From Hanleya hanleyi (lineage: Eukaryota > Mollusca > Polyplacophora > Lepidopleurida > Hanleyidae), in contig JAVTVY010018944.1 of NCBI GenBank assembly GCA_036873755.1, forward strand, positions 18,115 through 82,114: DNA of 64,000 nucleotides, written 5' to 3'. The notes beneath the pieces are model-generated. The model was not told where the DNA came from. It worked only from the letters and a program-made list of their open reading frames with translations, and ran no database searches. The translations under genes and the position numbers were made by a program. Positions 1 to 64,000 of the stretch are shown here, piece after piece; the first letter of the stretch is position 1, and every line of letters begins with the position of its first letter.

Positions 1-209
1 AGTAAGTCGACATACTGCTGACGTAAAGCCCGTCGTAGTCTGGGTGCCAATCTGTTATGGGCTAAAATTGCAGCTTCCTCTTTCGAATACCCTTTGCGTT
101 GAAACTTGTTTCCTGTGGCCTCCAAAATCTCGCCCATCTCGGCGTCCATACTTTCTTTGAACAAATCCTTCCATAACCTCGAGTTCACATTATCTTTTTC
201 AACCTCGGG
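1..209 (-). pseudogene. Inverted fragment of the zinc-finger ATPase gene
   Basis: This stretch is the reverse complement of 1406-1614, position for position, with one mismatch noticed (near position 64). It covers part of the C-terminal coding region of the ATPase gene described at 565-1732. It is cut by the window edge on the left and stops abruptly at 209/1406. The 840 bp of 5' coding sequence that should lie between it and a promoter is absent, so this arm is a truncated fold-back copy and not a second complete gene. It may continue to the left of the window. Confidence 0.85.
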
Positions 210-217
210 CGCGGTGT

Positions 218-247
218 AAAGGTTTCCACCGTGCGGTGGAAACCTTT
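218..247. repeat. Perfect 12-bp-arm hairpin
   Basis: Arms 218-229 and 236-247 are exact reverse complements (aaaggtttccac) around a 6-base loop. The hairpin lies at the junction between the inverted ATPase fragment and the CCA/TGG repeats. A regulatory or terminal-structure role is possible but not shown. Confidence 0.8.
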
Positions 248-275
248 GCGCGCCGGGGTCAAAGGTCAGTTCCGG

Positions 276-500
276 CCACCACCACCACCACCACCACCAC
301 CACCACCACCACCACCGGGCGTTGACGCCCGGTGGTGGCGTTGGTGGCGTTGGTGGTGGCGTTGGTGGCGTTGATGGTGGCGTTGGTGGCGTTGGTGGTG
401 GCGTTGGTGGCGTTGATGGTGGCGTTGGTGGCGTTGGTGGTGGTGTTGGTGGTGTGCGGTGGTGGTGTTGGTGGAGTCGGTGGTGGTGTGTGTGGTGGTG
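276..500. repeat. CCA tract, second hairpin and GGTGGC minisatellite
   Basis: A (CCA)n tract at about 276-316 runs into a G/C-rich palindrome (311-321 against 326-338, loop ttga) and then into a GGTGGCGTT-type array to about 500. The left CCA tract and the right TGG array are complementary, so the whole block can fold on itself. The plus strand is a run of GG doublets. Open frames across it (Gly/Val, His, Thr/Asn repeats) are low-complexity translations and are not called as genes. Confidence 0.85.
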
Positions 501-508
501 GTAGAGTC

Positions 509-518
509 TTTAAATATA
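509..518 (+). promoter_or_regulatory. TATA-like box upstream of the ATPase gene
   Basis: The sequence tttaaatata lies about 47 bases before the ATG at 565. The other zinc-finger gene has a clear TATA box at a similar distance (1946-1953), which supports the call. Confidence 0.45.
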
Positions 519-564
519 GGAATGAACATGTGTCCATCATCAGTCCATATGTATTGGTCGACTG

Positions 565-1732
565 ATGAACATGTCGTGTACGTGTACGTTCTGTGAGAGA
601 GCATTCTCTCGTCGCGATAGTATGCTCAGGCACATTCAACGCAAACACAACCAAGAGACACAGCCGAGTCCCGCTATAGGTCCAAGAAGAGCAGTAGAGC
701 ATCCCTATACGATGACGGTGAGCGGCCCTACAGGGTGTGGAAAGACATCCTGGGTGATGAAGTTCTTAGAGGGAGGTGTGGCAACCCCAGCTCCGACACG
801 TGTTGTTTGGTGTTATAGCCAATGGCAGCCCGCCTATGAAACTACAAGGTTACAGAATGTGAGCTTTGTCCCAGGAATTCCTCACGACATAGACGAACCC
901 TATTACTTCGATTCCGAGCAGACCAACGTGGTAGTGCTCGATGATCTGATGAGTGCGGCCAAGGAAAATTCGAAAAGGGTCCCATCATCGCAATCTGTCC
1001 GTCATCTATTTGACTCAGAATCTCTTCCCTCAAGGGAAGGCGTCCAGAGATATTGCCTTGAACTGCCAATACTTTGTGGTGTTCTCCAATCCCATTGACA
1101 GAGCACAAATCCGTGTGTTTGGTAGTCGAATTTATCCTCAGAACATTGACCATTTTATGCGGGCGTTTCAAGAAGCGACAATTCGTCCGTACGGCTACCT
1201 GTTCGTAGATTTAAAAGCCCATACCCCCGAAGATCGTCGGCTGACGACCCACCTGTTACCCGGCGAGGAATCACCACAACGGCATATACCCCTACACCAT
1301 CCGCCGAGTCCACTCCTGGCAGAGCAGCAGCAGCAGCCCACCCCCATACAGCGGGCCTCCTTCATACCACCAGTACCGGAATATCACCCAACCGTGAAGG
1401 ACCAACCCGAGGTTGAAAAAGATAATGTGAACTCGAGGTTATGGAAGGATTTGTTCAAAGAAAGTATGGACGCCGAGATGGGCGAGATTTTGGAGGCCAC
1501 AGGAAACAAGTTTCAACGCAAAGGGTATTCGAAAGAGGAAGCTGCAACTTTAGCCCATAACAGATTGGCACCCAGACTACGACGGGCTTTACGTCAGCAG
1601 TATGTCGACTTACTGACCCATATGAAATTGTTGGATAAGGACCCAGTCCATATGGAAATTGAAAGAACAGCGTCGATGTTGGAAACCTCGGGCATGAACT
1701 GGAAAGCGGCGTATGTCAGAGCAATAGCATAA
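565..1732 (+). pseudogene. C2H2 zinc finger-packaging-type P-loop ATPase, frameshifted
   Basis: The reading frame opens at ATG 565. It encodes a C2H2 finger (C7, C10, H23, H28), then a Walker A motif GPTGCGKT at residues 54-61 and a Walker B-like stretch ending in LDD at about 121-128. After about nucleotide 980 the coding signal moves to another frame that runs to the stop at 1732. A few codons also seem to be missing at the junction, so the gene is broken by a small deletion or frameshift near 975-1000. The second frame continues the ATPase core with a SHHRN...TQNLF stretch and ends in a basic helical domain. P-loop ATPases of this kind resemble the A32/FtsK-HerA packaging ATPases of Polinton/adintovirus-like elements; this comes from motif order and was not searched. 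The Pro/Gln-rich stretch at about 1310-1400 looks like a linker. Old virus-like insertions commonly decay this way, but a sequencing error could also cause the shift. Confidence 0.7.
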
Positions 1733-1734
1733 AA

Positions 1735-1935
1735 GAAGCATTTGTTCGAACGCATCATTAAACGTCGTTAAAGCGTTAAGAAAGTGTGTTAAAGCGTTGA
1801 GACGAGCGTTAAGACGTAACGACGGGCGTTGACGGGCGTCACTGCATTTCGATGAATTGATGTCAATTCCATGGAAATCAGAGCTTCTGAGCTAATTCAC
1901 CAGGGCGTTGAAGCGTTAAGCTAAGCGCTGACGGG
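1735..1935 (+). repeat. Short AGCGTTRA-type repeats before the second zinc-finger gene
   Basis: About ten degenerate copies of a gcgttaa/gcgttga word, spaced roughly 10-20 bases apart, fill the spacer between the two zinc-finger genes. The position just upstream of a TATA box would suit a regulatory or binding array, but this is inference. Confidence 0.6.
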
Positions 1936-1945
1936 CATTACTGTC

Positions 1946-1953
1946 TATAAAAG
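1946..1953 (+). promoter_or_regulatory. TATA box of the second zinc-finger gene
   Basis: A consensus tataaaag sits 54 bases upstream of the ATG at 2000, leaving room for a start site near 1976 and a short leader. It is the clearest core promoter in this part of the window. Confidence 0.7.
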
Positions 1954-1999
1954 CGAGCGTATTTCCAAAAACACGCACAGTCGACGTTCAACCGTCAAC

Positions 2000-2572
2000 A
2001 TGACTTATACTTGCTCTGAGTGCGAACGCACGTTCACCAGACATTACGATATGATGCGACACCAGAAAAATATACATGGGACTGAAGACGCCGAGCAGCC
2101 CGTTGAGGCAGATACTGATACAGAGATTGATGAGAGTGTGCCGACTGATATCGAAACAGAGATTGCCGAGAGTCTATCTAGTGATGCGGGGAGCTTGACC
2201 TCAGATAGTCAGCCTACATCCCAGGAAAGTGAGGCAGAACCTACCTTCTGGGATCGTATTGTGACAGCAGCTATCAATACTTACGCTGAAGCGATCGAGG
2301 ACGCCGGAGAGGATAATTTACAACAGACGTACACCCAAATGCGCCCCCGTATCAGGAAAACAGCCATGGCGATCTATGAACAGTATACCTTACTACCGCT
2401 TGAAATGAAAGGCGACCCCACGCACAGGTCCATCATGAAGACCAAGCGTCACTTGGAAGAGGCTATGGGGCTACCACCCACCGAGGCCCTGGAAAATGCG
2501 ATAAGAATGCGCAAACAACTGTTTCAGGACATGCTGCCCGAAGAATATCCAGGCCTGTCCGCCGATGATTAG
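2000..2572 (+). CDS. Small C2H2 zinc-finger protein sharing the ATPase gene's C-terminal domain
   Basis: This is an intact 190-residue frame. Residues 5-26 form a C2H2 finger (C5, C8, H21, H26) with the same spacing as the finger of the preceding ATPase gene. Residues of about 32-85 are acidic and Ser/Thr-rich, like a flexible linker or activation-type region. The C-terminal 100 residues are helical and resemble the C-terminus of the ATPase: both have a PR(I/L)R(K/R) start, a Tyr-containing helix, a DP-x-H-x2-I-x2-T core and an Ala-rich end. It looks like a paralogue in which the ATPase was replaced by the acidic linker. A TATA box, a TSS-distance leader and a downstream AATAAA frame the gene. 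The function is not known; DNA binding by the single finger is an inference. The ATG at 2000 is chosen because it directly precedes the finger. Confidence 0.7.
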   Translation: MTYTCSECERTFTRHYDMMRHQKNIHGTEDAEQPVEADTDTEIDESVPTDIETEIAESLSSDAGSLTSDSQPTSQESEAEPTFWDRIVTAAINTYAEAIEDAGEDNLQQTYTQMRPRIRKTAMAIYEQYTLLPLEMKGDPTHRSIMKTKRHLEEAMGLPPTEALENAIRMRKQLFQDMLPEEYPGLSADD

Positions 2573-2616
2573 AATAAACGGTTCAGAATGAACATGACCG
2601 AAGAAGGAACTCTCTG

Positions 2617-3090
2617 AAATGGCGACTTCTGATTGGACAAGAATACATCTAACGGGCAGGAACAAATAGGACAGATGCAAATGGCGGTCTCTGATTGGAC
2701 AAGAGTCTTTCTTGAATTGTAAACATACCCAACGCGGCTCCCCCAGCGTGGGTATGTTATGATGGAGGGGAAAATAAACTATATGAAAAAAAATCTTGCT
2801 GTTGTTGTTCCCTCATGTGTCATCCTTGTTGTTGTTTTCTCTCTCCGGTCTATATCATGGCGTCAAGGCGCTAGCGGGACCCATACAGGATCCAGTTTTC
2901 GACACTAGGTGACCACATCCCGAAAATGGCCAGTTTTCGACACCGGATGTGCCGCCATCTTGAACATACGTGCCGCCATCTTGGATATGTCCCATAATGC
3001 ACCGGGTCAAAATACTCGCTTCTGATTGGCTGAGAGCTCTGTGACGGATTTGAAATACTCGCTTCTGATTGGACGAGAGCTCCGCATTGC
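2617..3090. repeat. Four CCAAT-like repeat units (CTTCTGATTGG)
   Basis: The word (c)ttctgattgg followed by ac(a/g)ag or ctgag occurs near 2628, 2686, 3020 and 3063. The last two lie inside a longer tandem unit (aaatactcgcttctgattgg...gagagctc). ATTGG is the reverse of a CCAAT box. Between them are two copies of a ccagttttcgacac word (about 2890 and 2930) and two of gccgccatctt. No reading frame here looks real. Confidence 0.55.
2722..2778 (+). terminator. Hairpin and polyadenylation signal after the zinc-finger genes
   Basis: A near-perfect inverted repeat (about 2722-2735 against 2746-2758, one extra A in the left arm) is followed by AATAAA at 2773-2778. It lies about 200 bases after the stop codon at 2572. 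It is a plausible 3' end for the zinc-finger transcription unit. Confidence 0.5.
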
Positions 3091-4773
3091 GTCTGCGCAT
3101 GCGCAGAATGATATTCCTACCGCACACCCAACCCATCAGATGCCCCTTCAATGGGCATGGGCAGTACTTCCCAATTTTCCCTTTGTCTACTACTCGCCGA
3201 TTTTATATTTTTTTATTTTTTATTGATTTTTTTTATTCATTTATTTATTCCCCCGAGAGCTACAACATGACACCTTCCACGCCCCATTCGAACCCATAGC
3301 GGTCCCTCTCTATCCCAAACATACACCCACATAACACCCAAAATGACCATGTGGGAATAAGGACCTACAAGAGGCTTGGCCTAAATTAAATTTTATTGTA
3401 CAAACACTCAAGATGAGCAGGTACATAACAAATGTAACATACAATCACAAAAATACAGTGGCAATAGTTTTGGTGCAATACAACATGGCCTAGTGCGAGA
3501 TGTCTCCCTTGCGTAATAAGGTTCAGATGGCGCTATGGCTGGAAAGCTGCGATTATCCGGGGAATGCTGCCAATTGCCATCCTATGCGCCATTTTGTGAC
3601 ACAAAACTCTTAAATTCGTGCATCATATTATTCTAGAATGTATTGTGAACAGTTTGAGATAAATTGAGACGTACGGGTAAGAGAGATCTTGTCTGTTTAG
3701 TCAATTGTTGGATCATGTCGTCTGCCAGTTCGTTGTTGGTGCTGGCAGTACTACGCTGTAATCTCAGCTGAGCCATGCGCGAGGCATGGTGTAATTCTTG
3801 TTGATAAAGTCAATGAGTGATTTTGAGCGACAAACTCTATAAATAGTAAGATCGTAGGCATATATAGTGATGGTGTACGGATATTTCATGGTGTACGGGG
3901 ATTTCCTAGCATAGATATTATTAAAAAATAATATCATTTTATTTTGCATTTTTCTGAAAGTTGATGGAAAATTGGCACTCTCTGGGAGCATCTGAGCAGT
4001 ATAACATTATAACAACTGAACTTTGATTTATGCCAAATTGTCTCAAAAAAATGACGATCACTACATTGATAAACGTTACAAGCTGAAATGATCATTCAAT
4101 CTCGGGTTTGCACTATAATTCAAGTTAGTCCTTAGACAATACTATTCTGCCCCGATAGCAGTGGAATGCATTGACGCGCGGCTGAGCACATGAGCTCTGG
4201 TTCATTAATTGGGTTGCCTTTGCTATCTTTTTAACATAGAAAATATTGTTAATCGATGATAACTGGGCTATTTTCTACCTGCAGTTGTCGGACTTGGAAT
4301 AGCAGGAAAACTTATCCGAGAGAAAATTCCGAGAGAGGTGGGAGGGGTGGGGGGGATTTCCTAGCATAGATATTATTAAAAAATAAGTTATATTACATAC
4401 GTGTACGGCGTTGATTGGTGTTACTGAGTGATACTGGTCAGCTGCATCTCATCAATGAGGCGAACACGGTACTTTTGAAGCTTCACTTCCTGGGATGACT
4501 CCATGACTGTAGGCTCAGACTGATCAAAAACGGTGTAATAGTCTGGTGAATTTGCACTGGTAAAATGAAATAAATTAAAAGGTTCTCCACAGCTCATACA
4601 AGCAGGCAAGCAGGCTGGCTAGAGGTGAAGCAGGCAGGCAGGCAGGCAGGCAGGCAGACAGGCTGGTCAGGTCAGTCAGGCAGGTAGTGCAATGAATACA
4701 CCCCACCCCATGCCGTACATACCCTCTATGTCTACATGCCGATCGTTGACTTGAGCTCAGTAAACACTTGTAC
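3091..4773. other. No gene seen; short direct repeat and CAGG microsatellite
   Basis: Open frames here are short and have no recognisable motif. A direct repeat of about 34 bp (gggatttcctagcatagata... continuing into attattaaaaaata) occurs at about 3899 and 4351. A (CAGG)n tract lies at 4631-4656. Confidence 0.6.
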
Positions 4774-5020
4774 CATTTTGACCACCACACACGCCGCCAT
4801 TTTGACCACCACACATGCCGCCATTTTGACCACCACACATGCCGCCATTTTGACCACCACCACGCAGCCGCCATTTTGACCACCACCACACAGCCGCCAT
4901 TTTGACCACCACCACACAGCCGCCATTTTGACCACAACCACACAGCCGCCATTTTGACCACACTCCCACAGCCGCCATTTTGACCACCACCACACCACAG
5001 CCGCCATTTTGACCACACAC
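4774..5020. repeat. GCCGCCATTTTGACC minisatellite, about ten units of 24-29 bp
   Basis: Nine exact copies of gccgccattttgacc plus one degenerate leading copy are separated by variable CA/CCA spacers. The core matches the published YY1-type consensus (reverse AAAATGGCGGC). Three overlapping minus-strand frames rich in Trp, Lys and Gly are translations of this array and not genes. A perfect 18-bp palindrome containing CACGTG follows at 5039-5056. Confidence 0.9.
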
Positions 5021-5202
5021 CAACAAGTCTAGACATGCCTTGATCACGTGATCAAGTTACGCCCCAAATACGGCCCGGGGGAACAAAAAAGTAGGTCAAT
5101 GTGGTCTGTGCCGTGTTTTATATACTACTCACCGTATCACCTGAATTTTCAGCGAAATGGGCGCTGTTAACATATTGAGTTTGCATTCTGAGCGCTATAT
5201 GT

Positions 5203-5446
5203 TCAGCGAAACGGATTTGATATTTTCGGAACATCATGATGACTTGCCGGCATCATTGAAAACTATTGACCGCTTCTCTCTTGCAGGAAACAAGCCTATG
5301 TTTATGTATGTATACTATGATTGTCTTTTTGAATTTGGTGCTAATACTGTTATATGGAAAATGAAATAGGTCTTTGGATTATGGACGCGGATATTCTCTA
5401 ATGGACGACGGCTGGATTATGAATGACGGACTAGACGCTTGTAATT
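5203..5446 (+). repeat. 5' pseudo-LTR of PLE copy 1
   Basis: It matches 8842-9085 base for base apart from a handful of substitutions (for example ctattgacc versus ctgttgacc). It contains a pyrimidine-rich tctcttgcag, which looks like a splice acceptor, and a ctgat/cagcgaaacgg-type word near its start. Confidence 0.85.
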
Positions 5447-5546
5447 TTAACCTGTGTATGCCTGGATTCTGCTGGTGGACAAGTTGTCTCCGAGGCCGGG
5501 CCCCTGCACACCCAACAAACATAATGAGCACAACTAAAAGAAAAAT

Positions 5547-8528
5547 ATGAAGACAGACCCGAGGAACCTTAGTGCAGGTTTCTCGGCCGAGTCTCTAATA
5601 GTTCGAAATGCACTAAGACCTTTTTCAATCCAAATGACAGATATATTTCTGACAGCAAAGCAAGGCCACGACATCAAACCTTGTAATATTGCGCTTGATG
5701 ATTGTTTAGCACCGAATTCTACATGTAATAATTTCAAAATTTTTAAGTGTGGACATCGTGGATGTCTCATGTGTCCACTCTTTAATACTTCAGATGCATT
5801 TAGTTCCGCGTTAACTGGTAACTCATATTCTGTTAACTGGTATGTTGATCTTAGTTGTTCTACTAAAAAGTGTATGTATTTAGTTTCCTGTAAGAAGTGT
5901 GATCAACAGTATGTTGCCAAGACCACCCAAAGACTCCATCTTAGGGTGAACGGTCACAGAAAATCCGTTGGGAAAAAGTAATTGCTTATAGGTAAGCATT
6001 TTTCTGGACCCGACCATGGCTGGGATAACTCTAGTATTCAGATCATAGACGTCGTCTATCCATCTACTAAGGATTCCCCCTTTGGATTTGAGAGAAAAAT
6101 CCGAGAGCGGGAATTATTCTGGATGCTAGAACTTGGGTCAGTGTTTCCGTTTGGTTTAAATGATAATGTCAGCGGGTTCGGCAATGCTACAAACGCCGTT
6201 CAAATATATCCAACATTACCCAACTATTTAAACCCCATCAACGGAGACATCGCAGCCATGGTTGGCGAAAGTTTAATAGTTCGATGGTTCACGATCATAC
6301 CACTTTAAATTACTTAGTGGGTTTAACTAACACACTCAATAGTATACATAGCTTACGTACAGTTCTGTATGCGTTACCTCTGAGAGCTTTAGATCAAATA
6401 GCCAGAGATATACAACAATCTGCGTCTTCAGGAAAAATAATACCACCAAAAATCATTAAAGTATGTCAAGATGTAGCGTATTTTCGGTTGTATCGTCCAG
6501 TGAACATAATCGAAACATCTCAAGATCGGCTTTTCTTGAAACTCAACTACTTAGATAAAGGACTGGTCATCATTAATTTACCTCGAATCCTGAATGATCC
6601 AGAGGTACGCAACGCTGTACCAAACTATTTTAGGTTCACAGAACCTCCTTGCATTTCATATAAGTATACTAAATCTATAGCCACCAAAATATTCAATTAC
6701 TCCAATGCTGTCCAGGAGTTTGACTGGAACTTATACACGTCAGGAGGCTATAGTTGTGAATCGTTGAACTTTATCTATACACCATGCAAACATATTGTAA
6801 ATGGTAACCTTGATGTGGTGAGTGATAAGGACCTAAAATTACTCCTGATGAGTACCAAACTATTTTAGGTTCACAGAACCTCCTTGCATTTCATATAAGT
6901 ATACTAAATCTTTAGCCACCAAAATATTCAATTACTCCAATACTGTCCAGGAGTTTGACTGGAACTTATACACGTCAGGAGGCTATAGTTGTGAATCGTT
7001 GAACTTTATCTACACACTATGCAAACATATTGTGACTGGTGACCTTGATGTAGTGAGTGATAAGGATCTGAAATTACTCCTGATGAAAGGACCTAAATAT
7101 AGAGAGCCAAGAAGAATAAACCTGAAGGCCGACCAGAAGATAGTCCTGTCTGCATTGGAACAGTACGTTATTGATTGGTCTAAGCGAGAAAAAGTTGAAC
7201 CTACATTATTGGCTGATTGGCTGGACCTCACCAAGAGGAAGGTCGTTGAAACAATCCGCCATATTGACAGAAGTACTCTTCCCCAAGCAAAACAAGTACT
7301 GAGAAACTTCAATTCGCAAGAAATTCTAGCAAATCTCCAGAGTAAATTCGTCATAGTCCCAGCAGACAAAGCTCCGAATAATATAATCTTCAAATGTAAA
7401 TATTACTATTACCAGGTGCTGGTTAAAGAATTGAGTGTAAAAATGTCTTCATCAAATACGTCTACTTACTCCCAAACTGCATTTACTCTGGAAGATATAT
7501 TTAACAATCACAAAAAGTTTCTCAGGGAAAGAGGTATTTGTCTTCCAACCAATCATAACGACATACCAAAACTATACTGGACTCCCAAAATGCATAAAAC
7601 ACCATACAAAGCTAGATTCATAGCTGATTCTAGAAGCTGCACCACCAAGCTTCTTTCACCCCTATTGACGAGGGCCCTTCAGGAGGTAAAAGCATTTTGG
7701 GAAAGGTATTTCGCCATTATTTCTAAGAACTCTGGCGTTGAATGTATGTGGATATTGAAAAACTCAAAATGTCTTACGGAAGAACTTGATGCTAAAGGTC
7801 ACATACCGTACAGACATGTATCCACATGGGATTTCTCGACTCTCTATACTGCAATCCCTCATCAGGACCTTATTGACCGTATAAGTTCATTAATAGTATC
7901 TGTGTTCAAGAAAACTGATCGTAGATATATTGATGTCGGAAGCCATAAAGCATTCTTTAGCTCTACTACATACAAGAGATATCATTCATGGGATGTTTCT
8001 TTGTTTGTAGAGTTGCTTGAATTTCTCATTAAAAATATCTATGTGAAATTTGGCAACACTATATATCAGCAGCATATAGGTATTCCAATGGGTACTAATT
8101 GTGCACCCCTGTTGGCTGATCTGTATCTGTTCTCTTATGAATATGACTATATGCAGGCGCTTTCAAAAACCGATCCTTTCAAAGCCGGCCGATCCTTCTC
8201 ATTCACCAAACGCTATATAGACGATCTTCTCTCTGTGGATAATCGCTATATAAATGACGCAGTGAAGGATATATATCCACCTTCACCGGATTTGAAGGAA
8301 ACTACAGATAGCCGTACAGGCACACCATATTTAGACCTATATCTCTATAAAAATGAAGCGGGCATTCTCTCTCGTCGACTTTATGACAAAAGAGATGATT
8401 ACAGTTTCGACATCGTATACTATCCCTTTCTGGACAGTAATATTCCAGTGGGGCCTGCATATGACGTATACATATCTCGCTTAGTAGCATTTGCTAGATC
8501 CTGTATTAAATGTGACGATTTTAATTAA
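5547..8528 (+). pseudogene. PLE polyprotein: GIY-YIG-like endonuclease then reverse transcriptase (broken)
   Basis: The first frame, 5547-5981, has a CGHRGCLMC zinc-binding motif, then a YLVSCKKC...YV(A)KT...LR...H stretch typical of the GIY-YIG-like domain of permuted PLEs. An in-frame TAA at 5979-5981 interrupts it; the frame then continues to about 6300, shifts to the frame of 6284-6868, and is broken again by a 235-bp tandem duplication. The last frame, 6999-8528, holds the PLE-type RT: an RT0-1 region with KARFIADSR, motif A WDFSTLYTA (about residue 275), motif B GIPMGTNCAP (about 360), motif C RYIDDLL (about 404) and a PYLDLYL motif D. Such RTs are related to telomerase and prime at the target site. 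With three or more breaks the element cannot make one protein from this copy. Confidence 0.85.
6617..7086 (+). repeat. 235-bp tandem duplication inside the PLE coding region
   Basis: Unit 1 is 6617-6851 and unit 2 is 6852-7086; they differ at a small number of positions. The unit length is not a multiple of three, so it breaks the frame. The corresponding part of PLE copy 2 (about 28455-28700) is single, so the duplication is specific to this copy. Confidence 0.9.
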
Positions 8529-8841
8529 CGTCACAAAACATTGGTGCAGAAACTTAAAAAACACGGCTATTCCACCAAGCGCCTACACTCAAAGTTTCTC
8601 AAATTTGGCGATACATATCGCATTCTGATAGCAAAATACGAACGTAGCGTGCAAGATCTATGGCTCTACCTTTCGTAACTTGTGTCTAATTCCGCTTAAC
8701 CCGGGTCTAGGGCCCGTATGAACCCATGTACTTCAAGAACCTCATGGTACTCATATGAACAGTCACAATCAAAGCGTGACTGAGATACATCATTCTTTAG
8801 ATGACGACTTTACAACGAATATTATGGATTAAGAATACTGA

Positions 8842-9085
8842 TCAGCGAAACGGATTTGATATTTTCGGAACATCATGATGACTTGCCGGCATCATTGAAA
8901 ACTGTTGACCGCTTCTCTCTTGCAGGAAACAAGCCTATGTTTATGTATGTATACTATGATTGTCTTTTTGAATTTGGTGTTAATACTGTTATATGGAAAA
9001 TGAAATAGGTCTTTGGATTATGGACGCGGATATTCTCTAATGGACGACGGCTGGATTATGAATGACGGACTAGACGCTTGTAATT
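8842..9085 (+). repeat. 3' pseudo-LTR of PLE copy 1
   Basis: Direct repeat of 5203-5446. Upstream of it, 8690-8840 is a 3' untranslated region also present in copy 2 (cttaacccggg... and agtcacaatcaaagcgtg words). Confidence 0.85.
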
Positions 9086-10099
9086 GCACCTACACCAGAC
9101 TCTCGTTGGCAAATCCCAACTTTGAGATCGAATGCATCAAAGATGGGACACAACATTATTTTCATTGTTTTCGTTGTATTTGAAAACAACGTCTTTATTA
9201 AAATTTTTGCAACTTTTTCAGGCCTTCTCATGTGTCCCTTTAATTGTTTGTCAGTGAAATGGTGCATATGTCAATGAAACCCCATATATGATATGTTTGG
9301 TAAGGTAATTTACATATTTCACGTTTTCATAGCTTCGGGATTATTCAGTCGTTTATATATCGCGATAGTGTGTGTCATTTGGTTATCATTCTTCATGCTG
9401 AAACTCGATTAAACACAGGAAGAAAAACCTTGAATCCTTGAATACTGAATAATTTATTTTTCTATTGAGAAGAAAACAAAATTCCCTCACATCATCGCCT
9501 TCATCCTGGATCCAGTGTTCATGAACCCGACGAGGTTCTTTGTCAGTGTCCAGAAGTTTGCGAGTTCACTGCTACTGTCGATTGGGCTATTGGTTGTCAG
9601 TGCACAGGAAACAAGACGATCATGCCATATCTCCAATGAACGACGATATGTTACCTGGTAATAAACTTCTGTGCGTTCTTTCGTTTATTATTCTGTCCCT
9701 GAGCCTATTTGGTAACTGTAGCTATAATGGACATCTCTTTATTAGTGCATTTCGGGCTAATGAGTTGGAACGTTCGCTTCACTGATCCAACGCACTGGTC
9801 TAATGGATGGTGTCAATATTAAAGCAGTTTACAAAGAACCGAGTTAGTATACAATGAGGAATTGAATAAACACTAATAGTAGTTCCTTGAAACAATGTTT
9901 ATCTACGCAATCTTTTAACTCCGCCGCATTGATATATTATCAATTAAATACACTGGAGCAGGTGGCCGTGAATAGCTAATGAAAACTTCAAAACTTTTCT
10001 GTAAAGGAGAAAAAATATATAGAGACGGGAAATATCAATTTGAAGGTCGACTGGAAGATTGCCCGAACTACACTTAGTATACACAATATTGAGAGAACA
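9086..10099. other. Unassigned; one Cys-rich exon candidate
   Basis: No family recognised. Around 9505-9635 a plus-strand frame encodes a short Cys-rich stretch with CQCPEVCEF and GCQCTGNK before a TGA. It could be a terminal exon of a secreted or EGF-like protein, but no convincing splice partners were found. The rest looks non-coding. Confidence 0.25.
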
Positions 10100-11745
10100 T
10101 TATAACTTTGTCAAAATGGAATTCAGAAATAGTGTCTAGAAAATGCTTCAAATTCTCCATAGTTAGGACAAATTGTATACACTTTTGCAGAAAATATTTT
10201 CAGCACAAAGATCGAGTACTTAAATTAGATGGAACTGAGATCAAAGTGGTAAAATCGGTCAAATTCTTAGGAATATTATTTGACCACCGATTAACATTCT
10301 CTTGATTTGTTGAAGGTAGTTGCCAAATATAAGTGGGGAGGATATCACCAAGCACTTCTCCATTTATATCGATGACTTGTTCGTTCCAAACTTGATTATG
10401 GCTCTATTGTTTACAATGGTGCAAGCAAGTCAAAGCTAGATCCTATTCTCCATCAAGGACTAAGATTTTGCCTTGGAGCGTTCAGAACATCCCCTAAAGA
10501 AAGCTTATATTTCGAAGCAGATGAATTTCCTTTAAAAGTTCGAAGAATTAAACTATCACGGCAATATATCATAAAATTGCGATCAAATCACACGAATCCT
10601 GTATATAACTGTGTTTTCAAACCTCAGTTCGCGGATCTCTATTTAAAGAAACTTTCCATTATTCCGCCTCTTGGAATTCGTATGAAACCACACACTGTAG
10701 CAGCTGGTATTAAACTCGGTCAAATTTTACCTAATAAGGTCTTACCAATTCCACTATGGCAGTTGGTTCAACCAGAAGTGGATATGACATTAACGAAATA
10801 TAAAAAGGCAAACACGAGCCAGCTCTTGTATACACAAGAATTTGGTCTGCTCAGAGAAAAATACAGATCACATCAGGCTATTTATACAGATGGTTCTAAA
10901 GATGGTGAGAGAGTAACATGTGCTACTGTCTTTAGTTCCAAAACTAAAACCTGTCGACTACTGGGTAAAAGTTGGATATTCACTGCAGAAGCAAAGGCTG
11001 TGTTGCTAGCTTTGGAAATATGTCATATTTTCAGATTCACTGTCACGTCTTCAGGCGATTAAATGTGGAACTTCGGCTCATTCCACTATCTTGAATATTC
11101 TACAATTATATGAGTGTAGATTTGATCAACAGATTGATATTGTGTTTTGTTGGTTGCCTAGTCACGTTCGCATTAAATGTAATACTTGGCTGATAGAATG
11201 GCTAAGGCAGCCCTAGATAATGAGATTGATCCTGTTGGAATCCCATATAGCGAGTTCAGATCCTCTATCTGTGCTTATGTGAGACGGCTGTTTCTATGTT
11301 TTTGGGATGCTGTGAATAATAACAAACTTCATCAGTACAAAAAAACCTGAAGGCTATACTCATTTGAACAGCCAGAAACGTTTCGATCAAGCCATGATCA
11401 GGCGATGTACAATCGGCCATACACGATTAACTCACGAATATTTACTAAAAAATGAGCCAGTCCCAAGGTGTATTCCATGCCACGAAGATCTCACGGTGAA
11501 GCATATCCTTATCGACTGCTTAAATTTTAAGATTGTAAGAGATGCTTTTTATCGAGCGTCTAGGACTGCATCTTGGGTTATTTGAAAGAAATCGGTTTGT
11601 TGCATAAGTTTTAATGTGTGTATGTTTTAATGTTTTGGATTACTAAGTTATTGGCTTGAGTACTTTGTTTGATCGTCGCTATATAGCTGAAATATTGCTG
11701 AGCGCGACATGAAACCTTAATTCTCTCTGTCTCTCTCTCTCTTCT
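10100..11745 (+). mobile_element. 3' part of a LINE (non-LTR retrotransposon) with RNase H, broken
   Basis: Frames in succession give the end of an RT domain (VKFLGILFDHRLTF, about 10245-10300), a connecting region, an RNase H start (YTDGSK with the first catalytic Asp, then TAEAKAVLLAL, about 10890-11020) and a C-terminal Cys-His knuckle (CIPCHEDLTVKHILIDC, about 11495-11520). Several frameshifts separate them. RNase H after the RT is typical of I/Jockey-related clades. It ends in a tatagctgaaatattgctga...gcgac tail and a (TC)n tract near 11714-11745. The 5' part is absent, as usual for truncated LINE copies. Confidence 0.8.
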
Positions 11746-13434
11746 AGTGCATTCGACTGCTGTCAGGGATGTTGGACCCCTGTTATCAGGATGATAAATG
11801 CGGTGTAAACATATTGAAGATTCATACGTGAGACGATAGGCTGTGTAGAACTCGTTTTAAGAGATCTTTTATGGGTGATTCGTCGAAAAGGGGTGAAAAT
11901 GGCCTATCTGTGTTGTTAGATTTCAGCTTCAAAACTTTTGGCGGAAATTTTTAGTATAGATTATAAGTAGCTTGTTGTATTTAATTTTTCCGATCGTGTG
12001 CAACGTTCATTTCACCATTTTGAATTTTTATTCAAATTTTCTACTAATTGTTTCGTGACTAGTGTATTTACCGTCACCAAATGAAAAATACTCAAATTAA
12101 AAAAAAAACAGTTTTTATACATTTTATCTTTTAAAAATTTCCGTGTTTTTCCGAACAAGGCCAGGTTATTCCCCCTGGAAGGGTTGCCCAGTGGTTTGCA
12201 GGCATAATGTGTTCTCAACTTACCCCAAAACACTACGACAAACAAAACGTATGGTCGTCAAGTTCGAAAACATGAGAATATTTTACCCTTATGTGTAGTC
12301 AGAGCTGTAGGAAACAGAATGGTGATGTTTCATCGAAACTATGTGATTATAGAGATAAAAATATTACGGAAATGATCAAGAAATGACGGTGACGTGAAGG
12401 ACATTTCGGTTACGGTAGGGACAAAATATAAGAGCCATACTGAGTTTACCTAAAGCAAACGACCCACAATATTTTGTTATTCTTCATAAAACATTGAACC
12501 AATCAAAAATGCTCAGACTGTGAAAATGCACTCTGCAAGTGTGCGGTTTATTTTCCATTCATTGTCGTGATGGGAACTGCATGGATATGCTGGGGGAAAG
12601 AGTTGAGGAACATTTGTCGTTGTTACATATTAACATAGTATCAGTTAAACAATATGAAACGTGGGTTCTAAATTTAAACGTTGCTACGCGACAATAACAC
12701 TTTCTCTTAAACAGCTAAAAACTGAATTTATCCATGTTATGCACGGATTTGTCTTCACCGTCACTAGAAGAAAAGTGACGATAAAGACGGGTGACGGTAC
12801 AGACATGGAAGCAGTGTGATTGCTTCAAAGTGCTCGAATCAAGTGTTGTGATGAGCCATCCTAAATTACACTTCTAATGAATATATGGCTTAGACATAGG
12901 AAGCAAGTTATGCTCCTCTTAGGTGTAGAATCAGTTTACGGAAAAGACAGAACAAAGATATACGTACGCACAGACTTCTCAATCCTGAATTCTGCTTGAA
13001 AATCAGCGGCTGAGTGGACAAGTATTTGGCGCGCCGTTTCCGATCCCGCCTCAAGCAAAGCACTGAACAGGTGATTCACAATCAAAGTTACATACATTGG
13101 CTTGTACTGTTGACGGTATAGATGATGACGGTAAACACAGTAATTTTAGGACAAAATTCCCCCAAAGATGGAGGAATGGATAAACTGGCAACTTGGTAAA
13201 TGTACAGAACAAGATTGTACAACGTTAGAAATATACGATCATGCTTTAAAAGTATATTGAATACAAAAACGGCTTATGTAAATCTTCAATCTGTACCTCT
13301 GGGTTAGTAGACTGACAATCAGAAAGATAGTGTTATTTTATTGAGAGTTGCCACTGGGATCACTTGTGGTACTTGCGATATTTTAGAAATATGCAGTTGG
13401 TATATTTGTCTGTGGGTCATATGACTTCTTGTCT
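11746..13434. other. No gene recognised
   Basis: AT-rich sequence with only short frames. Several gacggt/gtgacgg words occur between 12360 and 13150 but show no regular period. Nothing here can be called. Confidence 0.5.
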
Positions 13435-15108
13435 ATCTACGATCAGATTTTTTGAACACAGATACTATTAATGCACTTAGACGGTCAATAAGATCCTGGT
13501 GAGGGATTGTAGGATAGAGTCGAGGAATCCTATGCGGGTACATGTCTGTACGGTATGTGACCTTTAGCACCAAGTTCTTCAGTAAGACATTTTTAGTTTT
13601 TCAATATCCACATATATTCAACGCCAGAGATTTTACAAATGCCTTTACCTCCTGAAGGGCCGTCGTCAATGGGGTTGAAAGAAGCTTGGTGGTGCAGCTT
13701 CTAGAACCAGCTATGAATCTAGATTTGTATGGTGATTTACGCATATTGTGAATCCAGTATACTTTTGGTATTTCATTATGATTGGTTGGAAGACAATCAC
13801 CTCTTTCCCTGAGAAACGTTTTGGGATTGTTAACTAAATCTTCCAGAGTAAATGCAGTTTGGGGGTAAGTAGACATATTTGATGATGATATGTTTACACT
13901 CAATTCTTTAACTATCACCTATTATATTATTTGAGCTTTTTCTGCTGGGACTATGACGAATTTACTCTGGAGATTTGCAAGACTTCTGTCAATATGGCGG
14001 ATTGTTTCAACGACTTTGCTCTTGGTGAGGTCCAGCCAATCAGCGAGCACTGTAGGTTCGACTATTTCTTGCTTAGACCAATCAATAACGTACTGTTATT
14101 CTTCTCGGTTCTCTATGTTAAGGTCCTTTCAGCAGGAGTAATTTTAGGTCCTTATCACTCACCACATCAAGGTTACCATTTACAATATGTTTGCATGGTG
14201 TATAGATAAAGTTCAACGATTCACACCCACAACTATAGCCTCCTGACGGGTGTGAGTTCCAGTCAAACTCCTTGTCAGCATTGGGGTATTTGAATATTTT
14301 GGTGGCTATAGATTTAGTATACTTATATGGAAGGCAAGGAGGTTCTGTGAACGTGAAATAGTTTGGTACATCGTACCGCTGGATCATTCAGGACTGGCGG
14401 TAAATTGATAATGTCCAGTTTTTTATCTAAGTAGTTGAGTTTCAAGAAAAGTCGATCTTGAGATGTTTCGATTATGTTCACTGGACGATACAACCGAAAA
14501 TACGCTATATCTTGACATACTTTTGTGATTTGGGTGGTATTATATTTCCGGAAGATGCAGATTGTTGTATAGCTCCGGTTATATGATTTAAAGCTCTCAT
14601 ATGTAACGCATACAGAACTGTACGTAAGCTATGTATACTATTGTGTGTGTTTGTTATACCCACTAAGTAATTTAAAGCCATATGATCGTGAATCATCGAA
14701 CTATTAAACTTTCTCCAACCATGCCCAACCTACTGACATTCTCATTTAAACCCTACGGAAACACTGACCGAAGTTCTAGCATCCAGAATAGTTTACGCTC
14801 TCGGATTTTTCTCTCAAATACAAAGGGGAATCCTTGGTAGATAGACGGTGTCTATGATCTGAATACTAAAGTTATCCCATCCATTGTCGGGTCCAGCAAA
14901 ATGCTTACCCATAAGTAATTGCTTTTTCCTAACTGATTTTCTGTGTCCATTTACCCTAAGATGGAGTCTTTGGGTGGTCTTGCCAACATACTGTTGGCCA
15001 CACTTCTTTCAGGAAACTAAATATATACAGTTTGTTGTAGGACAACTAAGATCAACATACGAGTTTACAGAATATGAGTTACCAGTTAACGCGGAACTAA
15101 ATCCTCAT
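13435..15108 (-). mobile_element. Penelope-like element copy 3, truncated at both ends
   Basis: Read on the minus strand, this begins within the GIY-YIG-like domain (a QQYVGKT word near 14985), continues through the linker domain (near 14690 and 14380) and the RT fingers (about 13918-13601), and stops just past RT motif A near 13435. Homology with copy 1 stops at about copy-1 positions 5790 and 7925. Frames are interrupted many times. At the codon that is TAA (5979) in copy 1, this copy has CAA. Confidence 0.85.
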
Positions 15109-15304
15109 TAGTTCACTCATCTGTGACAATGTCAAATACACACGCGACTTCAAAGTAACAAATCAGTGAATGCTAGATCATGCAAATCTAAGTCGACAGG
15201 CGTCCGGTGAATTATAGTGTTAATGCATTTTTGTTCAAATATTTGGCCGTTTGGTTTATTTCAACAGATGGATATATTGATTTTTATATTAACTAACTCG
15301 GCAT

Positions 15305-15317
15305 TATTTAAATAGCC
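15305..15317 (+). promoter_or_regulatory. Core promoter of receptor gene 1, conserved in its paralogue
   Basis: The sequence ctcggcattatttaaatagc, about 100 bases upstream of the ATG at 15416, has a close match upstream of receptor gene 2 on the minus strand (cttggcgttgtttaaaaagc, about 60205-60186). A TATA-like TTTAAA at the same relative place in two otherwise diverged flanks points to a functional promoter. This is inference from paralogue comparison. Confidence 0.5.
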
Positions 15318-15415
15318 AAGAGTGTGTGTAGAATCGAGAGACGATTGACTTCCTACCGGAAAGCTACATCAATCAGACGGAAGAGGAAACCAATCACGGT
15401 AAACAAGCGGAGAAC

Positions 15416-15455
15416 ATGAGGGGAACAAGATTGCGCGTTGTCCTTGTGTTTTTAA
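15416..15455 (+). CDS. Receptor gene 1, coding exon 1 (signal peptide start)
   Basis: ATG 15416 opens 40 nt that encode MRGTRLRVVLVFL plus one base, followed by the consensus donor GTAAGT at 15456. The paralogue has an exon of exactly the same length (60083-60044, minus strand) with the same donor and a related sequence (MMGPNRDAVLIFL). Joined to exon 2 at 19819 the phase fits (phase 1), and the product begins with a short basic n-region and a hydrophobic core, as expected for a secretory signal. The 5' leader also aligns between the two genes. The intron spans 15456-19818. Confidence 0.7.
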
Positions 15456-15539
15456 GTAAGTATACATTTAAGGATATATTTTTGATATATTTGTCAAATA
15501 GCAAACTATGTGTTTATATCATACATCATATATTAATAT

Positions 15540-15785
15540 CATATGTATTAAGAATACTGATCATCGTTACGGAATTGATATTTTTGGAACATCATGATGT
15601 CTTGCCGGCATAATTGAAAACTGTTGCCCGCTTCGTTCTTGCACGAAACTAGTCTAAGTTTATACTATGATTTGGTGCTAATGTTGTTACATGTATATTG
15701 AATCTGGAAAATGTTGTTGGATTATGGATGCGGATATTCGTTAATGGACGGCGCCTGAATAATGAATGACCGGCCAGACACTTCT
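15540..15785 (+). mobile_element. Solo PLE pseudo-LTR in the intron of receptor gene 1
   Basis: A diverged copy of the pseudo-LTR (attaagaatactgatca... through ggatattcgttaatggacgg... to gaccggccagacacttct). It lies about 85 bases after the exon-1 donor, with no PLE coding region attached in this orientation. Confidence 0.75.
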
Positions 15786-16319
15786 AGTCACATATGTTCC
15801 CGAATGTAACCGCGATTTCCCGCAAATGTCAAAGAAAAGCGAGAGCCTAATTGGCACTATGGACTACGCCATTAAAATATTAAGAGTTTTCGCGTTTTTC
15901 ATCTTGGGCCGGAATGACCTTCACCTTTCACCTCAAATGTTTTGCGAAATATCGCGTTCCTCTCATACATCTACTCACACAAACTTACCATTTTTAATTT
16001 TGATCTCTTACCGATTGACCTCAATTTTGGTGAGTGTCACCAACTATCTCAGCGAAATTTGTGAAAAATCAATCAAATTGTTGAAAAATTAAGAAACTAA
16101 AGAGCGAAAGAAAGGACAAGAACATGAGAACATCAGCCATCAGATTCGAAAAAAATATGAAGTAAGTTCTATGAACGTCCGCTCAGCTCCATAGCGATAC
16201 GGAAGCTGTGTATATCAAAAATACTATAGAACAAATTAGTCACGACTTACAACTCCTTCATTTGCGCAATGTTACTCTAATGAGTTTATCAACGTTATCA
16301 ATCAATAGTATGAATATCA

Positions 16320-17010
16320 TCACGAGAGATCCTGAAGGATCTTGGCGCCCACCGTTGTCTGATAATTGTAAGCTAATGACAAGAGGATATTTTTGTCCAT
16401 TGTTACTAAGAACAAACAATTGATTTGTAATTTTGTTTGCAGAATTTCGAATTTGTGCGAAAAAGATCGAAAAAGGGACACTGCAAAACACCAAGATATT
16501 ATCTATCCAAGGTTCAGGAGTTTCAAGATTTCTAGAAACTGTACTTGATGTCGGTTGTTACAGTACAAGTTAAATGAGCAAAGTTAGTTTGAAAGTGAAT
16601 GTCCGGAGGATCCTACGTCTTCGTTTTGTAGTGTTTTTTTTTTTTTTTTTTGCACGTGTCATCATTGGGTACTGGAGGCGAAGACTAATTTCTTTGACAC
16701 TTTGGCATGAGCCCTGATTATCTCCCTTGGATCGAAACACGCAGTAGTCTACAGTTGTCGAGTTGTGACGTTGTTTCACAAGAGTGACGTCCCTTCGGCA
16801 GACAAAGCGGTGGGGCAGTTCACTTCCAACGGCATGGACTAAAGTAAACTGATTTAAAATTTGAAGAAATACATTTTAATTCGGAATCATTTGAACTCCT
16901 TGGTATGGAAGGTGAAAGTATGGATATTCTCTATAGTCAATATATAGAATATGCCCCATCGTTTGATAAGCCGACTCTTGTGATGCAACGTCACAACTCG
17001 GGAATACAGT
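16320..17010 (+). repeat. Block A, inverted partner of 54870-55728
   Basis: This sequence (for example gatcctgaaggatcttggcg and the gtcgagttgtgacgttg region) recurs as the reverse complement in the right-hand block next to the second satellite array. Short frames here are not conserved in length between the copies and look non-coding. Confidence 0.75.
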
Positions 17011-18240
17011 ATTATTGTGAAGCGTAACTTGGATTTTACAATCGGACCAAAAAGGTATCTTGCACAACTGCACCACGAGGGAAAACCTGTATACCAAATT
17101 TGAGAAAGATCTATGTAGCACTTCCTGAGAAATCACGATAAAATTTCATGGGGAAATCCAAAATGGCCGCTTGGTTGCTATATTGGATTTTCGAATCAGA
17201 CCAGAAAAGGTATCTTGCACAACTAGACCCCACGAGAAAACTGTATACCAAATTTGAGAAAGATCCATTTAGAACTTCCTGAGAAATGACGATAACAATG
17301 TTTCATGAGGAAATCCAAGATGGCTGCCTGGTGGCCATATTGAATTTTCGAATCGGACCAGAAAAGGTATCTTGCACAACTAGATCCCAAGGAGAACTTG
17401 TGTACCAAATTTGAGAAAGTTCCATGCAGTACTTCTTGAGAATTTACGATAACAATTTTTCATCTGGAAATTCAAGATGGCTGCCTGGTGGCCATATTGA
17501 ATTTTTGAATCGAACCGGAAAAGGTATCTTGCACAACTAAACTCCAAGGGGAACCTGTGTACCAAATTTGAGAAAGATCCATGCAGTACTTCCTGAGAAA
17601 TCGCGATAAAGTTTCATGGGGAAAACTAAGATGGCCGCCTGGTGGCCATATTGGATATTCAAATCGGACCGAAAAAGGTGTCTTGCACAATTAGACCCCA
17701 AGGGAAACCTGTGTATCAAATTTTGAGAAAGATCCATGTAGTACTTCCTGAGAAATTACGATAACTATGTTTCATGGGGAAATCCAAGATGGCTGCCTGG
17801 TGGCCATATTGGATTTCCAAATCGGACCAGAAAAGGTATCTTGCACAACTAGACCCCAAGGGGATCCTGTGTACCAAATTTGAGAAAGATCCATGCAGTA
17901 GTTCCTGATAAATCGCGATAACAAAGTTTCATGTGTAAATCCAAGATGGCCACGTTGTGGCCCTATTGGATTTTCGAATCGGCCCACAAAAGGTATCTTG
18001 CACAACTAGACCCCAAGGGGAACCTGCGTACCAAATTTGAGAAAGATCCATGAAGTAGTTCCTGAGAAATCGCGGTAACAAAGTTTCATTGGGAAATCCA
18101 AGATGGCCGCCTTGTGGCCATATTGGATTTTCGAATCGGACCAATAAAGGTATCTTGCACAACTAGACCCCAAGGGGAACCTGTGTACCAAATTTGAGAA
18201 AGATCCATGAAGCAGTTCCTGAGAAATTGCGGTAACAAGA
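17010..18240 (-). repeat. 157-bp satellite array, left copy, about 8 units
   Basis: Head-to-tail units of about 157 bp share aagatggccgcctggtggcc, a tcgaatcggacc word, aggtatcttgcacaactaga, gtaccaaatttgagaaagat and cctgagaaat. The period follows from the regular return of these words. The same unit forms the array at 53830-54870 in the opposite orientation. Open frames of about 61-77 residues are translations of the unit. Confidence 0.9.
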
Positions 18241-18289
18241 ATTGTTTACGGACGGACTGAATCTTTCGGAAAAGTTCGCAGAATATGAA

Positions 18290-18780
18290 TGGTTATCTAG
18301 TTTAATTCTGCCCGGCCCGGGGGACACTAAACCAACTTGTTCACCTCAGCTATGGAACGAAGAAAACGAGATAGCTGAAACTTTCTGACTATCCGCGAAT
18401 CATATGGGTATCATTTGATATGGTTTGCATAATCCTACGGGCAAAAGGTCATGGGAAATTCAAGATGGCGGCGACGAAGTGTTCTCGGAAAGTCGTGTTT
18501 TGGTCTTTCCTTTCTTGCTTAAAATGACAAAAGTAATTTAATTTACCAAAGCTAATTATTCTCTATCATAGTAATAACTTATTGAGAGAAAATATAAAAA
18601 AATAAAAAAGAATCGGAAAATCGGTCCAGAATTAGACGAAGAAGTGATTCCGACAAGATGACATGACTGTCAAGTCATCGTGGCGGCCATCTTGGATTTT
18701 TTTTTTCATTTTCTCGTAGACCAAGACCCAATTATATAGAATGAAAAATATTCAACCCCGTAACCCAAGAGGTAACTGAA
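18290..18780 (+). repeat. Dispersed repeat with a TCATGGGAAATTCAAGATGGCGG core
   Basis: Diverged relative of the repeats at 37255-37960, 43400-43920 and 62480-63070: the same ggtcatggg...aaatggcgg core, then an A/T-rich part with frcgaccraaaa-like words and a second catcttggattttt word. No coding potential. Confidence 0.55.
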
Positions 18781-18839
18781 ATAAATAAGGGGTCGTAATC
18801 CCTCCCCCCAAGCCCTGGTACTGTTTGAAACACCGTAGA

Positions 18840-19015
18840 AACACCGCGATCTAAACTACTCGGTCAACGGGCCTCCCCAAAAAATAGGAGGTAGCAGACC
18901 GGTGATCTTGAAAGCGAACATACAGTACCCCTCTGGTGATCGTAATGACACAGCTCCCATATTCTAAGATAGTGTAATCCCAAATTAACGAAAATACTGT
19001 TATACGAACATTTTC
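18840..19015 (-). mobile_element. SINE fragment, minus strand
   Basis: It shares the gcgatctaaa(c/t)(c/t)actcggtcaa(c/t)gggcct head and the ggtgatcgtaatgacacag body with 33215-33325, plus the ctaagatagtgtaatcccaaa tail seen at 25610-25650. The gaccgagt-type head resembles a tRNA A box read on the minus strand. Confidence 0.6.
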
Positions 19016-19139
19016 TAAATGACAAAAAATATATCTACACAACGCACCAAAACACATGCACATACAGTCTTCTTTCACCCGACAAAAAAACGATCTTCTA
19101 AAGTATCTACTTGATAAAAACAGTCTGACAATCTTAAAA

Positions 19140-19690
19140 TGTATACAGTAGATCGGGTATGGCCGATTCTACATCGCCTGACCATGGCTTGATCGAAACG
19201 TTTCTGGCTACGCAGATGAATATATCCTACAGGTTTTTTTAACTGATAAAGCTTGCTGTTATCCACAGCATCCCATAAAGATTGAAACAGCTTTCTTACA
19301 TAAGCACACATAGAGAACCGCTACATTGGATTCCAACAGGATCAACCTCATGATCTAGGGCTGCCTTAGCCATTTCTTCAGCGTCTGTATTTCCTTTGAT
19401 GCCAACGTGGCTAAGCAACCAACAGAGCAAAATCAATCTGTTGATGAAATCTAAGATCATATAATTGTAGAAAGTTCAAAATGGTGTGGTGAGTTGGAGT
19501 TCCACTCTCCATCGCTTGAAGGCATGACAGTGAATGTGAGAATATGACATATTTTCCTCCTATAGCAGACCCAATACCTTTTGAAGCTAACAATAGAGCT
19601 TTGGCTTCAGCATGGAAAATCGAACTCTTTCCTGGAAGTCGACAGGTTTTAGTTTCGGAACTAAAGCTAGTATATCTAATTTTGAGTCAT
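19140..19690 (-). mobile_element. LINE 3' fragment (RNase H and C-terminus), minus strand
   Basis: Minus-strand frames match the LINE at 10.1-11.7 kb: an RNase H region (FSHSLSCLQAM near 19500), a SQKRFDQAMVRRCRIGHTR stretch near 19190, and a gacaggttttagtttcggaactaaa match at 19640. Its RNase H end abuts the open frame that runs into receptor exon 2, so coding signal before 19819 should not be read as part of the receptor. Confidence 0.7.
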
Positions 19691-19818
19691 GTTCCAAACT
19701 TTTGTTATAGCAGCAATAGTGCATAAATACGTCTTGGAACTCAAATACTTGTCATACTTTGTCATGCCACTACTGCCACCGATATCACCAACTATCTTCC
19801 CCCTTTTATTTCTTGTAG

Positions 19819-22800
19819 TGATCTGGTCAGCAAGGTCGGGAATAGGTGATGAAAATAATACCAATAACGCAATGGTTGGTGAATCTATACAATTACCACA
19901 TGGAAAGACTATCAAGGGAGAAGGAGGGGACAAAGGAATTGATTTGGGTGGCATTGGTATACCTGCTAATTCTTTTGGGCTCAGTGGGTCTAACCAAAGT
20001 CCTACCTGTTGGTTACGTGACCTCTGCTCAGGGCGATGTGAACTTTCATCTCGTGTTTTCGATAAAAAAATCAGCAACAGTATCCCGTGCAAATGTGACC
20101 AGCTATGTGTAGTATTTGGAGATTGTTGCGTTGACTATTTTCAAGAATGTTTCAACCTCACCCAAGACGGAGAGTCAGAGCTTGTTACGAACGTAATGAC
20201 CGCCATACAGGAATATTTGGTCTTTGTAAATGTGAACGAAAGCGTACCTAAACGACAAGTGCCCGATATTGCAGCGTCCTGTACTGTATCATTGAGAGAG
20301 CTATCGTCCAACTTCACTCTCGAAAGTCTTTTCCTTGTTCAAAGTTGTTTTCAATGTAAACGGCTGACAATATATGATGATCGCAAGTTCACCAAAAAAT
20401 CCCTCCACGTGTTAACAAAATGCCCGATCTTAGGGGAGAAACAGTCAACCAAGGTGGCTTGTGAGTCTCCTAAACCTCCTTTATTCAACATACCCGTGCA
20501 AGACATTAAGGAACCCGCCCTGATTTACCGCAATATGCACTGCGCAATCTGCCATGGTAAAGAAGTTGCTGACGTCTCCCAATGGATTCCTGCCATTTCT
20601 TGTCCGGAACCTGAATTCACAGAGATCATTCTTAATTCAAGTAACGAGATAAACGAATATATAGAAGGAAAGTGCATGATTGGTTATACTCCAACGAACG
20701 CAACCTGGACCAGGGCTGAGTGTCCGTACGATCACACATTCAAAGAATTACCAACATTGGTTAACTCATCGAGGATCAATATTGAACTGAAGTTGTGTCA
20801 GTTGTATTTCGACCCAGTTTCTCATCCACTTAATAGAAGCACGATTTATCGGAATGAGCACTGTGCCAACCTTGACATGGTTCGCAATTTAGATTGCCTC
20901 GATATAAAAGAATTAGAAAGCGATTCCATACCGGGACCGACCTTGATAGTAAAACCATTGTCCGTATTGTTCAGTTTCAAGAATTCCGCTGTCGGTATCC
21001 AGTATGGGGAAGAAATCATATATTTATCTCCTGCTGAAGGCGAGGAATGTTCAGTAGATGAGGTTTACAGCTTCTTAAGCCGGAGATGTGAGAAAAATCT
21101 TGCAACGATGTCACTCACAGAAACTGAAATGTTCATCCATATCGATATCCGCGTGTTGTCCAGTGTTTGTGGTCTTGTCGTCCCAGATATAGGTAGTTTT
21201 TTGGGCTCTACTTTACTTTTGGGTGAGGACAAGGCATGTGTTACGCTAGAAGCCACCGAATTTAAGTTAGCAACGCGACAGGAGAATGCGACGCTTGTCA
21301 TTAATGAACAACCGTCAGCCATTGTGAATTTGCTTCTCACTAAACCTGATGGCATGAATACCCAAAAGTGCAAAAGCAAGATACATTGTGGTTGGTGGCA
21401 CATAGATTACAAGGAGTTGAATAACTTAGAACATAAGGCCACCACTGACCAAGATTATTGCGAAACAGAGCTAGACATTTTGTTTGAATCGGATGATTTA
21501 GCCTGGGAAACCTTCGTCGATTTCTTGAAGAACGTGAACGAGGCAATTGACAAATATTCTGGAATATTCTATAGCCCTGACAGGGAATTTATTTTGGTAT
21601 ACGAGAATATCAGCGTCACTAATGAGAACAGAGAATCGAATAAGACCTGTCCATCCGAAAACAGAGTGGATATCGCCTATACCGTTAACGAGGAGAACCC
21701 ATGGATTCTTACCCTAGACCAAGAACCTTCGCGAAATATAAGTCTACAGAACTGGGCCTTTTTCTTGGATTACCACTTTGGTTCAAACAGCAGCAATGGA
21801 CGACATGACTTTAAAATATGTGACCAGTTCGGTAGCGGGGACCAATACTGGTTTCCTAATTGTAACGTTGTCTTTTCGGTTGATCACACAAAATACTGGA
21901 CAAAAGATGGAAATCTTTACATCAGCGTTAACTTCAATGTCTTTAAGATCAGCAAATATCAGAAGGTAAAAGGTACGATGTATTACTGTGCAGATTCAGT
22001 GATAAAAGTACCCGATGTTCTCCATGATAACTCGGTCCTCACAATTGTTAGTTTAAGTTTATCTCTCACTTCACTTCTGTTCGTGATTATGACATACACA
22101 TTTTTCTCGCCGTTGCGCAATCTCCCTGGAAAAATAGTTATTGGCCTGACTTCAAATCTCTTCTGTGCGATGCTTCTGTTCCTGTTTGGTACAGGACAGA
22201 CTAAGAATCCTGTTCTCTGTACTATCATGGCTGCTCTTCTTCATTTCTTCTGGCTGGCCTCATTCTTCTGGACAACTGTTCTGTCTTTCAACCTAGCTCA
22301 AACTTTTGGCTCCAAAACTATGACTGTCCGATACGAGAAAAAATCTTTTCTGTATTACTGCACATATTCATTCGCTGGTCCGCTGCTAATTGTTCTTGCG
22401 ACACTTCTGGAAGGGTTCTTTCACAAACCTGATTCCTGGGTGCATGGCTCTTATGGCAGTGCTGCTGCCTGCTGGATCAGTCAACGATGGGTGAACATTG
22501 TCGCCTTTGGCTTGCCCGTTGGACTCACGGTTTTGCTGAACACTGTTATGTTTCTGTATACCGTCCGAAGTCTCTATAAGATATCCAAGATAACCAAACG
22601 TGTCCATAAAAAGGAGAATCGTGGACAATCGACAATCTTGTATTTCAAACTGTCTCTCATAATGGGACTCTCCTGGGCTCTATTCTTTTTATCCGGCGTT
22701 CTGGAAAATGAGATTCTACGGGCTCTCAGTATTGTCCTCAATGCTCTACAAGGCTTCTTTCTGTTCCTTGTTTTCGTGTGCAACAAGCATGTGTACACTT

Positions 22801-22895
22801 TATACAGGGACGTGTTCCACAGTTTCACCTTGAAAGGACAAACCCTTCCTGCCGGAACTGAAACCACACTTACCAGCAAACAAAATCGGATCTAA
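19819..22895 (+). CDS. Receptor gene 1, exon 2: somatomedin B class B/Methuselah-like GPCR
   Basis: Acceptor AG at 19817-19818 follows a pyrimidine tract (cttcccccttttatttcttgtag). Joined to exon 1 it gives about 1,038 residues. After the signal peptide, a somatomedin B domain (about 77-121) has the Cys pattern ending GDCC...C. A long Cys-rich ectodomain carries a YRNMHCAICHGKE motif and many N-glycosylation sites. The 7TM domain spans about 750-1005; the first segment is TIVSLSLSLTSLLFVIMTY, a Cys before TM3 and a CWIS in loop 2 would form the usual disulphide, and LRNLPGKI, GQSTILYFKLSL and GLSWALFFL fit family 2 receptors. No GPS cleavage motif is evident before TM1, so an autoproteolysed adhesion GPCR is less likely. 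The frame is also open upstream to 19689, but that part is intron and pyrimidine tract. The ligand is unknown. The paralogue is at 56075-59181. Confidence 0.85.
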
Positions 22896-24594
22896 ACTCC
22901 ATATCCGAAGACTGGTAGTATTACCCGTGAGTAAACGATTGCCGAAATGAAAATTACAAATAATTTTCATTTTTATTTTCTGATTGGTCAAGACATCTGA
23001 GCGTCAGATTACTTTTCATCGTGAGCTGCCCTGCCTTTATTATATATCGTGCTCGTTTTCCTAGCTATAATTATTCCACGGTGATGTGAAATTCTGAAAA
23101 AAAAACAAACACTCCACTTGTTTGCAGCGTTCGAATATGTACATGGTAGGTCCAGCTGCGCTGTGTCGTATTTTTTTTTGATTGGATGAGCCGTCATGGT
23201 TGTTTTTTGTAGTCCAAATGTGTGTAATGTTTTTCATCATATTTTCGTCGTCTATGAGAGGCATCATTCGATAAATGACACAATATCCCAGATACTATTG
23301 CCAGGGATACCTCGAACGTCTCCTGGTAGAAGTAAAGCTAATGCGGACCCTGATATATGTTAAACAATCTGACTATTTCGAACACTCATCTTTGTGTCTT
23401 TATACTAAATATAACTGCGCATGCGCGGGACTATATAAGATTCTACACCAATGTTATTGACTATTACACAATCGGAGTTTCTTGATACATTTTTTCAAAA
23501 CTGTTTGTTTGAGTGCTGAAAACAAACTGGTGTTCAGAATAAAATCTGATTATAGCTGTATTGTCTGCTCTTTAGTTATATGATCTTAACAAAGATTCGC
23601 CCTGTCGCGAATCATATGAATTTGCAGCTACGTCACAATTCTGACAGCGAAAATTGTGACAACACCACCTGTCCCGCTTCATATATGCAAACGATACAAT
23701 GTCATAACACTTTATATTTATTGACTCACCTGATATATTCATACGGGCAACGGGTTTATTTATAAACCTATACAAATGTAGTGAACTCTTAGAGGTTTAT
23801 CTTGGAAACATACAATGAACAGCATTGAAGGTGTTCATTTCTTGGCGTGATAAGTAAATTGATAAAACTAACCATTTGGACCATCATAGTATATAATAGA
23901 TATCAACAATATAAAGCGTCAGCCGATATGTGTACCATTTCCGGGAGAGGGTGGCTCTCTTCGTTCTACTTTTGATGCACTGCTGAATAGTTTCTAGGCT
24001 ATTTAACTTGTTTTTACTCAATAGATTTCATATACGTCGATTATTGTTTGCAGAAAGACTCACATGTGCAGTTTAGAGTTTAGGCGAGTGGTTCAGACGA
24101 GTTAGACAGCGTTCAATACCCGAGCTGGGACTAATAGAGATATATTATCTAATTGTATAATCATATTATCATTACGATTGTGTCTTTGTAAACATGAGAA
24201 AACGCATTAAACGAATTTGGTCCTATTAGCGTATGTCCATCAACTTATTAACTATTATTTTTCGGAATATTGAGAAATTTGAACCAGCGATACTCACAAA
24301 GATGATATCGACATCCACAAGCTCACCTATCATTCAACCTATCATTATATTTGTAGAAATCACATCTTTTGTTATGTCCTTTAGTTGCGTGGCACTCAAT
24401 TAAATGATGTCTCATCTTTAATGGATCAGGGACGTGGAATGATGTTGTCGATTGAGGAGGGGGAGGTTCACATACGTACAAGCATGGAATATGCAGTAAA
24501 TCAGCCGAAGACCATTTTAGTACTGTTATTGAAACACTAATTCATAGGAATTATTTTTTTTCTATTTTGGCATTTAGCAAGTGATCATATTACA

Positions 24595-24720
24595 TTATTT
24601 TCGTTATTTTGAGATTACGCTCTCTTAGTATAGCACAGATGTTAGTGCTGAAAATTGATCTAGTCCCATGCGAGATTTGAACCAGAAACTGGAGGGCAAA
24701 TCCGTCATGTAAGACACATA
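24595..24720 (-). mobile_element. tRNA-derived SINE, minus strand
   Basis: Read on the minus strand it has a ggttcaaatctcgcatgggac B-box-like word, then ttttcagcactaacatctgtgctatactaag and a cgaaaataatg tail. The same order occurs at 33085-33240 and 33380-33540. Confidence 0.55.
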
Positions 24721-25519
24721 CAATAGGTGACTACATGTGGGGAACCATTCAACCAAGGAGTGAAAAGGGCCAAGTATATTGCACGCAAAGTGTTGCCGAT
24801 TGAAGTTGTCATAAATGATGGGTCTGCCAGAGTAAGGCACCTAATCGTCAGCGCTATATGTGGGTTAGGCCGCCGGCGTATAGGTAGCAGTCTGCAGTAG
24901 AGCCAAGGCACCTGAAATTAATATGTAGGCTGGTTCGTTTTGAGAGAACCCCATAGAATTATATATTTTCTAAAAGAGTAGGCTCTTGCCATGAAGCCAA
25001 GACAGGTGTAAGCTTGCTGACCAAAATAGGGGTCCCCATAACTCCTACTGAACTTGCCCAAGATTTCAGGAAAATTGTCTAAATTTGGTCCGAAGTAGGT
25101 CGTATTCTCTCCCCATCACAGAAAAACTTGACAGTCGATTGTCCTTTAACTCACCGACACTGTGCCCATAGATCAACAATAATTAGCAAAGAAAATAGGG
25201 GGTCGACCAGGCCGTTCTCAAACTCATTTTCCCATTGCAAAGTATACCATGTGCTCGCAAGCTAAAAAAGGCCCCAATTTACAGCCACATTTGCACACTT
25301 CCATCTACATAGTGAGGCATGGACCAATCTGACTGGTAAAATACCATGAACTGATTTCAAGCAAATCAACCAGTCAACTGAATGATATTACAAATATTAA
25401 TAAAGAAAAAGCCAACAAAACTTCTCATGGGGCCAAACCTGGTGGAATATTAATTTCAAAGATTTTGAGAGGGGGGGGGGGGAGGCAAAAATCCGCAACT
25501 ATAGACTACCCCCTATAGT

Positions 25520-25660
25520 GCTGGCGATTCTAAGGTGCCTTACTCTTGGGGTCGCAGGTTTGAATCTCGGATAGGACTCGACCAAATTTCAGCACTAGAA
25601 TCTGTGATATACTAAGATAGTGTAATCCCAAAATAACGAAAATACTGTTACATTATTTCA
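25520..25660 (+). mobile_element. tRNA-derived SINE, plus strand
   Basis: A ggcgattctaaggtgccttact head is followed by a ggtttgaatctcgg B-box-like word, a tagtgctg/tcagcactagaatctgtgatatactaag body and an aataacgaaaatactgtta tail. A near-identical copy is at 33541-33685. Confidence 0.65.
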
Positions 25661-26499
25661 TGCCTACATATTCACACCGAAAACTGCCAACTGGATCTCC
25701 TGTCAGACGCCTTTATCAGTACCTCAACGACAAATTGTATAGATCTAGGTTTCCTGTCACGTCGTATAGAACGTTATAGAAGCTTCACCAGGCAGAACTC
25801 GACAATGATTTTTGTTTAACCGTTAATCGTAATTGTTAAGTTCCCTAAACGCAAAACATTATCGATATGTTATTACCTCACTGGTGAAGTGAGGAAATAA
25901 GCGTTCCATTGAAGATGAAGCTCCAGCTGAAGAGGAACTAGACGGCGAAACATTGCTAGAACTCCTCATTACAGAGATACAGTAGGGGTAATGTATGAAA
26001 TACAGCTAAATTGAAGATCCGCTGAGGTAAACGCGGACCGCGGTCATTACAGATAGAGTATCAACAGCCCGCCTTTATTCATGTACCAGTATAAAAGAAA
26101 ATTAAGGTTTATCGTTAAGAAGTTTGGTTCGCTTCTTAACTTTTAACCCAGCTAAGATTAACACAGTGGAATGGTGAATGGTTCTGTCGTATGGAAAATT
26201 CTGTCCTGATTTCCTAGATCAGTGATTCCGGGATGGCTACATTTCTACGGAAATACTGGTATAAAAGAGCGTAGGTCTGCTGGGATATGTTGGGAAATCA
26301 AGTCCGGATTTTAGGAATTAATGACTGCTTCAATATATGTCGTGTACAATATTGGGCGTGGAAGATATTCCCTGGAGGGCTAAATTTTTACGTAAGTCTT
26401 GTTCCTCCGATTCTCATTTCGGCGGATTGTAATTCCTCTGGGAATGCACTTAAGGAGGAAATTGGATTGATATTTGCTGTTTGTCAATCCATGTGTCAT

Positions 26500-26820
26500 C
26501 GGTTGTAGTGGGTGAAAATATAGGATTGTAGACGTATGGGGGAGTTTCTCCGTAAATTGTTGTTTCTTCAATCACGATTTTACTAGCGTTTGTCGCTAAT
26601 ACGCCGCCTTATAGTGTCTGTCAGTATTTTCTCGATTTGAAAAGTTCGTAGATTTAAAACTTTTCCAAACAGAAGGATAAACCATAAGTACCGAGCAATC
26701 GGGATAGAAGTTTTCATTTCCAAGTAAAGACTTCCCCTCGCCAACTCATCAGTAATTGAAATAAATCGCGATTGGAACGACATTTAGAAACTCTTGAAAG
26801 ATATTTAATGCAGTCTTTAT
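26500..26820 (+). repeat. Dispersed repeat R300, copy 1
   Basis: About 300 bp from gtcatcggttgtagtgggtg to ttgaaataaatcgcgattgg. Present again at 34525-34845 (part of the duplication) and, inverted and diverged, at 61385-61690. A short word (gttccaatcgagataagttt) also occurs near 51200. Minus-strand frames of 66 residues at 26583-26783 are identical between the two duplicates only because the DNA is. Confidence 0.8.
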
Positions 26821-27291
26821 TTAATCGCAGCTGTGACAAAGCAATCGAAAAAGATTTTGCATAGCATCATAAATCCGTGTCATACTATTTGGCAAGATGA
26901 ACTTATATACGCTTTCACCAACATCTTTTAGTGATTCTTCACCCGAAGTAAGTGGGGGGGGGGGGAGTCAACCAGGAGACACAGTGCTTCTCAATTTCCT
27001 CAGATTCAACAGTTTAGCCAATATTCTACATTGGTGATAGACCTAAGTTGCTTATGGTGCAACTGTTGTACATAAACATTCCACAAAACTATTTGACCAA
27101 ACTTTAAGGACAGCTATATGGCGTATACCTACCTCACCTAGGGGCATTTAATAAATTTGCTACAAAATGTAACATGACAAATGGCAATGATCGAAAACTG
27201 TTAACCACCTCCTTCTTCTGGAAAATTCGCATATATAGTTTACAAGTATTTATGGTTATGTTGACTTGGAGTTTGTGGCTAGTATTGTTTT

Positions 27292-30200
27292 ACGCTTAAC
27301 CCGGGGTTAGGGGCCGTATGAACCCATCTGCTGGTGGACAAGTTATCCCGGAGGCCGGGCCCCTGCACATCCTAAATTCATCATGAATACAATAGAAGGA
27401 AATAATGGTAAGACAGATCCGATGAACATTATTGCATGTTCCTCGGCCGAGTCTCTAATAGTTATAAATGCACTAGGACCTTTTTCAGTCCAAATGGCAG
27501 ATACATTTCTGGAAGTAAAACAAGGTCTCAACATCAAACCTTGTAACATTGCGCTTGATGATGGTTTAATACCGAATTCTACATGTAATAATTTTATCAT
27601 TTCTAAGTGTGGACACCGTGGATGTCTAAAATGTCCACTCTTCAATACTTCAGCTGCATTTAGTTCCGCGTTAACTGGTAACTCATATTCTGTAAACTCG
27701 TATGTTCATCTTAGTTATAATACAACAAACTGTATTGATTTATTTTCTGGTAAGAAGTGTGGTCAGCAGTGTGTTGGCAAGACCACCCAAATACTCTATC
27801 TAAGGGCGAATGGTCACAGGGCAATTGCTTATAAATAAGCATTTTTCTGGACCCGACCATGGCTGGGATAACTTTAACATTCAGATCATAAACGTCGTCT
27901 ATCCATCTACCAAGGATCCCCGCATTGGATTGGAGACAAAAATCCGAGAGCGGGAAATATTCTGGATGCTAGAAATTGGGTCAGTGTTTCCGTATGGTTT
28001 AAATGATATTGTCACTGGGTTCGGCAATGTTACAAACCGCCGTTCAAATATATCCAATATTACCCAGCTATTTAAACCGTATCAACTGAGGCATCGCAAC
28101 CATGGTTGGAGAGAGTTTAAGATTGAGATGATTCACGAACATATCACTTTAGATTACTTAGTGGGTTTAACTAACACACCCAATAATATACATAGCTTGC
28201 GTACAGTTCTGTCTGGGTTACCTCTGAGAGCTTTAAATTATATAGCGAGAAATATACAACATTCTGCGTCTTCAGGAAATATGATACCACCAACACCCAC
28301 TAAGCGTATGTCAAGATACAGCGTATTTTCTACTGTATCGTCCAGTGAACATAATCGAAACATCCAAAGATCGGTTTTTCTTGAAACTCCACTACTTAGA
28401 TAAACGACTGGACATTATTATTTTACCTCGAATCCTGAATGATCCAGAGGTACGCAACGCTGCACCAAACTATTTTAAGTTCACATAACCATCTTGCATT
28501 TCATATAAGTATACTAAATCTAAAGCCAGCAAAATATTCAATTACTCTAATGCTGTCAATGAGTTTGACTGGAACTTATACACGTCGGGAGGCTATAGTT
28601 GTGATTGTGAATCGTCGAACTTTATCTATACACCATGCAAGCATATTGTGACTGGTAACCTTGATATGGTGAATGATAATGACCTAAGTTTACTCCTGAT
28701 GAAGGGACCTAAATATAGAGAGGCGAGAAGAATAAACCTGAAGGCCGACCAGAAGCTAGTCCAGTCTGCATTTGAGTAGTACGTTATTGATTGGTCTAAG
28801 AGAGAAACAGTTGAACATACAGTACTCGTTGATTGGCTGGACCTCACCAAGAGCAAGGTCGTTGAAACAATCCGCCATAGTGACAGAATTATCCTTCCCC
28901 AAACAAAACAAGTACCGAGAATCCACAATTCGCAAGAAGTTGTAAATCTCCAAAGTAAATTCGTCATAATCCCAGCAGACAAAACTCAAAATAATATAAT
29001 ATTCATATGCAAAGATTATTATTGCCAGGTGCTGATTGAAGAATTGAGTGAAAACATATCATCACGAATTACGTCTACTTACTCCCAAACTGCATTTACT
29101 CTGGAAGATCTATTCAACAATCACAAATCATTTCTCCTGGAAAGAGTTTTTTCTTTCAACCAATCATAACGACATACCAAAAGTATACTGGACTCCCAAA
29201 ATGTATCAATCACTATACAAAGCTAGATTCATAGCTGGTTCTGGAAGCGCACCACCAAGCTTCTTTCAACCCTGTTGACGGGGGTCCTTCAGGAAGTAAA
29301 AGCATTTCGGGAAAGATATTGCGCCACTGTTTCTAAGAACTTGATGCTAAAGGTCACATACCGTACAGACCTGTATCCACATGGGATTTCTCGACTCTCT
29401 ATACTACAATCCCTCATCAGGCCCTTATTGACCGTCTAAGTTCATTAATAGTATCTGTGTTCAAGAAAACTGATCGTAGATATATATAATGTCGGAAGCC
29501 ATAAAGCATTCTTTAGCTCTATTACATACAAGACATATCATTCATGGGATGTTTCTTTGTATATAGAGTTGCTTGAATTTCTCATTAAAAATATTTATGT
29601 GAAATTTGGCAACACAATATATCAGCAGCATATAGGTATTCCAATGGGCACTATTGTGCACCCCTGTTGGCTGATCTGTATCTGTTCTCTTATGAATATG
29701 ACTATATGCAGGCGCTTGCAAAAACCGATCCATTCAAAGCCCGTTCCTTCTCATTCACCAAACGCTATATAGACGATCTTCTCGCTGTGGATAATCGCTA
29801 TATAAATGACGCAGTGAAGGATATATATCCACCTTCACTGGATTTGAAGGAAACTACAGACAGCCCTGCAGGCACATCATATTTAGATCTATATCTCTAT
29901 AAAAATGAAGAGGGCATTCTCTCTCGTCGACTTTATGACAAAAGAGACGATTACAATTTCGACATCGTAAACTATCCCTTTCTGGATAGTAATATTCCAG
30001 TGGGACCTGCATATGGCGTATACATATCTCGCTTAGTAGCATTTGCTAGATCCTGTGTTAAATGTGACGATTTTAATCAACGTCACAAAACATTGTTACA
30101 GAAACTTATGAAACAGGGCTATTCCACCAAACGCCTCCACTCAAAGTTTCTCAAATTTGGCGATACATATCGCATGCTGATAAAAAAAATACGAACGTAG

Positions 30201-30670
30201 CGTGCAGGATCTATGGCGCTACATTTCGTAACTTGTGTCTAATTCCGCTTAACCCGGGGCTAGGGTCCGAATGAACAGTCACAATCAAAGCGTGGCTGAG
30301 ATATATCATTCTTTAGATGACGACTTTACAACGAATTATGGATTAAGAATACTGATCAGCGATACGGATTTGATATTTTTGGAACATCATGATGTCTTGC
30401 CGGCATCATTGACAACTGTTGACCGCTTCTCTCTTGCAGGAAACAAGCCTATGTTTATGTATACTATGATTGTCTTTTGAATTTGGTGCTAATACTGTTA
30501 TATGGAATATGGAATAGGTCTTTGGATTATGGACGCGGATATTCTCTAATGGACGACGGCTGAATTATGGATGACGGACTAGACGCTTGTAATTTGGATT
30601 ATGGACGCGGATATTCTTTAATGCACGACGGCTGAATTATGAATGACGGACCAGACGCTTGTAATTGTGA
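27292..30670 (+). mobile_element. Penelope-like element copy 2
   Basis: It starts with the 5' leader (cttaacccggggttaggggcc... gaggccgggcccctgcac) shared with 35326-35430, then the coding region, then the 3' untranslated region and a pseudo-LTR at about 30345-30594. The pseudo-LTR end is followed by a second tandem copy of its last ~72 bp (30596-30666). There is no full 5' pseudo-LTR. It sits between the two halves of the segmental duplication. Confidence 0.8.
27383..30200 (+). pseudogene. PLE coding region of copy 2, many breaks
   Basis: The first frame (27383-27838) opens at an ATG not matched in copy 1 and has the CGHRGCLKC motif and a QQCVGKT GIY-YIG-like word. A second frame (27810-28403) carries the linker domain. 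The RT fingers and motif A region (28440-29500) are scattered over several frames with a deletion near 29335. Motif B (IGIPMGT, about 29635) is followed by a frameshift, and motif C RYIDDLLAV to the C-terminus is open at 29667-30200. It is a dead copy; the single version of the 235-bp region tells that the duplication in copy 1 is recent. Confidence 0.8.
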
Positions 30671-33084
30671 AACGAGGTATTCCGATTATCGAGGCGAACA
30701 TTCTTTATGTACGACGGAGTCAATGGAAACTGCACACATATCTGAATCTAATCGGGCAAAATTCTGCCAAAATGTATCCAATATTCATTCCGTTTAATGA
30801 TCATTGAACTTGGTTTAAATAGTATTTATTCACTTTTGAGATAAAATGGGGAGCGCATTAAGACAACTTATTATTGCGTACAAAAAATATATATTACATC
30901 AGGCAAGTTACAAATAAGACAAATGCAAGAAATGACAGAGGGAAGGCAAGGCTAAACAAATGTGACCAAATTCACGATCAAGATTAAGATTTTGTTATGA
31001 ATGGGAGAAGCTCGGGGTGTCACCGTGCTGTGAGAAAATGAAAGCACCAGACGAGTAAAACCTGTGTGGACACTGAAACAACAGTAGATGAACAGATAGG
31101 ACATATACGTAGTTTGAACTCAGAAACGTTTAGTTTTTGTAATGTAATCGCCCAGAAATTTTTGAATACGTAAAGTATTAACCTCATCTTTTTCAAGATC
31201 GCCGAACAATAGTGTTTTTGGACTTGGAATACTCGGGATAACGTAAATAATTGCAAGATTATTTAGGAGCAAGATACGTTGAGTGTGGAAGATGGGACAG
31301 TGCAGAAAATAGATCATTGAACTTGAAGAGATACCGATCTCAGAAATGTATATATTCTTTAAATCATGGCGAAATATTTACCTGAAATGTTGGTGCCAAT
31401 TCGCCGGAAATTTTTGCGATATACACACGCTTGTTTTGCTTTATCATTTCCGTTGAGAGCGCCTCCATAAGATAAAGCTATATTTATTCCACGGTGATGA
31501 GAAATGCTGAAAAAGACAAACGCCCCACCTTTTTATAGCATTCGAACATGTACATGCTAGATCCAGCTGCGCTCTGTCGTATTTTTGCGGATTGTATGAG
31601 CCGTCAGTGTTGTTTTTTGTAGTTCAAATATGTGAAATTTTTTCATCATATTTTCGTCATCTATGAGAGGCATTATTCGATAAATGACACAATATCCCAT
31701 ATAAAATTGCCACGGATACCTCCAACGTTTCCTGGCAGGAGAAAAACAGCGGCGGACCCTAAAATGTGTTAAACAATCTATTTCGAAAAAACATCTTTAT
31801 ATCTGCTCATGCGCAGGACTAAATAAGATTACCACATGAATGTTAGCTATTACACCATGGGAGCTTCTTGATACATTTTTTCAAATATGTTTGTGAGTGC
31901 TGAAAACAAACTTGTGCTTACATCTGTGCAGAATAAAATCTGATTATAGCCGTATTATCAGTTCTTTAGTAATAGGAGGCCAACAAAGATTCGCCCTGTC
32001 GTCATTCATATGAATTTGCAGCTATGTCGCAATTTTGACAGTGAGAATTTTGAGAACAATTTTGACAGCGAGAATTTTGACAACACTACCTGTTCCGCTT
32101 CACAAATTCAAACAATAGAATGTCATAACAATTTATGTTTATTGATTTACTTGATGTATACATCCGTCTATTCGTTTATTTATAGACCTATGCAAATGTA
32201 GTGAAATCTTAGAGGTTTATCTTGGAAACATACAATTAACAGCATTGAAGGTGTTCATTTCTTGGCGTGATAAGTAAATCGATAAAATTAACCAATTGGA
32301 CCATCATAGTATGTAATAGATATCAACAATATAAAGCGTCAGCCGATATACGAAATACGCTAATTAAGGACAAAATCGTCGTATCTATTGTAATGTGTAT
32401 TATTACCGGGAGAGGACGGCTCTCTTCGTTCTACTTTTGATGCACTGCTGAATAGTTCTTAGGTTATTTAGCTTATTTTTACTCAAATTATGTCATATAC
32501 GTCGGTTAATTTTTGCAGACAGACTCATATGTGCAGTTTGGAGTTAAGACGAGTGATCTAGACGGGATAGAGAGCGTTCATTACCGGAGCTGGAACTAAT
32601 AGAGATATATTATCTAATTGCACTAAACTACAGTACTTTGGTTCTATTAGTTTATGCCCACCAACTTCTTAACTATTATGTTTCGGAATATTGAGTCGCG
32701 TGAACCGTAAAATGAGCTCCCTGTTTACAAAGATTAGCATAATGATCACTATTCTAGAGGTTTGACCGAGCGATACTCACAAAGATGATATCGACATCCA
32801 CGAACTCACCTGTCAGTCTGCCCTTCTATTTGTAGAAATCACATCTTTTGTTATGTCCTTGCGTAGCATGACAAAATAAACCACTCACCTAAATGATGTC
32901 CCATTTTTAGTCGATCAGGAACGTGGAATGATGTTGCCGACTGAGAAGGGGGATGTTCGCATACGCACAATCAATCGAAGACATACGCATACGCATAATC
33001 AATCGAAGACCAGTTCAGTACCGTTATTGAAACACTATTTCAGAGGATTTTTTTTTTTTTTTTTGGCATTTAACAAGTGATCAT

Positions 33085-33240
33085 ATAACGGTATCTCCTT
33101 ATTTTGAGATTACACTGTTTTAGTACAGCACAGATTCTCGTGCTGAAAATTGGCCGAGCTCCATGCGGGATTCGAACTTGCAACACAAAGAGTAAGACAT
33201 TTAACCATGTCGGCGATCTAAACCACTCGGTCAATGGGCC
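33085..33240 (-). mobile_element. tRNA-derived SINE, minus strand
   Basis: On the minus strand: gaccgagtggttTagatcgcc (A-box-like), then gcaagttcgaatcccgcatgg (B-box-like), then ttttcagcacgagaatctgtgctgtactaa and a tRNA-unrelated tail. This is the clearest tRNA-like head of this family. Confidence 0.65.
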
Positions 33241-33369
33241 TCTCACGGAAACAAGAGGTAGCCGACCGGAAGTCTTGAATGAGAACATACAGTAGCTTTC
33301 TGGTGATCGTAATGACACAGTTTCCATTGTTGAATACATAGGAATTACTAAAAAAAAATTAACATTTAA

Positions 33370-33685
33370 AAAGTGATCATACAACAGTATGTTCGTTATT
33401 TTGGGATAGCACTATCTTAGTTTAGCACAGAAATTAGTGCTGAAAATTGGTCGAGTCCCATGCATGCGGGATTCCAACCACGGACCCACAGAGTTATGCA
33501 CCTAATCGCCACCGCTATATGTGGTTTAGAATGCCGACATATAATGCTGGCGATTCTAAGGTGCCTTACTCTGGGGGTCACAGGTTTGAATCCCAAAAGG
33601 GACTCGACCAGTTTTCAGCACTAGAATCTGTGATATACTAAGATAATGTAACCCCAAAATAACGAAAATACTGTTACACTATTTC
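33370..33685. repeat. Two SINE copies head to head
   Basis: A minus-strand copy (about 33380-33540) meets a plus-strand copy (33541-33685) at their heads, so their tails (cagtatgttcgttattttggg and ccaaaataacgaaaatactg) lie on the outside as an inverted repeat. It can fold into a long hairpin. Confidence 0.6.
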
Positions 33686-35325
33686 ATGCCTACATATTCA
33701 CACCGAAACCTGTCATCTGGATCCTCTGGTATACGCCTTTAACACTACCTCAACGTCAAATTGTATAGATCTAGGTTTCCTGTCACGTCGTATGGAACGT
33801 TAAAGAAGCTTCGCCGGGAAGAATACGACAATGATTTTGTTTAACCGTTAATCGTAATTGTTAAGTTCCCTAAACGCAAAACATTATCGATATGTTATTA
33901 CGTCACTGGTGAAGTGAGGAAATAAGCGTTCCATTGAAGATGAAGCTCCAGCTGAAGAGGAACTAGACGGCGAAACATTGCTAGAACTCCTCGTTACAGA
34001 GATAGGGGTAATGTATGAAATACAGCTAAATTGAAGATTCGCTGAGGTAAACGCGAACCGCGGTCATCACAGATAGAGTATCAACAGTCCGCCTTTATTC
34101 ATGTACGGTACCAGTATAAAGGAAAATTAAGGTTATCGTTAAGAAGTTTGGTTCGCTTCCTAACTTTTAACCCAGCTAAGATTAACACAGTGGAATTGTG
34201 AATGGTTCTATCGTATGGAAAATTCTGTCCTAATTTCCTAGATCAGTGATTCCTGGACGGCTACATTTCTACGGAAGTACTGGTATAAAAGAGAGTAGGT
34301 CCGCTGGGATATGTTGGGAAATCAAGTTCGGATTTTAGGAATTAATGACTGCTTCAATATATGTCGTGTACAATATTGGGCGTGGACGATATTCCCTGGA
34401 GGGCTAAATTTCTACGGAAGTCTTGATCCTCCGATTCTCATTTCGGCGGATTGTAATTCCTCTGGGAATGTACTTAAGGAGGGAATTGGAATGATATTTG
34501 CTGTTTGTCAATCCATGTGTCATCGGTTGTAGTGGGTGAAAATATAGGATTGTAGACGTATGGGGGAGTTTCTCCGTAAATTGTTGTTTCTTCAATCACG
34601 ATTTTACTAGCGTTTGTCGCTAATACGCCGCCTTATAGTGTCTGTCAGTATTTTCTCGATTTGAAAAGTTCGTAGATTTAAAACTTTTCCAAACAGAAGG
34701 ATAAACCATAAGTACCGAGCAATCGGGATAGAAGTTTTCATTTCCAAGTAAAGACTTCCCCTCGCCAACTCATCAGTAATTGAAATAAATCGCGATTGGA
34801 ACGACATTTAGAAACTCTTGAAAGATATTTAATGCAGTCTTTATTTAATCGCAGCTGTGACAAAGCAATCGAAAAAGATTTTGCATAGCATCATAAATCC
34901 GTGTCATACTATTTGGCAAGATGAACTTATATACGCTTTCACCAACATCTTTTAGTGATTCTTCACCCGAAGTAAGTGGGGGGGGGGGGAGTCAACCAGG
35001 AGACACAGTGCTTCTCAATTTCCTCAGATTCAACAGTTTAGCCAATATTCTACATTGGTGATAGACCTAAGTTGCTTATGGTGCAACTGTTGTACATAAA
35101 CATTCCACAAAACTATTTGACCAAACTTTAAGGACAGCTATATGGCGTATACCTACCTCACCTAGGGGCATTTAATAAATTTGCTACAAAATGTAACATG
35201 ACAAATGGCAATGATCGAAAACTGTTAACCACCTCCTTCTTCTGGAAAATTCGCATATATAGTTTACAAGTATTTATGGTTATGTTGACTTGGAGTTTGT
35301 GGCTAGTATTGTTTTACGCTTAACC

Positions 35326-35610
35326 CGGGGTTAGGGGCCGTATGAACCCATCTGCTGGTGGACAAGTTGTCCCAGAGGCCGGGCCCCTGCACATCCTAAA
35401 TTCATCATGAATACAATAGAAGGAAATAATGGTAATTACAAGCGTCTAGTCCGTCATTCATAATCCAGCCGTCGTCCATTAGAGAATATCCGCGTCCATA
35501 ATCCAAAGATCTATTCCATTTTCCACATAACAGTATTAGCACCAAATTCAAAAAGACAATCATAGTACACATAAACATAGGCTTATTTCCTTCAAGAAAA
35601 CCCCCCGACT
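35326..35610. mobile_element. PLE fragment: 5' leader fused to an inverted pseudo-LTR
   Basis: 35326-35436 equals the start of PLE copy 2, including its ATG. Immediately after it, from about 35437, comes the reverse complement of the pseudo-LTR 3' end (taattacaagcgtctagtcc...), continuing to about 35605. This is a rearranged or incompletely reverse-transcribed insertion. Confidence 0.8.
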
Positions 35611-36515
35611 CCCTCCAGGTCCCACCCCATATTTGCTAGTTCCTCAGGATTTTTTTTTGTGTTTGTGGGGGGGGGTCGCTTTCCGCCTCCTGTTGGCTTT
35701 CCGCTCCCATCTCCACATTTCAAGTTAAGTACTACTTAACGTTCCGTCATTTACCTTGACCTGATGAATAGAGTAAATTGTTCAAACTGGGAAACGCACT
35801 TGATATGATACAGCCAATCAAGATAGGAGCTGACCACACTGGGCAGCGAGGATTTTCTTTGATGTCTGCCTGTGTGATTACCAAATATGCATTTGCGTAC
35901 ACTTCACCATCCATAAGATGGCTTGCGAATCGTGTGTCTCCATTATCGCAGAGCGATAAATTCTGTTCGGCCTTCATCCGGCGGGGAGCAGACTCGAGAA
36001 ATCTGGTAAATTACAAGTTTTCATACCACTTCGGAAACCGATATTGCCTGGGCTTACTAAATATATAAGAATGAATAACTTTCGTATCGTCCAAGAGGTG
36101 TGGTAGATCTGTAATTTTGAACAAGTAGGACATCACATGATTCGAAAATGGCGAGTTACGTTGGGGTTACGTCGGTAGACTTTAGCTGATTGTCTGGCGA
36201 AGTCACGTGGTATTGATTTATGGAAATTCCCTCTTGCATTTGCCGAAAGTAGGCTGAACATGGATACACACGATCCCAGGGTCAGTCTTACCGCGTATAG
36301 ATGACCGAAATGGTTACAGGTTGCCAAATATGGTAAGGGATGGTTGTATTGGTGCTAATTTCTTTCGAATAGCCAATCAAATTTGAATTTTAAAGAGGTC
36401 ATACATTACACTTCTTCTAATATGGCTCACGAAATAAACACCTCAACAAAAGTAAGTTCCCCCCTAAGCATTGGCTAATATTTTCTAAGATAGTTATGCG
36501 ATTGCAACGAGATTT
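35611..36515. other. No gene recognised
   Basis: Short frames on both strands (up to 96 residues at 35778-36068) show no recognisable domain and no splice-site pattern that could be defended. A G-rich run lies at about 35665-35680. Confidence 0.4.
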
Positions 36516-36519
36516 CTCA

Positions 36520-38307
36520 ATGAGCATCAGTTTGACCAGCGCAACAATCGGTGAAAATGATTACACTCTAGGTGGTGCTATGTCTGAATGAGCATGGATT
36601 CAATCCAAGACGAGTGAGTGAGTGAGTGAATAGAATTTAACGTCGCTTTCAACAATATTTCAGCTATATCACGACGAACCAATCAAGCACCACCCAGCCC
36701 AGTTGTGTTCCTGCTTCTTTGAAGCAGCATGGAACCAGACACCCTCCATCCACACTATAAAATACTGAGTACAGCGCACAAGATACAGACAGGCCGCTTT
36801 CATGGCGCAATAAAGACAAGTGATATTACAATGCTAGACATAACATTATATCAAGTTCCTGTTGCTTCTCAAAAATTGCAAAACAGATTAACAAAGACAG
36901 ATTTTATACAATCACGGACAAATCCTAACAGGTAGAGCGAACACAGTGCTATCCAATCACACGGTCTGACCAATCTAGGTAAACCAAGATGGTAAATCAG
37001 GGGAATGCCATATATAATTTTCCGTGGTATTATATCTGAATTTACTGAGATTGACGATTTGACCAAAGCAACAATCAGTGAAAATGATTACCGTGTACGT
37101 GGCGCATTGCCTGAATGAGCATGCATTGAATGCAAGACGGTAGCATTTCCATACATTACAAAGCAGATTATCAAAGACAATAACGAACAAATCCTACCCC
37201 GGAAAAGCAAACACAGTGCTATCCAATCACACGGTTTGACCAGAACAGCAATCGGTGAATATGGTTACCGTGGAGGTGGTGCTATGCCTTAACCCTGTTA
37301 GACCTGGCGGGCCATCATGGACCCCTCATATCAAACTTTCTGTCATATCTAAGGAGCGACAACAACATGGAAGCAGACTTTTTAGTTTCTCATGTTGGGG
37401 TCATTTTGAACGTATTTGCATACTCCCCAAACAGAGGATCACGGGTAAATCCAAAATGGCGGCCATGTGAGTTACCAGAAAAGCGATGTTTTCATCATTT
37501 TTCTTCAAACTTTCTGCTTTTCCTCGCGGAAGAGTGGGTAAAAATAATTTTACTTCACATCGGACTATTATTTACTAATTTATGATGCAGTTTTTGCAAG
37601 AAAAATACATAAATAAAAAAAATCGAAAAATATGACCGAAAAATCGACCAAAAAAGCAATTGGTCTGACCTCGCGTTGAAGTGGGTAAAAATGATTTTTT
37701 TTGAACATCGGACTATTATTTACTAATTTATCATGCAGTTTTGGCCAGCAAAATACATAAATAATAAATTCGAAAAATCGACCAAAAATGCATTTTTGAA
37801 ATTGACGTCACTGTGACGTCGTCAAATGTTCTGTTTGCGTGATCCAAGGGTGTCTCAAGTGGTAAGAAAACTATTTGGGTGTGTGTGTGTGGTGTGGGGG
37901 GGGGTGAAATAGCCCCCCCCCCCCACCCCAGGCATGGACAGGTAAAAAAATCCAAGGTTAGATTGGGTTAATTAGCATGCATTGAATCCAAGACTGTATC
38001 ATTTCGATATATTGCAAGACAGATTATCAAAGACTGATTTTATTCAGCAACGAACAAATCCTGACCGGTAAAGTTAACACAGTGCTATCCAATCACACGG
38101 TTGACCAGAACAGCAATCGGTGAATATGATTACCGTGGAGGTGGTGCTATGCCTTAACCCTGTCAGACCTGGAGGGCCATTATGGACCCCTCCTACCAAA
38201 CATTCTCTCCTATCTCCGGAGCGACAACAACATGGAAGCAGACTTTTTAGTTTCTCATGTTGGGGTCATTTTGAACGTATTTGCATATTTCCCGAACAGA
38301 GGGTCAT
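36520..38307 (+). repeat. Dispersed repeat X cluster (several partial units)
   Basis: Units share ccaatcacacggt(t/c)tgacc, aacaatcggtgaa(a/t)atg, gtggtgctatg(c/t)c and, further on, acaacaacatggaagcagac and aaaatggcggccatgtgagtt. Units or partial units are seen at 36520-36610, 36870-37000, 37050-37960 and 37970-38307. The last one is interrupted by the transposon at 38308. A gastropod-type gagtgagtgagt tail repeat lies at 36610-36680 (minus). Confidence 0.7.
38303..38307. repeat. Left target-site duplication, gtcat
   Basis: gtcat directly precedes the left terminal inverted repeat and is repeated at 43007-43011 directly after the right one. Confidence 0.9.
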
Positions 38308-38351
38308 CACACCCTGCATACCAAACGGCTGCTCCAACTTCCGCCGGAGGG
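38308..38351 (+). repeat. Left terminal inverted repeat
   Basis: Perfect 44-bp match to the right end. Its inner end contains ttccgccggaggg, the first of the subterminal CCGCCGGAGG motifs. Confidence 0.9.
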
Positions 38352-38727
38352 AAATTACAAATTTGAGAAGCTAAGTAAGTTCAGATTTTTCATTTTTTTG
38401 GTAGTTTTCACGTATTTACTACTCGAAAATTTAATGAGAAAATGTTCTCAAGGGGGCGTGTTAGCAATTCGTGTGAAATTTTCAACTCGTCCTTGTATTA
38501 TTTTTTAATTACAATTCATTTTATCTGACATTAAGAGCTATATTGCAACATAACAGTGATTAGATGCTTAAAAAATCATCTATTTGTGCATCATCCGCCA
38601 AATAAGTTATATATATATGAAGAGTAGTTCCTTAACAGCAGGCTGATAGCTTGTAGTTTCAAATAGTTCAATCTACTTCGGTCAATGTTAGTTTTTCTAG
38701 CTCATGCATGTTCGTATATGGTACAAA

Positions 38728-38770
38728 TACCGCCGGAGGAGCATGTCTCGAAGATATGATTACCGCCGGA
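38728..38770 (+). promoter_or_regulatory. Left subterminal motif pair, TACCGCCGGAGG
   Basis: Two copies at 38728-38737 and 38761-38770 in the same orientation, 33 bp apart. Their mirror images occur 32 bp apart at the right end. Paired sites at near-integral helical spacing in mirror orientation look like transposase-binding sites; this is inference. Confidence 0.6.
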
Positions 38771-40218
38771 GGATCTAATCTCTAATTGCGTTTGTGTATG
38801 TACACGATCAGGCCACTTTACTATATGTTAACCATGCAGATATAGCCCTGATCATCACTAATTTTATCCTCGACATTTACGCTCCATCGTGCCAACTCGT
38901 GTATTGGCCTAGGTGTTCTCATCAGCAGTTTGTAACCCCCTAAACTGTCGGTGAAACAGCGATATTTCTGACAGTATAAGGTATACAATCTGACGCCGTG
39001 AGAATGTTGCGAATGTGTATCCGTCAGATACAGTCTAGGTATCGGATAACCCTCAAACACTTTTGAGAGCATTTATTTAGAGCACCATTAAGCGTTTCTA
39101 AACAAAAAGTACCGTAATAGATAACAATTTATGAGTTTATTGAGTTGTTTAAACCACACGATTTATGGAAAATTAAGTAATAAAGCTAGGTGGCAACTCA
39201 CTAGGTTAGCGTTACACTATGATGAAGATCAAAGCAGTGATGCGAACAATGTGACGAGACAATAATAACATAAAGACTGAAAATAAATCCGAAATGGTAA
39301 ATATCGTAGCTAGTACTCAACACGGCATGTGCAAGAAACCCAGACGCGGGCGTGGTGTGCACACGCACTGACATCCCGGCTCACGTACGGCTCTCCAACC
39401 GGTCCAAATATAGCATTGTTCGAGATGGGAGGTCCGGTTATAAACTGCTATATCTGAAAAAATATAGGTTCCCCCAAACGTATTTACCCCTACAAAGTTT
39501 CTACAATATATCACCTTCCCTATGCTACAAATTAATGTAATTTATGATTTTATTTGGCGGATCTAAATTCGATTTAAACGAAGAAGTAGTGTGAATCCCT
39601 TCTCCATGTTAAACGAAACGAGAGAATGCCTTGGCCGACAGCATAGGTCTACAAAAGACGATTGATTTCACCCTCTTGCATTACCAATGAAACATTTATT
39701 TACCCCTCACCAGAAAGACAAAATTCATGTAATTATATTTGTGAAAAAATATGAAAAATTACGTCAAAACACTTTTGAAAGAGAGCGAAATTCAGCTTTT
39801 TTGGCGAAGTCACGGTCGGCTGAACACCTACGGTTGTGTCTGATTGGACGAAAGTGAATATGCTGGACAGCGGACTGAGGTCAACATATGGTCAGCGTAT
39901 AGCGTGTGCGAGTTTAGTCTCATTGATATGTGACTGGCTTTCTTTGGTAGGCCTTATGTTTAGAACTGATCCAGGCGATGATAGCGCCCAACTATTGTGA
40001 TTCAAGCGAGATTTAGACCTCAGACCATAAATGACGAGGAGTTGTGTGTTTAACTCCGTGGATTTAGTTTAAAGGTTATACAAAATGGTCTCAAAATCTG
40101 CTACTTTTTTGTGCTAAATTGTTGTAGAGGTGATTATATAGACTTGTTTTACATTTTTGTATGTTTTCAAACTGCCCAAGGTTGGAAATAGCAGCAATAA
40201 ACTGTCCGTGTACGAGTA

Positions 40219-40608
40219 ATTTGCCCTTGCCCGCTAGTAGGCGCTCGAGTCAGGGGGGACAAAATGTGGACTGGATAACATGTAAAGAGATAGGGCGGCC
40301 TGAAATAGTGACATAAATTGAGCAAACGGCATTTCCAAGAACTTCAAAATTGAGCTAGGTGGCATGACAGATCACCCTTGTCAATTTAATATTTTTTATT
40401 TGCACATATCCACGTTCAAGACGACATTTTCTATTGTAACGCCAACGACGTCATTAGATAAAGCGTAATGCCCTTTGTTTTACGTCATGATGCCGTCGTT
40501 ATATCCGTTTGTCGCATGACGTCACAATACAACGTTGCTACAAGAGCGATACATTGTATAGGTTTTGTCCTACCCGACTCAAACGCCCACTGGCGGACAG
40601 GAGCAAAT
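40219..40608. mobile_element. Fold-back element with about 48-bp imperfect TIRs
   Basis: 40219-40266 (atttgcccttgcccgctagt...) and the reverse complement of 40561-40608 (atttgctcctgtccgccagt...) match over most of 48 positions. The interior has no reading frame. Nested in the 4.7-kb transposon. Confidence 0.7.
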
Positions 40609-40858
40609 ACTCTTACCATTACAGTTTGGAGACTTCCTTAATCCATGCCCCTTTCAAAACGGCGAAAGCTGTGACCGCTTGACCGCTTGACCTGTGACGT
40701 CACAACCTGATTACGATCTCGCTCAAATGCCTGTTGTGACGTCCAAATGTCAGCGACATCAAGCTAGAACTCCCACAGTTACGTGAATCTTTCGTAACAA
40801 CGCCCGACGTCATAGACTATGACGTTTACGGCGCAATCGTAATCAGGTTGTGACGTCA
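40443..40858. promoter_or_regulatory. Cluster of TGACGTCA (CRE-like) words and a 22-bp inverted repeat
   Basis: Full or near-full CRE words occur at about 40450, 40483, 40516, 40695, 40735, 40805 and 40851. The 22 bp at 40695-40716 are the exact reverse complement of 40837-40858. CRE sites bind bZIP factors in animals; function here is not shown. Confidence 0.5.
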
Positions 40859-41010
40859 TGCACCAGAGGTCACGGCTTCAATACGTTTTCCCCCACATGT
40901 GTGCTATTCGTGTCCTAAAACCCAATAGAAAAAAATACTAATTTGTTGTTTGGAACACTACTGGGTATGTTTTAATGCAAAGTAGTATAGAGTCATTTGG
41001 TATAACCTTT

Positions 41011-41476
41011 AAAGACGTTCCTCACCTTTGCTGATGCGCACAACGTCGCGCATGTATTTATAGCGCGAATGTCAAATGACGTTGCAGTAGGTAGTCTCCC
41101 TTCGATCACGCTGATAACAGCACACACCATAAATTATATAGGCTTTAACAATTCGACAATTCCATGAGCAAATTATCATTGAATTCAGATGGAAATGGTC
41201 CAGTCTGAAAGACAAAGACCACGTGAACATGAGCAGCGCCCATTGATATTCGGTGGTGTGTGACAATTTTTGGAGCAAAATCGTACAATTTAAATTTCAT
41301 CATTTTTTTTTTACAAATTAGACAAAAACGCCCCATAGGTGGCGTCATGAGCTTGAAAGTGAGTTCGATGACTTAGTAATTTTTTTCTTGAAATGAATTT
41401 GTATATTTCCAAGGTACATCCGTGCAAAATTTGGTGAAATTCTGAAGATGATTTCTTAGGGTGAGGAACGTCCTTT
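41011..41476. mobile_element. Second fold-back element, ends AARGACGTTCCTCACC
   Basis: 41011-41026 is inverted at 41460-41475 with one mismatch. The two frames inside (41072-41348, minus) have no recognised domain. No clear target duplication. Confidence 0.45.
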
Positions 41477-41527
41477 TATTGGGCCTAAAGATTGTGGTTC
41501 AAGCCAGATTCAGATCTCAGACCATAC

Positions 41528-41748
41528 ACTGCGAAAAAATTGTGTTGAAGCCATTTTAGCACCAAAATTGTGTTGAAAATAACGCAAATTATGTAAGAAT
41601 GAACACTAATTTGTATTGAACTCAACACAATTTTGTGTTGATATAAAAAGTTAAACACAAAACCATGTTGATTTCAACACAAAACATTTTGTGTTGAAGC
41701 CATTTTAGCACAAAATTGTGTTAAAAACAACACAATATTTTTTGCAGT
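41528..41748. mobile_element. MITE with ACTGC...GCAGT ends and AACACAA internal repeats
   Basis: Ends actgcgaaaaaattgtgttg and its inverted partner aatattttttgcagt, with internal inverted copies of attgtgttgaagccatttta and aacacaa words. A related stretch at about 39998-40035 (cagaccataaatg) looks like the empty site, pointing to a TA target duplication. Confidence 0.65.
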
Positions 41749-42515
41749 ATAAATGGTGTGTTTAAGGTGGTTCATACCTCAAAACTTTGTCCGGTGACCA
41801 ACCCCAATATTTTTGTTGTGGGTAGCTGGGGTGCTGACCAGTAATAAAACGTAAAAAAAAATTATGGTCTTCGATCTAGATTTTTTTGTACGTAGCCGCG
41901 AATATCACCATATCAACCGTTTTTTTGCCGAAATCATGAAAAATCAGTTTTCTGCGCAACAAGGCGAGAAAGTCAAAGTATACTTATATATATTCACAAG
42001 TATTGTTTATTTATAATGAGAAACTTTCACGGGTCTTAGAAACACCGGAAAGTTGAACATAAATGCAATAATTGTATATGAATTAGGCATTTCATCGAAC
42101 TGTATGACGTTGGAAATTACATTTTCAGACTATGAAACCCTCTCCCAAATCGAAAATCACCCGGTGACCTATACTGATATTTTAAACACAGTTTCCCCAC
42201 CATGTGATCTTTTTATTAACCAAATTTTATATAAAATGCTTTGAGTGACCATATCCCCATAGTTTTCTAATATTTGCGACGGCATTACCTCCCCTGGTAA
42301 CGTCTGTTATCAGGAAAGGCGATATATGACGTTGGAAGAGTTATTACAGGGGAAGTAACCCTGTGTGATGACGTCGCCGACGTCGTTTGAGGTTTGATCC
42401 ACCTTAACTCAGAGGATTTCGCTTTGAAATAGTATCTTTTTCATTTGTTCGATGGATTCAATATTGAGTGAGGACGGTACATTCATTTATCTCGGCCAAG
42501 AAGGGACAGTGGTAC

Positions 42516-42579
42516 TCCGGCGGTAATTGTGTCATATTATTATTGACTCCGGCGGTAGTCAGATCTCACTCCGCCGTAT
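42516..42579 (-). promoter_or_regulatory. Right subterminal motif pair, inverted TACCGCCGGAG
   Basis: Copies at 42516-42525 and 42548-42557 (tccggcggta on the plus strand), 32 bp apart, with a degenerate third at 42570-42577. They mirror the left pair at 38728-38770. An extra copy of the TIR inner motif stands at 42945-42960 next to the right TIR. Confidence 0.6.
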
Positions 42580-42962
42580 GTTGTATCACCACTTCCACAC
42601 AGGTCATACTCATGCGTCTTAAAATCATCGAAATTCTTCCTTTTCACATATAAATATCATCTTGCCATTAAAAGGCAACCTCGTTTTACAGAACGATCGT
42701 AGGTATATTCTTGATTAATTAGATAAAATGCATATTTGATGTAGTTTTTCTAAGAAAGGTTTCTAGATTCGGCTTCTAATGGATGTAATTGTGTATTTAG
42801 AATTATCCCGTTTTCAAAAACACGTCAGCTAGTTAAATATACGTACCATCTAACGATTGAGACAATTTGATATTGTTGATAGGGTATGGTTCTGACATAT
42901 TAACGTAAAAACCAACAAGTTGTCCTACCATTTTTCACGATCTTCCCTCCGGCGGAAGTTCA

Positions 42963-43006
42963 CCCTCCGGCGGAAGTTGGAGCAGCCGTTTGGTATGCAG
43001 GGTGTG
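42963..43006 (-). repeat. Right terminal inverted repeat
   Basis: Exact reverse complement of 38308-38351, followed by the target duplication gtcat at 43007-43011. Confidence 0.9.
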
Positions 43007-43920
43007 GTCATGGGTAAATCTAAAATGGCGGCCATGTGAGTTACCAGAAAAGTGATGTTTTCACCACGTGCAGGGTAATTATTTTCATCGATTGTTGCTC
43101 TGGTCAAACCGTGTGATTGGTCTTTGAAAATCTGTTTAGCAATTTTTGAAATGCGACCGTCTTGGATTGAATCCATGCTCATTCAGGCATAGCACCACCT
43201 ACAGGGTTATCATTTTCACTGATTGTTACGCTGGTCAAACTGATGCTCTGAGAGAAATCTTGTTACAATCGCGTAACTATCTTAGAAAATATTAGCCAAT
43301 GCTTAGAAGGGAACTTAATTTTGTTGAGGTGTTTATTTATAGAGCTATGACTCACCAAACTCGTATTCTAATCAGATAATGTGTTATGTTCAGCCAAGGC
43401 AACACGTGTAGTGTTCGACTTGGATACGCGAAGATACCATCTCCGGAACGACAAAAAATGAGAGATGAGACTTCGTGACTTTGGGGTCATAAGGAGCCTA
43501 GTTGCATGACCCCTGAGCAGAGGATCATGGGTAAATTCAAAATGGCGGTCATGTGGGGTATCAGGAAAATGATATTTTCGTCAGATTTCTTGAAATTTTT
43601 TGCTTTTCTGCATGGGAAAGTGGATAAAACCTATTTTGTTTCATAGCAGATTACTATTTACTAATTTATCATGTAGTTTTTGCGAAGAAAACAAATTTAA
43701 AAAAAGGAGAATTCTGACCGAAAAATCGTCCAAAAATGTCTTTTTTGAGAATGACGCCACTGTGACGTCATCATGGCGGCTATCTTTGATTTTTTCACAT
43801 TTTTTAGTAGAGCTTGGCCCAAAAATATAGTGTGGTAAGTCCGCTCCACTCCATGTGATTTTCCTCAAATCAGTCTGAAATTGACCCCAACCTGGTCTAG
43901 GACTGGTTTACCCCTCATGT
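43007..43920. repeat. Rest of the interrupted repeat X and further X copies
   Basis: 43007-43075 continues the unit cut by the transposon at gtcat. 43080-43260 is an inverted partial unit (ggtcaaaccgtgtgattgg, ggattgaatccatgctcattcag). 43440-43920 is another copy with an intact gaggatcatgggtaaattc site, an aaaatcgtccaaaaatg part and a tgacgtcatcatggcgg word. No gene. Confidence 0.65.
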
Positions 43921-44101
43921 ACAAACCCGCGAGATGAAGAGCAGACTGAACTTTAAATGCACATACCCAAGCATCATCACACGGGAAGGGGCGACGGTCG
44001 GGTTTAGGAATGGTACTAAGAAAGAAAACGGCAAATTATGTACGAGTTTGAGATATATTTCATACACCTTCTTCTTTGCAGCTGTCTTGTACCGCGGCTT
44101 T

Positions 44102-44365
44102 GTAGAACACATTCCATCGATGTTCTCTTTCGCAATGGCTATCTAGAAAAGACTCCATGTTCTCTCCAATGCCCATGTTACACTCTGCTGCAGTCTTTTT
44201 CAGCACGTTTGCAAGCATACTTTTCAACAATGAGGAGGGTTTGGGAGCAATGTACGTGTAGTCGAGTGACAAAGATGTGTTAAGGAGGAATGCATATTTA
44301 GTTTGCTGAAAAGGTGGGATAAGGACGTCGGACGACTTATCGTCCTTTACTATCAGGTTGCCGGT
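44102..44365 (-). CDS. Possible internal exon, product unknown
   Basis: A minus-strand frame, open without a clear ATG, encodes about 87 residues of mixed composition (IPPFQQTKYAFLL, SLDYTYIAPKPSS, MGIGENMESFLD) that looks more like protein than the surrounding repeats. A T-rich tract with gatag before about 44365 could be an acceptor; the donor near 44101 (gcg|gtacaag) is weak. No family recognised and no partner exon found. It could equally be a retrogene scrap. Confidence 0.3.
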
Positions 44366-44889
44366 GATCTCAGCTATCAAACTTATATAATAAACATGTT
44401 CTCCATGATCACTATGAAAGTGTCAATACTGTCCAATATCCCCAACATAAAAAATGTAGATCAATGAAACGGCAGTTATATTATTAGATCAACAGAATGA
44501 CGACTTTTACAAAATGACCGTAGAAATCCACTGTCTAAAAGGTAGTGTGTTTAGAAATCCGTTCTGGACACCCGTTATCAAAAAACTGTATCTTACACAC
44601 CCGCTGAAGCAGACCTCTTCAAGAAATATGGGTGATATATTTCACCAGGTATGAAAGGATACTACAATAGTCTAAGAAACTGCCACAAATGAGTTTTGTT
44701 TTATTTGTTATTTTTTCAGTATAGTTGATAGCCCCTCCGATACTGAAGAGTGTTTCTACGGAGAGAAGTCCTAACGTAGCATGTGTGCAAGCCCCAACAA
44801 CCAAACACAAGCCAAGGACTCTTAATTATTCTTGATCTCACAAGCGCATGCGCGAAGCGTAGATGTTTAAAACACAAGGTAGAGTATGT

Positions 44890-45010
44890 CCGTGGTCGAA
44901 TAGTTAGCGTGCTCGAATATTTTCTCTAAGGTCGTGATATCGAGACCACTGCTGCATTGCCCAGTCGGATAAGACAGGCGCTAAATTGGAAATGGAGTGT
45001 TATCAAATGG
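44890..45010 (+). mobile_element. tRNA-like SINE head
   Basis: ccgtggtcgaatagttagcgtgctcg (A-box-like) and aaggtcgtgatatcgagacc (B-box-like) are spaced as in tRNA-derived SINEs. The body after it is not shared with the other SINEs here. A tandem pair of ~70-bp units follows at 45130-45270 (gtgcgacgttcaa(g/a)atggaatggcgaca). Confidence 0.5.
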
Positions 45011-45889
45011 ATTGCTATCACAGCTCATAATGGAGTGGGGCAGGAATGACACCAGGGCTGCAAGCTGACAGACGCACGAGATCGAGTGCCTCCCTCTACT
45101 TTTAACGAAGAGGTAAGGCTGTACACTCACCGATAAATCAGATAAAATGCTATAAGCCAAGTGCGACGTTCAAGATGGAATGGCGACAGCCTGAGCGCCG
45201 TTAAAATCAGATGAAACGCTATGAGTAAAGTGCGACGTTCAAAATGGAATGGCGACAACCTGAGCGTTCACCATGGGGCAGACGGAATGCCGATCCCGCC
45301 TATATAATTCATATCCCGGAGATGGCAACTGATAAAGTTGACGTTACTTCTCCAGGAGAAGGCTCGCATGGCATAGTTAGTATACATCTATAGACCAGGG
45401 TCTGAAGTGATACGTTTAGTTTTCCAAAACTTTATGATGCCACTGGCAAAAACGTTGAAATGACCCATCAAGGATCGGAGCTGCAGACGGCTCCGAGGTG
45501 TGACGTCCTGAGCCGACGATAGAGGACCGATGATTGCAGCAAGATGGAGAACTGAGCGCATGGAAGCTTGAATAAATACAGGAACGTGTGCCTGAATATT
45601 ATGTCAGAGATCCTGCGGCGATTTCGGCGAAACAACCGAAGTGGTGTAGGCAACGCCCGGGAAAAAATCTCTGCTGTGACGGTTTCAAGTCTGACTTTCT
45701 CTCTTGATAAAGGTACCCCCGAGCAAGTAGGATCTGCCGGATGAAGTCCTTGACTTTTCCAGTTATTTGCCGACGGGGGGGGGGTGGTTCTCTCTGGGTA
45801 CTTCAGCTTCCTCTACTTGGAGCTGGCTGTTACCAAACAAGAGAAATATTCTTGAAGTGTGACATTAAACTCACCCCCTTTTGTCTTTG

Positions 45890-46330
45890 ACGAGTTGAAG
45901 CCCACGTTGATTTCCGAGAAGAGAATCGTCGAGATAAAAATGGTATTTCAAACCTCTAAGTACGAAGACCCTCGTAAAGATCCAGGGAGACGCGGACAAG
46001 CGCAACGGGATCACAGAAACGGCCCTTGTCGATCAGCAACGCAGATACCTGTGATGTCCAGGGTGGATAATGGAATGGAAGTAAGGGTTTCGAAGGTCCA
46101 AGGACGTCATCCAGTCTCCGTGAATCAAAGCCAATCGATTCAACCCCATCAGAAAATAAGGTGGTCCCCCCATGCAATCCATGTTTGGGCAACCGGGGTT
46201 TATAACCATTCGCATATTCACTGTATTCTCCTTCGGGACGAGGAGAGTAGAACCCCGGGAATGTGACTGTTGGAATGTCGCAGTAGTACAGTTTGTCGAC
46301 GGACATCTGAATCTCCACAAGGTGTTCCCG
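45890..46330 (-). pseudogene. DIRS-type reverse transcriptase fragment, frameshifted
   Basis: On the minus strand a frame from about 46320 to 46033 reads STLLVPKEN, then VINPG, then GDWMTSLDLRNPYFH and HPGHHRYLRC, matching the order of RT motifs in DIRS-like elements. After a stop at about 46030 another frame gives IPLRLSASPWIFTRVF and a YLDD motif near 45915. Tyrosine recombinase and terminal repeats were not found. This is a degraded insertion. Confidence 0.65.
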
Positions 46331-46499
46331 TCGAACCAGAATGAGGAAAATGCATTGCAATCAGCAAGGCCCGTATCCTCATTTCTTGGCGTGCCAGACT
46401 TGCTCCTAACACCACATGGTCACCACATGGTTTCAAAGCGGGGTTTGGGAAGAATGTATTTTTTGTATATTGCGGGGTTGGAGAGGAATGTACGTTAAT

Positions 46500-48005
46500 A
46501 CTAGTAGTCGAGTGTCCAAGTGGTGTAAAGGACGAATGTACGTCTAGTGTTACTTTTGTCGAGTGTCAAAGCGGAGTTAGGCAGGAACATATGTGTATGT
46601 CCCACGTTTGGACAGATGAGACCTGGACTATCCAGGTTGCTTCTTTTCAAATAATGGCATCATTCTAGGATCCAGCGGCGGCAGCTGGCGGAAAGGGCTC
46701 CTTCGTGACTGAAAAAGCGAGCAGGGAAGAGGTTCTTCTTATCAAAGAAAGGAGAGGGTTTGCCAAACTCACTACGAGCCGCAGATATTTCGGTTATTAG
46801 AGCATATAGTGCCCCAGCAAATAGTAAGCCGGAAGCAGGAGAATGTTCCTTAAGTGGCATTAGACCGGTGTTAATCACTTCCGGGACAAACTAACTTGTT
46901 TAGAAGATTGACAACATGTCTTTGGCGATTTTAATAGCTGTGATTTTTAGCATTTCTAAGAAACCTGATATTTAAATTGCAGATGAGGCTTCACGCTGTT
47001 CTTTCTGGTAGTGATTTGGGCAAGGATGGTCGAATAAGACATGATCAGTGAGGGTGAGCAGCTTCGTGTAACACTTGACAATTCAGTTTTCCGATTGAAA
47101 TATTGAAAGCTCTGCATCTTTCCCGTATTTCAGCTTTTCATCTCGGAAAATTGACACTGAAAAGATGGAAAGCTTTACTTCGCTGCCGTATCCGACCTTT
47201 ATATCTGGCAAAATTGAAAGTATAAGATGGCACGCAATATCATAATAATGATGATGGGTAATATCTCTTGTATCCTTACACCATATCTGTGACAAAGTGG
47301 AGAGCTTTTGGAGCAAATATTGACAAAAAGTGACAGATTCATCTTGATTGGGCAAGATGATCAATGTAGACTATGGAAGGACTATGCAGACCGCTCAACA
47401 CAGTTCGCAGTTATGGCCAAAACAGCCGAGATCCAAGCTATTATAAATGGAAAAAATGGACATATATTCATGAACATATTTTTCATTCAAATTCTAGATC
47501 TCATTTCAAAGCCGGATTGCTCTCATTTGTGCCATAAACATTTATTAATAAATCCACTCCAAATCAGTATGGAACCACATGAAATTAATAAAAATCGCAT
47601 CACCTATTATAGACTCAGATGATTGTTCCAGACACAAACAATATCCAAATGCATTTTGGAGTGGAAACTTTAATGAGGTAAATAAAAGCAGTTAACTGAT
47701 TCATTAATTAATCTGTCCGTTAATGTCAATCTTAAGCAGACTATAAATAGATGGCCGACAAAAGTGCTTTTCTATATGTATGGTCTCTTGTAATGTATCA
47801 TATAATTGGCCGTTCTGATAGAGAGTATCGTCTGGACTGCATAATTTATATTTCAAATGCTGGTATATTTTAGCTCCTATTTGCCTGAGTTGTCGCTTTT
47901 TCTCCGCAGTCCTCGCCTGATATGATTTTCCAAGGTATAGGTTGAAGGAAGGCTTACAAGCATTCAACTTTGACTATCATGGTGTGCCTCAACTGTTGTA
48001 CATCA
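46500..48005. other. No gene established; one exon candidate
   Basis: Mostly AT-rich. On the minus strand about 47919-47775 reads ARTAEKKRQLRQIGAKIYQHLKY...CSPDDTLYQ..LYDTLQ, preceded by atatcag. It resembles a cytoplasmic tail exon with Tyr motifs but has no recognised family. Nothing else can be supported. Confidence 0.3.
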
Positions 48006-48009
48006 TGTG

Positions 48010-48256
48010 CATTGTTGATGATTCTCTACCGGGGGAGTGACATTTGGCTTAATGTCACACTCAAGTTTGTTTCACTCATATGATGACAGTCAGTTTGGTT
48101 GGTGGAGAAAGCCGGAGTAGCCGGACAGAACCACCGCCCGTCCGCAAGTAACTGACAAACTAACACACATTGACGAGCTGGGCTCGAACCAGTGCCAGTT
48201 CAGCGGTGTGAGGCTAGTTGTCACCAGCGAAGCGCCTTAGACCACTCGGCTCTGCC
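48010..48256 (-). mobile_element. tRNA-Leu-like SINE, minus strand
   Basis: Read on the minus strand from 48256: gcagagccgagtggtctaag (A box), a leucine-type long variable arm, and ggcactggttcgagcccagc (B box, ending about 48170), then a body with ggctactccggctttctccacc and a catatgagtgaaa... tail. The ggtactccggcttcctcc-type core is also seen in degenerate form near 45786-45815. Such cores are known from long-lived SINE superfamilies. It is not a functional tRNA gene. Confidence 0.7.
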
Positions 48257-51200
48257 AGGAAGATTTCTGGATATATTCTCATTCTTTAGCTATTATAGGT
48301 CTATTGATGGCTTCACATTTTTGCGTGTCTTAATTCAGTCTCAGTTGCATCAGACCATGTACTTTCCTTTCATTTTCAGTATCTCCTGGAGAATAATTTT
48401 GTCATTTATAGTCATACTGAGATTAGAGATCTTATCGATAGCAAGGAAAATGTATCGTATCCATCAACTATTAGAATGTTCACCTCCACACGCCAAAGAA
48501 TGTCTCCGACATTTCTGGCAGTCTCCACTGTACGATAGAAGTGTTACCTCCAGTCCCCTCGGAAGATAGGCCTTGATTTTCTGTGATTTGCCACTGTGTA
48601 GTTTCATCAATAGTCAACAGTTAACAGTTGACGGTTAATACATGTCAAAGTCTGAAAACAGCGAATTACAACGCATATAAGGGAAGTGGGAAAAGGTGCC
48701 GACTTACTGACAGAGCCACATGACTTCACAGTATAGCCTTCTGGTTAACCTATTCTAAAGCACATACCAAGAATCTAACGATTCGTGATACGTGTTGTAT
48801 CTCAGGTACGCTTTTATTGTACCTGTTCATGTGGCAACTTGGATGACATGACCACACGGCCCCTAGCACCGGCATAAGCGGTATTAGATACAAATCTGGA
48901 AATGCTCTGACAACTCGTATATTGGTAATTGGTGAGCTGTGTCACTGTCACAACTCGTACACTGGGGATTGGTGAGCTGCATCGTCGTCACTTTTATTCT
49001 ACTGGTAAAAATAACTTCCAGTATTTCGCATTCCATGGGAAGTAACTCTGTTTTTCATATCTCGAGCATCTTGAGGGATGCTGACGGTAGCTTCAACGGT
49101 CTTGTCTATGCCACGTTTGTCATCAGGGTGAACTCATCTTCGCCTTGGCGGTTTGTTATTAAAACATCTTCAGATGGTGGCCAAGGGATTAGATCTGAAC
49201 TTTCGCTCACAGCTAACGTTCGAGGACGACGGTGCCTTTTCTTGAAGGGAGTCAACTTCTGTCTATTTTCACCTTTCATGTAGCAGAGATGAGCAAATGC
49301 CAATTAGATATGTTGGCATTGGATTTTAGTCCCATTTTAATACATTTATGTAGGTAGTGTTTTCACATGTGTTGCCTGTTTGCAAACATTGCATCCATTG
49401 ACTTAAAATCAGACAAATGATATATTCCTTAATTATTATGAGTTTTCCCAGTAGAAATATTATTATTTGCATCTGTCTAACTACTGCCAACAACATGTTG
49501 AATCATGTTTTAAATTTTAATAGCAAGAAGTCAAAAGATTGGTGGACTCATGCCAAGTGTTCGCTTAAGAAATTCTGGCGTACTAGAGGGGAGAATACTG
49601 AAGACAGCTAATGGGCGGAGATGGACACACATAGCCGATAACTAAAGCAGACGAAGCCATACGCTCAGCATCAACACGAGCCGAAGCTGTCAAGAAGGGA
49701 ACTAGGAACTAACGTATGTATATACCATTACCTTCACAGAAAGCCAATTGTTCAACAGCCCTGGTGGTCATCGTAGGGTTTTGCAAAAGAAAAACACACA
49801 TATATATGCCCCACAGGGGTCGAATTATTTGTCTTAATTATAAAACAAAGCCAAAGGCTAAACTGTGCGAAGTTGTAACATGTTGTGGTCACGTGCTATG
49901 TTACCAGACCATGTTTGACCTGGTAACCGCAACTTTATATGCTCGTTTGAATGTAATATTTACTTGTAGAAGAACATCCAAAGATGTGAAAACGTTTCAA
50001 GTACAATACAGTATCGGAAACGCCATCATGCTATCTTTGTATAGTTACTTATTTATATAGTTTTACCACATACAAAGGCAACTCTGCTGTATATCTTCAC
50101 TTGTGCAGATAACCCTGATCTGATTACTGCAACCATATGATCGCTATCGACCAGTCAAAACTGTTGGATTTTTCAACTTTCGCATTTGAACGGCGAAAAT
50201 GGTTTATTTTGTGTATTGTTTTAATATGTGGAAGGAAGCACTGTGCGCAAAATTATTGAGGATTTGAAGTTAAAAAATATATTTCCGTTATGAAGCAAAT
50301 GTAGGAAGATGGCGTTTTTTGTTCACCTTGCTTCGGATTATAGGGTATATAAATTCCGAATTTGACCCCCGTGTAGTAGTGCGATGTTTCCTTTAGAAAC
50401 CGACATGGCATTTAATGAAAGCAGAGTGCTATCACCAATCATGCCAGCGATAATAGATTTTCATAGGTTCTGAAGTTGGCCGATGTGGATTTTCGACCTT
50501 CGGTACCTCCCCTTGTAACTGAACTGATGTTTTACCTTCTTTTTGCTTGGGACCGGTATTGTCGCCTTCGGTTATATTTTACTACATTCGTGTTGTTGTT
50601 TTTGTGTGGTAATGTCGGGATGTCGGATCTGATGCTTGAAGGTATCATTTTCTGACTCTTAAACTTCGTCAAATTAATCGCTGTTATAAGTGACAACATG
50701 AGTATACCCACTCCAACCAGGAACCTGACTAGATGCTAACAAACCATGCACATGCTAGTTATCTTAGTGAAAACAAAACTCGAGCAGTGCACTTCAACAT
50801 TGCTTCAATTTTCCCAGAAAAAAAACTTTAAAAGTAGAAAATTTGTCACATTCGGCCTAATTTATTGCGTGATTATAATAAATACATTGTCCCGTGTCAT
50901 ACGATGACACGTAAAGGTAGATTCCTCGTGGGATATAGTATCATGATTATATCCTGTCCACTGCCTCCCCAATACTAGATGCAGAAGGCATCTTTACTCA
51001 TTTTCTCCCCCAATCTCCCCCAATAAGCTAATGAACGAGTCTATACTATCACCAACGTAATCTAGTTCCTTGATATCATATTGCCATATGGTATCGCACG
51101 TGTTTTGGTACCAGGCAAAACTATTCACTCTTGTCCTGTTATGACCTGTCATAAAAGATTGTGTTGAAGATTACATACATTGTAAGCTTGTTTAATTATC

Positions 51201-51318
51201 GTTCCAATCGAGATAAGTTTCAATTTTTCAGTTTCAACTCAACAATGACTGAATAAGAATCGACATGTTTTCGGTTATTACATTTAACTATTGGAAATGT
51301 CGTGATTGTCCCTGATAG
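48257..51318. other. No gene established; tandem pair and one exon candidate
   Basis: 48906-48992 is two units of a ~44-bp repeat (caactcgta.a.tgg.gattggtgagctg). On the minus strand 49247-49106 reads KLTPFKKRHRRPRTLAVSESSD...TLMTNVA and a stop, preceded by a cag; it could be a last exon of a membrane protein. The remaining frames have no recognisable content. Confidence 0.3.
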
Positions 51319-51320
51319 TA

Positions 51321-51540
51321 CGGTGGCTCGTAGGGGACATGCATTTTATTTTACTAGTTTATTTTATTTTTTTGTAAATTTCTACCTCAATTGAAACATT
51401 TTAACTCTGATTGAAACATTTCAACTGAGATAGAAATTATTTCAACTCGAGTTTAAACGTTTCAACTGAAGTAGAAATTAACAAAAAACAAAAAATAAGT
51501 GACCTAGTAAAACAAAATGCATCTCCCCTACAAGCCACCG
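51321..51540. mobile_element. 220-bp MITE with TA target duplication
   Basis: 51321 onward (cggtggctcgtaggggacat...) is inverted at the right end (…atctcccctacaagccaccg, to 51540) over about 37 positions with three or so mismatches. TA stands on both sides (51319-51320 and 51541-51542). The middle has three to four degenerate tttcaactgaga/tagaaatt repeats. Size, ends and TA fit a Tc1/mariner-type MITE. Confidence 0.8.
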
Positions 51541-52723
51541 TATTAAGATAGAGCTTCTCAATTTCTCGTTTCTCGTACGCTAAAGGCATATGACAGAGGA
51601 TCCATTTGGCAAGTTTTGGTTTTCCTTAGGATTTTGCAAGCCTGAACATATAACTTATCTGAAATAACGGTTCTAACATTTGGTCTTCATTTGATTTATA
51701 CTATAATCCATTTGTGTTTGTGGTTATTCATGCAGATGTGAGTGACATCATTTGATTGAGTGATTTATTTTTCGTGTATCTGTATTCGTTCAACGTAATG
51801 GAAAAAGTGTATGGGCGGATATGGAATTAACGTTTCTGAATATCGAATGTCGTAAGTAAATATCAATAGAATAACGATAATCAATTTAACCTGTGCTGTA
51901 TGAACAGGTATTCCATTAGACTATTTACGGAGTTAAATATTCCGAAACGCAATAAACAATCAATGGATGGATAAACTCTAATTGGATCAAAGTACCGATA
52001 CTCTAATGACATTTCTATGGGTTACAAAGAAACTATTGTATGGTATTGTGTTTATACTTCATATCAGTGATCAGTATTCCCAATGGTTTTCCATTTCGGT
52101 ATTTGGAGTATAGTGTATCTTAGTGGCGCTTTGAATGTGATTATTCATATGAATGCCCATCAATTCAGCTTCTGACAATTTGATTATTAACTTTACTTAA
52201 TTTAAATCTTTTGCCTGGTTGAATAATACTTCGACTGTAGAATTACTTTGTAGTTTTGACGAAAGAACTCACTGTCCAAGGTGATATGTTGGTGTTGATG
52301 TATATATTTTGCTACTCATTTGCCCTGACAATGTTCAATGCCTAGTATGTAAGAGCTGATGTTTTCATACATTTACTTATCCGCGATTATATTCCTTGCA
52401 ACAATGTAAGCGAAAGTGGAAGTGGCTCTTACGCTAGGAAGATTCCGTTAGGTGTTACGTAATAGTGAAGCAAAAAAATGATTTCTTCAATTCTGCACAC
52501 ATTCACAGGGGTGTCATATTTTAGATATATTGGAAAATCCATGGTAAAATATGTACGAAAAAGCCGAAAACAGACAAAAGCTCAATTTCAAGACTCTGGG
52601 CGTTAACAAGATAAAACAAGGGAAATATTTCTGTACGAAACACACGTGTTTTTTGTGCAGAAGTGAGCAAATAAGTTTTTGGCTTTACTAACATAACAGT
52701 CTCGTTTTTATCGTAGAAAGTAG

Positions 52724-52945
52724 CCTCCTTCCCCTGGTACTCCTCTCCCCAGTCAACAGTACAGTACAGGCCCTTCCCCCCGCCATTCCTCTCCCCCGGT
52801 CAACAGTAGAGTACTGACTCCTTCCCCCGGCACTCCTCTCCTCCGGTCAACAGTACAGTACAGCCCCCTTTCCCCGGCATTCCTCTCCCCCGGTCAACAG
52901 TACAGTACAGCCCCCTTCCCCCGGAAATCCTCTCCCCCGGTCTCT
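52724..52945. repeat. Minisatellite, about 5 units of 46-49 bp
   Basis: Units contain ccttcccccggcactcctctcccccggtcaacagtacagta with small changes. The stretch 51543-52723 before it has no gene that can be supported. Confidence 0.85.
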
Positions 52946-53439
52946 CCAAAAGGGAGACAAGTGGACGTCGATGATTGTCAGGTGCGCTTTTGCAGTCAGC
53001 TGTAAACGTTAGCTTTTAAAAGCTATGCTGAACTGCACGAATGAGTCTTCGTACAATAGTACGAAGTTAACCAACGTGGTGAATTAGATAACTTACTAGT
53101 AGGAATTATTTCGCAGTGCAACGATATCTGAACGAGGGATTGGGGGCCCTACTCCCCCTAGCCAAGCGCTGTGGCAACTACTAATAGTTGTTACATAGTG
53201 CGTCGTGCCTAGGACACGAGACGCCCTGTCAAGAACTGGGCTACACCCCCCTCCCATTGCTGCCAAAAAGTGACATGGCTACAACCTTACGAGTCACAAA
53301 GTTACGACTCTATCGAGATTGAGTCAGAGCCGATAACTGCATAACTGATAATCTAGTTACACTTGCTTTATAGCGATGCAATAAGCAGCTATATACACCA
53401 ACTATACACAAATCTGCATTCAGGGTTCAAGCAAGCATG

Positions 53440-53590
53440 CCGGGTGCTGTACTGGCTGAGCTGATCAGTGTCCAGGATAATAGGTACTTTGGACACTCTC
53501 GTGTTCTGGCACATGTAGGCACCGTCGTGATATGACTGAAAAAAATGTTGAAAACGACGTTAAATCCTACTCACTCACTCACTTACTCCC
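53440..53590 (+). mobile_element. Gastropod-type short repeat with LINE tail and (ACTC)n
   Basis: ccgtcgtgatatgactgaaaaaaatgttgaaaacgacgttaaatcctactcactcactcactt matches the tail of the LINE at 11660-11715 and the reverse complement of 36610-36690. It is probably a SINE or truncated LINE tail. Confidence 0.6.
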
Positions 53591-53829
53591 TCAAGCAAGC
53601 ATGTTTAAAAAGGAAAATATCGGCAAGATCTGACAGTGTAATAGTCACTCGGTTGAAACCTATCTAATCCGGTGTTTACAGTTGTAAATACTAGTAAGTC
53701 TAATAGACGAATGTCCATTGTTGTCGTGTTGTTCAATACATATATATAAGGACCTCAATTAACGTTTTCAAGTTCTACTCTTTCCTGGAGACTTTCGAGG
53801 TAGCCGAGGTAATATTATTTATTGTTTTT

Positions 53830-54870
53830 AGCCCACAAGGCGGCCATCTTGGATTTCTCGATGAAACCTTGTTATCACGATTTCTCAGGAACTACTTCAT
53901 GGATCATTCTCAAATTTGGTACACAGGTTTCCCTTGGGGTCTAGTTGTGCAAGATACCTTTTCTGGACCGATTCCAAAATCCAATATGGCCACCAGGCAG
54001 CCATCTTGGATTTCCCCATGAAACTTTGTTATCGCGATTTCTCAGGAACTACTGCATGGATCTTTCTCAAATTTGGTACACAGGTTCCCCTTGGGGTCTA
54101 GTAGTACAAGATACCTTTTCTGGTCCGATTCGAAAATCCAATATGGCCACAGGGCGGCCATTTTGGATTTCCCCATGAAACCTTGTTATCGCGATTTCTC
54201 AGGAACTGCTGCATGGATCTTTCTCAAATTTGGTACACAGGTTCCCGTTGGGGTCTAGTTGTGCAAGATATCTTTTCTGGTCCGATTCGAAAATCCAGTA
54301 TGGCCACAAGGCGGCCATCTTGGATTTCCCCATTAAACCTTGTTATCTCGATTTCTTAGGAACTACTTCATGGATCTTTCTCAGATTTGGTACACAGGTT
54401 CCCATTGGGGTCTAGTTGTGCAAGATACCTTTTTCGGTCCGATTCAAAAATCCCATATGGCCACCAGACGACCATCTTAGATTTCCCCATGAAATTTTGT
54501 TATTCCGATTTCTCATGAAGTACTGCGTGGATCTTTCTCAAATGTGGTACACAGGTTCCACTTGGGATCTAGTTGCGCAAGATACCTAATTCGGTCCAAT
54601 TCGAAAATGTAATATGGCCACCAGGCGGCCATTTTGGATTTCCCCATGAAACTTTGTTATCGTAATTTCTCAGGAAGTACTACATGGATCTTTCTCAAAT
54701 TTGGTACACAGGTCCCCCTTGTGGTCCAGTTGCGCAAGATACCTTTTTTGGTCTGATTCGAAAATCTAATATGGCCGCCAGGTTGCCATTTCGAATTTCC
54801 CCTTGAAACATTGTTATCATGAATTCTCAGGAAATACTCACATGGGGGCTAGTTGTACAAGATACCTTTT
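53830..54870 (+). repeat. 157-bp satellite array, right copy, about 6-7 units
   Basis: Same unit as 17010-18240 in the opposite orientation. Frames beginning at 53916, 54073 and 54230 recur exactly every 157 bases, which fixes the period. Confidence 0.9.
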
Positions 54871-55728
54871 GTGATCCGATCCAAGTTACGCTTCAAATTA
54901 ATACGGTATTCCCGAGTTGTGACATTGCATCACAAGAGTAGGCGGATCAAACGGTGGGGCATATTCTATATATTGACTATAGAGAATATCCATACCTTCA
55001 CCTTCTATATCAAGAAGTTCAAATGATTCCGAATTAAAATGTATTTCTTCAAATTTTAAATCAGTTAGATGGGTCGGCTACACAAAGGAACGTCACTCTT
55101 GTGACACAACGTCACAACTCGACAACTTGTAGACTACTGCGTGTTTCGATCCCACAAAGATAATCAGGATTGAGACACTTTCAAAGTTTCAACATTACTG
55201 CACAGACCGGATCCCTTCAGTATTAAGTTTTGTACCATCTTACTATTTTCGAGCATGGTATCTTAAAAGAGATAACTCAAACTAGCCCAGTAAACAAAAC
55301 AGAATTAGCATTCGTTCCTAATTATAAAATCTTAAGTATGTGTCATAGCTCATGCGAAAGTGTCAAAGTGATTTGTCTTCGCTTCCAGTACACAATGATG
55401 ACACGTGCGAAAAAAAAATATTACAAAACGAAGATGAAGGATCCTCTGGACATTCACTTTCAGACTAACTTTGTTCATTTCACTTGTACTATAACATCAA
55501 GTACAGTTTCTAGAAATATTGAAACTCCTGAAACTTAGAAAGATAATATCTTGGTGTTTTCCAGTGTCCCAGTTTTTCGATCTTTTTCGCTCAAATTCGA
55601 ACTTCTGCAAACAAAATTACAAATCATTCGTTTGTTCTTAGTAACAATGGACAAAAAGATCCTCTTGTCATTAGCTTACAATTATCGGACAATGGTGGGC
55701 GCCAAGATCCTTCAGGATCTCTCGTTTA
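54870..55728 (-). repeat. Block A, right copy
   Basis: Reverse complement of 16320-17010, adjoining its satellite array in the same order, so array plus block A is one inverted unit of about 1.9 kb. The right unit lies 3' of receptor gene 2, the left one inside the intron of receptor gene 1. Confidence 0.75.
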
Positions 55729-56074
55729 TTTATCGAATGAAATTAACAACAGAAACAACGAACAACACTCAAATATCACATAGTCCAAACAAATACAGCA
55801 CAGTTAACTGAACCAAAAATATGCGTGTATGGATGCCACAAATACATGGATGCGTTTATCTTATTATATGTTCACATTGAAGAAAAACAAAAAAAAACAC
55901 GACTTAGTTATGTCAACAATACAGACGGGTCACGAAGAAACATATTCTGACAGTTTCGAACAATCAAAATAAATTGATCCTAATTTTCATTCCGGAAAAC
56001 CTTTTCTTATAGATAATACCATCAATTTGCTCTGTATATAGAAGATACCAATTCCCATTATCCGGGGATGAACT

Positions 56075-59000
56075 TTACATCCGACTTTGTTGTGGGGCTT
56101 CGTTTTCGGCACGAAATTTTTGTTCTTTCATAATGAAGCTGTGGAAAACATCCTTGTATAGATTGTACACACGTTTGCTGCACACAAAAACAAGGAAGAG
56201 AAAGAAGCCTTGTAGAGCATTGAGGACAATACTGAGAGCCTGTAGAAGTTCATTTTCCAGAGCCTCGGACAAATAGAATAGAGCCCAGGAGAGTCCCATA
56301 ATGAGAGACAGTTTGAAGTACAGGATTGTCGATTGTCCGCGGTTCTCCTTGTTACGGACACACTTGGTTATCTTGGATATCTTGTAGAGGCCTCGGACGG
56401 TGTACACGAACAGAGCAGTGTTCAGCAAAACCGTGAGTCCAACGGGCAAACAAAAGGCGACAATGTTCACCCATCGTTGACTGATCCAGCAGGCAGCAGC
56501 ACTGCCATAGGAGCCATGTACCCAGAAATCCGGTTTGTGAAAGAATCCTTCCAGAAGTGTCACAAGAACAATCAGGAGGGGACCAGCGAATGGATATGTG
56601 CAGTAATGGAGGAAGCGATTCCTCTCGTACCCGACAGTCATAGTTTTGGAGCCAAAAGTTTGAGCTAGGTTGAAAGACAGAACAGTTGTCCAGAAGAATG
56701 AGGCCAGCCAGAAGAAATGAAGAAGAGCAGCCATGATAGTACAGAGAACAGGATACTTAGTCCGTCCTGTACCAAACAGGAACAGAAGCATCGCACAGAA
56801 GAGACTTGAAGTCAGGCCAAGAATTATTTTTCCAGGGAGATTGCGCAACGGCGAGAAAAAGGCGTATGTCATAATGACGAACAGAAGGGCAACAAGAGAT
56901 AAGCTTAAACTAACAATTGTGAGGACCGAGTTATCCTGGAGAACACCGGGAACTTTTACCCCTGAATCGGCACAGTAATACATTGTACCGTTTAGCTCCT
57001 GATACTTGCCGAATCTAAAGACGTTCAAGTTAATACTGATGTACAGATTCTCATATTGTGTCCAGTGTGTGATGTTTTCAACAGAAAGGACAGCGTCACA
57101 ATTATAAAACTCGTCCAGGCCCCGGATACCAACATTGTCATATATTTTTAACTCTTGTCGGCTATTGCTGCTGTTTGAACCAAACCAGTGGTCCAGCAAA
57201 AAGGCGGAGTTTCGTAGGTTAATATTTCGCGAAGGTTCTTGGTCTATGATAAGAGTCCATGGGTTCTCCTCGTCGATAGTGTATGAGATATCTTCAGATA
57301 GGCAGGTCTTCCTGGATATTCTATCCTGATTTGTGACACGGATGTTCTCGAATGCCAAAATCACTCCTCTGTCCAGGTTATAAAAAAATCCAGAATATTT
57401 GCCAATTGACTCGTTTAGGTTCTTCAACAGGATGACGAAGGTTTCCCACGCCAAATCTTCCGATTCAACCAAAATGTCCAGTTTCATTTCGCAATAATCT
57501 ACGACACCGATTCCTTTCTTTCCTAATTGATTTCTTGCAGAGTTCATCTCATTGTAATCTATGTGCCACCAACCACATGCAATCCTGCTTGTTGCCGTTT
57601 CGATATTTACGTCCTTAAGCTTCATGAGAAGCAAACCCACAATGGGTATCGGCTCTTGATTAGTGACATAAGTCACATTTTCCTGCAGTGTTGTTAACTT
57701 AAATTGTGTGCCTCCTGGCGCAACACAGTTCTGTTGTAGGGCATCGAAGAACAGAGTAGAGCTCAGAACATATTCTATATTTGAAGCGAGAACATCACAA
57801 GTACCAGCTAAGACGCGGGCATCGATTCGAATGGATATATTAGTTTGCGCGAGAACATTCATTGCCAAATTGCGTTCACATCTCTGGTTAAGGAAGTTGT
57901 AAACTTCGTGTCCCGAGCATTTTTTGTTATCGTCCGAAGATAAGTGTATGACTTCTCCATCATACTGTATACCCACGGATGAATCCCTGAAGTTAAACAG
58001 AACGGACAAAGGTCTTACTACTGTAGAGAAATCTTCAGAACTCCCCTCTACGCCGGCCATAATCTCTTTGTCGGAACAACAGAAATTGTGAACACCGTCA
58101 AGGCGGGCACAGTGTGCATTTCGATAATTCCTTGTCTTATTTGATTCTTGAGACACCGGCTGGAAATACAGCTGACACATCTTCGTCTCGATATATGTTC
58201 CCGTAGTGTTACTGATGCCGATCATCGGTAATGCCTTGAATTTGTGGTTGTATGGGCACTCAGCTCTGGTCCAGCCTGGGGCTGAAGGTGTATAAGCAAT
58301 CTCACAGTTTCCCTCTATATAATCCTCTATTTTGTCGCTCGAATGACGGATGATCGCTGCGAGTTCATCTTCATTAAGGCAAGAAACAAAACTACTCCAC
58401 TGAGTGACGTCGTCGAATTCCTTACCATGACAGAATGCGCAGTGAATATTACGGTAAATGATGGCGGGTTCGTTACGATTTTGCACAGGAGTGTTGAACA
58501 AAGAACGGTTCTGATACTCACACGCTGCCTTGATTGAATTTTCCTCCCAAAGAAGCGGGCATTTTGTTAATAAGTTCAAAAATTTATCTTTGAACTCGTC
58601 CTTGTCTTTGATTTTCAGAGTTTTACACTCGAAACACCCTTGGACAGGAACAAACTTTTCCAGTGTGAAGAGCTTTCCGAGCGTTGCGAAACAGGACGTA
58701 GGTATATCAAGAGTTTGACTCTGGGGAACGTTGCCGTTCACTTTACCAAAGTCGACATGTTTCATTACGGATGACAATACGTTCAAAAATATCTCTGACT
58801 GCCTATCCTGGGTGAGGTTGTAACATTTTCCAAGAAAGTCAAAACAACAATCTCCAAAAAGTACACAGAGTTTATCGCAGCTGCACAAGGCATTCTCGCG
58901 TACTTTTGCTTCGAGTCTGTGTGATGAAAGATCACATCGCCCGGAGCAGCCATTGTCAGAAACCCAACAGTCGAGAGACGTGTCACTAAAAATAGGGGTC

Positions 59001-59181
59001 TCGCTATTTCTGGATGAATTATATCCACCCAGATCCAGATGGATGGATGTATTTTCCCAATACAACCGAAAGTCAAAACTTCCCTGGGTCGTGTTTATCG
59101 GTGTTAATAACCCATTGTTTTCAGTAATTTCTTCATCAATATCACTTTCAAAAACCTTCGCCGAACTCGTCGAGCAGAACA
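56075..59181 (-). CDS. Receptor gene 2, exon 2: somatomedin B class B/Methuselah-like GPCR
   Basis: Paralogue of receptor gene 1. The acceptor (ttttctcctgtttactttcttgtag) ends at 59182 and, joined to exon 1 at 60044, gives about 1,048 residues in the right phase. The order is signal peptide, somatomedin B (about 85-130, CWVSDNGCSGRC...GDCCFDFLGKC), Cys-rich ectodomain with YRNIHCAFCHGKE and IACGWWHID, and 7TM (about 760-1015) ending in a short basic tail. The 7TM part is nearly the same as in gene 1, while the ectodomain is much more diverged with the Cys frame kept. The frame is open to 59302 but this upstream part is intron overlapping the minisatellite; it also contains the pyrimidine tract. 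No stop or frameshift was found. Confidence 0.85.
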
Positions 59182-60043
59182 CTACAAGAAAGTAAACAGG
59201 AGAAAACGTCACAGTCGATAGCATCCATGGTAACACTAAGGCAACAATACTAAATACAGGAAAAGGGGATGGGGTCCGGGTATCATTATTTACTGACAGC
59301 AAAATGTGGCGGAGTTTGGGTATTATTATTTAGTGAGAACAAAAGCTGATGGGTTCTGGGTATCATTATTCAGTGACGACAAAAGAGAATGGGATCTGGG
59401 TATTATTATTTATTGGGAATAAAAGATGATCAGATCTGCGTATCATTATTTAGTGACGACAGAAGGTAATATATGGTCTGGGTATCATAATTTAGAGGGG
59501 AACAAACGATGATGGGATAAGCATGGGTATCATGATTTAGAGGGGACAAAAGTTGATCGGGTCGGGGTATCATTATTTAGTGAGGACAAAAGGTGATGGA
59601 GTCTGGGTATCCTCATTTAGTGGGGACAAACGGCGATGCGGTCTGGATATCATGACCGCAAAATGCGAAGACCAAATCTGTTACAAATAGGGTGATGAAG
59701 GTCAGATCGTCACACAAAATGTTAAGAATAGGTGTCATCATCAAGATATTATTATGGTCTATGTGGACAGGTGTCATCACCGAATAGGAGTAATGATGGA
59801 TTATGGTCATGCCTCGTCTTATTGGCGACAGTGCAATCAATTTGTTTGGTACTTATCACCTTTCTTCTGTTTCTGTGTGATCATGATGATAATAGAATAT
59901 TATTTGTATACCCGTTACTGTCGTTATGTTGTCTTTTTTTTTACCCGCCGTGTGATATGGATCTGATATAAATTGCCGAAAATATGGCAGATATGGTAGG
60001 CTATGTGATAAATAAACGAAACATTTTCTAAATATGTACTTAC
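59182..60043 (-). other. Intron of receptor gene 2, with a ~48-bp minisatellite
   Basis: Donor GTAAGT (minus, 60043-60038) and acceptor AG at 59183-59182. The satellite at about 59268-59655 is eight or nine units of ggtctgggtatcattatttagtgaggacaaaaggtgatg with variation. Gene 1 has a 4.36-kb intron at the same place and phase. Confidence 0.7.
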
Positions 60044-60083
60044 CTAAAAAGATAAGGACAGCGTCCCGGTTTGGTCCCATCAT
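60044..60083 (-). CDS. Receptor gene 2, coding exon 1
   Basis: 40 nt on the minus strand from ATG 60083 (a second ATG follows at 60080) encode MMGPNRDAVLIFL plus one base, then GTAAGT. Length, phase, donor and leader match exon 1 of gene 1. The product starts a signal peptide completed by VFCSTSSAKV in exon 2. Confidence 0.7.
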
Positions 60084-60185
60084 CTTCCCGCTTATCTTTC
60101 GTGATCGCTACCTCTGGCTCTGCCTGGGTTATGCTACACATCTGTGTTAGAAATTGGACAATATTCCATCTCTGCGTAGTTTGAA

Positions 60186-60205
60186 GCTTTTTAAACAACG
60201 CCAAG
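60186..60205 (-). promoter_or_regulatory. Core promoter of receptor gene 2
   Basis: cttggcgttgtttaaaaagc on the minus strand aligns with ctcggcattatttaaatagc upstream of gene 1, at about the same distance from the ATG. Confidence 0.5.
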
Positions 60206-61384
60206 TTAGACAATTGAGAAATCAATATAATATCTAACACGCAAATCCGCCGTAATATTAACGACCCACTTCTAAACAACACAGCATTAGCAGTAAAAAG
60301 CAAGGACCAAATATTTGAACGACGAAGTATTAATGTAAAACGATATCATTGATCACTTACCAGAGGCCTGCTGATTGAAGGTTAGGTTTGTATAAGTCGT
60401 CTTAATCTGCTTTGTTACTCTGATATCACGTGTGTACAATTTGCCATTGTCACATACGAATGAACAAGAAACGGGATGGTATTCTATTAGGTTCATAATG
60501 CATGTATCGTCACCATTCAAGTTAAAAGCTACACTGACGTTCCGTCAATGGAAAAAAAATCGATTTGAAAGAAAAATTATTATATACTTTTCATATTTTT
60601 TGAAAATAAACGTATTGGTGTACCAGCAAATGTCCCACAAGACAGGAAAATGTGGAAAACACTGAAATTAGGCGGTCTGCTATGCTATGCTATGGTTACG
60701 GTTTCGCCTGTGGCTGAAAAAAAGAACCTTGTCAAGATGGGGTCGAAGATACGAGAAGACAAGCGGTCGCATCCGTCTTCCACAGTCTCCTTCTGGAGAA
60801 TGGAAATTTCAATCCCTCGCTCAAATTATTAACAACATATGGAACCCTTGTTCCAACAACCAATGACACAATTGGCGCAATTGTCGCAATTGTGTCATTA
60901 ACAGTCGCTAGCTAATGACAGAATGCCGTTGTGATATTGTGACGTGTCATTGTGAATGTCATTGTGACAATAACAGGCGACATTAAATAAGTGTTAGCGA
61001 GTATGTCGACGCTTATTGTCATAAATGTGGACCAGTATTCTCTGATGCAAAAATAGATCACACATGATCTAATAGTTCTCTAATAGTTTTGGAGAATGTT
61101 TATGTACAACGGTTGCATCATAAGCAACTAAGGTTTATCTTCAGTACAGAATATTGACAACGACTAGTTAATCTAAGGAAACTGGAAGAACGTTGTCTCT
61201 TGGTCGACTTTTCTCCGCAATTACTTCAGGTGCGAAACGCCCACAAAATGGGCAAGCTTCTCGGCGTCATCTTGCTGAATGGCATGACATGGATTTTTGT
61301 TGCCTTGAAAAATTTTGTTCAATGGTCCTGTTTTATCTGCAATTAAAATAAAGAGTGCGTTAACGATGACCTAAGAATTTCTAA
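60206..61384. other. No gene recognised; imperfect palindrome
   Basis: 60862-60899 (aatgacacaatt...aattgtgtcatt) is a near-palindrome of 38 bp, with related aatgaca words just after it. A GTAAGT after cctctg on the minus strand (60361) could be an unrelated donor. No domain-bearing frame. Confidence 0.4.
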
Positions 61385-61690
61385 ATATCGTTCCAATCGA
61401 GATTTATTTCAATTTCTGACGAACTCGCGAGGAAAAGTTCTTTAAAGAAAATGAAAAATTCTATCGCGATTGCTCGGTACTTCTGGTTTATCCTTCTGTT
61501 TGAAAGGTTTTTGAATCTATGGACTTTTCAAATCGAGAAAATACTGACAAACACTATAAAGCGGCGTACTAGGGACAAACGCTAGTAAAATCGAGATTGA
61601 AGAAACAACGATTTATCGAGAAACTTCCCTATACGTCTACATCCAGATCAATCCTATATTTTTACCCACTACAACCGATGACACATCGGG
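61385..61690 (-). repeat. Dispersed repeat R300, inverted copy
   Basis: Reverse complement of 26500-26820, moderately diverged, from ttctaaatatcgttccaatcg to acaaccgatgacacat. Confidence 0.8.
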
Positions 61691-61740
61691 CCGATTTCGT
61701 GAAACCTCATTTGAGGCAATTTTCGCACTTGAAAGTTGAA

Positions 61741-61781
61741 GTTAGGGTTAGGGTTAGGGTACCCTAACCCCTAACCCTCCC
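61741..61781. repeat. Head-to-head telomere-type repeat
   Basis: Three plus-strand TTAGGG-type units meet two CCCTAA units at a ggtacc centre. It is an interstitial sequence about 40 bp long, followed by cacttgaa/cttgaaaac-rich low-complexity sequence. Confidence 0.8.
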
Positions 61782-63212
61782 TTGAGTTTTTGCTTTTTAT
61801 GAAACTTCACTTGAACCCGAAATCGCACTTGAGTTCAAGTGTGATCGGACCTCCCTTGAAAACCGCACTTGAAATAAAAACGTACTTTGAAATGACGAAT
61901 ACGAAGGGAGATGATGTCAAAAAATAAGTTTTTTTCTTGTGCCCATGCATCATAATGCACGTATGGGCATTGTTCTTAATCTCATAGATCCAAAAATGGC
62001 ACAGACATATTTATTTGACAACTGAAATTCTACCGATCGGCTCCTACGCATAAAGTATTTGGTTCATACTTTATGTAAGCATCACGAGACAATGCATACA
62101 ATAGCCAAGTCTTGAGATGCAATTGCCAAGTCTGGGGACAACAATGTGTCTAGACAAGTAGTCCATGAGCTAGGACCCGAAATTTGACTTATTGGTACCA
62201 TCTTGAGGGGCAAAGCTTCGTGATGTTTTTCTTATCACGTGATACCTGTAGGTGACAAAAAACCCTGCTGGCCATGTCAGAGTGGCAGCTAAGTATCAAA
62301 AAGTGGGTCAATCCAAGATGGCGTCCCAAAAGCTACGAAAAGTCACGAGGATCAAAGAAAGATCTCTTGGTCAAGCTACAGGTCATTCTTTCTGTTCAAT
62401 TCCTGTCAAATTTTACACAATGGCTGATCTAATATAGTGAAGCAGATCATGTGCTGTATGGTATGGCAACATAGTCTGAATAATATGGCAACCAATGAAC
62501 GGTAACCCTACCTGACCAAGGCGGGAAATCATGGGCAGTTTTTAAAAGTTTTCAAGCTATTTCGGTATAGAAGACAGCTAGCAAGTTGAAACTTCCTGAC
62601 TGAATAGTTTATGCATGACTGAATAGTTTAGGCCATGTTTAGTCTAGTTGCAGTATTCTAGGCGCAAATGTTCATGGGAAAATTCAAAATGGCGGCCGCA
62701 TGGTGTCCCCAGAAAATCACATTTGTGAACTTAATAAGTCCATCTTTTGCCCAAGTTAATTTGGCTGTAAGCTCACGAAAGTAATTTATTCTGCCAAAGC
62801 TGAGTAGTATCTATCATTTTCTTAGTTTTTGCAGTTCCTTAGGAAGAAATATGAAAATAAAAACCAAATTAAAGACCATTATTACCTTCCAAGATCGTGA
62901 TGCCATCGTGAATCCATCATGAGGGCCATCTTGGATTTATTGACATTATTTGGTAGAGCTCGACGGAAATATATAGTTTGGATAGTAACATCATGTGTAA
63001 TCACTGAATATTTGGCAGAATAAAATCCCTTCAACCTCCTCCACCCCCCACCATCACCTTCCCCGCATACTACCCTACACATGTTTGGTATCCTGTAAAT
63101 CGAGCATGATATAATTAAGAGGGAAACAAGTAGTTCTGCAATGAATCTTTCATCTTCATCAAGTAGCTACAAAATGAACAGTTCGCACGAGTCATTGTAG
63201 TTCGCTGTACAA
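61782..63212. other. Dispersed repeat relative and unassigned sequence
   Basis: 62480-63070 belongs to the TCATGGGAAAATTCAAAATGGCGGCC family (compare 18290-18780 and repeat X). 61782-62480 and 63071-63212 have no gene or repeat I can name. Confidence 0.5.
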
Positions 63213-63410
63213 CTAATATTGGTTGTCATCACAATCGTCATCCTCAGACGTATCATCATCCTGATCTTGTTGGAAGTCCTCATCAGCCATGTTGTCACAG
63301 GTCTGTAACTTACATGTGACCGTGCATTTCAGGCCATTTGCCAGGCATTGACAATCAGGTAGCTTGCAAACTTTGATGCATTTGCAGGAATTTACTGGGA
63401 CTGCTGACAT
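63213..63410 (-). CDS. CXC-like Cys-rich C-terminal fragment
   Basis: A 65-residue minus-strand frame has regularly spaced Cys (CKC..VCK..DCQC..GLKCT..CK..TC.N) followed by an acidic tail rich in Asp/Glu ending at a stop. The pattern resembles the Tesmin/TSO1-type CXC segment often found at the C-terminus of transposon-related proteins. A stop lies just upstream in frame, and another frame there is also Cys-rich, so it may be a frameshifted remnant or a terminal exon. Function not known. Confidence 0.4.
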   Translation of the reverse strand: MSAVPVNSCKCIKVCKLPDCQCLANGLKCTVTCKLQTCDNMADEDFQQDQDDDTSEDDDCDDNQY

Positions 63411-63512
63411 CAGTGCAAGACATCACGCAATGTGGTCGTTTACAGATACAGTCACTACTGTCCCTCCGTCAGCCGTACCTCTGGAGCAAGCCATAAACTC
63501 ATCGGTTCCGGT

Positions 63513-63610
63513 GACCCGTCCACACGACGGGTCCCACGCTTGGACACCGGGACACTGCAGTCCACACGACGGGTTCCACGCATGGACACCGGAACACTCA
63601 ACTCCAGGGA
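63513..63610. repeat. Two tandem ~48-bp units
   Basis: tccacacgacgggtcccacgcttggacaccggga and its near copy (tccacacgacgggttccacg...) follow each other. A G-run of about 14 lies at 63665-63679. Confidence 0.7.
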
Positions 63611-63689
63611 TCGTCTCATGACCTTCGACAACTCGATAGTCATCTTTCACACAAGCAAAGAGTAGGGGGGGGGGGGGGAGTCCGGATCG

Positions 63690-63886
63690 TGGTTAGAATT
63701 CCAGGAAACCAGGACCTTACTCCACTGGACACAACCCACAATGCCAAAGACGGGCCGCCACACACCAGGATGACGGACAGCGGACAGCCTATCCCATCAT
63801 CGAAGATAACTTATCCCGTCCAGACAAGATCATCCAGACGAAGTGGTGCCCCACAAAGAGGTATTCCAATAGATTTCCATCGTTGA
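63690..63886 (+). other. Possible C-terminal tail of a retroelement polyprotein
   Basis: A plus-strand frame ends in TRSSRRSGAPQRGIPIDFHR then a stop. Basic RRS.R.P.R tails like this are common after retroelement integrases. No catalytic motif is in the window, so this is only a suggestion. Confidence 0.2.
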
Positions 63887-64000
63887 GGATAACCTCTGAG
63901 AGACGTGTTTGCGACAAGAGCCAAGGCAGAACTACAACTCTTCGTCAGCTTCATCATAGATCTGCAAATCCTGGCCATCGACGCCTCATTGATCAAGTGG

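Follow-up and report, generated by a model that had tools for sequence, protein, structure and literature searches.

The window, by which the whole 64,000-nucleotide stretch of Hanleya hanleyi DNA is meant, carries two genes of 1,069 and 1,084 amino acids with 7tm_2 and somatomedin B domains. A protein search with one gene of the window yielded no homologue at E ≤ 1e-30. It also carries an inserted element of 4,699 bp (38308-43006), the parts of which are listed in Table 1. The tip of the element reads CACACCCTGCATACCAAACGGCTGC..., with CACACCC as the first bases of the ends, and the two 44-bp arms are perfect reverse complements. This is the longest exact inverted match in a 5.7 kb region of the window (37801-43500), compared with 11-18 bp in 15 shuffles that preserved base composition alone. 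GTCAT stands at both borders of the element. When the flanks were joined with a single GTCAT, they aligned without gaps to another part of the window, where the target repeat runs uninterrupted; the element is an insertion into a repeat. The first-pass annotation had described perfect arms that start with CAC, a perfect 5-bp duplication and flanks that restore a repeat intact elsewhere, and all of this was borne out. The right arm is the outer part of a 64-bp end that holds an 18-bp unit in tandem, and the left end has one unit fewer.

Table 1. Coordinates of the inserted element, its parts and its target in the window.
Feature	Position	Strand	Evidence
Left target-site duplication, GTCAT	38303..38307	.	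sequence and empty site
Left terminal inverted repeat, 44 bp, CACACCC..., 18-bp unit once	38308..38351	+	inverted match
Left subterminal CCGCCGGAG pair (sites 38730, 38763)	38728..38773	+	
Nested insert 1, 20-nt inverted ends, flanked by TTTAAA	~40068..41013	.	empty site in L009
Nested insert 2, 22-nt inverted ends, flanked by TTAA	~41762..42407	.	empty site in L009
Right subterminal pair, CTCCGGCGG at 42515 and 42547, mirroring the left sites	42513..42557	-	
Right end, 64 bp; outer 44 bp (42963-43006) a perfect inverted repeat; 18-bp unit twice	42943..43006	-	
Right target-site duplication, GTCAT	43007..43011	.	
Empty-site relative of the target repeat	37243..37497	+	236/255 identical to joined flanks

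The host genome (2.48 Gb in 52,793 contigs, the window included) was searched with the whole element and with a left 64-bp query. Of 7,664 first-look candidates for the whole element, 40 were scored, and at least 148 matched pieces were obtained. For the left 64-bp query, 40 of 982 candidates were scored, giving at least 40 places; the match was identical across all 64 bases at 31 of them, and 36 of the 40 were new relative to the earlier copies. Sequence was collected as 38 stretches around copies (20 and 18), together with 600 internal bases from each of 20 of the new places. Both ends were present in 23 copies, the window copy counted, after twelve loci with a single end and five without an end (L036, L042-L045) had been excluded, and 18 of the 23 carry a perfect 5-bp duplication. 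In L011 the duplication has one mismatch and matches exactly over 4 bp, and in L028 the match is limited to 4 exact bp. Neither a perfect 5-bp duplication nor an exact 4-bp match is present in L022, in L027 or in the second copy of L013. The first-pass annotation had made its reading depend on the existence of other copies with 5-bp duplications, and these are present: the duplication is perfect in 17 of the 22 two-ended copies other than that of the window.

The window copy consists of a core of about 3.1 kb and two nested inserts totalling about 1.57 kb, the sites of both of which are empty in L009. It has no stop-to-stop frame of 110 amino acids or more, in agreement with the earlier statement that no transposase lies inside it. 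Where aligned, ten larger copies of 4.1-5.2 kb share 97.6-99.9% identity with one another, and no frame above 128 amino acids was found in their majority sequence. Apart from copies such as L017 and L022, which hold large inserts, the remaining two-ended copies measure 2.4-3.6 kb. All six frames of L018 were compared with Pfam, yielding no match at E ≤ 1. Frames of 131-850 amino acids occur in six of the 15 scanned copies (L009, L010, L017, L021, L022 and L023), where they lie fully or partly in sequence missing from the compared copies; among these long frames, the one in L009 was tested individually against Pfam. This frame, of 138 amino acids, was considered as a transposase remnant and rejected: it sits in an insert of 852 bp whose ends are hAT-like and which is missing from the other compared copies, and its best Pfam match, with an E value of 0.53, also counts against such an origin. 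The 600-base interiors of the 20 further copies represent other internal subfamilies, several with part of L035, and contain no frame above 103 amino acids; the interior of L062 was unlike any known copy over its 600 bases. The element is without a recognised gene of its own and is non-autonomous, its enzyme presumably being supplied from elsewhere.

Inverted ends, a duplication of fixed length, multiple copies and an empty site, by which DNA transposons of the TIR type are recognised, were all found. The element almost certainly belongs to a multicopy non-autonomous family of cut-and-paste DNA transposons. Counted against the non-autonomous transposon reading were the five of 23 copies that lack a perfect duplication and the six copies with the 131-850 amino acid frames. 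As far as checked, the family is apparently without a published name; no mention of the end sequence CACACCCTGCATACC was found in open-access literature text, a scope outside which Repbase and Dfam lie. Searches of phages and plasmids with the element and of IMG/VR with a 25-base end pattern gave no matches, and the 64-bp right end had two matches in phages at chance level (E 2). No Rfam family matched the window at the gathering score; sub-threshold matches occurred in the window and in some of 15 loci, and none in one further scan.

Among the 58 listed ends, 56 start with CAC. The 18-bp unit, AACTTCCGCCGGAGGGTG or a near variant, is doubled at many of them, giving the 64-bp inverted end, and is single at the left end in the window and at several others. 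Further CCGCCGGAG sites form a second pair 411-484 bp from the tip, spaced by 32-33 bp and mirrored at the opposite end. Exact CCGCCGGAG sites number 3 to 8 per copy among the 23 copies, with the full eight in L016, L020 and L026. The window copy has sites of this type at 38341 on the left and at 42947 and 42965 on the right, in addition to the subterminal pairs of Table 1. These mirrored, repeated sites look like transposase binding sites, a role that we infer.

Target preference was evaluated at 17 sites (34 half-sites), with L020 removed because it has the same target repeat as L016. The preference is palindromic, C-nTnAn-G. Position 2 of the duplication is T in 22 of the 34 half-sites and A in 5 (binomial odds for T of 7e-6 against flank composition), and C stands immediately outside the duplication in 19 (odds of 2e-5 against flank composition). 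The target motif described for the Drosophila Transib families hopper and transib2, CCANTGG, has A at position 2 of the duplication and T at position 4, and the hobo target GTNCGNAC and the P target GTCCGGAC have T where Transib has A (PMC3276498). The preference at the 17 sites differs from CCANTGG, a motif known from Drosophila. T and A are favoured at the second and second-last positions of the duplication, as in the hAT pattern nTnnnnAn, by an analogy that is extended here to 5-bp duplications. The preference speaks against a Transib of the Drosophila type more than against RAGL.

Because no autonomous copy was found among the copies fetched from the host genome, the acting enzyme is one that we infer. 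It may be a transposase of hAT5, the hAT group with 5-bp duplications, the reading placed first, at somewhat less than an even chance; a Transib or RAG1-like transposase is a little less likely, and to the same degree so is an enzyme from another group, such as one of the CACTA/Mirage/Chapaev type or from an undescribed lineage. The hAT5 reading is thus at least as likely as Transib or a RAG-like transposon. It was the latter that the first-pass annotation had put forward, as a possible new non-autonomous member of the Transib/RAG group; its non-autonomous nature and the 5-bp duplications (18 of 23) have held up, while for the RAG part the leads from the ends are mixed and the target is unlike that of Drosophila Transib. 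Transib ends start with CAC. Transib and RAG-like transposons are described with 5-bp duplications and CAC ends (PMC7204232), as in this family, and the favoured C just outside the duplication agrees with that of Drosophila Transib, from which the family differs in having T and A where CCANTGG has A and T (PMC3276498). The end consensus given for protostome RAGL, which also makes 5-bp duplications, is CACTWMCAAACKTYKBB, and non-autonomous RAGL elements have been described from oyster (PMC7204232), so that the family shares with protostome RAGL its duplications, its CAC ends, a CAAAC block near the tip and its non-autonomous copies. Bases 12-25 of the element end, TACCAAACGGCTGC, fit the block TWMCAAACKTYKBB at 13 of 14 positions, which only 5 of 20,000 shuffles equal, although these shuffles preserved base composition alone and the comparison was chosen post hoc, so that the odds flatter the fit. 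The block starts, however, at position 12 where position 4 is expected, 8 bp too far inward. In register the consensus score is 7/17, which is at chance level (equalled by 10,338 of 20,000 shuffles), and positions 8-10 read TGC where the consensus has AAA. Likeness between species in protostome RAGL is described as limited to the outer 13-15 bp (PMC7204232), whereas the inverted end here extends over 44-64 bp. The bases after CAC had been called a poor match to the known heptamers; CACACCC does differ from CACTATG of ProtoRAG and from CACAGTG of the RSS, but it is identical to the start of the Aureococcus RAGL (AanRAGL) end element, given as CACACCCAAACCT (PMC9435367). AanRAGL shares the 5-bp duplications as well, and differs in having AAACCT directly after CACACCC and asymmetric ends with 4/13-bp spacers (PMC9435367). 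The ends of ProtoRAG are likewise asymmetric, with conserved TR1 (CACTATG) and TR5 blocks, whereas the two ends of the element are alike. A RAG link of the ends, through their likeness to the transposons behind antibody-gene recombination, is possible. The fuller proposal of a large, recently active RAG-like or Transib non-autonomous family, with a CACACCC heptamer and a CAAAC block separated by 8 bp more and with long, alike ends carrying repeated sites where described RAGL elements have short ends, is slightly less likely again.

The 5-bp duplications of the family are equally those of hAT5, a hAT group described as making them (PMC12730594), and T at position 2 with A at position 4 resembles the hobo and P targets GTNCGNAC and GTCCGGAC (PMC3276498); the likeness to hAT5 lies in these two traits. 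Among the superfamilies of molluscs, hAT is moreover one of the richest, and a single Transib element was identified in one survey (PMC10294476). The T/A feature is common to P elements and is thus not specific to hAT. The inverted ends of hAT elements are usually shorter than 64 bp, and the 64-bp ends of the family count against this source. Repeated subterminal sites are a feature of CACTA elements, of which those found here are reminiscent and so favour an enzyme from another group. Against such an enzyme, lineages of the CACTA/Mirage/Chapaev type other than Transib make duplications of 2-4 bp, and the family has no positive tie to any one of them. In favour of such an enzyme, these lineages are described as sharing, together with Transib, 5'-CA..TG-3' ends and duplications of 2-5 bp (PMC12730594).

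In the mechanism proposed, an autonomous relative at another place in the genome would encode a DDE/D-type transposase, which would act on the ends in trans. This enzyme would bind the repeated sites near the ends and cut at the outer C of CAC. The ends would be joined to the target strands at positions 5 bp apart, and gap repair would produce the 5-bp duplication. If the transposase is RAG1-like, the many young copies would provide natural data on the variation of RAG-like ends and targets. If it is a hAT transposase, CAC ends and 5-bp duplications would be insufficient to claim RAG kinship.

The identical arms had also been read as a sign of recent activity. Most of the 58 listed ends are nearly identical, so that identical arms are a weak sign of very recent movement. 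Distances were estimated from the ends alone, with L017 left out, four copies that could not be oriented, and meaningless distances for L038. The nearest relative of the window copy was L024, 1.9% different, and the tip branch of the window copy was about 0.75%. The family is young, and the window copy moved fairly recently.

Additional copies at L047, L049, L056, L057, L058 and L061 have in their interiors a common segment that shows 81-84% identity to the central part of the copy at host-genome locus L035, and they point to at least one further internal subfamily of the element. The two copies at L013 are 99.9% alike over aligned bases and are separated by 576 bp. AGGACGCT stands past the right end in both, and a matching left duplication was found in the first copy only. 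The pair may have arisen by duplication in place or may stem from the assembly. The insert nested in the L009 copy is hAT-like in its own right. Its 138-aa frame shows a zinc-finger-like CxxC...HxxxxH pattern, and a Pfam search with this frame returned no significant match.

The two long genes in the window are a paralogous pair on opposite strands and encode adhesion-type receptors without introns. One frame of the retroelement sets (558 aa, 6852-8528) gave an RVT_1 match below threshold, and both sets, judged by eye, may be Penelope-like. The adjoining frames near the window start, also judged by eye, resemble fragments of a DNA-virus or Polinton-like ATPase.

Positions of features in the window and in other copies of the element
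Feature	Location	Strand	Remarks
Nested insert, 852 bp	L009, element positions 813-1665		Ends of CAGGCCTGGGC type
Two element copies	L013, 491-4833 and 5409-9753		
Short array of degenerate repeats	Window 41540-41740		Around TTGTGTTGAAGCCATTTTAGCAC; within element interior
Single-frame gene, 1,069 aa	Window 19686-22892	+	7tm_2 and somatomedin B domains
Single-frame gene, 1,084 aa	Window 56078-59329	-	7tm_2 and somatomedin B domains
Retroelement frames, two sets	Window 5538-8528 and 27311-30200		Related to each other
Adjoining frames	Window 526-2572	+	C2H2 fingers; P-loop (GPTGCGKT) stretch (weak AAA match)
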